Below, piece by piece: positions 1-42,472 of a stretch of DNA of 42,472 nt (the stretch's first letter is position 1; each line of letters starts with the position of its first letter). This DNA comes from Oceanispirochaeta sp. (GTDB lineage: Bacteria; Spirochaetota; Spirochaetia; DSM-2461), in assembly GCF_027859075.1 (NCBI RefSeq), contig NZ_JAQIBL010000235.1:1-42472 (forward strand). The letters are read 5' to 3'. The notes beneath the pieces were generated by a model, which was given only the letters and a program-made list of their open reading frames with translations, was not told the DNA's origin and made no database searches. The translations under genes were made by a program, and so were the position numbers.

Positions 1-1
1 G

Positions 2-499
2 GGTATGGGGAGGGCTCTGCTGAAATCCGCCGAAGAGGATATCCGGAATCGGGGAGCTGATGGAATCGCCGCCTGGGGGATTACCCTGCCCTTTTGGATG
101 AAGGCCTCCTGGTATAAAAAACAGGGGTATCAGGTGGTACAGAAAGATGGAATGCGCCGTCTCTTATGGAAATCCCTCTCCCCGGATGCTCAGGCTCCCC
201 AATGGTCTGTGCCGAAGAAAATCAGCAATTCTTCCAGAGAAACAGGAATGGTGCATGTGACATCCCTTGTCAACGGAATCTGTCCTGTTATGAACCTGGC
301 GAATGAACGGGCGAAAGCCGTCTCTGAAGAATTCGGAGATGCCGTCGTGTTCCGTGAAATTGTGACAGAGGAACCGGATGTGCTGAAGGAATGGGGGAGC
401 AGTGATGCTCTGTTTATCAACGATCGCGAAATCCCTCTGGGCCCCCCCTTAGCAAAAAAGAAAATCAGAACTCTTATTCAAAAGGAACTGAAGAGATAG
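2..499 (+). CDS. GNAT acetyltransferase with YoaP-like C-terminal domain (5'-truncated by window edge)
   Basis: The reading frame is open to the left edge. Its first visible residues, GMGRALL, are the acetyl-CoA pyrophosphate loop of a GNAT fold, so the N-terminal half of the acetyltransferase domain lies outside the window. The rest of the GNAT fold follows (YKKQGYQVV and the hydrophobic strand after it). From about residue 82 of the visible part a second domain of some 80 residues begins. It contains NGICPVMN and ends INDREIPLGPPLAKKKI, resembling the thioredoxin-like YoaP-type domain found fused to GNAT proteins; this assignment is from memory of the family. The substrate is unknown. It converges on ktrA, with only a short hairpin-rich gap between them. 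Confidence 0.75.
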   Translation, partial: GMGRALLKSAEEDIRNRGADGIAAWGITLPFWMKASWYKKQGYQVVQKDGMRRLLWKSLSPDAQAPQWSVPKKISNSSRETGMVHVTSLVNGICPVMNLANERAKAVSEEFGDAVVFREIVTEEPDVLKEWGSSDALFINDREIPLGPPLAKKKIRTLIQKELKR

Positions 500-562
500 A
501 AACTCCTTCAGATGAATTTTCTATCTCTTCACTCTCGATTTAGAGATACATCTTAAAATCGA
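491..562. terminator. Overlapping hairpins between convergent GNAT and ktrA genes
   Basis: AAGAGATAGAA (491-501) is perfectly complementary to TTCTATCTCTT (519-529). TCGATTT (535-541) can pair with AAATCGA (556-562). They lie where two convergent genes end, so they may terminate transcription from both sides. There is no long T-run and the stems are AT-rich, so the call is tentative. Confidence 0.35.
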
Positions 563-1293
563 AATCTACTAAACAGTTTCTTTTTGGGCTGGAAGAATAG
601 GCTCTTCCAAATAGTGTCTTTCTTATCAGGAGATCCTGAAGGAGTAAAACCTGAAAATCGTATGATATCCCGTTGATCTCCCACTGCCAATAGAACTGTA
701 TTATTAGTCATTCGAAAGTCTCCATCAACAAAGTGGAAGGGTTTTCCTGGAATGTCCCGGACAGCCATAATGTTCAATTGATAAGTTTTCCGGAAATCGA
801 CCTCAATAAGTGTTTTTCCATCCAAATCAGGGGGTATCTGAATTTCTGCTATCACTAATCCATCGCTGATCGGAAGAAAATTATAGAAATCTGGTGAGAC
901 CAGAAGGGGAGTAATCCTTTTCGCTGCTTCCCGGGTTGGAAAAACTACCCGAGAGGCCCCAAGAAGTGAAAGAATCTCTCCATGTTCATCACTTTCAGCT
1001 CGGGCCACAATATTTTTAACTCCCATTTTATTAAGATAGTTTGTTACTAATGCAGAGACTTCGACCTTCCCTCCTAGATCAATAACCACACCATCGATTC
1101 CCTGGGGTACTAATTTTCTGATGACTTCTTCGTGCAAAGCATTTGCAATGAAGGATTTACTTACCCTGTTTGAATACTGTTCAATAAGTGCTTCATCCTG
1201 GTCAATGACCATAACTTCCACATTTATTTGACTCAATTCCTCGAGGACCCTTTTTCCGAAGGCCCCCAGTCCAATAATTACAAATTGTTTCAT
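553..1293 (-). CDS. ktrA: KtrA/TrkA-type potassium uptake regulator (RCK domain)
   Basis: Cytoplasmic gating subunit of a Ktr/Trk potassium transporter, 246 residues. The N-terminal Rossmann half carries the nucleotide-binding GLGAFG at residues 8-13 and an acidic residue at the end of the second strand (VMVIDQD). The RCK-C (TrkA-C) half begins near residue 140. The length is close to KtrA (about 220) and far shorter than the duplicated TrkA (about 450), so a Ktr-type octameric ring is expected. The ATG overlaps the ktrB stop by four bases (ATGA), so it is translationally coupled and is the last gene of the operon. The C-terminal tail after about residue 215 is rich in basic and aromatic residues. 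Confidence 0.9.
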   Translation of the reverse strand: MKQFVIIGLGAFGKRVLEELSQINVEVMVIDQDEALIEQYSNRVSKSFIANALHEEVIRKLVPQGIDGVVIDLGGKVEVSALVTNYLNKMGVKNIVARAESDEHGEILSLLGASRVVFPTREAAKRITPLLVSPDFYNFLPISDGLVIAEIQIPPDLDGKTLIEVDFRKTYQLNIMAVRDIPGKPFHFVDGDFRMTNNTVLLAVGDQRDIIRFSGFTPSGSPDKKDTIWKSLFFQPKKKLFSRFRF

Positions 1294-2606
1294 CCTGTTA
1301 TTACCTCACCAAATGGATATTCCACCATCTGTACTTTGCAATGTTTAATACGATCGGTTGCCATAAAAATCAGCCCGATTCGACCCGATAACATAGTGCC
1401 GATAATTATGATTTTACCCAGGAAACTGAGCTTTGCCGTGACACCTAAAGATAGACCTACGGTCCCAAAAGCAGAAATGGCTTCAAAAACAAGTTCGAAA
1501 ATCCCTATATGCCCATTTTCAAGCAAAGATCTTTCAGTTAAGGACAGTAAGAAAATAACGCAAGAGAGAAGAAATAGAGCTTTGATGAAAAAGAGACCAG
1601 CATGACTAATGACTCGGGCAGGGATTCGGTAGTGACCGAAAAAACTGTCTCCATTTTTATCAATCCCTCGAAAAAGAGATAAAAGAACAAGAAAGAGGGT
1701 GGTCACCTTAATTCCTCCTGCCATGGAACCTGGCGCTGCACCAATAAACATGAGCACCATGGTGAACATGTTGGACTTTGGAGAAAAAGAGTTCATCGGC
1801 AACGCATTGAATCCTGCGGTTCGGGGTGTCACCACATGGAAAAAGGCGTTGAGTATTTTTTGTGGGGGTAGAAGATATTCAAATGCCCTATGCCGCTCAC
1901 TGATGTAGAAAAAGATGGTGCCACCAAGAACCAGAATCAGGGTAGTGATCAGTACAACAGTTGAGTGAAGTGAAAGTTTGGGTTTCGCTCTTCGAACTCT
2001 TGCGGAAATATCATGAAGAACAACAAAGCTGATCCCACCACATATAACCAACAATGATACTGTTATCATAACGAGAGGATCTCTGTTCCATTCTTCCAAA
2101 CTATTCGGAAAGGTTGAGAATCCGGCATTGCAGAAAGCGGAGATTGCATGAAATACAGCCGTAAATCCTCCTTGTGGGAGATCATGAAAACGCACAAATA
2201 AAATCAGAGCCCCTATCATTTCGGTAAAGAATGTTAGAAGAAGAATTGACTTGATAATTTTTTTTGGTTCATATTCGATTCCTTCAACATAGAAATTCTT
2301 GATAAGACTTCGATTATTAAAAGAGATTCGTCTGCCGGGAATTAATAAGAGAAGAGTGGCAAAGGTGATAATCCCTAACCCACCAGCCTGGATGAGTATC
2401 ATTATTACTGATTTTCCTAATAGTGTGTATTGAGACGTATCTACGGTTATTAATCCCGTCACACAGACAGCTGAAGCGGATGTAAAAAGACTATCTATAA
2501 AATGGAGTCTATCTGGCCCATTCCAGGCCGCAGGAAGATAAAGAAGTAAGGCTCCAATCAAGGTTGTGGAAAAAAAGTAGCTTAAGAGAATGTAACTGCT
2601 TTTCAT
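1290..2606 (-). CDS. ktrB: KtrB/TrkH-family potassium channel subunit
   Basis: Membrane-embedded potassium-translocating subunit of 438 residues, the usual KtrB length. The four pore loops of the superfamily are visible with their selectivity-filter glycines: AVCVTGL, FCNAGF, PRTAGF and FGTVGL, in that order. Hydrophobic helices flank each loop, consistent with the four M1-P-M2 units. It overlaps the upstream pseudo-receiver gene and the downstream ktrA by four bases each, so the three proteins are made from one coupled message. The operon has its own sigma-54-type promoter next to a sigma-54 activator, which is unusual for Ktr genes. Dependence on sodium cannot be read from the sequence. Confidence 0.92.
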   Translation of the reverse strand: MKSSYILLSYFFSTTLIGALLLYLPAAWNGPDRLHFIDSLFTSASAVCVTGLITVDTSQYTLLGKSVIMILIQAGGLGIITFATLLLLIPGRRISFNNRSLIKNFYVEGIEYEPKKIIKSILLLTFFTEMIGALILFVRFHDLPQGGFTAVFHAISAFCNAGFSTFPNSLEEWNRDPLVMITVSLLVICGGISFVVLHDISARVRRAKPKLSLHSTVVLITTLILVLGGTIFFYISERHRAFEYLLPPQKILNAFFHVVTPRTAGFNALPMNSFSPKSNMFTMVLMFIGAAPGSMAGGIKVTTLFLVLLSLFRGIDKNGDSFFGHYRIPARVISHAGLFFIKALFLLSCVIFLLSLTERSLLENGHIGIFELVFEAISAFGTVGLSLGVTAKLSFLGKIIIIGTMLSGRIGLIFMATDRIKHCKVQMVEYPFGEVITG

Positions 2607-3181
2607 GGTAGTTCCAACTGAGTAAAGCGTTTTATGGTTTTAGGATTGAGATAGAAGGGACAGGACAGATGATTTCGATTACTGCAGAAATGATTCATTC
2701 TCCTCTTATTAATAACCAATCTATTGTAGTCGGCACCGCATAAGCTGATCTCTTCATTAGCATTATAAACTTCATAATTAAGAAAAGGGCAGACACTGGC
2801 AGCAGTTGTAAAAGGCTCAAGCTGACTATCACTTGATCTATAATAATGAGTTAATTTCTGTTTGTTTATTATGGGGTCAGTAAGATAGGCAATAAATGTT
2901 ACGCCCGTTTCTATTAACTTTTCAACCAGAACTCTTTGTGGATAATCCAGCAAAGCAATAACAGGGATGGACGTAATTCGTCTATCCCGTTTCAAACAAG
3001 TACACAATTCAATAAGTTTTGAATTCAGTTCTATTGACCCATAAGAAAAACGAATGAAAACAAAATCGGGATTCTGAATTTCGGTCAGGGATAAGCAGCT
3101 GATGGGGCTGCTGGTAAATAAAATTTCTCCATCAGATCCATTCCATTCATTTACTGAGATGTCACATAAAATTCCACGCAT
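2603..3181 (-). CDS. Pseudo-receiver protein with C-terminal four-cysteine cluster
   Basis: I recognise no named family. Residues 1-115 follow the alternating strand/helix pattern of a response-regulator receiver: PDFVFIRF sits where the phospho-acceptor strand would be, and IPVIALLDY and a GVTFIAYLTDPI segment match the later strands. The acceptor Asp is absent (FVFIRFSYG) and so is the conserved Lys, so it should not be phosphorylated. The last third has Cys131, Cys148, Cys166 and Cys174, the first and last in CPF motifs, which could bind zinc or an iron-sulfur cluster, or form disulfides. It is the first gene of the sigma-54-driven operon and overlaps ktrB by ATGA, so a role in controlling potassium uptake is inferred. 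The SD sequence AAGGAG and the ATG both lie inside a perfect palindrome. Confidence 0.7.
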   Translation of the reverse strand: MRGILCDISVNEWNGSDGEILFTSSPISCLSLTEIQNPDFVFIRFSYGSIELNSKLIELCTCLKRDRRITSIPVIALLDYPQRVLVEKLIETGVTFIAYLTDPIINKQKLTHYYRSSDSQLEPFTTAASVCPFLNYEVYNANEEISLCGADYNRLVINKRRMNHFCSNRNHLSCPFYLNPKTIKRFTQLELP

Positions 3182-3219
3182 ACTGTCTCCTTAATGTATC
3201 CATTAAGGAGACAGTATGC
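3178..3219. repeat. Perfect 19-bp-arm palindrome over the SD and start codon of the K+ operon
   Basis: Positions 3178-3196 and 3201-3219 are exact reverse complements around a TATC loop. On the minus strand the 3' arm contains the Shine-Dalgarno sequence AAGGAG and the ATG of the pseudo-receiver gene; the 5' arm overlaps the GC of the sigma-54 -12 element. It could act as a protein-binding site or an SD-masking hairpin. If transcription starts near 3206, only about 7-8 base pairs (CUUAAUG with CAUUAAG) would remain in the RNA, still covering part of the SD. Confidence 0.85.
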
Positions 3220-3232
3220 AAAAAGTGTGCCT
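3217..3232 (-). promoter_or_regulatory. Sigma-54 (-24/-12) promoter of the pseudo-receiver-ktrBA operon
   Basis: The minus strand reads AGGCAC, five bases (ACTTT), then TTGCA. This matches the consensus TGGCAC-N5-TTGCW except at the first base, with exact spacing of the essential GG and GC. The predicted start site is near 3206, about 25 bases before the ATG. A sigma-54 activator gene of the NtrC class lies on the same strand less than 3.5 kb upstream, which makes the match more credible. Confidence 0.65.
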
Positions 3233-3288
3233 AAAAAACATTTATATATCTTGAATGAAATTAAGGTCCTGGACATACCTTTCATGTG

Positions 3289-3327
3289 TTGCAATATGCA
3301 ATGATTCAACAATGAACTTTGCAATAT
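3289..3327. promoter_or_regulatory. Paired TTGCAATAT boxes, possible enhancer sites for the sigma-54 activator
   Basis: TTGCAATAT occurs at 3289-3297 and 3319-3327, 30 bp apart (about three helical turns). The first copy is part of the interrupted palindrome TTGCA-ATA-TGCAA (3289-3301). They lie about 85 and 115 bp upstream of the predicted sigma-54 start, where NtrC-family activators normally bind. Assignment to the neighbouring regulator is inference. Confidence 0.4.
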
Positions 3328-3350
3328 TCAAGAACTGAAAGAAGAGTTCC

Positions 3351-5156
3351 TCAATTAGACAGTGGGAGAGTGAAGGTAAAAATACTGCCTTGTCCTTGTT
3401 GTGATTCCACCCATATGGTCCCACCGTGGGCTCTAATTATCTCTTTACAGATGGCCAATCCCAATCCGGAGCCACCGGATTTCCGGCCCCGAATCTGAGA
3501 GAATTTTTGAAAAATTCGAGATTGGTATTCTGGAGGAATACCTTGTCCATCATCTTCTACAGAAATATGGATGTTAAAACCAATTTTTGCTGCAGAGATT
3601 TTAATCATTCCTTTATCGGAAATATAGCGTAAAGCATTGGATACAAGATTAGACAGAACCCAGGTTACTTTATTCATATCTCCGTCGAGGAATTCAGCGC
3701 CTTGATGGACTGTCCTGGACAGCTTGATTTGTTTCTCCTCAGCTTGCTTTCGGAATATTGATTCGATATATTCAAACAGAGAGTTGACTTCTACTCTCTC
3801 CTGATCTATTTCAATTCTTCCTGATTCAAGACGGGATAACTCCAGTAAGTCCTCTGTAAGAGATTTCATATAAAATATCTCTTCCCTCGCAGTACTAATC
3901 AGATCTCTTTCCATCTCATCCTCAGAGTTCATTAATCGCTCGTAAAGCAGGTCTATACTCATTCCAAGGCTTGTCAGAGGTGTTTTGAGTTCATGAGAAG
4001 CGGCCATGACGAATTCACTTTTCAGGTCTTCCAGCTCTTTCATTCGGGTAATATTGCGAAGCAGAAGAAGTATCCCCGAAGCGATTTTCCTTTTTCCGCG
4101 GATGGGAGATAATGTGTATTGATAATGCCGTGGCTCACCATTCGGATTCTGAATAACGAGAATTCTCTCTTCCTCGGGCAGACCATTTAAGGGGTCCTGA
4201 TGAACACTCTCTCGAATAATAGAACAGAGGGGAACACTGCCGCAGAGATCTTCACAATCAGAGCCTAATGTATTCAGCGGATCGGCATTAAAAATTTTCA
4301 ATGCCGCAGGATTGATACTGATAACAACCAGTTCTTTATCAAACACAACCAATCCGTCCTCAATTCCAGAAATAATTGTATCCGCTTTATTCTTTTCTGA
4401 GACTATCTGCTCGATATTTAATTCATGGTAATTCCCAAGTTGTAAGGCCATTGCATTGAATTCTTCTGCTAAAGTGCCTAGTTCATCCTTACTGCCAACA
4501 TCGACTTTTGCGGAATAATCCCCCTGTGAGAGTCGTCGGGAAGCTTCGCTTATCTTATATATGGGCTTAACAATCCGCTCTGCCAGGAGAAGGCTGAAAA
4601 AGAAAACAAACAAAAGTGAAATAGCGGTAATGACTAGTGTAGAAATAAAAGCTCTATTCGAGAGGACTCTAGCTTGATTGCTAGCTTCGTACATAATGGA
4701 CTCGTTAAGTTCTAATAAATCGGTACAAAGGCTCCTTATTTCTCCTTGTCGCGGCAATGGTGATGTGTCCTTGTCCACACTTAACCAAAGAGCAACCTCT
4801 TCCCGATAAGCAGAATAGCGGTCACTTATCTTCTCAACAATCTCCGCTTCCCCTGAGATGGTAATATTATCTTTAGCCCGAGCCAGCCACTCAATAAAAA
4901 GTGCATCCAACTTTCGTAGGTTTTCATGCAATGGCTGATCGGGTTCTTCATATCTGACTTGTAATAATATGGTCTTTTGTTGATCCATAGACTGCCTCAT
5001 CCCAATTGCAGCAGATATACTACGATAATTTTCCCTTAATATGGCATCAGAAGCTTGTCCCAGAGAGATTATATTTACCAAGGCCCAAACAATAACCATA
5101 CCTGATAAAACCAGAACCAGTCCGTTGGATGTCAGTATCTTATTTTTTAACCTCAT
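3351..5156 (-). CDS. KinB-like sensor histidine kinase (4HB sensor, HAMP, PAS, HisKA, HATPase)
   Basis: Membrane sensor kinase of 601 residues. Order: TM helix about 11-32, periplasmic helical segment about 33-168 (four-helix-bundle type), TM helix about 170-192, HAMP about 193-245, PAS about 256-370, HisKA with phospho-acceptor His388 in ASHELKTPLT, and an ATPase domain with N-box around 503-510, G1 DDGQGIP (535-541) and G2 GGSGLGLAI (561-569). The PAS domain contains Cys301, Cys305 and Cys311 close together, a possible redox- or metal-responsive site. The start has a strong SD (AAGGAGG, spacing 7) and lies 15 bases after the stop of the sigma-54 regulator, so the two form a pair like KinB/AlgB. 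The stimulus is unknown; the downstream potassium operon is the obvious target. Confidence 0.9.
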   Translation of the reverse strand: MRLKNKILTSNGLVLVLSGMVIVWALVNIISLGQASDAILRENYRSISAAIGMRQSMDQQKTILLQVRYEEPDQPLHENLRKLDALFIEWLARAKDNITISGEAEIVEKISDRYSAYREEVALWLSVDKDTSPLPRQGEIRSLCTDLLELNESIMYEASNQARVLSNRAFISTLVITAISLLFVFFFSLLLAERIVKPIYKISEASRRLSQGDYSAKVDVGSKDELGTLAEEFNAMALQLGNYHELNIEQIVSEKNKADTIISGIEDGLVVFDKELVVISINPAALKIFNADPLNTLGSDCEDLCGSVPLCSIIRESVHQDPLNGLPEEERILVIQNPNGEPRHYQYTLSPIRGKRKIASGILLLLRNITRMKELEDLKSEFVMAASHELKTPLTSLGMSIDLLYERLMNSEDEMERDLISTAREEIFYMKSLTEDLLELSRLESGRIEIDQERVEVNSLFEYIESIFRKQAEEKQIKLSRTVHQGAEFLDGDMNKVTWVLSNLVSNALRYISDKGMIKISAAKIGFNIHISVEDDGQGIPPEYQSRIFQKFSQIRGRKSGGSGLGLAICKEIIRAHGGTIWVESQQGQGSIFTFTLPLSN

Positions 5157-5171
5157 CTCTCGGCCTCCTTT

Positions 5172-6548
5172 CTAAAGGTTATATTGTTTACGTTTTCGCC
5201 ACAGGGTCGCCTGATCGATCCCCAGAATTAATGAGGCTTTTTTCAAAGATGACGTTTGTTTCAGGATGCGGTTGATGTACATCTCTTCAAGTTCGGCTAA
5301 AGTGAGGAGCTCTTGATCAATAGAATCAGTTATTCCTGGTTGTTGCATTTTTTGGGGCAGATCATCGGGTTTGATTACACATGGTTTGTTCAAAATGATA
5401 GTCCGTTCTACTACGTTTTTCAGTTCTCTGATGTTTCCCGGCCAAGAAAAGCTTTGCATGATATTTAGAGTTTCGGAAGAGAATGTAAAGCCCTGCTTAT
5501 GATTGACTCTACTGAAGTGGTTTAAAAAGGTTTGAGCCAAAGTGGGTATGTCCTCTCGTCGATCTCTCAGAGGAGGAAGAGTGACACTTATAACCTCTAA
5601 ACGATAGAACAGATCTTTCCGGAAAAGATTTTGCTCAACAAGAGCAGCCAAGTCTCCATTAGTTGCTGCGATGATACGGACATCTGCTCGACAGGTTCTT
5701 GAGTCTCCAATACGTTCATACTCTCGGTCTTGAAGGAACCTGAGGATTTTAGCTTGCAGTGGAAGGGGCATTTCTGCTATTTCATCCAGAAAGAGGGTTC
5801 CCCCTTCACAATTTCTTATTCTTCCTGGATTATCCTTAACCGCTCCAGTAAAGGCTCCCCGAACGTGGCCAAAAAGTTCACTTTCCAGCAGTTCTGCAGG
5901 AACAGATGGACAAGAAATGGTACCGCATACTCCAGCAGAGCGGCTGCTCCATTTATGAATTTCTCGGGCTATGAGAGATTTACCAGTTCCACTCTCTCCC
6001 TGAAGGAGGATTGTCGCCTCTGATTCAGCCGCTGTTTTTAAGAGCTCTAAAGTTTTTTGATATTGAGGATTATTTGATTCCCAATGGGATTCAGGTTGAA
6101 CCTCACTGATGTCAGCTTTTAAAGTGGCATTTTCCAGCTCCAGAAAGCAAATTTGAGTATATTGCCTGGCCAGGACTTTGATTCGATCAGCTGAAAAAGG
6201 TTTAGCTACATAATCAACTGCACCGACTCGCATTGCTTCAACGGCTGTATCGATACTGGCATGAGCAGTGATCACAACTATTTTAATCCCTGGTGACTCC
6301 CGAAGAATCTCTGGGATCAACTCCAGTCCATTGGTTTCTTCGAGCCTTAAATCGACAAAGGCAAGATGTATCCTTTGCTTTTTTACGACCTCAAGTGCGT
6401 CTTTGCCATTAGAAACAGCAATTACTTCATGCCCCAAGGACGATAAACAATAGGAGACGGTTTTTCGAATGTTCGCTTCATCATCGACGACTAGGATATT
6501 GAGAAAAAATAGGTCAGAATTGAGCGAAACCTTTTCAGTTGATTTCAT
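5172..6548 (-). CDS. AlgB/NtrC-family sigma-54-dependent response regulator
   Basis: Transcription activator of sigma-54 RNA polymerase, 458 residues from the ATG at 6548. The receiver domain (about 17-130) has the acidic pair in VVDDE, acceptor Asp66 and Lys116. The AAA+ domain has Walker A GESGTGK (184-190), the sigma-54-contacting GAFTGA (231-236) and Walker B TLFLDEI (251-257). The C-terminal Fis-type helix-turn-helix ends [15 protein letters not shown], the form typical of AlgB-like regulators. A longer TTG start at 6569 is possible. I prefer the ATG because a -10-like TATTAT lies six bases before it and neither start has a good SD. It is transcribed with the sensor kinase and probably drives the sigma-54 promoter at 3217-3232. 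Confidence 0.92.
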
Positions 6549-6678
6549 GAGATGATAATAACACAACAAGATTGTGTCTTTACATCTGAATTGAGTATTT
6601 TATATGGAAAAGACAGAGAGATTCCCAGTAGTGGAAAATAAGAATTAGAGTTAGTCGCTTCTATGCCATTTATTTAAT

Positions 6679-6690
6679 ACCGACATCGGT
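6679..6690. promoter_or_regulatory. Small palindrome in the 252-base gap upstream of the two-component operon
   Basis: ACCGA-CA-TCGGT is an interrupted palindrome about 130 bp upstream of the regulator start, in the AT-rich gap 6549-6800 between the two-component operon and the upstream abrB-like gene. It could be an operator. I see nothing else clear in this gap apart from the -10-like TATTAT at 6555-6560 on the minus strand. Confidence 0.25.
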
Positions 6691-6800
6691 TCTCTATTTT
6701 TACTGTTCATTGAGGTTTTATATTTTTGAGTTCGGGTTGAATACAGCAATCCATAATTAATAGGACGTAATGTGGATGAGTTTTACTACACTATAGTGCT

Positions 6801-7295
6801 TCAAAGAAATTTTGAAATAAACTTCACAATAATGGGCATAAAAACCACCACAGTCACCAGTCTCAGCGTATGAAGGAGGGCTACAACATGGGCCTGGGCG
6901 CCATAGGCATCGGATATCAGGACAATATTCGCCAAGCCTCCGGGAGACGCGCTGAAAAGGGCTGTGATCAGGTCAATACCGGTGACTTTAGAGATGACCA
7001 GACCCAGCAGAAGGCTGAATACCATCAGGCCCACCACCATGATGACCGCTGCGCCGAATATGGAACCCAGACCCTTGATGGTCTCCGTATTGAAATTCAA
7101 TCCTATTGAGGCTCCGATCACAATCTGCAGGACCGTATTGGCCTGTGGTGGAACATATCCTTTATTGGTCAGCAGATTATACACAGCCGTGGCGACCATG
7201 GCACCAAAGAGGGCGCCTGCCGGGAGTTTCAGTTTGATCCCGATCATTCCTCCCACAGCGGCCACAAGTAAAGTAGTAATAAATCGTGATATCAT
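6801..7295 (-). CDS. Half-size AbrB-type (membrane AbrB duplication) protein
   Basis: Hydrophobic protein of 164 residues with about five TM helices. It contains one copy of the repeat that is normally duplicated in about 350-residue AbrB-family membrane proteins: KLPAGALFGAM near the N-terminus, then IGASIGLNF and ALFSASPGGLANI, the latter being the most conserved stretch. The start ATG overlaps the pabB stop (ATGA), so the longer frame starting inside pabB is not needed. Single-repeat members exist, often as pairs of genes, but no second copy is visible here. In other bacteria the family is linked to ammonia or small-molecule transport and regulation; no substrate can be inferred. The neighbouring chorismate gene is its only contextual hint. 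Confidence 0.8.
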   Translation of the reverse strand: MISRFITTLLVAAVGGMIGIKLKLPAGALFGAMVATAVYNLLTNKGYVPPQANTVLQIVIGASIGLNFNTETIKGLGSIFGAAVIMVVGLMVFSLLLGLVISKVTGIDLITALFSASPGGLANIVLISDAYGAQAHVVALLHTLRLVTVVVFMPIIVKFISKFL

Positions 7296-9076
7296 ACATG
7301 GTCTCCCTTGTCCCAACGGGCCTTGATTCTGCCCCGGACCGAATTGATCAGATAAATCTCATCCGCCGTCACCAGCTCGTCCAGGGTGATGACCCTCTCT
7401 TTGATTTCTCCAGACTCCAGCATCTCCCGGCGGAGGGTTCCTCCCAGGAGTCCCGAAGTTCGGGGAGGGGTGAAGGAATCCCCTCCCCAGACAGCTATTA
7501 TATTACAAACAGTTGTTTCGCACACTTCTCTTTTTTCATTCCACAGAAGCACATCATCTGCCTCGGGCCATTGGGCCCTAAACTCCTTATAGAACTCACG
7601 TCTTGTGGTTTTGTGATAGACCAGGGGATTTTTATGATCAATGGGAGTCTTTGCGCTTTTGATGGTCCAGGCTTGGGGTCCTGCTTCGGCCGGGGGAAGA
7701 GGGGCTGTTTCAATCTGCACCTCTCCCCGGCTGTCCAGCAGGAGGCGGACCCGCCTGTTTCCGGGTTCATAAAATAATGAGCTCTCCCGGATGAGTTTAG
7801 TTTTCACCCTCTCCCGGCTAAACGGGCGGTCGAAGTATTCGGCACTCTCTTCCATCCTGTCCAGATGCCTGTCCAGGAGAGAATAACCCTCAGAGGGGGA
7901 CCACTTCAGTGTCTCCAGGAGTGAGAAATCCGGCATTTTCCGGGTCAAAATCTGTATCTTATTCAAGGATTCCGCGTATTCCCCTTCGGCGGTTGAATCC
8001 CAGACAATGCCTCCCCCGGTGCCATAAAAGGCTTTCTTCCTGGAATTGTCTATCAGGGCCGTACGGATGGCTACATTGAACTGGGCCTTCCTGTCAGGAC
8101 CCCAGTATCCGATGGAGCCGGTATACAGTCCCCGGGGAGTGTTTTCCAATTCTCTGATGATCTCCATGGTCCTATATTTGGGTGCTCCCGTGATGGAGGC
8201 ACAGGGGAAGAGATTGTTCATAATCTCCGGTATTTCGGCGTCAGTTTCTGCCAGAATCTCACTGGTCATCTGCCAGAGAGTGGGGTACTTTTCAAGATTG
8301 AAGAGCCGGGGAACCCGGACACTGCCCGTTCGGGCGATGCGTCCCAGATCGTTGCGGATCATATCTACGATCATCATGTTTTCCGCCCTGTTTTTCTCTG
8401 AGTTCAAAAGCTCCCGGGACTTCTTTTTATCTTCGCCCAGGGTCAGCCCCCGGGGAGCGGTTCCTTTCATAGGTTTTGTGCTGATCCTGTCTCCGTCTAA
8501 AGAAAAGAAAAGCTCCGGCGATGCGGAGCAGACGGTCCATTTTCCCAGGCTCAGGTAGGCTCCATAGGGTGCCTTCTGGGCGGTTCGTATCCGGCAGAAA
8601 AACTCCCAGGGATCTTCGGTGAAATCTGCTTTCAGGCGGTATGTATAATTGACCTGGTAGGTCTGGCCCTGGCGGATGTACTCTTTCACGGCCATGATTC
8701 CTCTGTTGTATTCACTCCGGGTCATAGTCGCCTTCCAGTCTGGCCCTTTTCCTTCGCCCTGGGATGGATCTTGAGACGGAATCAGAAAGTTTTTATCCAG
8801 AATTGTCGGGGTCGGGTAAAGGGTAAAAGACAGGAGGGGAGTCTCTTTGTCCCTCTGAGAGTGAAGGGCGTCATCCATACCGGGAGCCGCATCATAGGCG
8901 ATGAATCCGGCGGCATAGAGCCGTTTTTCTTTGACCTCTCTATGAATCCTGAGGATAAGCGGACCGACTTCTTCCTGTCTGTATGCGGAGTATGTTGTCA
9001 GGGGATTCTGAAAATGGAGCCAGCTTTTCGACTGTGCATCATGAATGAGAGCCTCTCCCTCACGACAGGGATTCAT
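7292..9076 (-). CDS. pabB: Bifunctional aminodeoxychorismate synthase I / 4-amino-4-deoxychorismate lyase (PabB-PabC fusion)
   Basis: Folate pathway enzyme making p-aminobenzoate from chorismate, 594 residues. The first about 370 residues are the chorismate-binding domain, with the PabB-type active-site motif STKPMKGTAPRG (Lys as nucleophile/acid, usually PIKGT), followed by SEKNRAENMMIVDMIRNDL, CASITGAPK and a GTGGGIVWDS segment. The last about 200 residues are a class IV aminotransferase-fold lyase: the PLP lysine is in VYHKTTRR, and EVCETTVCNI and the TPP..GLL.GT.R pattern follow. The glutaminase partner PabA is not in the window, so it must be encoded elsewhere or the enzyme uses ammonia. 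The ATG has a strong SD (AGGAGG, spacing 6). The abrB-like gene is coupled downstream. Confidence 0.92.
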   Translation of the reverse strand: MNPCREGEALIHDAQSKSWLHFQNPLTTYSAYRQEEVGPLILRIHREVKEKRLYAAGFIAYDAAPGMDDALHSQRDKETPLLSFTLYPTPTILDKNFLIPSQDPSQGEGKGPDWKATMTRSEYNRGIMAVKEYIRQGQTYQVNYTYRLKADFTEDPWEFFCRIRTAQKAPYGAYLSLGKWTVCSASPELFFSLDGDRISTKPMKGTAPRGLTLGEDKKKSRELLNSEKNRAENMMIVDMIRNDLGRIARTGSVRVPRLFNLEKYPTLWQMTSEILAETDAEIPEIMNNLFPCASITGAPKYRTMEIIRELENTPRGLYTGSIGYWGPDRKAQFNVAIRTALIDNSRKKAFYGTGGGIVWDSTAEGEYAESLNKIQILTRKMPDFSLLETLKWSPSEGYSLLDRHLDRMEESAEYFDRPFSRERVKTKLIRESSLFYEPGNRRVRLLLDSRGEVQIETAPLPPAEAGPQAWTIKSAKTPIDHKNPLVYHKTTRREFYKEFRAQWPEADDVLLWNEKREVCETTVCNIIAVWGGDSFTPPRTSGLLGGTLRREMLESGEIKERVITLDELVTADEIYLINSVRGRIKARWDKGDHV

Positions 9077-9116
9077 AATCGTCCTCCTGAATCTTCTCTG
9101 AGAGCCTCACTTTAGC

Positions 9117-9470
9117 ATGGAGAAAAGGATACTTCCATTCTTCCGGTCAGATTTTTCGCTGGATTTTATGTTCGGTCAGTTCGATACAGCCGATATGAGG
9201 CCCCTCTATTTTGTTCCCGAATTCATCTCCTCTATTCTTTCTGATCATGGTCCTGACGGGGGCATCTTCTTTTCAATAAAAAATTCTAACCCGGAAGATC
9301 TGAACATCTGCTTTTATTGCAATATGGCCTGCCGTTATCTATCAGAAGGCGAGTCCTGGGATGATATTCTGATTAAGCTGGGGTTCCCTGGTGAAGACCT
9401 TTTACAGACCCATTTTCATGACTTCACAGGCATGAGCCCCGATATGTATGCCAAATGGTGCCTGGAATGA
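9117..9470 (+). CDS. Small protein with a lone AraC-like second HTH at its C-terminus
   Basis: Protein of 117 residues that I cannot name. Its C-terminal third (WDDILIKLGF, then HFHDFTGMSPDMYAKW) lines up with the second helix-turn-helix of AraC/XylS regulators, whose consensus is IA..LGF....F.R.FK...G.SP..YR. The first HTH and any ligand domain are missing; the N-terminal 70 residues show no recognisable motif. It may bind DNA only as a multimer, act through protein contacts, or be a decayed remnant. The ATG lies 40 bases from the divergent pabB start and has no strong SD, so the start is uncertain. Confidence 0.55.
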   Translation: MEKRILPFFRSDFSLDFMFGQFDTADMRPLYFVPEFISSILSDHGPDGGIFFSIKNSNPEDLNICFYCNMACRYLSEGESWDDILIKLGFPGEDLLQTHFHDFTGMSPDMYAKWCLE

Positions 9471-9545
9471 GAAAAAACAAGCAAAACCCGTCGTCACTAT
9501 ATTATACTAAAAACATTAGAAGAGACTAAGTGGAGGAGAAGGAAT

Positions 9546-9710
9546 GTGTCGAAGCTGAAGAAAACTATGTGTAAATTGGCAGATGACGGTTTGAAGAAGA
9601 AAGAGGAGGCCATCATTGCCGAGGTGGTCCATCCCAAATATATATGTAAAAAATGTCTGAGAGTCTCTACTGACAAAGATCTGCTCTGCAGTCCCAAAAA
9701 GTTGGAATAG
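9546..9710 (+). CDS. 54-residue Cys-containing small protein
   Basis: Short gene starting with GTG at 9546, with an excellent SD (GGAGG at 9532-9536, spacing 9). The 54-residue product has a lysine-rich N-terminal half and a C-terminal segment HPKYICKKCLRVSTDKDLLC. The CxxC followed by a third Cys twelve residues later, plus Cys9, suggests a small zinc-binding knuckle. I recall similar short orphan proteins ending in CxPKxL in anaerobic bacteria, but no function is known to me. The ATG at 9544 is in another frame and stops after four codons. The gene lies just ahead of the transhydrogenase operon and may share its transcript. Confidence 0.7.
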   Translation: MSKLKKTMCKLADDGLKKKEEAIIAEVVHPKYICKKCLRVSTDKDLLCSPKKLE

Positions 9711-9790
9711 AGTTGATTTTGAAATCCAGATCTTCCTGATTCCAATAATAGGTTCGGGATGATTATTTCCAAATAACAGGAGAAAAAACT

Positions 9791-10924
9791 ATGTTGATTG
9801 CTGTGCCTGTTGAATCTGCTGATGGTGAAACCAGAGTGGCTCTGGTTCCCGAATCGGTTGGTAAAATCTTAAAATGGGAGGGTGCTTCCATCGTCGTTCA
9901 GTCAGGGGCCGGGTTAAAAGCCGGCTATTCGGATGAACAGTATAAAGAAGCGGGATGTGAGATCCTGTTTTCCAGAGAGGATCTTTTCAAAAAGGCGGAT
10001 ATTCTGTTGATGGTGGGAAAACCTGAGGCTTCAGAAGTCTCGAAAATTCCCTCCGGGACAGCCTTGATCTGTCAGCTCGACCCCTTTAATGAAATAGAGC
10101 TGATCCGGTCTCTGTCTTCTGCCGGAGTCACCGCGGTGAGTCTGGAAATGATACCCCGGAGTACAATCGCACAAAAAATGGATGTCCTCAGTTCCCAGGC
10201 GTCTCTGGCGGGTTATATGGCCGTCATCAAGGCGGCGGAACTTCAGAAAAAAGTATTTCCCATGATGATGACTCCTGCGGGAACCATATCCCCCTCCAAG
10301 GTCTTTGTGATTGGAGCCGGTGTGGCCGGACTTCAGGCCATCGCCACAGCCAGGAGGCTGGGAGCCAGCGTTTCCGCCTTTGATACCCGCCCTGTGGTGG
10401 AAGAACAGGTTCACTCTCTGGGAGCCCGTTTTGTGAAGATCGATCTGGGTGATACGGGGCAGACCAAGGACGGGTACGCCAGGGAACTGACGGAGGAACA
10501 GCTTCAAAAGCAGCGGGAACTCATGACCAAGGTCTGCAGTCAGTCTGATGTGGTGATTACTACGGCCAAGCTCTTCGGAAGGAAGGCTCCTGTCATTATC
10601 AACTCAGAAATGGTAAACAAAATGTCAGCCGGGAGCATCCTGGTCGACATGGCCGTTGACAGCGGTGGAAATGTAGAGGGGTCCGTCCCGGATCAGCTGG
10701 TGAGCGTCGGGGGAGTCAATATCCTGGGCTATGGTAAGGGTGAAATGGAAGTTCCCTATCATGCCAGCCAGATGTATTCTGGAAATATAACAGCCTTTCT
10801 CGAAACCTTCTGGAAGGATGAGAAAAAAGGACCTGTCCTTGAGGGGGAGAGTGAAATCCTCACGGGTTGTGTCATCACACGGGGAGGCGCCATCGTTCAT
10901 GAGCGCTTCAGGGAGGAGTCCTGA
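9791..10924 (+). CDS. pntAA: NAD(P) transhydrogenase subunit alpha part 1 (NAD-binding)
   Basis: Soluble NAD(H)-binding domain I of the proton-translocating transhydrogenase, which uses the proton gradient to reduce NADP+ with NADH. Length 377 residues, as expected for the split alpha subunit. The N-terminal part has the alanine dehydrogenase-like fold (VPVESADGETRVALVPESV). The NAD Rossmann motif GAGVAGLQA is near residue 174, followed by SAFDTRP. The later RxGxI-type nucleotide loop is also present (ITTAKLFGRKAPVI). The start has SD AGGAG at spacing 8. pntAB follows after one base, so the three pnt genes form a tight operon. Confidence 0.95.
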   Translation: MLIAVPVESADGETRVALVPESVGKILKWEGASIVVQSGAGLKAGYSDEQYKEAGCEILFSREDLFKKADILLMVGKPEASEVSKIPSGTALICQLDPFNEIELIRSLSSAGVTAVSLEMIPRSTIAQKMDVLSSQASLAGYMAVIKAAELQKKVFPMMMTPAGTISPSKVFVIGAGVAGLQAIATARRLGASVSAFDTRPVVEEQVHSLGARFVKIDLGDTGQTKDGYARELTEEQLQKQRELMTKVCSQSDVVITTAKLFGRKAPVIINSEMVNKMSAGSILVDMAVDSGGNVEGSVPDQLVSVGGVNILGYGKGEMEVPYHASQMYSGNITAFLETFWKDEKKGPVLEGESEILTGCVITRGGAIVHERFREES

Positions 10925-10925
10925 T

Positions 10926-11219
10926 ATGGATGTTATCTACCTATTCTTTATCCTGATATTGTCAATTTTTCTGGGGCTGGAGCTGATTCGCAAGGTTCCT
11001 TCCACCCTGCATACACCCTTAATGTCCGGTAGCCATGCCATCTCCGGAATCACTCTGGTGGGGGCCTTGACCTCTGCGGGGAGTGCCGATTCCAGGATCA
11101 CCATTGTTCTGGGAACCATGGCTGTCGCCTTTGCAACCATCAATGTCGTAGGGGGCTATCTGGTTACCGACAGGATGCTGGAGATGTTTAAAAAGAAAAA
11201 AAAGGAGAGTGACTCATGA
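10926..11219 (+). CDS. pntAB: NAD(P) transhydrogenase subunit alpha part 2 (membrane)
   Basis: Small membrane subunit of 97 residues with three hydrophobic helices (about 3-21, 35-55 and 58-80) and a basic C-terminus. The segment LRKVPSTLHTPLMSGSHAISGITLVGAL-like (seen here as LIRKVPSTLHTPLMSG then HAISGITLVGA) is the family signature and helps line the proton path with PntB. The ATG at 10926 starts one base after the pntAA stop; a longer frame beginning inside pntAA would add a soluble tail not found in the family. The stop overlaps the pntB ATG by four bases. Confidence 0.95.
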   Translation: MDVIYLFFILILSIFLGLELIRKVPSTLHTPLMSGSHAISGITLVGALTSAGSADSRITIVLGTMAVAFATINVVGGYLVTDRMLEMFKKKKKESDS

Positions 11220-12601
11220 TATTTCTGATCAACACTGTCTACATTGTGTGTTCTGTCCTTTTTATCGTCGGTCTCAAGCTGATGAGCTCTCCTGCCACTG
11301 CCAGGCGGGGAAATCTTCTTTCCGCCCTGGCTATGTTCCTGGCGGTGGTCATCACCCTGCTGGATCGTAATATCCTGTCCTTCCAATGGATTCTGATCGG
11401 AATCGCCGTGGGATCACTCATCGGTATTCTGGCCGCCCGGCTGGTGGCCATGACCGATATGCCCCAGATGGTGGCTGTCTTTAACGGATTCGGTGGTATT
11501 GCCAGTCTTCTGGTCGCCTGGGTTCTGTTTTTCAAAAATCCAAATACCGAGGCCTTTACCCTCATCACCCTCTACCTTTCAGTCTTCATCGGAGGCATCA
11601 CCTTTACAGGCAGTATGGTGGCTTTTGGAAAACTGGATGGAAAAATCACAACCAAACCTGTCCAGTTTAAAGGGCAGCAGATTGTGAATTCCCTGATTCT
11701 CCTCTCTTTATTCAGTTTTGCTGTACTCTTTGTCTTTCCCGAATTGGCGGGAATTCCCCGTTCTTCCCTGATCCTCTACGCGGTGATCCTGTCGGGAGTC
11801 CTGGGTGTGATGGTGGTCATTCCCATTGGCGGGGCGGATATGCCCGTTGTGATCTCTCTGCTTAACTCCTACTCGGGTCTTGCCGCCTGTGCCGCAGGTT
11901 TTGCCATCAGGAATAATCTCCTCATCGTCTCGGGAGCCCTCGTCGGGGCCAGCGGTATCATCCTGACCAATATCATGTGCAAGGCCATGAACCGATCGCT
12001 GGCCAATGTCCTGTTCAGCGGCTTCGGTTCTGCCGGCGGCAGTGTTGCCTCCTCCGAGGGGGAAGAAGGGGAAATCAGGCCCATCAGTTCAGAAGATGCC
12101 TATCTTATCCTGGAAGCCGCCTCTTCGGTGGTGATTATTCCCGGTTACGGCATGGCTGTTGCCCAGGCGCAGCATGTGGTGAAAGAGCTGGGGAATCTTC
12201 TGGAGCAGAATGGAGCGGAAGTGAATTTTGCGATTCATCCCGTTGCCGGCCGGATGCCCGGTCATATGAATGTTCTTTTGGCTGAAGCCAATGTTTCCTA
12301 CGATAAAATGAGAGAAATGGATGACATCAATCCCATGATGGAAACCGTGGATGTGGCCATTGTTATCGGAGCGAACGATGTTGTGAATCCCGCCGCCAGA
12401 GAGGTGGAAAGCAGTCCGATTTACGGGATGCCCATCATCAATGCGGATAAAGCCAAGACCGTATTTGTTCTGAAACGATCTATGAGAACAGGATTCGCCG
12501 GTATTGGCAATCCTCTCTTTTTCAGAGAGAATACACGAATGCTTTTCGGGGATGCCAAAGCCTCTATCCAGGCTTTGGTAGCCCAGTTTAAGGAGTCTTA
12601 A
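11216..12601 (+). CDS. pntB: NAD(P) transhydrogenase subunit beta
   Basis: Membrane plus NADP(H)-binding subunit of 461 residues, normal family length. The first about 260 residues form the helical proton channel, with MTDMPQMVAVFNGFGG and GGADMPVVISLLNSYSG as signature stretches. The C-terminal 180 residues form the NADP-binding domain III, with GYGMAVAQAQ, HPVAGRMPGHMNVLLAEA, GANDVVNPAA and the final GFAGIGNPLF. It overlaps pntAB by ATGA. The NADPH made is a likely electron source for the YqhD-type reductase encoded next. Confidence 0.95.
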   Translation: MIFLINTVYIVCSVLFIVGLKLMSSPATARRGNLLSALAMFLAVVITLLDRNILSFQWILIGIAVGSLIGILAARLVAMTDMPQMVAVFNGFGGIASLLVAWVLFFKNPNTEAFTLITLYLSVFIGGITFTGSMVAFGKLDGKITTKPVQFKGQQIVNSLILLSLFSFAVLFVFPELAGIPRSSLILYAVILSGVLGVMVVIPIGGADMPVVISLLNSYSGLAACAAGFAIRNNLLIVSGALVGASGIILTNIMCKAMNRSLANVLFSGFGSAGGSVASSEGEEGEIRPISSEDAYLILEAASSVVIIPGYGMAVAQAQHVVKELGNLLEQNGAEVNFAIHPVAGRMPGHMNVLLAEANVSYDKMREMDDINPMMETVDVAIVIGANDVVNPAAREVESSPIYGMPIINADKAKTVFVLKRSMRTGFAGIGNPLFFRENTRMLFGDAKASIQALVAQFKES

Positions 12602-12630
12602 TCTCAGGTTATAAGACAGAAAAATAAATA

Positions 12631-12661
12631 CTCAGAGATCCGCCGGTCGCGGTTTTCTGAG
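12631..12661. terminator. Hairpin between pntB and the alcohol dehydrogenase gene
   Basis: CTCAGAGATCCGC (12631-12643) can pair with GCGGTTTTCTGAG (12649-12661) at 11 of 13 positions around a CGGTC loop. No T-run follows; instead the SD of the next gene comes four bases later. It may attenuate or process the transcript rather than end it. Confidence 0.35.
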
Positions 12662-12674
12662 AACAGGAGAACTC

Positions 12675-13844
12675 ATGGACAATTTCATTTTCAGAAATCC
12701 CACACAAATCTATTTTGGAAAGGGCATGGAAAACAAAGCCGGTGAAGCGGTCAGTGTTTACAGTAAAAATATACTCCTTCATTACGGTGGAGGTTCTATT
12801 AAAAAGTCAGGCCTTTACGACAGGGTTATCGCCTCTCTGAAGTCATCAGGGGTGGAGTGGACTGAACTGGCTGGTGTGAAACCGAATCCACGGCTTTCTC
12901 TAGTGAGGGAAGGTATTAAAATCTGCCGTGAAAAAGATATAGATTTTATCCTGGCTGTGGGGGGAGGGTCGGTCATCGATTCCGCCAAAGCTATTGCTGC
13001 GGGAGTTCCCTATGAGGGCGATGTCTGGGATTTCTATGAAGGAAAGGCTCAGCCTGAAGAGGTCATCGGTCTGGGAACCGTTCTGACCATCCCTGCCGCT
13101 GGAAGTGAATCCAGTAACGGGACGGTCATAACCAAAGAAGAGGGTCAGCTGAAAAGACCCTGCGGTTCGGAACTCCTCTATCCTGATTTTTCCATATTGA
13201 ATCCCGAGCTGGCTATGACTCTGCCACCCTTTCAGAGGGCCTGTGGAGTGGCTGATATGATGGCTCATCTTTTTGAGCGTTATTTCACCAATTCCTACCC
13301 TGTTGAATTGACCGATAGAATGATCGAAGCCGTATTAAAAACCATAATTCATAATGGTCCGAGTGTTATGATGGATGGGGATACCTACGATGCATGGGCA
13401 GAAATTATGTGGTCCGGAACAGTCGCTCATAACGGCAGCCTGGATACAGGGCGTCTGGGGGACTGGGGCTCCCATCAGATGGAACATGAACTCAGCGGTA
13501 TTTATGATGTAGCTCACGGAGCGGGTCTTGCCGCCCTGTTTCCTCATTGGATGCGTTATGTGATGAATCAGGATATCAAACGTTTTGTTCAGCTTGCTGT
13601 CCGTGTCTGGAATGTGGATCAAAATTTTAAATCCGATGAAGAAACGGCTCTGGCCGGCATAGAGGCTCTGGAACAGTTCTGGCAGTCACTGGGACTGGCC
13701 ACCACACTCTCTGGTCTGGATATTCCCGGAGACAGGCTGGAGGAAATGGCGGGTAAATGTGCAGGAGAAACAGATAATCCTCAGGGACAATTTGTAAAGC
13801 TTTATAAAAAAGATGTACTGGCTATACTGGAAATGGCCCTGTAA
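12675..13844 (+). CDS. Iron/zinc-containing alcohol dehydrogenase, YqhD/BDH type
   Basis: NADPH-dependent aldehyde/ketone reductase of the group III metal-dependent alcohol dehydrogenases, 389 residues. The metal ligands are visible as Asp194 and His198 (ADMMAHLFE), His267 (GSHQMEHEL) and His281 (VAHGAG). These are the same positions as the ligands known for E. coli YqhD, so the proteins align almost without gaps. The cofactor loops HYGGGSIKKSG (36-46) and VGGGSVIDSAKA (95-106) are intact; the former matches the NADP-preferring form. SD AGGAG precedes the ATG. It follows the transhydrogenase genes after 73 bases, which fits use of their NADPH, for example in fermentative aldehyde reduction. 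The physiological aldehyde is unknown. Confidence 0.92.
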   Translation: MDNFIFRNPTQIYFGKGMENKAGEAVSVYSKNILLHYGGGSIKKSGLYDRVIASLKSSGVEWTELAGVKPNPRLSLVREGIKICREKDIDFILAVGGGSVIDSAKAIAAGVPYEGDVWDFYEGKAQPEEVIGLGTVLTIPAAGSESSNGTVITKEEGQLKRPCGSELLYPDFSILNPELAMTLPPFQRACGVADMMAHLFERYFTNSYPVELTDRMIEAVLKTIIHNGPSVMMDGDTYDAWAEIMWSGTVAHNGSLDTGRLGDWGSHQMEHELSGIYDVAHGAGLAALFPHWMRYVMNQDIKRFVQLAVRVWNVDQNFKSDEETALAGIEALEQFWQSLGLATTLSGLDIPGDRLEEMAGKCAGETDNPQGQFVKLYKKDVLAILEMAL

Positions 13845-13870
13845 TTTTCATTTTGAAGGAGCTCCTTTCG

Positions 13871-14818
13871 ATGATACCTCTCTTCAGGAAACTGGCGTAT
13901 ATTACCCTCATTTTGATTCTTGCAGCCTCTTGTGCCAGCGTAAAACCTGTCATCCTGGACCCGGAGGTCTCTGTAACCGAAGTTAGAGTCACAGAACTGA
14001 GTTTTTATGAAATCTCTCTGGAAATGGAGCTCCTGATTACCAATCCAAACCCCCTGGGCATTGACCTGGAGGGCTTTGATTATGATTTTCTTATCAATGA
14101 CGCCTCTTTTATCAGGGGGAACCAGGAGGACAAAGTCAGCCTGGCAGCTCATGGAAAATCTTCCCTGGTCATCCCCTTCACACTGAATTATCAGAACATG
14201 TATCAGACCATGGTTTCTATCCGTGATTCCCGGGAGTCGGACTATAAAATTGTGACGGGACTCCATTTTGTACTGCCCGTCCTGGGAGAACAGAGGCTGG
14301 AGCTGGCCCATGAAGGACAGATCCCGCTGATTCGGCTGCCCCGTTTCAGTTTTGAGAGCCTATATGTCAGCTCTCTTGGTCTTATGGGGGCAGATATCAT
14401 CATTCTGATGAAGGTCCAGAACCCCAACAGCTTCGATATCAATTTGAAGGAGTTTCAAGGGGTCCTGAAGGTTAATAAGCAGAAATGGGCTGAACTGGAT
14501 GTCCCTGAAACAGTGTTCTTTCCCTCTGAGGAGTGGAGGGATATGGGATTTCAGATCCGGCTGGAATTTTTGTCCATGGGCCGCACTGTGCGTGATCTTT
14601 TGTCTGGAGAAGAGGCCCTTTTTTATGACTATCAGGGGCAGACCCTTCTTGAATCTTCTCTTGAAGGTTTGAAGGACGCGTACCTGCCCCTGGATGTCTC
14701 TGGAGAAATTGAATTAATCAAACCTGCGAGCACCATAGAAGGTCAGCATAGTTCTCAAAAAATAGAGGACACAATTGAGGGTAATCTGCTCAATATTTTC
14801 GGGGCCTACTCCCGCTGA
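13871..14818 (+). CDS. Lipoprotein with two WHy/LEA14-like domains
   Basis: Probable envelope lipoprotein, 315 residues from the ATG at 13871 (SD AAGGAG, spacing 9; an upstream TTG at 13853 is less likely). The N-terminus is a signal peptide ending LILAASC, a relaxed lipobox as often seen in spirochetes. Two tandem domains follow, each with the NPN-type motif of the LEA2/WHy fold: ITNPNPLGIDLEGFDYDF in the first and VQNPNSFDINLKEFQGVL in the second. WHy domains are beta-sandwich folds linked to desiccation and stress proteins and to periplasmic proteins of unknown role. The gene starts 26 bases after the dehydrogenase stop and may be cotranscribed with it. Confidence 0.8.
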   Translation: MIPLFRKLAYITLILILAASCASVKPVILDPEVSVTEVRVTELSFYEISLEMELLITNPNPLGIDLEGFDYDFLINDASFIRGNQEDKVSLAAHGKSSLVIPFTLNYQNMYQTMVSIRDSRESDYKIVTGLHFVLPVLGEQRLELAHEGQIPLIRLPRFSFESLYVSSLGLMGADIIILMKVQNPNSFDINLKEFQGVLKVNKQKWAELDVPETVFFPSEEWRDMGFQIRLEFLSMGRTVRDLLSGEEALFYDYQGQTLLESSLEGLKDAYLPLDVSGEIELIKPASTIEGQHSSQKIEDTIEGNLLNIFGAYSR

Positions 14819-14903
14819 GTATTCTATTCAATAATGACGAATTCAACCCGTCTGTTCTATAAAATATACCACACCCCAATTCATATTCTTCGTTAATCTT
14901 TCG

Positions 14904-14932
14904 TTGAACTCTCCCGGAAAGATTTCTTTATT
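14904..14932 (+). promoter_or_regulatory. Candidate sigma-70 promoter upstream of the acyl-CoA synthetase
   Basis: TTGAAC (14904-14909), 17 bases, then TTTATT (14927-14932). The -10 match is only fair. The start site would fall inside the adjacent palindrome, as expected for a repressed promoter. Confidence 0.4.
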
Positions 14933-14966
14933 TATTATGACAATTATGATATTATGTCATAATAAA
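14931..14966. promoter_or_regulatory. 12-bp-arm palindromic operator upstream of the acyl-CoA synthetase gene
   Basis: TTTATTATGACA (14931-14942) and TGTCATAATAAA (14955-14966) are exact reverse complements separated by 12 bases. The spacer also contains ATTATGAT, a third partial copy of the half-site. Such long spaced inverted repeats are typical for TetR- or GntR-type regulators, and fatty-acid genes are commonly controlled this way. The cognate regulator is not in the window. Confidence 0.6.
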
Positions 14967-15007
14967 AATTGAGTCCCTTTCTAATTTTATATTTGCAGGA
15001 GTTGATT

Positions 15008-16885
15008 ATGACCATAACATCCCTATTTCAGGAACAAGCTGAAAAATACCCCGAAATTCTCTGTCAGTACAGCCGTGACGAAAAGGGGCAGTTTACTCCC
15101 GTCACCTACAAAGAGGTCTACAACAGGGTCTCTTCCATGGCCTGGAGCCTTGATAAACTGGGAGTGAAGAAGGGAGATCTTGTTGGTTTTATCAGCGACA
15201 ACCGCAGCGAGTGGCTCATCCTGGACCTGGCGATTGTCTCTCTGGGAGCCGCCGATGTTCCCCGTGGATGCGATACGATGGCCCCCGAAATGTCTTATAT
15301 TCTGGGATTCTCGGGTTGCACAATTGCCATTCTGGAAATTGATAAACAGCTGGAGAAAATCCTCTCCCTCAAGAAAGAACTGCCTTCCCTGAAGAAGGTC
15401 ATCCTCATCGATAAACCCGAAACGCTCCCGAAAACTCCCTGGAAAATTTCCTTCTATAAAGACCTTCTGGAAGAAGGACGAGAGAAGTCTTCCGATGACT
15501 TTCTGGCAGAAAATATTGCCCAGGGCAGGGGAGCTGATCTCTGCACCCTGATTTTTACCTCCGGAACCACAGGGGAGCCAAAAGGGGTCATGCTGACCCA
15601 TGATAATTTTCTCCATCAGGTCCTGAATATCAAGTCTGTGGCCAATATCGAAGTCGGAGACATCTGGTTGAGTGTTCTGCCGGTGTGGCACTCTTTTGAA
15701 CGGGTCATTCAGTACATCGCTATTGGAGCCGCCACAACCATTGCCTATTCCAAACCCGTTGGAAAAATTATGCTCATGGACCTGCAGAAGCTGAATCCCC
15801 AGTGGATGGCTTCAGTGCCCAGAATCTGGTCTGCCATTGAATCGGGTGTTTCAAGAAATATCAAAGCCAAGGGCGGAGTTTCATGGATACTCTATAACTT
15901 CTTCCTCAAGGTAGCCATTCTTCATCAGGGTCTGCAGAACCGGATGACTGGCCGCGTTGCCGATTTCAAGAAAGTTTTCACTCTTCCTTATTACATACTC
16001 TACCCCATCCCCTGGCTCCTCCTTTTTCCTCTGCGACTGCTGGGGAATAAGCTGGTCTTCAGTAAGATTCAAGCCAAAGTCGGGACCGGCTTCAAGGCGG
16101 GAATCTCCGGGGGAGGCGCTCTTCCTCCCCGGATCTATCAGTTCTTCAAGGCCATAGGCATACAGCTTCTGGAGGGTTATGGTCTGACAGAAACGGCTCC
16201 CGTTGTCGCCTTCAGTCCTCAGCAGCACCCTGTCATGAACGTGGTGGGACCAGCCTGGCCGGGTACCGAAATCAAAATACTGAATGAGAAAGGCCAGATT
16301 GCCGGGCCTGGAGAGAAGGGGGTCGTTTATCTGAAGGGACCTCAGGTCATGAAGGGTTACTATAAGAAAGAAGAGGCCACGGCGCAGATCATTGATAAAG
16401 AGGGTTGGCTGAGCTCAGGAGACCTCGGGATAATGACGGTTCATCAGGAACTGAGGATTATCGGTCGTGAAAAGGACACCATCGTCCTGTTGGGCGGAGA
16501 GAACATCGAACCTGTTCCTATGGAACAGAAGCTGACCGAATCTCCCTTTATTGAGCAGGCTGTGATTGTCGGACAGGATCAGAAATATCTGGCAGCACTG
16601 ATTGTGCCTGATTTTGATGCTCTGGAGAACTATGCCAAAGAGAATAATCTAGCTTATGAAAACAGGATTCACCTGAGGGATGTCCATGCTATCCTGGAAC
16701 TCCTGACCAGTGAAATCAATAATCTGATCAGCAGTAAGAACGGGTTTAAGAGTTTTGAAAGAATTTATAAGTTTGCCGTTCTCAGAAAATCATTTGAGGT
16801 TGGTATGGAGTTGTCGGGGAAGCAGGATTTGAAGCGTCATGCGATAACAGAGCTCTACAAGAAGGAAATTAAGACTCTCTTCTAA
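15008..16885 (+). CDS. Long-chain acyl-CoA synthetase (AMP-forming)
   Basis: Activates fatty acids to acyl-CoA through an acyl-AMP intermediate; 625 residues from the ATG at 15008 (AGGAG, spacing 6). The ATP/AMP motif TSGTTGEPKG starts at residue 184, followed by GYGLTETAPV, SSGDLG and IIGREKDTIVLLGGENIEP, the last carrying the hinge and linker motifs of the class. There is an insertion of hydrophobic sequence in the middle (LYPIPWLLLFPLRLLG), typical of FadD-like enzymes of the eukaryotic/spirochete type and suggesting membrane contact. The gene stands alone behind its own operator. Exact chain length preference cannot be judged. Confidence 0.92.
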   Translation: MTITSLFQEQAEKYPEILCQYSRDEKGQFTPVTYKEVYNRVSSMAWSLDKLGVKKGDLVGFISDNRSEWLILDLAIVSLGAADVPRGCDTMAPEMSYILGFSGCTIAILEIDKQLEKILSLKKELPSLKKVILIDKPETLPKTPWKISFYKDLLEEGREKSSDDFLAENIAQGRGADLCTLIFTSGTTGEPKGVMLTHDNFLHQVLNIKSVANIEVGDIWLSVLPVWHSFERVIQYIAIGAATTIAYSKPVGKIMLMDLQKLNPQWMASVPRIWSAIESGVSRNIKAKGGVSWILYNFFLKVAILHQGLQNRMTGRVADFKKVFTLPYYILYPIPWLLLFPLRLLGNKLVFSKIQAKVGTGFKAGISGGGALPPRIYQFFKAIGIQLLEGYGLTETAPVVAFSPQQHPVMNVVGPAWPGTEIKILNEKGQIAGPGEKGVVYLKGPQVMKGYYKKEEATAQIIDKEGWLSSGDLGIMTVHQELRIIGREKDTIVLLGGENIEPVPMEQKLTESPFIEQAVIVGQDQKYLAALIVPDFDALENYAKENNLAYENRIHLRDVHAILELLTSEINNLISSKNGFKSFERIYKFAVLRKSFEVGMELSGKQDLKRHAITELYKKEIKTLF

Positions 16886-16910
16886 TTCAATCTGTTTTAA
16901 TTCAAGAAGG

Positions 16911-16928
16911 GGGCTGCCTGAGCAGCCC
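16911..16928. terminator. Hairpin terminator between convergent acyl-CoA synthetase and cvfB
   Basis: GGGCTGC (16911-16917), CTGA loop, GCAGCCC (16922-16928). The plus-strand side is followed by a modest T-rich tract. On the minus strand the bases after the stem are also AT-rich, so it could serve both convergent genes. Confidence 0.65.
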
Positions 16929-16938
16929 TCATTTCTGT

Positions 16939-17805
16939 CTATTCCCGGGGAGGCTCTTTGAGGAGTCTGATTCCCCCCTCTTCAATGAGAATCTTCTTCT
17001 CTTTGTAGAGAACCCCTATGGTTTTCTTGAATATCTTCTTGCTCATCTGAAGTGTTTGCCTGATATCATCGGGGTCGCTTTTATCATGAAGGGGAAGAAA
17101 GCCGCCGCTGCTGCCCAACACGCCCATGATCACAGCCTCTGCGTCTTTGTATGCATTTTTGAATCCCTGGGGCTGGAGAGCCGTATCCACAAGGCCGTCA
17201 TCTCTTATCTTTTTAATAAACCCGTCACGACTGTCTCCAATCCGCAGCTCTTCATAGACTTCGTTTCTATAGAGGAGGCCTCTGTATCGATTGTTGACGA
17301 TGACCCGGAATCCCAGATCAGAGACCCCGAAGACCAGGAGCTCCACCTTCTGCTGTTCCTTCAAGTCAGCTGTGTCGTCTTCCAGAAATTCATCAATCTG
17401 ACAACTGCCGACGACTCCCATCTTATCAAAGTCGGGGATGAGACAGACCAGGGCCGTGTCTCCCTCTTCCAGGTCTTTTCGGAGGAATGCCTTGGGGACA
17501 AAGAGATCTTTTTTGATGCCCCAGTCCAGAAAAACACCGAAATCGGTCACTGACTTCACTGTGAGGGCGGCAAAATCACCAAGCTCCGCTTTGGGCCTTA
17601 CTGTTGTCGCTTTGAGGCCCTGTTTTCCATCCAGATAGACAAATGCTTTCAGGGTATCACCCGGACGGCATGTCTCGGGAACTTCGTAGGCGGGAATCTC
17701 AATTTCTTCCTCACCCAGAGTCAGGATCTTGAATCTTCCCCTGGTTCCCCCCAGGATCAAATCATGATATTGCCCGGTTTGTACGGGATCATTTGCATTA
17801 TTCAT
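16939..17805 (-). CDS. cvfB: CvfB-family S1-domain RNA-binding protein
   Basis: Protein of 288 residues, the usual CvfB/YitL length. It has tandem S1-like OB domains; the clearest is around residues 78-118 (VKSVTDFGVFLDWGIKKDLFV) and another lies near 150-215 (GVSDLGFRVIVNNRYRGLL). The C-terminus forms the winged-helix domain (SDPDDIRQTLQMSKKIFKKTIG.L). CvfB binds RNA and affects virulence-factor expression in Staphylococcus; its role here is unknown. It starts 42 bases after the chemoreceptor gene but appears to have its own promoter, with a TATACT box eight bases before the ATG and no SD, suggesting a leaderless transcript. Confidence 0.88.
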   Translation of the reverse strand: MNNANDPVQTGQYHDLILGGTRGRFKILTLGEEEIEIPAYEVPETCRPGDTLKAFVYLDGKQGLKATTVRPKAELGDFAALTVKSVTDFGVFLDWGIKKDLFVPKAFLRKDLEEGDTALVCLIPDFDKMGVVGSCQIDEFLEDDTADLKEQQKVELLVFGVSDLGFRVIVNNRYRGLLYRNEVYEELRIGDSRDGFIKKIRDDGLVDTALQPQGFKNAYKDAEAVIMGVLGSSGGFLPLHDKSDPDDIRQTLQMSKKIFKKTIGVLYKEKKILIEEGGIRLLKEPPRE

Positions 17806-17813
17806 ATCTACTC

Positions 17814-17842
17814 AGTATACGTCTGACAGGTCCTTCTGTACA
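17814..17842 (-). promoter_or_regulatory. Promoter of cvfB with -10 box adjacent to the start codon
   Basis: The minus strand reads TGTACA (17842-17837), 17 bases, TATACT (17819-17814), then eight bases to the ATG. The predicted start site is at or within two bases of the ATG. The -35 match is only 4 of 6. Confidence 0.45.
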
Positions 17843-17847
17843 GGAAG

Positions 17848-19458
17848 TCAGCGGAGCATCTGCAGTTCTGCTTCCAAATTTTTAAGATTTTCGGTGTTCT
17901 TTTTGCCGATTTCTGCCAGGGTTCTCGAATCCTGGACCAGGGCGTCTGTGGCCGTATTGATCTTCGACGCCAGCTCCGTAACCTTCTGGGCCATCTCGGA
18001 GGTTTGACGAACGCTGCCATGACCCAGCTCTATCCTGGAAGACATTGTATCTACCGATTGATTCACCGTTGAGTTCGCACTCATCATGTCTCCGACGCTT
18101 ACGGTGATCCCCCGGGCATTCCCGGCCAGTTCATTCAGACTGATAAATACTTCATTCATGGCTTGTGCCTGATCGTCAATCTGCTCCATAATATGTTCAA
18201 ATTGCACCAGAACTTCCCGGCTCTGCTTGACTGCTGATTGGGAATTTTTATTGCTTTTTTCAAGTAGTTCTCTGATCTGCTTAGACTGGGTATTGGTCGT
18301 TTCTGCCAATTTTCTGATCTCGCCGGCAACCACGGCAAAACCTTTTCCGACTTCTCCAGCATGAGCCGCTTCGATGGAGGCATTCATGGCCAGAAGGTTC
18401 GTCTGGCTGCCCACATCTTCAATGACCGTTGTAATTTCGTTGATCCGGCTGTTGGATGCCAGCATCTCATCCATAAGGCGCCCGGACTCCTTGATTTGCT
18501 TTTCTGACTGCCGGGAGTTTTCCTTCAGTCTGTTCAGAGCTTCCAGCCTGGTCTGCATGGTTTCTGAAATAGTGGTAATGGAACCGGCTATCTCCTCTAC
18601 AGCCGCAGCGGATTCTTTCATAGCAGTCGTTTGAGTTTCTACCACCTGACCGACTGATGTTCCTGCATCAAAAATATCCTGCTGAACCTCATCGGCAGAT
18701 TGCATCAGTCCTGACAGTTCCTGAATAATGGATTCCATATTATGCAATCGTCCGGTGATGCTCTCGGCGTTATCCCTTGTGCTCTCTGCCAGATCATGCA
18801 AATCATTCCCCAGGCTGAGGTTTTCCTTGAACTTGCCCATCAGAGCATTGAGCTCATTGAACCTTTGGCTGGTGGCTTCCTCCTGATGCATCAGTGAGTC
18901 AAAGATGACTGTAGAATTTTTGATGACCATTATAACAAAATAGTTACAGAGCAATAAAAGAAGGACCGGAACAATATAGAATGAAATTAACTCCCCTGTC
19001 GTCCCGGAATACTGGGGTAGAACTCTAAAAAAGAAGGAGATCATCAGAAATAGTTCGCCGCAGATGATGAATATGAAAGGTTGAACCTGAGAGTATCCAA
19101 AGAGGGCCAGGGCCAACAGGGTGGGCATGGCATAGGTGAAAATCATGTATCCCTCATACTGAATAGCAACAGGATTACTGATTGTGATCAGTATGGCCGC
19201 GGAGAAACAAATCGACAGAATCACATTGACCGCCGCTTTGTACATCCCTTTTTTCAGCATGATTATATTGGCGATAAACAGGAGGACAAGGAAGGTCTCA
19301 ATGACTGCTTTTAAGATCCTGCCTTCCACAATATTGAAGATTGTAAAGCAGGAAAATAAAATAATGGAAGCCAGATCAACCTTTAGAAGGGCTTTGGAAC
19401 GAAACCGGACAGTTATATCACTGTGCTGATCGTAGATGGTTAGGATTCTTCTGAGCAT
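17848..19458 (-). CDS. Methyl-accepting chemotaxis protein with multi-TM sensor and no HAMP
   Basis: Chemoreceptor of 536 residues from the ATG at 19458 (SD AAAGAGG, spacing 8; an upstream in-frame ATG at 19485 lacks an SD). Residues 22-185 contain about six hydrophobic helices with short loops, so the sensor is membrane-embedded rather than periplasmic. The signalling coiled coil begins almost directly, without a recognisable HAMP domain, and contains the conserved hairpin tip region ([18 protein letters not shown], then [16 protein letters not shown]). This passes signals to CheA/CheW. Such receptors are common in spirochetes. The ligand is unknown; membrane or energy state is possible. Confidence 0.9.
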
Positions 19459-19577
19459 GGATTCAACCTCTTTCCAGGGGATCATTATCTTTTTAATTAG
19501 TTTTTAATTTACCACAGATAGGATGGTTATACCATTGAAATGTGGGAGTGACCTGAAATCTGAATGGTCAGAATAAA

Positions 19578-19994
19578 ATGGACCATCAGGTTCTGGAAAT
19601 CCTCCCCGTATTGATGCATAATCTGGGTATGAGTAATAATAGTAATCCTGTGGAGCAGATGCTTCTTGAAAAAAAATGGTTTGATCTTAAAACCCTGAAA
19701 GACCATGAACGCCAGTCTCTGCTGAACCACATCGAGGTTCACCGCTACCTCTTATGCAAAGAGGCCAATGACGATATCCCCTGGCTGGAGGCCCTTGAAT
19801 CCTGGTTTTTGGAAGTATGGCAGCCCATCAGCCGTATTGCGGAACAGCCGGAGTATCAAAAGAAGTTTGGTGATAAGACCAGGCTGGAACTCTATCTGTC
19901 CATCTCGGAGCACTGGCATTATATGAAGACCGCTATTCCTGACATGACCGCGGCCCAGGCGGTGGATCATTACAGCCGTTTTGTTGGTTCCTGA
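19578..19994 (+). CDS. Conserved hypothetical protein (weak DUF4032-like resemblance)
   Basis: Soluble, helix-rich protein of 138 residues, acidic and rich in His and Trp. The stretch HIEVHRYLLCKEANDDIPWLEAL resembles, from memory, the EHRWYLSE.AGRDV.L..AV pattern of DUF4032 proteins, and the C-terminus (LSISEHWHYMKTAIPDMTAAQAVDHYSRFV) also looks family-like. I cannot confirm this without a search. The start is uncertain: there is no clear SD at 19578, and an ATG at 19629 (MSNNSNP) is also possible. It lies between a divergent chemoreceptor gene and a convergent GH3 gene, with no operon partner. Confidence 0.6.
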   Translation: MDHQVLEILPVLMHNLGMSNNSNPVEQMLLEKKWFDLKTLKDHERQSLLNHIEVHRYLLCKEANDDIPWLEALESWFLEVWQPISRIAEQPEYQKKFGDKTRLELYLSISEHWHYMKTAIPDMTAAQAVDHYSRFVGS

Positions 19995-20004
19995 AATGAA
20001 TTCA

Positions 20005-21588
20005 TCACTGAAGTGATTCGAGTCCCGGGATCTTGACCGGACAGACCCCTCTAGCCGTGAACTCTCCATTTAAAAATTCTGCCAGGCTCGTATAGGCCGA
20101 CGGTGTATCCTCATAGGTCAGGATAAGGGCATCCGCCCGGGTAAACTCCCCTCCCTCATAGGGCGTTCTCATGACGGCGACAGCACAGGATGTTTCTGAT
20201 TTGAGGAGGTTGCGGACAAAGTCCATGGCTTCCGCAAAGCGGAAAAGGTCGGAGCAGACAATCAGAATTTTCTCCCACTCTTCTGCTCTAATCGGGGCCT
20301 TGCTGATTTCTTTTTTGATATCTTCTGGTTTCATTGTGCGAAAAACTGCCTTTGGAAAGGCTTTTTTAAGAATCTGTGCCGGATCACCGCCGGCGACTGT
20401 ATTCTCACCGATAAACTGTTCGGGCCGCCTGAGGTGGAGGATGAGGAAACGGGGATTGTTCCTGAGGGCGGAGGGTTTTAAAAATCCCCGGTCTTTGAGG
20501 ACGGTCAGACTCCTGCGGCTTGTCTCTCTTAAGCTGTTTTTATCCTCATCAGTCCAGCCGGCAGAGAGGGGGGAGCTTTGCTTTTCTTCCTGGAAGTACT
20601 GAGTTTTGTACTTTTCCATCCGGCGGAGGGATTCATTGATCCTGGATTCGGGAATTTTTCCTGATACCAGCTGGTCGTAGAGGGCTTTGACTCCTTTTTC
20701 CTGCTCCTCCGCCCTGTGGGATATATACAGAAGATCTGCTCCGGCAGTCACGGCCTTCACTACGGCTTCTCCGGTTGTGCAGCAGGACTGAATCCCTTCC
20801 ATTTCCAGGCAGTCTGTCAGGACCAGTCCTCTAAAACCCAGGGACTCTCTGAGGAACCCTGAGATGATTTTCTCAGAAAGAGAGGAGGGGGTGCCTGTGT
20901 CATCCAGGGAGGGGATGCTCATATGGGCTACCATGATGGCGGGAACATCTTCAGCGATGGCTCTGATGAAGGGAATCAACTCTCTATGTTCCAGTTCTTC
21001 ACGGGTCAAATGAAGAGTGGGCAGTTCCAGATGGGAATCCACCCCTGTATCCCCATGACCCGGAAAATGCTTGAGCACCGGGATGATTCCCGAATCCATG
21101 TGGACCCTGCACAGCTCCAGAATCTGATCTGCCACGGCTTCCGGTATATCCCCGTAGCTGCGGGGACCAACGATGGGATTCAAAGGGTTGCTGTTGATAT
21201 CCGCCACGGGAGCCAGGTTCATGTTAAAGCCCATCCGGTGCAGATGTTCTGCCATGATGCGGGCTGTCCCGGCGGCATGACCCTCCCCTGCGGCTCCGCA
21301 GGCCATGGCTCCGGGATAAATATTCATCTCACCGTGGAGTCTGCTGACAATGCCGCCTTCCTGATCGATGCTGATGAAGGGTTCCATACCGTTGTTGCCC
21401 CGGGTGAGGCTCCGCAATTCTTCATTCAACTCTTTTACCTGAGGGGGAGATGAAATATTCCGCATAAAGAGTATCCAGTTTCCAATGAAAAGCTCTTTCC
21501 CGCAGAACCGGGCGTGTTCTCCCACAGTGGTCCCGTCAATTCCGGCTACTATCATCCGTCCGGCTTTTTTTAACAGATCTTTATTCAT
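20005..21588 (-). CDS. Family 3 glycoside hydrolase, NagZ-like beta-N-acetylhexosaminidase
   Basis: Enzyme of 527 residues from the ATG at 21588 (GGGAG SD, spacing 6; the longer upstream frame lacks one). The TIM-barrel domain carries KHFPGHGDTGVDSH (173-186), the mobile loop with the Asp-His dyad typical of NagZ enzymes, and LTDCLEME with the nucleophile Asp259. SIDQEGGIVSRL and the APVADINSNP stretch are other family marks. A C-terminal domain of about 190 residues follows, as in the Bacillus two-domain NagZ rather than the short enterobacterial type. It probably releases N-acetylglucosamine in cell-wall recycling. There is no obvious signal peptide, so a cytoplasmic site is likely. It is divergent from ptsP. 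Confidence 0.88.
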   Translation of the reverse strand: MNKDLLKKAGRMIVAGIDGTTVGEHARFCGKELFIGNWILFMRNISSPPQVKELNEELRSLTRGNNGMEPFISIDQEGGIVSRLHGEMNIYPGAMACGAAGEGHAAGTARIMAEHLHRMGFNMNLAPVADINSNPLNPIVGPRSYGDIPEAVADQILELCRVHMDSGIIPVLKHFPGHGDTGVDSHLELPTLHLTREELEHRELIPFIRAIAEDVPAIMVAHMSIPSLDDTGTPSSLSEKIISGFLRESLGFRGLVLTDCLEMEGIQSCCTTGEAVVKAVTAGADLLYISHRAEEQEKGVKALYDQLVSGKIPESRINESLRRMEKYKTQYFQEEKQSSPLSAGWTDEDKNSLRETSRRSLTVLKDRGFLKPSALRNNPRFLILHLRRPEQFIGENTVAGGDPAQILKKAFPKAVFRTMKPEDIKKEISKAPIRAEEWEKILIVCSDLFRFAEAMDFVRNLLKSETSCAVAVMRTPYEGGEFTRADALILTYEDTPSAYTSLAEFLNGEFTARGVCPVKIPGLESLQ

Positions 21589-21679
21589 TCTAATCTCCCA
21601 GGTTCTCATTATTAATCTCTTTGTCACTGAATGTCCATCCAGGTGAATTGGGGGAGGTATAAAATTTTTAAATGAAAAT

Positions 21680-21708
21680 TTGAACCTAAGCTCTGGGATC
21701 GTTATATT
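21680..21708 (+). promoter_or_regulatory. Sigma-70 promoter of ptsP, leaderless arrangement
   Basis: TTGAAC (21680-21685), 17 bases, TATATT (21703-21708), then six bases to the GTG at 21715. The start site is predicted on the GTG itself. An upstream stop at 21673 and the absence of any other usable start leave GTG as the only candidate. Confidence 0.6.
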
Positions 21709-21714
21709 AAAAGG

Positions 21715-23976
21715 GTGCAAAATTTTACTAATTCGCTGAAAAGCATAAGCAATAAAGCCTCCCTCTTCGAATCCGATGGTGAACTGGATGGATTTCTCAA
21801 AGAAGCCATCTCTCTTTTGATGTCCCAGGCTGCCGCTGACAGGGGATCCATTTTTGTTTACAACGAGGCTTCGAGTGAGCTGCTTTTCAGGGTCGGATAT
21901 GATAAAGGGGAGTTCTGGGATACCCGGCGCTGCGGAAGGGATAAGATACCCCGTCGCTTTTCTCTGGATGGATCAGAAATCGGAAGGGCCTTTAGTGAGG
22001 ATATCATCCGGATACTCCCTTTTTCCGATCCCGATGATAAGGACCGCACAATCTCAAAGATTATGGTTCCCATTATCCGGGGGCCTGATAAAATCGGGGT
22101 TCTGATCATGTCAGGTTCCGGGGAAGATGCCTTTGACGGAGTGGACAAGGCTGATCTTCGCCGTGCCGCCTCCCTGTTAGGAGACATGCTTTCCGAAGCC
22201 ACCGCCTTTATGGCTCATTCAAGTAAGGAACCGGCCTTTGTCAGAGTTCCCGATTCCAGAGTCATTCTGGGCCTGAAAGCCTCTGAAGGACTGGTGGAGG
22301 GCAAGGCCCTCCCCATCTGGTCGGATATGGACACCGTCGCGGAGACCATTGTAAACACCGGCAGCATTGAAAAGGAGAAAGAAGCCTTTGAAAAGGCTCT
22401 GCTCCACTCTCAGAACCAGCTGAAAATAATACAGAGAAGCATCTCCTTTGGAGACACCGAAATGGTTTCTCTGATCTTTACGGCCCAGATGTATATGCTC
22501 AAGGACAGCAGCTTTCTGGATAAAATGAGGCAGGAAATCGCAGAGGGTCTGTCTGCCTCAGATGCTGTTCTCAAGGTCATAGGTTCCTATGCCGACCGGT
22601 TTTCATCCATGATTGAAACCCGGCTTGCCGAGAAAGCACAGGATGTGAGGGACCTTGGTTTTCGTATCCTCTCCAACATGGCCCAGCCCGAGAGGGAAGG
22701 ATTCAATTATCAGGATCAAATTGTTCTGGCCCGGCACATTTTCCCCTCGGATTTGTTCCGCCTGGCCGTAGAGGGTGTTGCCGGAGTTGTGCTCCGGGGA
22801 GCCGGTGTCACAGCTCATATTGCTATTCTGGCCCGGTCTCTCTCGGTTCCGTTACTCATCAGTGATGATAAGTCTCTGCTGAATATTCCCGAAGGACTCC
22901 CCCTGCTTTTGGATGTGTCAAATGGGAAACTTTATGTCCGTCCTGATGATAAAACCAGAAAAGAGGTCTGGGGAAAGTCCCGGAATAAAAAGCATGTTCC
23001 CGAATCCTATATCCTTAAGGGCCATCTCTCCGACGGCCTCTCTGTCTCGGTTCATGCCAATATCAACATTCTCAAGGATGCGGAAGATGCCCTGAGGGAG
23101 GGTGCCGAGGGAATAGGACTCTATCGGAGTGAATTCCCCTTTATTCTCAAGAATGATTTTTTGTCGGAAGAGCAGCAGTTCCGCCTGTACAGGTCTATTG
23201 TGGATAGTCAGAAAGGCAAGCCCATTATCCTGAGAACCGCTGATATCGGGGGGGATAAATTGCTGCAGGGCCGGAGTGAAGCCGAAAGCAATCCCTTTTT
23301 AGGTGTCCGGGGTATCCGTTTTTCTCTGGCCAACCTGGAAATGTTCCGGGATCAGATCCGGGCTATGCTCCGAGCCGGAACCAAGGCCGACCTGGGCATC
23401 ATGCTGCCCATGGTTTCCGGTGTGGAAGAGGTCCTGCAGGCCCGGGATGAACTGGAACTCTGTATCCGCCAATTGAGGGAACGGGGGGAGCCATTTAATG
23501 AGAAACCGAAACTAGGGGCAATGATAGAGCTGCCATCGGCAGCCATGTCGGTGAGGGAGCTGGCAGAAGTGACGGATTTTCTCTCTATCGGTTCCAATGA
23601 CCTGATCATGTACCTTCTGGCAGTGGACAGAACCAATGAAAACCTGAGTCATCTCTACAGAAGCCATCATCCCACTGTGTTAAGAGTTCTGGCTACCATC
23701 ATCGAAGAGGCCTCGGAAGGAGGAGGGGATATCTCTGTCTGTGGAGATATCGCCTCAGATCCTCATCTTATCCCTGTTCTGGTGGGGATGGGCATCCGTA
23801 AGCTAAGTGTGTCTCCCGCCTTGATTGAACCAGTCAAGAAAAGGCTTCTTCAGTTTTCTCATGAAGAGACTCTTCAGATCCGCAATGAGATCCTGGGAAT
23901 CCGCAGACTGGCCGAGATGGATGAGTTTATGAAATCACTGGAACTCAGATACCCTCACAGGAACGATGGTTTTTAA
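21715..23976 (+). CDS. ptsP: GAF-domain PEP-protein phosphotransferase (PtsP, enzyme I-Ntr type)
   Basis: Phosphotransferase of 753 residues that transfers phosphate from PEP to an HPr-like protein. An N-terminal GAF domain (about 10-165) is followed by the HPr-binding domain (about 180-320). The swivelling phosphohistidine domain has His368 in GAGVTAHIAILARS, and the PEP-binding barrel has the catalytic Cys676 in CGDIASDP. The GAF domain makes it the PtsP form, which feeds the regulatory nitrogen PTS rather than sugar uptake. In proteobacteria that PTS affects nitrogen metabolism, sigma-54 functions and potassium transport. No npr or ptsN gene is visible here. The GTG start appears to be the first base of the transcript. 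The lipase gene follows after six bases. Confidence 0.92.
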   Translation: MQNFTNSLKSISNKASLFESDGELDGFLKEAISLLMSQAAADRGSIFVYNEASSELLFRVGYDKGEFWDTRRCGRDKIPRRFSLDGSEIGRAFSEDIIRILPFSDPDDKDRTISKIMVPIIRGPDKIGVLIMSGSGEDAFDGVDKADLRRAASLLGDMLSEATAFMAHSSKEPAFVRVPDSRVILGLKASEGLVEGKALPIWSDMDTVAETIVNTGSIEKEKEAFEKALLHSQNQLKIIQRSISFGDTEMVSLIFTAQMYMLKDSSFLDKMRQEIAEGLSASDAVLKVIGSYADRFSSMIETRLAEKAQDVRDLGFRILSNMAQPEREGFNYQDQIVLARHIFPSDLFRLAVEGVAGVVLRGAGVTAHIAILARSLSVPLLISDDKSLLNIPEGLPLLLDVSNGKLYVRPDDKTRKEVWGKSRNKKHVPESYILKGHLSDGLSVSVHANINILKDAEDALREGAEGIGLYRSEFPFILKNDFLSEEQQFRLYRSIVDSQKGKPIILRTADIGGDKLLQGRSEAESNPFLGVRGIRFSLANLEMFRDQIRAMLRAGTKADLGIMLPMVSGVEEVLQARDELELCIRQLRERGEPFNEKPKLGAMIELPSAAMSVRELAEVTDFLSIGSNDLIMYLLAVDRTNENLSHLYRSHHPTVLRVLATIIEEASEGGGDISVCGDIASDPHLIPVLVGMGIRKLSVSPALIEPVKKRLLQFSHEETLQIRNEILGIRRLAEMDEFMKSLELRYPHRNDGF

Positions 23977-23982
23977 GATTCT

Positions 23983-25020
23983 ATGAATATCAAAAATATT
24001 CCCGACCCCAAAACTTATCCGATTCTGCCACCTGATATGAATTATCTTTATTTTGAGGATGGTGATTCTTTTCCTATGGAACCAGAAAACCTGGAATACT
24101 CTCCGGTGAATGCCTGGTGGCTGGCTGAGTCGGCATTTCTGGTTTATTGCCATCCCGGATTTGCCCGGATGGCTTATCGCCTGGCTGGTTTTGAGGGATT
24201 CAGGTTTTTTCAGGGAAAAGGCACAGAAGTCATGATTGCCTGGAGCAGTCGGGCCGCAATAGTATCTTTCCGGGGAACAGAACTGAAAAGCAGATCCGCT
24301 TTGCATGAAATACTGACGAATCTGAATGCCCTCCCTGTGGCTTTTGAGGGAGGAGGCATGGTTCATAAAGGATTCCTTCAGGGATTGGAGGAGGTCTGGG
24401 GCGGAGATGAGGGACTTCACCTTTTTCTGGAATCCATGCTGGATGACCATCCGGAACGGCCTCTGTGGATCTGCGGTCACAGCCTTGGAGGCGCTTTAGC
24501 TTCTTTGTGTTTTGCAAGACTGCCCCGTGCCAAAGGATTGTATCTCTATGGATCCCCACGGGTGGGGGACCAGGACTTTGTGGAGTTATTCAAAAACCGT
24601 TGTGTCTGGAGGCATGAACATGCCCGAGACCCTGTTCCCCTGGTTCCCCTGGATCTTCCGGCTCTGAATTTCAACTACAAAGATACAGGCTGTTTGAAAT
24701 ACATTAATGGGTCTGGAGATCTGCTGACGGAGAGGCCCCAATTTAAAGTTGAGGATTATATATCACAAATTGCTCAGCCCAAAGAGCTCCAGGAGAGCCC
24801 CCGGAACGAGATCAAACAGTCTCAGATGAATGTTCCCATCAGCGAGGGAGGGCCCCGGGATTTATTGAATAAAATCAGTGATCACCTTCAGCAAACCCAC
24901 AAAGAGGTTCGGGGTTATCTGGAAGAACTGGATGCTGATTTTGGTGTGAATGCGGATGATCATCATCCCATATATTATGCTGTTCAACTGTGGAATGCCC
25001 TGATTTCCAAGCGATCATAG
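23983..25020 (+). CDS. Class 3 lipase family alpha/beta hydrolase
   Basis: Predicted esterase or lipase of 345 residues. The nucleophile elbow GHSLGGALA places the serine at residue 167. The Asp and His of the triad are in the family stretch YLYGSPRVGDQDF and in RHEHARDPVPLVPLD, in the expected order. The first 80 residues resemble the cap strand region of fungal-type class 3 lipases (FRGTELKSR corresponds to the oxyanion region). There is no signal peptide, so it may act inside the cell. It begins six bases after ptsP and lacks a strong SD, so it depends on ptsP translation. The pairing of a lipase with a regulatory phosphotransferase is unexplained. Confidence 0.85.
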   Translation: MNIKNIPDPKTYPILPPDMNYLYFEDGDSFPMEPENLEYSPVNAWWLAESAFLVYCHPGFARMAYRLAGFEGFRFFQGKGTEVMIAWSSRAAIVSFRGTELKSRSALHEILTNLNALPVAFEGGGMVHKGFLQGLEEVWGGDEGLHLFLESMLDDHPERPLWICGHSLGGALASLCFARLPRAKGLYLYGSPRVGDQDFVELFKNRCVWRHEHARDPVPLVPLDLPALNFNYKDTGCLKYINGSGDLLTERPQFKVEDYISQIAQPKELQESPRNEIKQSQMNVPISEGGPRDLLNKISDHLQQTHKEVRGYLEELDADFGVNADDHHPIYYAVQLWNALISKRS

Positions 25021-25055
25021 ACCCCTTATTGCCTTCCGGAAGTGATTCCTGGTAA

Positions 25056-25075
25056 CCCCCGGTAAAAACCGGGGG
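25056..25075 (+). terminator. Rho-independent terminator after the lipase gene
   Basis: CCCCCGGT (25056-25063), AAAA loop, ACCGGGGG (25068-25075): a perfect 8-bp GC-rich stem followed by an AT-rich tract. It lies between the convergent lipase and GH4 genes. Confidence 0.8.
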
Positions 25076-25098
25076 ATTCTTATTTCAATGAAAAAATC

Positions 25099-26466
25099 CT
25101 ATTTCAGATATCCCAGCCACTGGTGCTGCTGTGATATCATTCGGCCCACCAGATCTTTCAAAGGCAGGGCTTTGTTGACGACAGGATTCGCCAGCAGGGC
25201 CTGAACAACATAATCTTTTTTACCCGTCAGGACCGCTTCCGCAGTCAGGTCATAGGTCCCGGTATAGTTTCTCAGCAGAGCGGCGAAGCCCTTGGGCAGT
25301 TCGCCCAGAGCTTTTCCCTTCACACCGGAGGCGTTGATGGTTCCGGGAACCTCGACAGCAATCCAGTCAGGAAGGTCCTTGATCAAGCCCCTGTTCGGCA
25401 CATTCACCGCCGCTTCAAGATACCCGCTGTCTGTGGATATGCCCTCCATGATAGGAACAATCCGTTCTCTCGTTTCGAGTTTAATTTCCGGTTCTGCTTC
25501 CTCACTCAGTGCCTTCTTATAGAAATCAAAAAAGTCGATGATGCCCCTGTGGTCTGCCACTTCCCAGGCCCAGCTCATGTATTCTCCAAAGTGGCTGTCT
25601 ACTGTGATGGGCAGGAGTCCATAAGTCTCCATGATGAATTTGAAGAGTTTTCGATCGGCCCAGGAGTAGGCACTTTTATCGAGTCCCAGGTCGGCCCGCT
25701 CTTTGGCTCCTTCTGTCTGGATAAGTTTCCCTGTCTTGTTGTAATAATCCCAAAAGTCGCTGTATCCGGGTTCTACTGCAAAAAACCGGGGAGCCTTCTC
25801 CATGATTTCAGGATACAGGTCCCGACCGGTTTTTTTGTCCCTGGCAGTCAGTAAACAGCTGAAGTGGTTTAGACCGCCCGAACTCAGGTCCATCTGATCA
25901 AAGGGCATCTTCAGAATGGAGGGAAGGTATCGCTCTAAAGACGCAATCTCATGACAGAGTCCTGTAAATTTAATGCCTGGGAAGGCCCTGTGCACCGTGG
26001 TGGTTATGGCCGTCATGGGATTGGAGTAGCAGAAGATATGAGCCTCGGGACAAATATTGACAGCATCCCGGCAGATCTCCAGAATGGGTGGAATGATTCT
26101 CAGGGCGTGGAAGACTCCCCCGGCTCCTCCGTTTTCTCCATACACCTGATTGACACCATACTGTAGGGGGACCTTCCAGTCTTCTTCCCAGAGGCGGAAA
26201 CGGTCGCCGACTTCAATGGAAATTATTATAAAGTCGGCATCCTGGAATGCCTTTGTTCTGTCCATGCTGGAGCTGACTCTGTAATCCAGTTTATGTCTGG
26301 TCAGAAAGGCTTGAGCCCTGTCTTCCACAGACTTCAGTGCTTTTTCGTTGATGTCCAGCAGGGTTATTTCTGAACCCCTCATTACAGGACTGTTGAATAT
26401 GTCACCCAATGTCCCTAATCCGAACTGGGCGCTTCCGGCACCGACAAGTACGATTTTCTTTGTCAT
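25099..26466 (-). CDS. Family 4 glycoside hydrolase (NAD- and metal-dependent alpha-glucosidase/galactosidase)
   Basis: Enzyme of 455 residues from the ATG at 26466 (AAGGA SD, spacing about 8). The NAD-binding motif VLVGAGSAQFGLGTLGDIF opens the protein. The metal-binding Cys and His of the family are in GLCHEIA and GGLNHFS, and the YSNPMTAIT and VYGENGGAGG stretches are typical. GH4 enzymes cleave alpha-glycosides by an oxidation-elimination mechanism needing NAD+ and Mn2+. The closest types are AglA/MelA-like. No transporter lies nearby. A LacI-type regulator is divergently encoded, and an operator overlaps the promoter region, so sugar-inducible expression is likely. Confidence 0.9.
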   Translation of the reverse strand: MTKKIVLVGAGSAQFGLGTLGDIFNSPVMRGSEITLLDINEKALKSVEDRAQAFLTRHKLDYRVSSSMDRTKAFQDADFIIISIEVGDRFRLWEEDWKVPLQYGVNQVYGENGGAGGVFHALRIIPPILEICRDAVNICPEAHIFCYSNPMTAITTTVHRAFPGIKFTGLCHEIASLERYLPSILKMPFDQMDLSSGGLNHFSCLLTARDKKTGRDLYPEIMEKAPRFFAVEPGYSDFWDYYNKTGKLIQTEGAKERADLGLDKSAYSWADRKLFKFIMETYGLLPITVDSHFGEYMSWAWEVADHRGIIDFFDFYKKALSEEAEPEIKLETRERIVPIMEGISTDSGYLEAAVNVPNRGLIKDLPDWIAVEVPGTINASGVKGKALGELPKGFAALLRNYTGTYDLTAEAVLTGKKDYVVQALLANPVVNKALPLKDLVGRMISQQHQWLGYLK

Positions 26467-26522
26467 AAAAAAGATCCTTATTCTATTGTGATATTGAGGC
26501 AGAGATCTGACCCTCAAAAACC

Positions 26523-26551
26523 ATATTAAATCTGTTTAATCAAGATATCAA
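26523..26551 (-). promoter_or_regulatory. GH4 promoter with overlapping operator palindrome
   Basis: The minus strand reads TTGATA (26551-26546), 17 bases, TAATAT (26528-26523). The palindrome ATTAAA-TCTG-TTTAAT (26525-26540) covers the -10 box and half of the spacer, a position suited to repression by the divergent LacI-type protein. Confidence 0.45.
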
Positions 26552-26575
26552 TGATAATTTCTGAAAATTACTCAT

Positions 26576-26592
26576 ATATTATGAAATAATAT
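26576..26592. repeat. AT-rich palindrome between GH4 and the LacI-type gene
   Basis: ATATTAT-GAA-ATAATAT is a perfect interrupted palindrome. It lies between the two divergent promoters, followed by an A-rich tract with repeated ATGAAAA(A)TAGT that could act as an UP element for the regulator promoter. Confidence 0.4.
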
Positions 26593-26623
26593 GAAAAATA
26601 GTATGAAAATAGTGAAAATAAAA

Positions 26624-26652
26624 TTGACAGCTCCAAGCGCTCAGGATAGGAT
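26624..26652 (+). promoter_or_regulatory. Promoter of the LacI-type gene, leaderless arrangement
   Basis: TTGACA (26624-26629), 17 bases, TAGGAT (26647-26652), then seven bases to the ATG at 26660. The spacer contains AAGCGCTC (26635-26642), close to the central CG half-sites of LacI-family operators, so autorepression is possible. Confidence 0.55.
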
Positions 26653-26659
26653 TCTTTCT

Positions 26660-27646
26660 ATGGGAAAAGTACGCTTGAAAGAAATAGCCCGACTGTCGGG
26701 AGTCAGCATCAGTACGGTCAGCCGTGTGGTGAACGAACCGGATCATGTCAATTCTGAAACAAGAGAGGCTGTCTATGGGGTCATGCGGGAGCTGGGATAC
26801 AAGCCGGGTTACAAGGCTTCCGTATCCGATAAAAAGGGGGTTCTAGGGGTGGTGACCCCTCAGATGTACAGTGAGTTCGCCATGGATTTGATCCTGGCCC
26901 TGGAGGAGGAAATTTCTCCCCATGGAATATATCCTCTTTTGATAAACAGCGGGGAAGAGCGCTCTCTCTCGGTCCTGCTGAACAGAGACAGCCGCTGGGC
27001 CGGTCTGGTGGATATGGCTGTTCTAGTCAATATGGATGTGGATGAACGGGCCTTTCACTATTTGCAGGAGCGGAACATTCACTGTGCCGTGGTTCATTCC
27101 CGCTGTCCCTACTGTTTTTCTGTTCTCAATAATAATTATCTGGGCGGTTTTGATGCGGCCGAATACCTATGGAAAAAGGGATACCGCCGACCGGGAATTA
27201 TCATGTGGAATAATGAGAACAACAACATTCAGGAAGACCGGCGGACAGGGTTTTTGAAGGCTCTGGAGGGACGGGGAGTGAGGGCAGATCAAATCCCTCA
27301 GGAATACAGCCGCATTTCTCCTGCAGGCGGATCAGCCTGTACCGAAAGGATTTTAAGGGACCATGATCTGGATGCTCTATTTTTCACCAGCGACACCATG
27401 GCTATCGGAGGTCTGGAGTACTGCCGCAAACAGAAAATTCGCATACCCGAAGACATCGCTGTCATGGGTTTTGATGATATTCGAATGGCCTCTACAATGA
27501 ATCTGACAACGATGAAACAATTTATTCCGGCAAAAGCCAAAACCGTGGTGGATCACCTGATTCAATGCCGGGATGCTGTCCTGCCGCCGGAATATCCGGG
27601 GGAAGTCACAATGACCCCGGTCCTGGTGGAACGGCAGACCACATGA
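26660..27646 (+). CDS. LacI-family transcriptional regulator
   Basis: Sugar-responsive repressor of 328 residues from the ATG at 26660. The DNA-binding domain opens VRLKEIARLSGVSISTVSRV with the standard HTH, followed by the hinge helix region. The periplasmic-binding-protein-like core covers about residues 60-328, with the family stretch ALFFTSDTMAIGGLEY and IAVMGFDDIRMAS. A longer frame from 26591 would add a tail without family match. The chosen start coincides with the predicted transcript start. It is divergent from the GH4 glycosidase and most likely regulates it together with itself. The inducer is probably an alpha-glycoside or its product. Confidence 0.9.
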   Translation: MGKVRLKEIARLSGVSISTVSRVVNEPDHVNSETREAVYGVMRELGYKPGYKASVSDKKGVLGVVTPQMYSEFAMDLILALEEEISPHGIYPLLINSGEERSLSVLLNRDSRWAGLVDMAVLVNMDVDERAFHYLQERNIHCAVVHSRCPYCFSVLNNNYLGGFDAAEYLWKKGYRRPGIIMWNNENNNIQEDRRTGFLKALEGRGVRADQIPQEYSRISPAGGSACTERILRDHDLDALFFTSDTMAIGGLEYCRKQKIRIPEDIAVMGFDDIRMASTMNLTTMKQFIPAKAKTVVDHLIQCRDAVLPPEYPGEVTMTPVLVERQTT

Positions 27647-27706
27647 TCATCCATTCCAAGACTGCACAGTTGACTAAGCTGTCTGTTGTCCTGTCAAATA
27701 GAGCTT

Positions 27707-28654
27707 ATGGATAGGAAAAAAGAGGGATATCGTTTCTGTACCCTCTGCGGCAGGGACTGCTGCGTTGATCGGTACAGGACGCTTGGATACTGCAAATCAT
27801 CGGATAAGTTAAAACTGGCCTGGGCTGGACTCCATTTTGGAGAGGAACCCCCCATTACAGGAAAAGGAGGCAGCGGGACTGTTTTCTTCACAGGATGTAC
27901 CCTGGGCTGTCCCTTCTGCCAGAATTTTCAGATCAGCCGGCAGGGTATGGGACGAGAGCTTGAAGATGCTGACTTTCTGAAGATTGTTCGGGCCCTGAGA
28001 GAGAGAGGTGCAGAAAATTTGAACCTGGTGACACCTTCCCCATATATCCCGACTCTGGTGGAGATTCTGCCCCTTGTCAGGGATGAGGGATTTCCTCTGG
28101 TCTGGAACTCTTCCGGTCAGGAGATGAAAGAAGCCATGAAGGGCATCTTCCCCCTTATCGATATCTTCCTCCCCGATTTAAAGACTCTGGATAAAAGGGT
28201 TGCAAAGGAGTATTACCACTATAAAAATTATCCTTCTGTGGCTGAGCCGCTGCTCCTTGAAATGGCAGACCGCAAGCCCCTCGTCCTTGATGAGCGAGGT
28301 GTGATGAAGCAGGGACTTCTACTGCGCCATCTGGTTTTGCCGGGAGAGCTTGAATCAACGGCGGAAGTCTTGAAATGGTTTGCAAAGAATCTGAAAGGAC
28401 GGGCCATGTTGTCCATCATGAGCCAGTACACTCCAGTCGTCACTCCCGACTATCCGGAGGCGCATCCTGACAGGTTTCTCAGTGGTGATGAGTATGATCA
28501 GGTGGTTGAAATGCTGTATGAGAATGATCTGGATGACGGATTTATCCAGGATTGGGTTACAGGCAGTGACTGGTTGCCCGATTTTAACAGGATAAATCCA
28601 TTTTCATCTGATCTTTCCAGCCCCCTCTGGCACTGGAAAGATGGATTTGTGTAG
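27707..28654 (+). CDS. PflX-like radical SAM protein (COG1313 type)
   Basis: Radical SAM protein of 315 residues. The cluster motif is C-TLG-C-PF-C at Cys64, Cys68 and Cys71 (FFTGCTLGCPFCQNFQIS). It is preceded by a Cys-rich N-terminus (CTLCGRDCCVDR) typical of the PflX group, which is related to pyruvate formate-lyase activases but whose target is not established. No glycyl radical enzyme gene is nearby. I use the ATG at 27707; a TTG 21 bases earlier is possible. A weak promoter (TTGACT, 18 bases, TCAAAT) would place the transcript start on this ATG. Confidence 0.85.
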   Translation: MDRKKEGYRFCTLCGRDCCVDRYRTLGYCKSSDKLKLAWAGLHFGEEPPITGKGGSGTVFFTGCTLGCPFCQNFQISRQGMGRELEDADFLKIVRALRERGAENLNLVTPSPYIPTLVEILPLVRDEGFPLVWNSSGQEMKEAMKGIFPLIDIFLPDLKTLDKRVAKEYYHYKNYPSVAEPLLLEMADRKPLVLDERGVMKQGLLLRHLVLPGELESTAEVLKWFAKNLKGRAMLSIMSQYTPVVTPDYPEAHPDRFLSGDEYDQVVEMLYENDLDDGFIQDWVTGSDWLPDFNRINPFSSDLSSPLWHWKDGFV

Positions 28655-28668
28655 GACTGATTCCAGGA

Positions 28669-29364
28669 CTATTCCGGACCGATGACGGTGCCGGTAAAGT
28701 TCAGGCCGTAAAAAATATTTTTAAGATTATCCAGGTCTCTGCCGTCGGCGGCAATCACCTTCAGCTTGAGGTCCCGTGCTTTTCGGGTAGCCACAGGATC
28801 AAAAGGAGTGTTTTTGCCGGGAGTCCAGGTATGGCCGCACATCTGCTGGTATTCCTCCCAGCTCAGGCTGTCCAGAGGAATCGCATCGGGGTCAAGGTTG
28901 GGATCTGCCGAATAGACCTTCTTTATGTTGGATAGGTTCAAGATGGTACGGGCCTTGAAGTTTTCTGCTAAAAGTACGGCATCATAGTCAGTGGAGAAAC
29001 CCGGTTTCCAGCCTGCTGCTACAAGGACACGCCCCTTCATGGATTTGATATGTGTAGGATCGGTGACAACCGGGTCCTGGCAGGCTGACCCCATGACGGC
29101 TTTCATCAGCTGTGCATTCAGCCTCGTGGCCATGATCCCTATCCAGTCGAGTTCCGCTTCAGCCGAGTTTGAATCAGTCTCTCTGAAGGCTGTCTGATAT
29201 TTTCGAGCCGGTGCTCCCCCTCCAATGATCAATATAAGCCTGCGTTCTTCGTCTTCATCCAGCCAGGATAGAAGGAAATTTCTCATTTTTTGAAGGAACT
29301 TTGTGTCTATGACTTCCGGTGCTACAATTGAGCCGCCCAAATCAAGTATTTGTATTTTATCCAC
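28669..29364 (-). CDS. Archaeal-type UMP kinase / amino acid kinase family protein
   Basis: Protein of 231 residues of the amino acid kinase fold, probably phosphorylating UMP to UDP. The N-terminal LDLGGSIVAPE resembles the archaeal/spirochete UMP kinases, which lack the usual bacterial KLSGE start. IIGGGAPARKYQ matches the GGG(N/A)..R nucleotide-site loop, and TRLNAQLM, FSTDYDAVLLAE and LSNIKKVYSADP match the later family stretches. The start is GTG at 29364 with SD GGGAG. It is convergent with pflX-like and divergent from lolA. If no other pyrH exists in the genome it is the essential UMP kinase; otherwise another substrate is possible. Confidence 0.75.
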   Translation of the reverse strand: MDKIQILDLGGSIVAPEVIDTKFLQKMRNFLLSWLDEDEERRLILIIGGGAPARKYQTAFRETDSNSAEAELDWIGIMATRLNAQLMKAVMGSACQDPVVTDPTHIKSMKGRVLVAAGWKPGFSTDYDAVLLAENFKARTILNLSNIKKVYSADPNLDPDAIPLDSLSWEEYQQMCGHTWTPGKNTPFDPVATRKARDLKLKVIAADGRDLDNLKNIFYGLNFTGTVIGPE

Positions 29365-29444
29365 TGTTTCATACTCCCTGATAATATGGATCTATCATAT
29401 TACAAAGATTCGGATGGAGCTATACCCGGAAGTTCTTCCTTACC

Positions 29445-29475
29445 TTGACAGTTCCCCGTGAAATCAGGGTATATT
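29445..29475 (+). promoter_or_regulatory. Promoter of the lolA operon, leaderless arrangement
   Basis: TTGACA (29445-29450), 19 bases, TATATT (29470-29475), then seven bases to the ATG at 29483. Both hexamers are good but the spacer is long. No SD precedes the ATG. Confidence 0.5.
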
Positions 29476-29482
29476 AAACTAT

Positions 29483-30154
29483 ATGAATAGATTACTGGCA
29501 GCGCTGTTCCTGCTTCTGGCAGGGATTACCTCCGCTTCTGCTCAGGAAACGGCTGAAAAATACTTTGATAGAATATCTGAAACTTATGGAAGCATTCGTG
29601 ATTACGAAGGCGACCTCGTTATCAGCCGTGGAGATTTGAAACAGATAGCGCGGATTTCCTATAAGAGCCCTAATAAGATGAGACTCGATTTTTCGGTCCC
29701 CGAAGGGCAGGTTCTGAATGTAAACGATGAAAAACTGGAGCTCTATCTTCCTGAATACAGGGTGGCTTTTGTACAGCCTCTCAAGGCTCACTCGGAATCA
29801 ACCCTGGCAGGAATGGCAAATTCCCAGGGGCTGGAACTGATGAAGAAGAATTACAGCATCGGGTATGATTCCGGACCCGAAGCTGTTCCTCTGGACAATG
29901 GTTCTGAAGAAATGGTGATTAAATTGAAACTCAACTGGCGGAACAGCAGTGAGGGATTCAGGGAACTCCACATTTCCATCGGTCAGAACAATCTGATCCG
30001 CAGGATTGAAGGGGTGACAACGACCCTGGATCGGATCATCTTCGACTTTACTAATTTGGAAACAAACATAGGCATTCCGGATGCCCGATTTGATTACAAG
30101 AGTCCACCAGAAGGGAACTCCATTGAGAACTTTCTTTTTGAACCGGAAAATTGA
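29483..30154 (+). CDS. lolA: LolA-like outer-membrane lipoprotein carrier
   Basis: Periplasmic protein of 223 residues. A signal peptide covers about 1-20, with cleavage likely after SASA. The rest matches the LolA half-barrel: Y.SIRDYEGDLVISRGDLKQIA, KSPNKMRLDFSVPEGQVLNVNDEKLELYLPEY in segments, and the C-terminal TLDRIIFDFTNLETNIGIPDARFDY in segments. LolA carries lipoproteins across the periplasm from LolCDE to the outer membrane. A LolB partner is not visible. It is the first gene of an operon with rodZ, rimO and uvrD. The arrangement LolA-RodZ-RimO is one I associate with spirochetes. Confidence 0.82.
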   Translation: MNRLLAALFLLLAGITSASAQETAEKYFDRISETYGSIRDYEGDLVISRGDLKQIARISYKSPNKMRLDFSVPEGQVLNVNDEKLELYLPEYRVAFVQPLKAHSESTLAGMANSQGLELMKKNYSIGYDSGPEAVPLDNGSEEMVIKLKLNWRNSSEGFRELHISIGQNNLIRRIEGVTTTLDRIIFDFTNLETNIGIPDARFDYKSPPEGNSIENFLFEPEN

Positions 30155-30160
30155 GGTTAT

Positions 30161-31222
30161 ATGAAATCCATTGGTGATACACTAAGAGAAGCTAGGGAAA
30201 CAAAGGGAGTGACAGTTAAGCAGGTCTCCCAGGATACGAATATTTCCCGTGAATACCTCTCCGCTTTAGAAGATGAACAATTTGATGCTTTTCCGGCGGA
30301 GACCTACCTTCTGGGATTTTTGCGCAATTATTCAGAATACCTCGGACTGGATACTGATAAAACAGTTGCCCAGTATAAGAACTATAAAATCAGTGAGGAG
30401 CCCGCACCTCTGGAAGAACTTGTGGGGCAGCCAAGGGGGCGTCGCGTTCCTGTCAGGCTTATTGTTCTCATCTTTGTTCTGGCCGTTTTGGGCCTTGGGG
30501 GATGGTTCTCTCTACAGGCTACTCTGAAGGACCGACCCGTAGAGACCGTCAAAAATCCGGTTCGGGAAGCTCTGAAATACCGCCTGGATGAGAATGTGGC
30601 TCAGTGGAACCTTCACAGCAATGATGAAATCCTGATCTCCTATGAAAAGGGAGAACTTCATATGGTCGTCTCTGTTGAAAATAAACATTTGTCCATTCAG
30701 CCTGTGGATGGAGGAAGCGAACTGATTCTTTCTGTGGGAGATGAGAAGATTCTACCCGGGGGGGATGGTATCCCCGTCATAGGATTCAGATTGAGCTCCC
30801 TCGATGAGAACGGTGCCATGCTGATTGTTGAACGTACAGACGTGACTGTTGTTCACGATGAACCGATCGTTGATGCTCCGGTGGTTTTACCCGTCCTGGA
30901 AGGGAGGGAAACGATCCTTCTGGCAGGCCGATCGGCTCCCGAGGATTTTACTCTGAATACCCTCTTCAACGGGTACTGCCTCTTCCGTTATCAGGCCGAC
31001 GATGGAGAGGTTGTCGAAAAGTTTTACAGGGATGGAGACCGTATCCGTCTGGATGTCAGCAACTCCCTGTTGCTCAGTTTATCCTCCGGAGGGGATGTGT
31101 CTATCAAGATCTCCGGTGTCGGCTTGGTTCCCGGTAAAATCGGCGAAGTAGCAGTAAAATTTATAAAGTGGGTGAAGAATGATGAAGGAAAATACGACCT
31201 CGTCCTCTTCCCTGTCCAGTAA
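30161..31222 (+). CDS. rodZ: RodZ-like helix-turn-helix membrane protein
   Basis: Cell-shape protein of 353 residues. The N-terminal cytoplasmic HTH (about 5-75) has the RodZ signature GDTLREARETKGVTVKQVS and AETYLLGFLRNYSEYLGLD. A basic stretch PRGRRVPVR precedes a single TM helix (about 99-119). The remaining about 230 residues are periplasmic and include a DUF4115-like sandwich. RodZ links MreB to the membrane. Genes for MreB are not in the window. It starts six bases after lolA. Its last 44 bases overlap the start of rimO, an unusually long overlap. Confidence 0.85.
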   Translation: MKSIGDTLREARETKGVTVKQVSQDTNISREYLSALEDEQFDAFPAETYLLGFLRNYSEYLGLDTDKTVAQYKNYKISEEPAPLEELVGQPRGRRVPVRLIVLIFVLAVLGLGGWFSLQATLKDRPVETVKNPVREALKYRLDENVAQWNLHSNDEILISYEKGELHMVVSVENKHLSIQPVDGGSELILSVGDEKILPGGDGIPVIGFRLSSLDENGAMLIVERTDVTVVHDEPIVDAPVVLPVLEGRETILLAGRSAPEDFTLNTLFNGYCLFRYQADDGEVVEKFYRDGDRIRLDVSNSLLLSLSSGGDVSIKISGVGLVPGKIGEVAVKFIKWVKNDEGKYDLVLFPVQ

Positions 31223-32555
31223 AACCTTTTATGTAGAGAATCTCGGTTGTTCTAAAAATCAGGTTGATGCGGAAACCATCATTGCGGCTCTTAAAAATGC
31301 CGGGTGGGAGTACTGCGACAGTCCGGACAGGGCTGAGCTTTTAATTGTCAATACATGCGGATTTATTCAGTCCGCCAAAGAAGAATCCATACAGACTATC
31401 TTTGATTACAGGCAGGCTTATCCCGATCGAAAGGTCCTGGCCGCCGGCTGTTTTGCCCAGAGGTACAATGAAGAACTTCTCAAAATGATACCCGAGTTGG
31501 ACGGTGTCTTTGGAAACAGAGCGCCTGCCAAAATTTCGGGAATCCTGCCGGGGATACTGGCTGGAGAGAAACCGGTGTATATGCCCGAGGCGGATTTATC
31601 CGCACCCATGAGGAGTGATTTTTTCAACTTCAAGGGCTCGGCTTTTGTTAAAATCTCGGAAGGGTGCAACAATCGTTGTAAATTCTGTGCCATCCCCCTG
31701 ATCAAGGGGGATCTGCAGAGCCGGAACATGGAAGACATCCTTGAGGAAATCAGGGATCTGTTGAATAAGGGGATCTTTGAGATCAATCTTGTGGCTCAGG
31801 ATCTGGCCAATTTTGGTCTGGACAGGGGAAAACGGCAGCTGAAAGAGCTCCTGGAAGCTATTTCTTCTATGAAAGGGGAGTTCTGGCTGCGTCTGCTCTA
31901 TATCCACCCCGATCATTTTCCCATGGAGATACTGCCCCTCATGAAGGCAGACCCCCGGATTCTTCCCTATTTCGATATTCCCTTTCAGCATGGGGATCGG
32001 AATATCCTGGCCAAAATGGGCCGTAAGGGTGACAGAGAAACCTATCTTAATCTGGTAAAGACCCTGAGGGACGAATTTCCCGAGGGTGTGATCCGTTCCT
32101 CCATCATGGCCGGATTTCCCGGTGAGACAAACAAGTCTTTTGCCGAGTTGAAACGGTTTATGAAAGAAGCCCGGCTGGACTGGGCTGGATTTTTTCTCTA
32201 TTCCCGGGAAGAAGGGACGGAAGCCTACAATTATAGAGGCTCTCTGGGAACAAAATTGTCCCTTCGCAAATCCAAAGGCCGCAAGAGTGAGCTGGAAGAA
32301 CTGCAGCAGGTCATCTCGGAAGAACAGATGGACCGCTTTGTCGGGAAAGAACTGACTCTGATTGTCGAAGAAAAAGTGGGGGAGGAATCCCTTTATCTGA
32401 GCCGTTCCAGTTTTCAGGCTCCCGAAGTCGACGGTCTGGTTGTACTCCGCGCCGAGGGCCTTGAACCGGGTCATGTGGTGAGAGCCCGGATCATCAAACG
32501 CAATGGGGTGGATCTCGAAGCAGTCCTCCTGGAAAGTCAGGTGAATCAGGTATGA
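31179..32555 (+). CDS. rimO: Ribosomal protein S12 methylthiotransferase RimO
   Basis: Radical SAM enzyme that methylthiolates Asp89 of ribosomal protein S12; 458 residues. The UPF0004 domain has the three cluster cysteines Cys24 (NLGCSKNQVD), Cys60 (VNTCGF) and Cys91 (AAGCFAQR). The radical SAM motif is at Cys163, Cys167 and Cys170 (EGCNNRCKFCAIP). A TRAM domain closes the protein. GCNNRCKFCAIP and GCSKN favour RimO over MiaB. The start ATG-ATG lies within the rodZ gene, so the first about 14 residues (Ser/Thr-rich) might be non-native; a later start is not excluded but no better codon is close. The stop overlaps the uvrD start by ATGA. Confidence 0.93.
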   Translation: MMKENTTSSSSLSSKTFYVENLGCSKNQVDAETIIAALKNAGWEYCDSPDRAELLIVNTCGFIQSAKEESIQTIFDYRQAYPDRKVLAAGCFAQRYNEELLKMIPELDGVFGNRAPAKISGILPGILAGEKPVYMPEADLSAPMRSDFFNFKGSAFVKISEGCNNRCKFCAIPLIKGDLQSRNMEDILEEIRDLLNKGIFEINLVAQDLANFGLDRGKRQLKELLEAISSMKGEFWLRLLYIHPDHFPMEILPLMKADPRILPYFDIPFQHGDRNILAKMGRKGDRETYLNLVKTLRDEFPEGVIRSSIMAGFPGETNKSFAELKRFMKEARLDWAGFFLYSREEGTEAYNYRGSLGTKLSLRKSKGRKSELEELQQVISEEQMDRFVGKELTLIVEEKVGEESLYLSRSSFQAPEVDGLVVLRAEGLEPGHVVRARIIKRNGVDLEAVLLESQVNQV

Positions 32556-34663
32556 AGGAACCCGAGTGGCTTTCTTCTCTCAATGATGAACAGAAAAAAG
32601 CCGTCCTTCATGAAAAGGAACCCCTCCTGATTCTGGCCGGGGCGGGCTCGGGGAAAACAAGGGTCGTGACCACCCGGATAGCCTACCTGGTGGAAAAACT
32701 GGGTTTTGCCCCCTGGTCCATCCTGGCGGTTACCTTTACCAATAAGGCCGCCTCTGAAATGAGAGAGCGTGTGATGTCTCTGGTTCCAGGATCTGAGAGT
32801 ACCATGATCAGGACATTTCACTCCTTCGGTGCCTGGCTCCTCCGCCGGAACGGGGCTCCCCTGGGCTTGAAGAGCAGCTTTACCATCTATGATGACGACG
32901 ACTCGGTGGGGCTCCTGAAAACCCTGTTTGAAGAGCTCCCCCGGAATGAACTCCGTCTCATTGCCCGAAATATCTCCCGTGCCAAGGATGAATGCCTGTC
33001 TCCCGATGATGACCTGGGTCATATCTCGGCGGATCTTGACTTTCCCAGGTACTACAAAGAGTACGAAGATCGTCTGCGGAGCATCGGCAATGCCGACTTT
33101 GGAGACCTTATATACCTGTCCCGCCGTCTGCTGGCGGAGAATCCGGAGATACGGCAACGGCTGCAGCAGCGCTTCCAGGTCATACTGGTGGATGAATATC
33201 AAGACTCCAACAAGGCTCAGTTTCAGCTGCTTCAGCAGCTGGTGTCTCCCCAGACCTGGCTCTGCGTCGTGGGAGATGACGATCAGTCTATCTACCGCTT
33301 CAGAGGGGCGGAAGTTGAGAATATTCTGGGATTTCAGGATCAGTTTCCCGCTACGAAGGTCATTAAACTGGAAGAAAATTATCGATCTACAGGGCATATC
33401 CTGGCAGTAGCCTCCCATGTGGTGGCCTATAACAAAGGACGCCTGGGGAAAAACCTCTGGACCCGCCAGGAGGAAGGATTGAAACCCCGGCTTGTCTACC
33501 TGGATAATCAGAATGAAGAGGCCGAGTTCTGTGCCCGTCAGCTGGCCGATGGGCAGTGGTTCCAATCGGCCATCCTTTACAGAACCAACGCACAGTCCCG
33601 TGTTTTTGAACAGATTCTGCGCAAACACTCTATCAATTACCGCCTTGTAGGCACTCTCAGCTTTTACAGCCGGGAAGAGGTCAAAGATTCACTGGCTTAC
33701 CTCAGCTTTTTAAGCAACCCCGCTGATGAGGTGGCTTTCCGGCGCATTATCAATAAGCCTTCCCGGGGAATCGGGGCCGTATCCCTGCGGAAGATACTCA
33801 AAGGGGATGGCGATTTCCTTCTCTCTCAGAATCTGGAAGAGGCCCTTCGGGAATCCCGGACAAAGGTGAAGGGGAAAGCCGGAAAAGGGGTTGTTTCCCT
33901 GGTCGGTCTTCTGGATAAGATGAAAGAACTCCTGCCTCTTCAGGAAAATCTGGGACAGTTCTTGAAGGAACTGATACAGGAATCGGGCCTTCTGGAGCAT
34001 TACAAACAGCAGGATAAGGTGGAGAATACCCAGCGGGTCAAGAACCTGGAAGAGCTTGTCACCGCAGCAACAGACTATCCTGCGAACGCAGAAGGTCTGG
34101 CTGAATTCCTTGAATTGATAGAATTGGACCAGGCCTCTCTGGAAGAAGAAGAGACAGATACCAACAGGGTGACTCTGATCACCATGCACAATACTAAAGG
34201 CCTGGAGTTTGATCGGGTTTTTATCACTGGTATGGAAGAAGGTCTCTTCCCCAGAGGCGGGGACAGCGACGATGAAGATGAAATTGAAGAAGAGCGGCGC
34301 CTCTTCTATGTCAGTATAACCCGAGCCCGGAAAGAACTCTTTCTGACCTCCTGCCGGAGGCGTATGCTCTACGGGAAGACCGATCAGGCCTCTCCCAGCC
34401 GGTTTTTAGAGGAACTTCCCGAAGATCATATTGAGTCACAGGGAAATGCTCCCTCGGCTTCATTCGGTTTGGGAAACTTAGGGTTTGAGTCCGATTATCC
34501 TCCGGGTACAAGGATCTATCATGAGGATTATGGTACCGGAGAAGTGATCCGGAACGTCCAGAATGGAGGACATCTTGTGATTCAGGTGGCTTTTGAAACA
34601 GGCCACTCTATGACATTTTTGCCCGAATTCTCCGGGTTTCAACTGGAAAAGCTGGGCCCTTAG
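32552..34663 (+). CDS. uvrD: UvrD/PcrA-type superfamily I DNA helicase
   Basis: 3'-5' DNA helicase of 703 residues for repair and replication-fork maintenance. Motifs: Q-motif LNDEQKKAVLH, Walker A GAGSGKT (30-36), motif Ia TFTNKAASEM, motif II DEYQDSNKAQ from Asp214, motif III GDDDQSIYRFRGA, motif IV region LEENYRST, motif V TMHNTKGLEFDRVF and motif VI EERRLFYVSITRA. The C-terminal tail has the PcrA-type Tudor-like segment (RIYHEDYGTGEVI) thought to contact RNA polymerase. It overlaps rimO by four bases, so it belongs to the lolA operon. Confidence 0.94.
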   Translation: MKEPEWLSSLNDEQKKAVLHEKEPLLILAGAGSGKTRVVTTRIAYLVEKLGFAPWSILAVTFTNKAASEMRERVMSLVPGSESTMIRTFHSFGAWLLRRNGAPLGLKSSFTIYDDDDSVGLLKTLFEELPRNELRLIARNISRAKDECLSPDDDLGHISADLDFPRYYKEYEDRLRSIGNADFGDLIYLSRRLLAENPEIRQRLQQRFQVILVDEYQDSNKAQFQLLQQLVSPQTWLCVVGDDDQSIYRFRGAEVENILGFQDQFPATKVIKLEENYRSTGHILAVASHVVAYNKGRLGKNLWTRQEEGLKPRLVYLDNQNEEAEFCARQLADGQWFQSAILYRTNAQSRVFEQILRKHSINYRLVGTLSFYSREEVKDSLAYLSFLSNPADEVAFRRIINKPSRGIGAVSLRKILKGDGDFLLSQNLEEALRESRTKVKGKAGKGVVSLVGLLDKMKELLPLQENLGQFLKELIQESGLLEHYKQQDKVENTQRVKNLEELVTAATDYPANAEGLAEFLELIELDQASLEEEETDTNRVTLITMHNTKGLEFDRVFITGMEEGLFPRGGDSDDEDEIEEERRLFYVSITRARKELFLTSCRRRMLYGKTDQASPSRFLEELPEDHIESQGNAPSASFGLGNLGFESDYPPGTRIYHEDYGTGEVIRNVQNGGHLVIQVAFETGHSMTFLPEFSGFQLEKLGP

Positions 34664-34730
34664 CCCCAAGGCTTATAGCGATTAAAAGTACAGAGACTGC
34701 ATATCAGTTTCTGTAATACAAGGAGACTTG

Positions 34731-35510
34731 GTGATTCAATTAAAAGATCAGGAATTGCTGCGCCGGCTGCCGGCGATCAGGCGGGCCCGGGAGTTTCATC
34801 TTTACGATGCATCGGGAAAACGCTTCCTTGACATGTACCTGGAGGGTGGTCTTGCCTGGCTTGGACACCGTCCGGAAGGCTTGTCTCTGGAGATTAAAAA
34901 TATTGTGAGCCGAGGTGTATACGCCGCTTATCCGGGATCAGAGGAGGGGAAGCTGCTCAAGGCCCTCACGGCCCTCAAGGCCATCCTCCCGGGCAGTCAT
35001 GGTCATACCAGTATAAGATACTACCGTTCGGCCCACAGTGAGGTTCTCCCTGCGGCCATTGACCCCCTCTATCAGAAAGAGGGCTCTTGCATGCTCTGGC
35101 GTCCGGGACTGGCATGGCCCCTGGATGCCGAGAGTGTCGAAATGCTTATCCCCCTGCCGGGGCTGGAGTATGGAAGACTCATTGCATCGCGGGACGAGAC
35201 TCTTCCTCCGGGGGATCTTCCCTCGGCCCTTATCGCCGGTGCCCTGACCCGCTGTGTCTGGGTATTAAAAAAAAACCTGGAGGGATCGGTCCCGTTTCCT
35301 CCTTTCATCATCCCTGAAGGAAGCCCCTGGACGCAGCAAGGTCCCTATTGTCTCTGGTCAGGAAATGCCGAGAATTATAGTACATTGTTTACAGAAGCCC
35401 TGGAGCTTGGAATCCTCCTCTCTCCCAGTCCTGATCTTCCCTGTATCCTGCCGGGAATTCAGACCAGCGGAGATCTGAAACTTCTGAAACAGTTTTTTGG
35501 AGGTCTATAA
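34731..35510 (+). CDS. Aminotransferase-like protein lacking the PLP lysine region
   Basis: Protein of 259 residues from the GTG at 34731 (AGGAG at 34721-34725, spacing 5). The first about 70 residues look like the start of a class III (ornithine/acetylornithine-type) aminotransferase: FHLYDASGKRFLDMYLEGGLAWLGHRP. The remainder is too short and too different for a full enzyme (usual length about 400). The region where the PLP lysine should lie reads DLPSALIAGALTR and has no suitable Lys. It is probably not an active transaminase; it may be a spirochete-specific derivative with a binding role. It follows uvrD and overlaps the next gene by one base. I do not know its function. Confidence 0.6.
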   Translation: MIQLKDQELLRRLPAIRRAREFHLYDASGKRFLDMYLEGGLAWLGHRPEGLSLEIKNIVSRGVYAAYPGSEEGKLLKALTALKAILPGSHGHTSIRYYRSAHSEVLPAAIDPLYQKEGSCMLWRPGLAWPLDAESVEMLIPLPGLEYGRLIASRDETLPPGDLPSALIAGALTRCVWVLKKNLEGSVPFPPFIIPEGSPWTQQGPYCLWSGNAENYSTLFTEALELGILLSPSPDLPCILPGIQTSGDLKLLKQFFGGL

Positions 35511-35800
35511 TGACAGATACGGTTTTACTCATAGGGCGCGCAGCAGTTAGTTTTTTTGCTTCCTTTCTGGCTATCTGGGTCTGGTCCCGGACCAGAGAAG
35601 AGTCGTGGCTCTTTATCATTACAGGGATTCTGGTCTCTTTTTGCACTCTGCTGATTGAAATCCTCTCCAAGGTAGGCATCCTGTCCCTGAATTCAGGCAG
35701 CATGGATATTCCCCTCTGGTTTGGTTTGCTTCAGCTTCTTCCCTATGTCCTGTATGCCATCGGTTTCGGATTCTACATATACAGAAACAGACAGTATTAG
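35510..35800 (+). CDS. Small membrane protein with three TM helices
   Basis: Protein of 96 residues, almost wholly hydrophobic, with helices at about 4-25, 32-53 and 68-90 and a short basic end (YIYRNRQY). I recognise no family. The ATG overlaps the stop of the aminotransferase-like gene (TAATG), so translation is coupled and the two may work together. It is the last gene of the lolA operon. Confidence 0.65.
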   Translation: MTDTVLLIGRAAVSFFASFLAIWVWSRTREESWLFIITGILVSFCTLLIEILSKVGILSLNSGSMDIPLWFGLLQLLPYVLYAIGFGFYIYRNRQY

Positions 35801-35830
35801 AGTTGGTGCAGGGGATTCAGATGAGCGGCT

Positions 35831-35846
35831 CAAATCCCTGGATTTG
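35831..35846. terminator. Hairpin between the lolA operon and rplM
   Basis: CAAATCC (35831-35837), CT, GGATTTG (35840-35846): a perfect 7-bp stem with a very short loop. Flanking GGTG (35805-35808) and CACC (35855-35858) could extend a larger fold. No T-run follows at once. It may end the upstream operon or belong to an rplM leader. Confidence 0.3.
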
Positions 35847-35916
35847 ACCTTCTCACACCACAGAAATGGGTCTAGAGGAAAAATCTTTAAACTCTTTTAT
35901 TGTATCAAATTCTGTA

Positions 35917-35968
35917 TTGACAAGTTTATAAGATTGTGTGAAACTGACGAACCCGTTACGACTATATA
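35917..35968 (+). promoter_or_regulatory. Promoter-like elements upstream of rplM
   Basis: A consensus -35 TTGACA lies at 35917-35922 but lacks a convincing -10 at the normal distance. A TATATA box at 35963-35968 lies 31 bases before the rplM ATG but lacks a good -35. One of them probably drives rplM-rpsI; I cannot decide which. Confidence 0.3.
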
Positions 35969-35999
35969 AAAGACCCTTTAAAGTAAGGCAGAGAAAGAA

Positions 36000-36428
36000 A
36001 TGAAAACAATATTTGTTAAACCACTAGAAATTGAGCGCAAATGGTTCATCATTGATGCAGCTGGTCAGCCTCTTGGTCGTGTTGCTGTAAAAGCCGCTGA
36101 CATTTTGAGAGGAAAGAACAAGGCATTCTACACTCCTCATCAGGAAGTAGGTGACTATGTAATCGTTGTGAATGCAACTGAAGTTACGCTCTCAGGAAAG
36201 AAAAGATCAGACAAGATGTATTATCGTCATTCAGGATTCCTTGGTGGACTGAAGTCTGAAAATTACGAAAAGCTGGTTGCCAGGAAACCCACTGCACCCA
36301 TGGAAAAAGCAATCAAGGGGATGCTTCCGAAAGGAACCCTTGGAAATAAACTTTTTACCAATGTGAAAGTGTATGCCGGTGCGGTTCATCCCCATGCCGC
36401 TCAGCAGCCTATTAAGATTGAGATGTAA
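36000..36428 (+). CDS. rplM: 50S ribosomal protein L13
   Basis: Ribosomal protein of 142 residues, full family length. Typical stretches are KWFIIDAAGQPLGRVA, AADILRGKNKAFYTPH, GDYVIVVNA and HSGFLGGLK, then AIKGMLPKGTLG. It binds 23S rRNA early in large-subunit assembly. A purine-rich AGAGAAAGAA precedes the ATG. rpsI follows after 12 bases, the standard rplM-rpsI pair. Confidence 0.97.
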   Translation: MKTIFVKPLEIERKWFIIDAAGQPLGRVAVKAADILRGKNKAFYTPHQEVGDYVIVVNATEVTLSGKKRSDKMYYRHSGFLGGLKSENYEKLVARKPTAPMEKAIKGMLPKGTLGNKLFTNVKVYAGAVHPHAAQQPIKIEM

Positions 36429-36440
36429 GGGAGAGGAACA

Positions 36441-36833
36441 GTGATTAAAAATCTTGCACATGGTACAGGAAGAAGAAAGACAGCCACCGCCCGCGTCTAT
36501 CTTAGACAGGGAAAGGGTGAAATTGTTGTCAATGGAAAAGCCATAGCTGACTTTTTCCCCATTGAACAACAGGTAACAATGATCAGGGAACCCCTTGTGG
36601 TTACCGATGCAATCGAAAAGTACGATATTCTGATTACCGTAAGAGGTGGTGGAATTACCGGTCAGGCTGGTGCCTGTCGTCATGGTATTTCCAGAGCTCT
36701 TCTTGAACTGGATGAAACCAACAGACTCACTCTGAAGGCTAATGGATTCCTGACAAGAGACTCTAGAATGGTCGAGAGAAAGAAATATGGACAGAAAGGG
36801 GCTCGTAGTAAGTTCCAGTTCTCTAAACGTTAA
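36441..36833 (+). CDS. rpsI: 30S ribosomal protein S9
   Basis: Ribosomal protein of 130 residues starting with GTG. GTGRRKTATARVYL, GGGITGQAGACRHGISRALL and the C-terminal KKYGQKGARSKFQFSKR are the family signatures; the basic tail reaches the P-site tRNA. Its final 47 bases overlap the start of recX in another frame. Confidence 0.97.
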   Translation: MIKNLAHGTGRRKTATARVYLRQGKGEIVVNGKAIADFFPIEQQVTMIREPLVVTDAIEKYDILITVRGGGITGQAGACRHGISRALLELDETNRLTLKANGFLTRDSRMVERKKYGQKGARSKFQFSKR

Positions 36834-37443
36834 TATTTCTATAGCATCTCTACAGAAGAGGGGAGCCGGAAAGGAGACCATTACGGTTTCTTTAACCGAT
36901 GGCTCCTCTTTTTTTATGCCCTTACCTCTTGATGCATCCTGGGTTGCCGGTAAAATTCTCAGTGATGAAGACTTGGAGCGTCTCATTGAAGAGGATTCCT
37001 ACGTCCGGGGGAAAGAGTGGGCAGCCTCCCGGCTGGCCCTCCGAGAGGATTCCTCGGGCAGGATGATGCAGAAGCTTCAGAAGCGGGGCTATTCTTCACT
37101 GGTGAGCCGGAGAATCCTGTCGGATATGATCGCTCTCGGATTTCTGGATGATTACCGTTTTTCTGAATTGTGGCTTCATGAACGCCTTAAGATCCACCCT
37201 GAGGGACGGGATGCCCTTGTTGCGGGGTTGCAGCATCGAGGTGTTTCAGGAGATATCGCCCGGACCCAGGTTGTTCGATTGATCACAGACGAGGATGAAC
37301 AAAAGGCCCTTCAACAGTGTTATAATAAGCTTAAACGACAAAGCCTCAGCGATGAAAAGATCATTAAAAATCTTCTCAGACGCGGATTTCCCTATTCATC
37401 CATTAAAAATAAAGTTAGACGTGACTATTTTGACCCTTCATGA
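36787..37443 (+). CDS. recX: RecX-family regulator of RecA
   Basis: Regulatory protein of 218 residues, slightly long for RecX because the first about 50 residues are poorly conserved. From about residue 75 the three-helix repeats are seen: ASRLALREDSSGRMMQKLQKRGYS, then LGFLDDYRFSELWLHERL and the last LSDEKIIKNLLRRGFPY. GFLDDYRF matches the family core (G.idD..fa). RecX binds RecA filaments and limits them. The only ATG upstream of the conserved part lies inside rpsI, giving a 47-base overlap, so recX is tied to ribosomal-protein expression. recA itself is not in the window. Confidence 0.85.
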   Translation: MDRKGLVVSSSSLNVNISIASLQKRGAGKETITVSLTDGSSFFMPLPLDASWVAGKILSDEDLERLIEEDSYVRGKEWAASRLALREDSSGRMMQKLQKRGYSSLVSRRILSDMIALGFLDDYRFSELWLHERLKIHPEGRDALVAGLQHRGVSGDIARTQVVRLITDEDEQKALQQCYNKLKRQSLSDEKIIKNLLRRGFPYSSIKNKVRRDYFDPS

Positions 37444-37493
37444 CTATACTGTTGTCAAACCAGGATGAAAAATCCTATTAGAGGGAGATAGAA

Positions 37494-37847
37494 ATGACAG
37501 ATGAAAAAGCAATCCTTGTTGTAGAAGATGAGGATGCCATACGACTCACTCTGAGAGACTATCTAATCCGCAAGGGTTATCAGGTGTTTGTGGCCTCCGA
37601 TGGTGTAGGTGCGATCAAACAGCTTTTGGACAATTCTGAAATCAAGGTCATTGTTACGGATTATAGAATGGATATCCTGGGGGGTGATTACTGGATTAAA
37701 TTTTTGGATCATTACTGCAGTGATAAAGAAATATTTATCACCAGCGGATTTTTAAGACCAGAGTTTCCCATTCCTTTCAAGGTTTTTTACAAACCCTATG
37801 ATTATTCAGACCTGGAAGGGGCCCTGGCTGAAGTCCTCCAAAAATGA
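37494..37847 (+). CDS. CheY-like single-domain response regulator
   Basis: Receiver domain alone, 117 residues. Acidic pocket VEDED, acceptor Asp56 (IVTDYRMD), the Thr/Ser in FITSG and Lys100 before Pro101 (YKPYD) are all present, so it should be phosphorylated. No output domain exists. It could signal to a motor, a kinase or another partner; no kinase lies nearby. SD GAGGGAG precedes the ATG. A possible promoter (TTGTCA at 37452, 18 bases, TATTAG) lies in the gap after recX. It overlaps the acylphosphatase gene by ATGA. Confidence 0.9.
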   Translation: MTDEKAILVVEDEDAIRLTLRDYLIRKGYQVFVASDGVGAIKQLLDNSEIKVIVTDYRMDILGGDYWIKFLDHYCSDKEIFITSGFLRPEFPIPFKVFYKPYDYSDLEGALAEVLQK

Positions 37848-38119
37848 ATGAAGCGGTACGGGTCCGTGTCACCGGACGTGTACAGGGTGTGGGATTCAGA
37901 TATTCCACCTGTCGTCAGGCCAGAAGGCTGGGACTTGCAGGTTGGGTCAGGAACGAATACGACAAATCTGTTCTGGTCCATATGCAGGGGACAAACGACA
38001 GAGTACAGGACATGCTGACCTGGCTTAAAAAGGGGTCTCCCGGTGCACGTGTGGATGAGGCTCAGATTCTTCAAGCCAGCTTAGACAACAGTCTTATCGA
38101 TTTTAATATCAGTTATTAA
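37844..38119 (+). CDS. acyP: Acylphosphatase
   Basis: Small enzyme of 91 residues hydrolysing acyl phosphates. The signature GRVQGVGFRYSTCRQA holds the phosphate-binding Arg19, and GLAGWVRNEYD holds the catalytic Asn37. It overlaps the CheY-like gene by four bases. Since receiver domains carry an acyl phosphate (phospho-Asp), the coupling could be functional, but this is speculation. Confidence 0.93.
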   Translation: MNEAVRVRVTGRVQGVGFRYSTCRQARRLGLAGWVRNEYDKSVLVHMQGTNDRVQDMLTWLKKGSPGARVDEAQILQASLDNSLIDFNISY

Positions 38120-38146
38120 AAAGAGCTCATCCCTCTGAGGAATAAA

Positions 38147-38178
38147 AAAAGCCCGGACCATTTCTGTTCCGGGCTTTT
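38147..38178. terminator. Bidirectional terminator between acyP and enolase
   Basis: AAAAGCCCGGA (38147-38157) and TCCGGGCTTTT (38168-38178) form a perfect 11-bp stem with a 10-base loop. There is a T-run on the plus strand and a matching A-run (38144-38150) for the minus strand, so both convergent genes can use it. Confidence 0.9.
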
Positions 38179-38183
38179 CTCAG

Positions 38184-38203
38184 CTCCGGCCAAAAAGCCG
38201 GAG
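38184..38203 (-). terminator. Second hairpin just after the enolase stop
   Basis: CTCCGGC (38184-38190), six-base loop, GCCGGAG (38197-38203), ten bases after the enolase stop on the minus strand. It lacks a T-run of its own and may protect the 3' end or assist the terminator beyond it. Confidence 0.55.
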
Positions 38204-38213
38204 TATTCATTTA

Positions 38214-39624
<1,411 letters not shown>

Positions 39625-39714
39625 ACCTGCAATACTTGTTTCCATATATAAAGTGTGAACTAATTCTACGGATGATAGTCAAGTCTAATTTAAATACAGG
39701 GAAAAAGTCTTTTC

Positions 39715-39744
39715 TTGACCTTAATGAATCTTGCACACTAGAAT
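39715..39744 (+). promoter_or_regulatory. Sigma-70 promoter of proS, leaderless arrangement
   Basis: TTGACC (39715-39720), 18 bases, TAGAAT (39739-39744), then six bases to the ATG at 39751. The GTG at 39745 would then lie outside the transcript. No SD is present. Confidence 0.6.
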
Positions 39745-39750
39745 GTGTTT

Positions 39751-41454
39751 ATGAAATACTCCAGGCTCATCGGAAAAACCATCAGACAACAATCGGGTAA
39801 TCAGACTCTCGAGGGCTATTCACTCCTCCTCCGGGGCGGCTTTGTTCATGTGCTCGGACAGGGTTTGATCAGCTATCTTCCTATGGGGAAGAAGGTGCTG
39901 GATAATCTGAAAGTTCTCATTGCCAGGGAAATGCATGATCTGGGGGGCGAGGAGTTTCTGGTTCCTCTGGTCAATCCGATCTCCATCTGGGACAAATCAG
40001 GCAGGAGCCGGTTAAAGGATAATCCTCTGGTTACCTTTAAGGATGTTCAGGGCAGAACACTGGTTCTGGCTTCTACACATGAGGAAGCGGCAGTTGAGCT
40101 GGCCAGATCTACTGTATTGTCCTACCGGGATCTCCCCCTGTTTATTTATCAGTTTCAGACAAAATTCCGGGATGAAACGAAAACACGCCTCGGTCTGGTC
40201 CATGCCAAGGAATTTATAATGAAAGATGCTTACTCCTTTCATCGTTCCTATGCCGATTTGAATAATTTTTTCCCGAAGGTATTCAACTCCTATGTCAGAA
40301 TATTCCAGAAATGCAATATCCCGATTCTCCCGGCAGAATCAGGAGTCGGTATCATGGGAGGTTCAAAGGCCTACGAGTTCCATTTTCCTCATGAACAGGG
40401 CCGGGATGTGGTCATGGTTTGCCCCTCCTGCGGCTATAAAGCCAACCGGTCTGTTGCCGTGGGAGTCAAACTGAGCAAACCCGAAGCCCTCAAGGGCCTG
40501 AAGCGCATCAAGATTAATGGCAGCCCTGACTCGAATAGTTTGTCAGAGAATCTGAATCTGCCTCTGTCCAAGATGATTAAACCCAGGGTGTATGAAAGTG
40601 AAGAGGGGCCGATCATGGCTGTTGTCCGGGGTGACTACGATGTCTCCCTGGACAAGCTGAGTGCTGTGCTGGGGTTTTTGGCAACGACACCCGCCAGTTA
40701 TGAAACCCTGAAGACTTATCATCTTTTACCAGGTCATATTTCACCTGTGTATCCCCCTGAAGGTGTCAGGGTGATTGTCGATGATGTTGTTATCAACACA
40801 CCCAATCTGGTGCTGGGAAACAACAAGGGAGGTATGCACTATGTCAATGCCAATTTTGGTCGTGACTTTGATCTGCCTCCCAGTGCTGATATCGCCCAGC
40901 TGAACAAGGGAGACCTCTGTTTTGACTGCGGTCAGGAACTGGGAGCCCATAGTGCCATTGAAATGGGAAATATCTTTAAATTGGATGATTATTACACAAA
41001 AAGAATGCGTTTTTCCTTTGAAAATGATAAGGGAAAAAAAGTATTTCCCTATATGGGAGCCTATGGTATGGGTTTGGGGCGATTGATGACATGCATTGCC
41101 GAAGCCAATCGGGACGAGCAGGGATTGATATGGCCCCTTGGACTGGCTCCTTATGCCTATTATCTGATGGGCATAGGACACTCTCCCAGAATTTCACAGG
41201 CCGTGGATGAGCTGGCCGAGGAACTGGGGACTGACACGGTAATTGTCGATGACAGAGTCGAATCCATCGGTGTTAAATTCCGTGATGCCGCTCTGATAGG
41301 CATCCCCCTGAGGATTGTAGTGGGACGTAGTTTTCTGGAGAATGATGAATTGGAATTAAAAGACAGAAAAACCGGAGTCAAATGGTTTATCCCCCGGGAA
41401 AGGCTGAAACAGGAACTCAAAATTTGGAGAGAACAGCATGTCTCAGCAATTTAA
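39751..41454 (+). CDS. proS: Prolyl-tRNA synthetase (bacterial type with insertion domain)
   Basis: Charges tRNA-Pro; 567 residues from the ATG at 39751. Class II motifs: motif 1 region LGQGLISYLPMGKKVL, LASTHEEA (usually PTHEE), motif 2 FRDETKTRLGLVHAKEFIMKD, and motif 3 YGMGLGRLM. Between motifs 2 and 3 lies the YbaK-like editing insertion (about 240-385). A CPSC pair (near residue 228) and a CFDC pair (near residue 390) flank it. GSKAYEF replaces the usual G(S)xSHEF. These changes mark a divergent ProRS. It may be the only one or a second copy. The next gene starts 17 bases before its stop. Confidence 0.9.
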   Translation: MKYSRLIGKTIRQQSGNQTLEGYSLLLRGGFVHVLGQGLISYLPMGKKVLDNLKVLIAREMHDLGGEEFLVPLVNPISIWDKSGRSRLKDNPLVTFKDVQGRTLVLASTHEEAAVELARSTVLSYRDLPLFIYQFQTKFRDETKTRLGLVHAKEFIMKDAYSFHRSYADLNNFFPKVFNSYVRIFQKCNIPILPAESGVGIMGGSKAYEFHFPHEQGRDVVMVCPSCGYKANRSVAVGVKLSKPEALKGLKRIKINGSPDSNSLSENLNLPLSKMIKPRVYESEEGPIMAVVRGDYDVSLDKLSAVLGFLATTPASYETLKTYHLLPGHISPVYPPEGVRVIVDDVVINTPNLVLGNNKGGMHYVNANFGRDFDLPPSADIAQLNKGDLCFDCGQELGAHSAIEMGNIFKLDDYYTKRMRFSFENDKGKKVFPYMGAYGMGLGRLMTCIAEANRDEQGLIWPLGLAPYAYYLMGIGHSPRISQAVDELAEELGTDTVIVDDRVESIGVKFRDAALIGIPLRIVVGRSFLENDELELKDRKTGVKWFIPRERLKQELKIWREQHVSAI

Positions 41455-42349
41455 ACTGACGACGGAACTCATGGATCAGATCATTTTTGCCATGGAGAAT
41501 CAGAATGAGTCCTTCCTGCTGGACTCGCTGAGTCTGATGATTATCCCTGATACAGGGGAAGAGTCGGACCCCAACGCGATACCTCTGCCAGCCTGGAATC
41601 CGAGTGATGGTTATCAGCTTATGGACAGCTATACGGGTATCCTGAAAAATCCTATATACAGAGAAAGATTAAGAACCATCCTGAACACGGGCCGGGGGGT
41701 CTTCAGAGGGTTTAAAAATGTTCTTAAAGAACGTCCTGATCTGGAGAAAGCCTGGTTCGCTCATAAAGACCGTGAAATGAAGAGACGGGTCCATCTCTGG
41801 TATTCCGAGCTTTGTGATTATTGGGGAGTTGAATCTGAGGGAGAAGAACCCGAAGATATCTCGGATCTTTTTCATGATGATTTTTCCATGGAGATGACGA
41901 ATCCAGAATCGGAAGAATTCCAGGCTGCCCAGGATTCCCTTATAGATGAAATATTTTCTGAGAGTTCTCTCTCTCTTAAAGAATTGCTGATTGCCTATAG
42001 TCCATTGAATTGTAAACCTTCTGAATACGCGGTTCGTGCTCAAAGTCCCGACGGCAGCGGCTGCGGATTTATAGGGCTGAATCTTGAATCCAGGGGAAAT
42101 GACCTTTATGCTATTCTGAATTGTCTCTATATCCTTCCCGAATACCGTGGAGCTGGAATTGCCTCAGGGCTTCTGGATTATGTCTCTGAATATTGTTTTC
42201 ATTCCAAAGTAAACTCATTGCTTGTACAACTCCCACCGGAGGGAGAGGTTTTAAGGGAAAATTTGGAAAGACGGGGTTTTAAACAGATCGGGCCTTATCT
42301 GCTGCTCGAAGTTGAACACTGGTACTATGAGCAGCAGGGAAACAGCTAG
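41438..42349 (+). CDS. UPF0158 domain fused to a GNAT acetyltransferase
   Basis: Protein of 303 residues. Residues 1-130 match the UPF0158 family (LNTGRGVFRGFKNVL corresponds to the G+GAFR.FKD pattern, then KAWFAHKDREMKRRVHLW). Residues about 160-295 form a GNAT domain with the acetyl-CoA loop YRGAGIASGLL (236-246) and a final RRGFKQIGPYLLLEV. An acidic linker (131-160) joins them. Neither domain has a known substrate here. The ATG lies 17 bases before the proS stop, with GGAGAG upstream, so it is translationally linked to proS. Confidence 0.82.
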   Translation: MSQQFKLTTELMDQIIFAMENQNESFLLDSLSLMIIPDTGEESDPNAIPLPAWNPSDGYQLMDSYTGILKNPIYRERLRTILNTGRGVFRGFKNVLKERPDLEKAWFAHKDREMKRRVHLWYSELCDYWGVESEGEEPEDISDLFHDDFSMEMTNPESEEFQAAQDSLIDEIFSESSLSLKELLIAYSPLNCKPSEYAVRAQSPDGSGCGFIGLNLESRGNDLYAILNCLYILPEYRGAGIASGLLDYVSEYCFHSKVNSLLVQLPPEGEVLRENLERRGFKQIGPYLLLEVEHWYYEQQGNS

Positions 42350-42472
42350 CAGCCTGTCGGACTTAGTGCTTTTGAAACTATTTTTAGAGATTTTTCTTCT
42401 ATTTTAGGAACGAATGAGGAGAATATCGAGCATATTTGACAATTGAGTGACGAAGAAGAGATGAAAAAGATC
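42350..42472. mobile_element. Possible left end of an insertion sequence (cut by window edge)
   Basis: Immediately after the GNAT stop the sequence CAGCCTGTCGGACTTAGTG begins, followed by an AT-rich tract with TTTTTAGAGATTTTTCTTC and GAATGAGGAGAATATCGAGC. The wording resembles terminal inverted repeats and subterminal regions of IS elements that end in CAGCCTGT-type repeats. No transposase is visible before the edge, so this is a resemblance only. Confidence 0.25.

Follow-up and report, generated by a model that had tools for sequence, protein, structure and literature searches.

The window, the whole stretch of 42,472 nucleotides from Oceanispirochaeta sp. analyzed here (contig NZ_JAQIBL010000235.1), carries a K+ uptake locus in which a 192-residue protein is encoded between a two-component regulatory system and the genes for KtrB and KtrA. 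Along the minus strand, the features of this locus are as follows.

5172..6569, minus strand, NtrC-type sigma54 response regulator (receiver, AAA+ and HTH_8, from domain matches)
3351..5156, minus strand, KinB-like membrane histidine kinase (sensor, HAMP, PAS, HisKA and HATPase, from domain matches; relatives of the sensor occur in 61 loci)
3217..3232, minus strand, predicted sigma54 -24/-12 site, AGGCACACTTTTTGCA, with 1 mismatch, upstream of the pseudo-receiver gene; transcription predicted to start at about 3206
3178..3219, minus strand, perfect 19-bp hairpin with a 4-nt loop, enclosing the Shine-Dalgarno sequence and the ATG in the read-through mRNA
2603..3181, minus strand, predicted pseudo-receiver with a Cys4 tail, 192 aa
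2822..3181, minus strand, receiver-like domain of this protein, residues 1-120, with conserved C6, D7, P26, C29 and R83
2660..2791, minus strand, Cys4 tail of this protein, C131-x16-C148-x17-C166-x7-C174
2603..2606, minus strand, 4-nt stop/start overlap with ktrB (ATGA)
1290..2606, minus strand, KtrB/TrkH-family K+ channel subunit (Pfam PF02386, 1.6e-52; NCBIfam TIGR00933 above cut-off)
553..1293, minus strand, KtrA (RCK protein, TrkA_N and TrkA_C; Pfam PF02254, 8.5e-23)

The 192-residue ORF and its four tail cysteines are present in the sequence as an earlier, sequence-only reading of this DNA had reported. The TGA of the pseudo-receiver gene overlaps the ATG of ktrB (2606-2603), and ktrB overlaps ktrA (1293-1290).

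Taken as a single sequence, the window protein matched no Pfam or NCBIfam family, and its best match among PDB sequences was DivK (E 0.16). When it was the single query, neither 61 relatives nor 393 genomes of the phylum yielded a convincing homolog, its exact peptide seeds had no match in GTDB contigs, and a single-sequence search of plasmids and phages missed the family. The family was reached by scanning GTDB contigs with an alignment of the kinase sensor, which yielded 61 loci, and by phmmer searches within these loci, which recovered the 192-aa homologs. A profile of 17 members (A3) detected further members in genomes searched irrespective of neighboring genes, including an even draw of 345 Desulfobacterota genomes sampled without using the neighbors. 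Together, these searches gave 28 family loci (denoted L below), from Spirochaetota, Desulfobacterota, Glassbacteria, and the candidate division CSSED10-310. The family is not covered by Pfam, NCBIfam, PHROG or the PDB; viral contigs searched with the family alignment and plasmids searched with a better query than the lone sequence did not reveal it; and no protein of the pseudo-receiver plus Cys4 type is described in the searched parts of open-licence papers. By sequence comparison, the 192-aa protein is a real bacterial family, unnamed before, and it is new with respect to every library searched. The protein is rare: it was detected in 8 of the 345 Desulfobacterota genomes and in one of six genomes of the window's genus, and the other genomes of this genus with KtrB have different genes upstream of it.

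The single-sequence AF2 model of the protein was poor (pLDDT 44) and was replaced by a model based on a 17-row alignment (pLDDT 84.5, pTM 0.80). In the latter, the receiver part consists of strand 3-6, strand 20-23, helix 26-36, strand 40-45, helix 50-65, strand 74-78, helix 83-92, strand 96-99, and helix 107-119, with the first receiver helix not helical; the tail adds strands 134-138 and 144-148 and helices within 159-178. The top Foldseek ranks of this model are receivers throughout (DivK, 1e-5; CheY variants; KdpE; PhoB; probability 1.00); a predicted fold unrelated to receivers, which would have counted against the sequence-only reading, is thus not what was found. At the sequence level, none of 17 members matched Pfam Response_reg (PF00072), even at E 0.1 and hence below the gathering threshold; among PDB sequences, the family profile best matched the second receiver of PleD, over helix3-strand4-helix4 (E 0.03), and three members matched the NCBIfam PleD model (best 2.7e-4).

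The acceptor position is occupied by Arg44 in the window protein and by R, C, S, L, I, N or F across 24 members, never by Asp. In the alignment to DivK, the switch Lys and Thr/Ser are gone (position 78 is mostly L, positions 100-102 are variable), and the N-terminal acidic pair is not intact: it reads C6-D7, with D kept in 19/24 members and the other acid replaced by Cys in 21/24. The alignment and the alignment-based model bear out the earlier description of a receiver domain without the acceptor Asp and the conserved Lys. By its predicted fold, the protein is a pseudo-receiver that has lost the phosphorylation residues, an example from nature of a receiver that has become a non-phosphorylated module in a transport operon. 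The unphosphorylatable domain probably serves as a protein-protein docking module, and docking without phosphorylation, by analogy with the D2 domain of PleD and other pseudo-receivers, is its likely mode of action.

Cysteines 131, 148, 166, and 174 are kept in all 24 full-length members at a constant spacing of 16, 17, and 7 residues, so that the invariance among homologs, proposed as a check in the sequence-only reading, is observed. Because these four are invariant with exact spacing while C60 (15/24) and C62 (4/24) are not kept, the cysteine tail goes beyond chance. Of the two CPF motifs noted before, both are found in the window, at 131 and 174; in the family, the first CP is kept (25/27), but most members have CEYY or a similar sequence instead of the second motif. 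Mean pairwise identity is 52.6% in the tail versus 36.2% in the receiver part. P26, L59, R83, E144, and A150 are also invariant across several phyla. In the receiver part, C29 (23/24 full-length members) is conserved along with C6, a conservation absent from the sequence-only reading. The tail has no relative among PDB sequences and, searched alone, gave only low-scoring matches in the 393 phylum genomes. In 18 family-bearing or related genomes it detected nothing outside the family except three weak partial matches, and is therefore not seen on other proteins in those 18 genomes. The four cysteines are candidate ligands and most likely bind one metal ion or Fe-S cluster.

Locus L156 (6796-7038, minus strand) has an in-frame deletion of the receiver part that leaves 80 aa with the start and the Cys tail and still overlaps ktrB; a similar deletion in L088 is frameshifted, and this copy is probably broken. 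The idea that tail-only copies prove the tail sufficient was dropped, as L088 is out of frame and L156 alone is weak evidence.

The usual gene order is NtrC-type regulator, KinB-like kinase, (receiver-TPR-like protein, TrkA, TrkA, TrkH), pseudo-receiver, KtrB, and KtrA. The ktrB gene is directly downstream of the pseudo-receiver gene in 23 of the 28 loci, with the 4-nt overlap in 20 of these 23, and in all 8 positives of the even Desulfobacterota draw. The translational coupling to ktrB proposed for the window is thus conserved, but the gene is not always beside ktrB. Five loci depart from this arrangement. L107 and L092 have TrkH operons that lack ktrB; here the genes for the NtrC-type regulator and the kinase flank the pseudo-receiver gene, whose stop in L107 overlaps a kinase start codon. 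In L069 and L086, ktrB has been lost from the locus and a same-clade ktrB is found elsewhere in the genome, with the pseudo-receiver gene kept. In L063, a ktrB pseudogene with many stops (11360-12850) is flanked by the pseudo-receiver gene and ktrA, both intact, and another KtrB is encoded elsewhere in that genome. KtrB of the usual partner clade occurs without a pseudo-receiver neighbor in L091 and L115, the Halanaerobium loci encode KtrB-KtrA-kinase without a pseudo-receiver, and many loci with this type of KinB-like kinase lack it as well. In L157, the pseudo-receiver gene has the 4-nt overlap with ktrB and adjoins a different kinase.

In FastTree sketches, which carry no support values, the window KtrB and KtrA fall among other spirochaete KtrBA, as sister to L011, outside the usual partner clade, and the window kinase groups with the L063 kinase. 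Since the window KtrB comes from a different clade and the ATGA is kept, the coupling of the pseudo-receiver seems to have survived a channel exchange.

In most related operons, the gene that separates the kinase gene from trkA/trkA/trkH encodes the conserved receiver-TPR-like protein, which has an intact acceptor Asp; the window lacks it. A representative is:

L059 8719..9408, minus strand, receiver-TPR-like protein (also L060, L064-L070, L072-L074, L077-L080 and others)

One phylum genome has the same regulator-kinase pair and, in the same slot, an ordinary receiver-TPR-like protein followed by TrkA/TrkA/TrkH. A 679-aa KtrB-like ORF in a Bdellovibrionaceae locus (L117, 6250-8289) has a long extension at its N terminus, and ktrA and an ORF resembling the kinase sensor follow it; L075 (10843-13593) contains a 916-aa ORF resembling a P-type cation ATPase between the kinase gene and trkA.

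Of 53 related loci, 21 have sites of the sigma54 -24/-12 type upstream of the kinase gene, against 0.7 expected and none on the opposite strand, and these operons appear, from such sites, to be driven by sigma54. In the window, the site at 3232-3217 is the only one upstream of these genes and lies directly 5' of the pseudo-receiver gene; as the whole window contains two sites against 0.92 expected, the argument here rests on position, not number. The site overlaps the hairpin, and the predicted start falls inside it. In the read-through RNA, the hairpin has a folding energy of -34.8 kcal/mol (z -9.0); in RNA that begins at 3206, most of the 5' arm and the long stem are gone (-10.1 kcal/mol, z -1.0). 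The site and the hairpin together form a predicted device by which only the sigma54 transcript would be translated and read-through from the kinase gene would be blocked. Of the family loci, only the window has this hairpin (the inverted repeat of L155 lies further upstream and is unrelated), and no Rfam family matched within positions 1-8000 of the window. A repeated element was considered for the palindrome and rejected, as it is present in a single copy in the genome.

The explanation we favor, tentatively and as somewhat short of probable, is that the non-phosphorylated pseudo-receiver with its putative Cys4 metal or Fe-S site is a cytosolic regulatory partner of KtrB and the K+ uptake system. 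Under this scheme, the KinB-like kinase would sense a signal and phosphorylate the NtrC-type regulator, which would then fire the sigma54 promoter just 5' of the pseudo-receiver gene. The sigma54 mRNA, unlike the read-through mRNA from the kinase gene, would have a free RBS, and the pseudo-receiver would be translated, with KtrB and KtrA made alongside through the ATGA overlap. Metal or Fe-S occupancy or the oxidation state of the Cys4 site would change docking, and, in response to metal or redox state, the pseudo-receiver would adjust KtrB or else the KtrA ring.

That the channel rather than the kinase is the target, we infer from the coupling to ktrB: the frequent linkage, the conserved overlap, and its persistence with a KtrB of a different clade. 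The confident receiver model, the acceptor Asp that is never present, the invariant cysteines in a tail better conserved than the receiver part, the cysteines kept beside ktrB in L156, and the sigma54-like sites are all consistent with the channel reading. Against it stand the two operons with the gene by the kinase and no ktrB, the loss of ktrB in L069 and L086, the same-clade KtrB of L091 and L115 that occur without the protein, the rarity of the protein, and the restriction of the hairpin to the window. Of the properties expected of an accessory subunit, linkage and co-translation with ktrB are found, and linkage exclusively to ktrB is not. A narrower version, in which the protein is a third KtrAB subunit gated by redox state or metal, its Fe-S or Zn Cys4 switch opening or closing the K+ channel in mostly anaerobic bacteria, is rather unlikely as it stands; if true, it would tie K+ uptake directly to the state of oxygen, sulfide or metal. 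The protein is a candidate link from metal or redox state to K+ uptake, and whether this uptake is gated or licensed by such a state via a soluble subunit is a testable question.

The kinase remains a serious alternative target because of L107, L092, and L063. The pseudo-receiver could dock on the KinB-like kinase, or on the regulator, acting there as a connector or non-phosphorylatable decoy through which metal or redox state influences how the K+ uptake genes are transcribed. We consider this possible but on the unlikely side. The same kinase type is nearby in most loci, the gene is found between the regulator and kinase genes in operons without ktrB, with a stop that overlaps the kinase start in one of them, it is intact beside a ktrB pseudogene in L063, and the window kinase groups with that of L063 while its KtrA and KtrB group with other spirochaete KtrBA. 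However, in 20 loci it is ktrB that the gene overlaps, L157 shows this overlap beside a different kinase, and many loci with this kinase type do without the protein. Less probable still is a purely structural zinc site in the tail, with the protein acting as an assembly or stability factor of KtrB and sensing nothing. The strictly constant spacing of the cysteines suits a structural site, and coupling to a multimeric membrane protein would be typical of assembly partners, but same-clade KtrB proteins in L091 and L115 manage without the protein, and the near invariance of C6 and C29 in the receiver part exceeds the needs of a structural site in the tail. Finally, a decaying, functionless receiver gene that is in the operon by accident would fit the lost active site and the frameshifted copy in L088, but is very improbable given the invariant cysteines and the other invariant residues, conserved over phylum distance at ~30% identity, and the conserved overlap with ktrB.

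Compared with known systems, the pseudo-receiver is of a known kind, the Cys4 module is unstudied, and the operon partner is unusual; together they define a protein family that had not been described, whose chemical signature is sharp and whose operon partner is clear. In the window too, KtrB and KtrA have the standard domain make-up of KtrAB/TrkAH systems. The known ligands of KtrA are ATP/ADP and c-di-AMP, and a third, soluble, Cys-rich pseudo-receiver subunit of KtrAB was not found in the titles and abstracts of the papers searched. The fold is shared with single-domain response regulators such as DivK, CheY, and Spo0F, whereas the family lacks their acceptor Asp, Thr/Ser, and Lys, falls outside Pfam Response_reg, and adds the Cys4 tail. 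With PleD D2 and other non-phosphorylated pseudo-receivers it has the receiver fold in common, but it is a stand-alone protein without an output domain, lacks helix 1 in the model, carries the Cys4 tail, and belongs to a K+ uptake operon.

The hairpin logic is that of Bacillus subtilis sigG (PMC5942855) and phage T4 gene e (PMC3014915). In both, a long hairpin masks the RBS when the mRNA comes from read-through, and transcripts from the gene's own promoter are unable to fold it; in the window, by contrast, the promoter is a predicted sigma54 site. Control of K+ uptake by sigma54 and an NtrC-type regulator has a parallel in the sulfate reducer Desulfovibrio vulgaris, where the sigma54-dependent response regulator DVU3334 drives the kdp K+ uptake operon (PMC3333781, PMC4641369). 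That system is a Kdp with the K+-sensor kinase split into two ORFs, whereas the window combines a KinB-like kinase, Ktr/Trk, and the pseudo-receiver.
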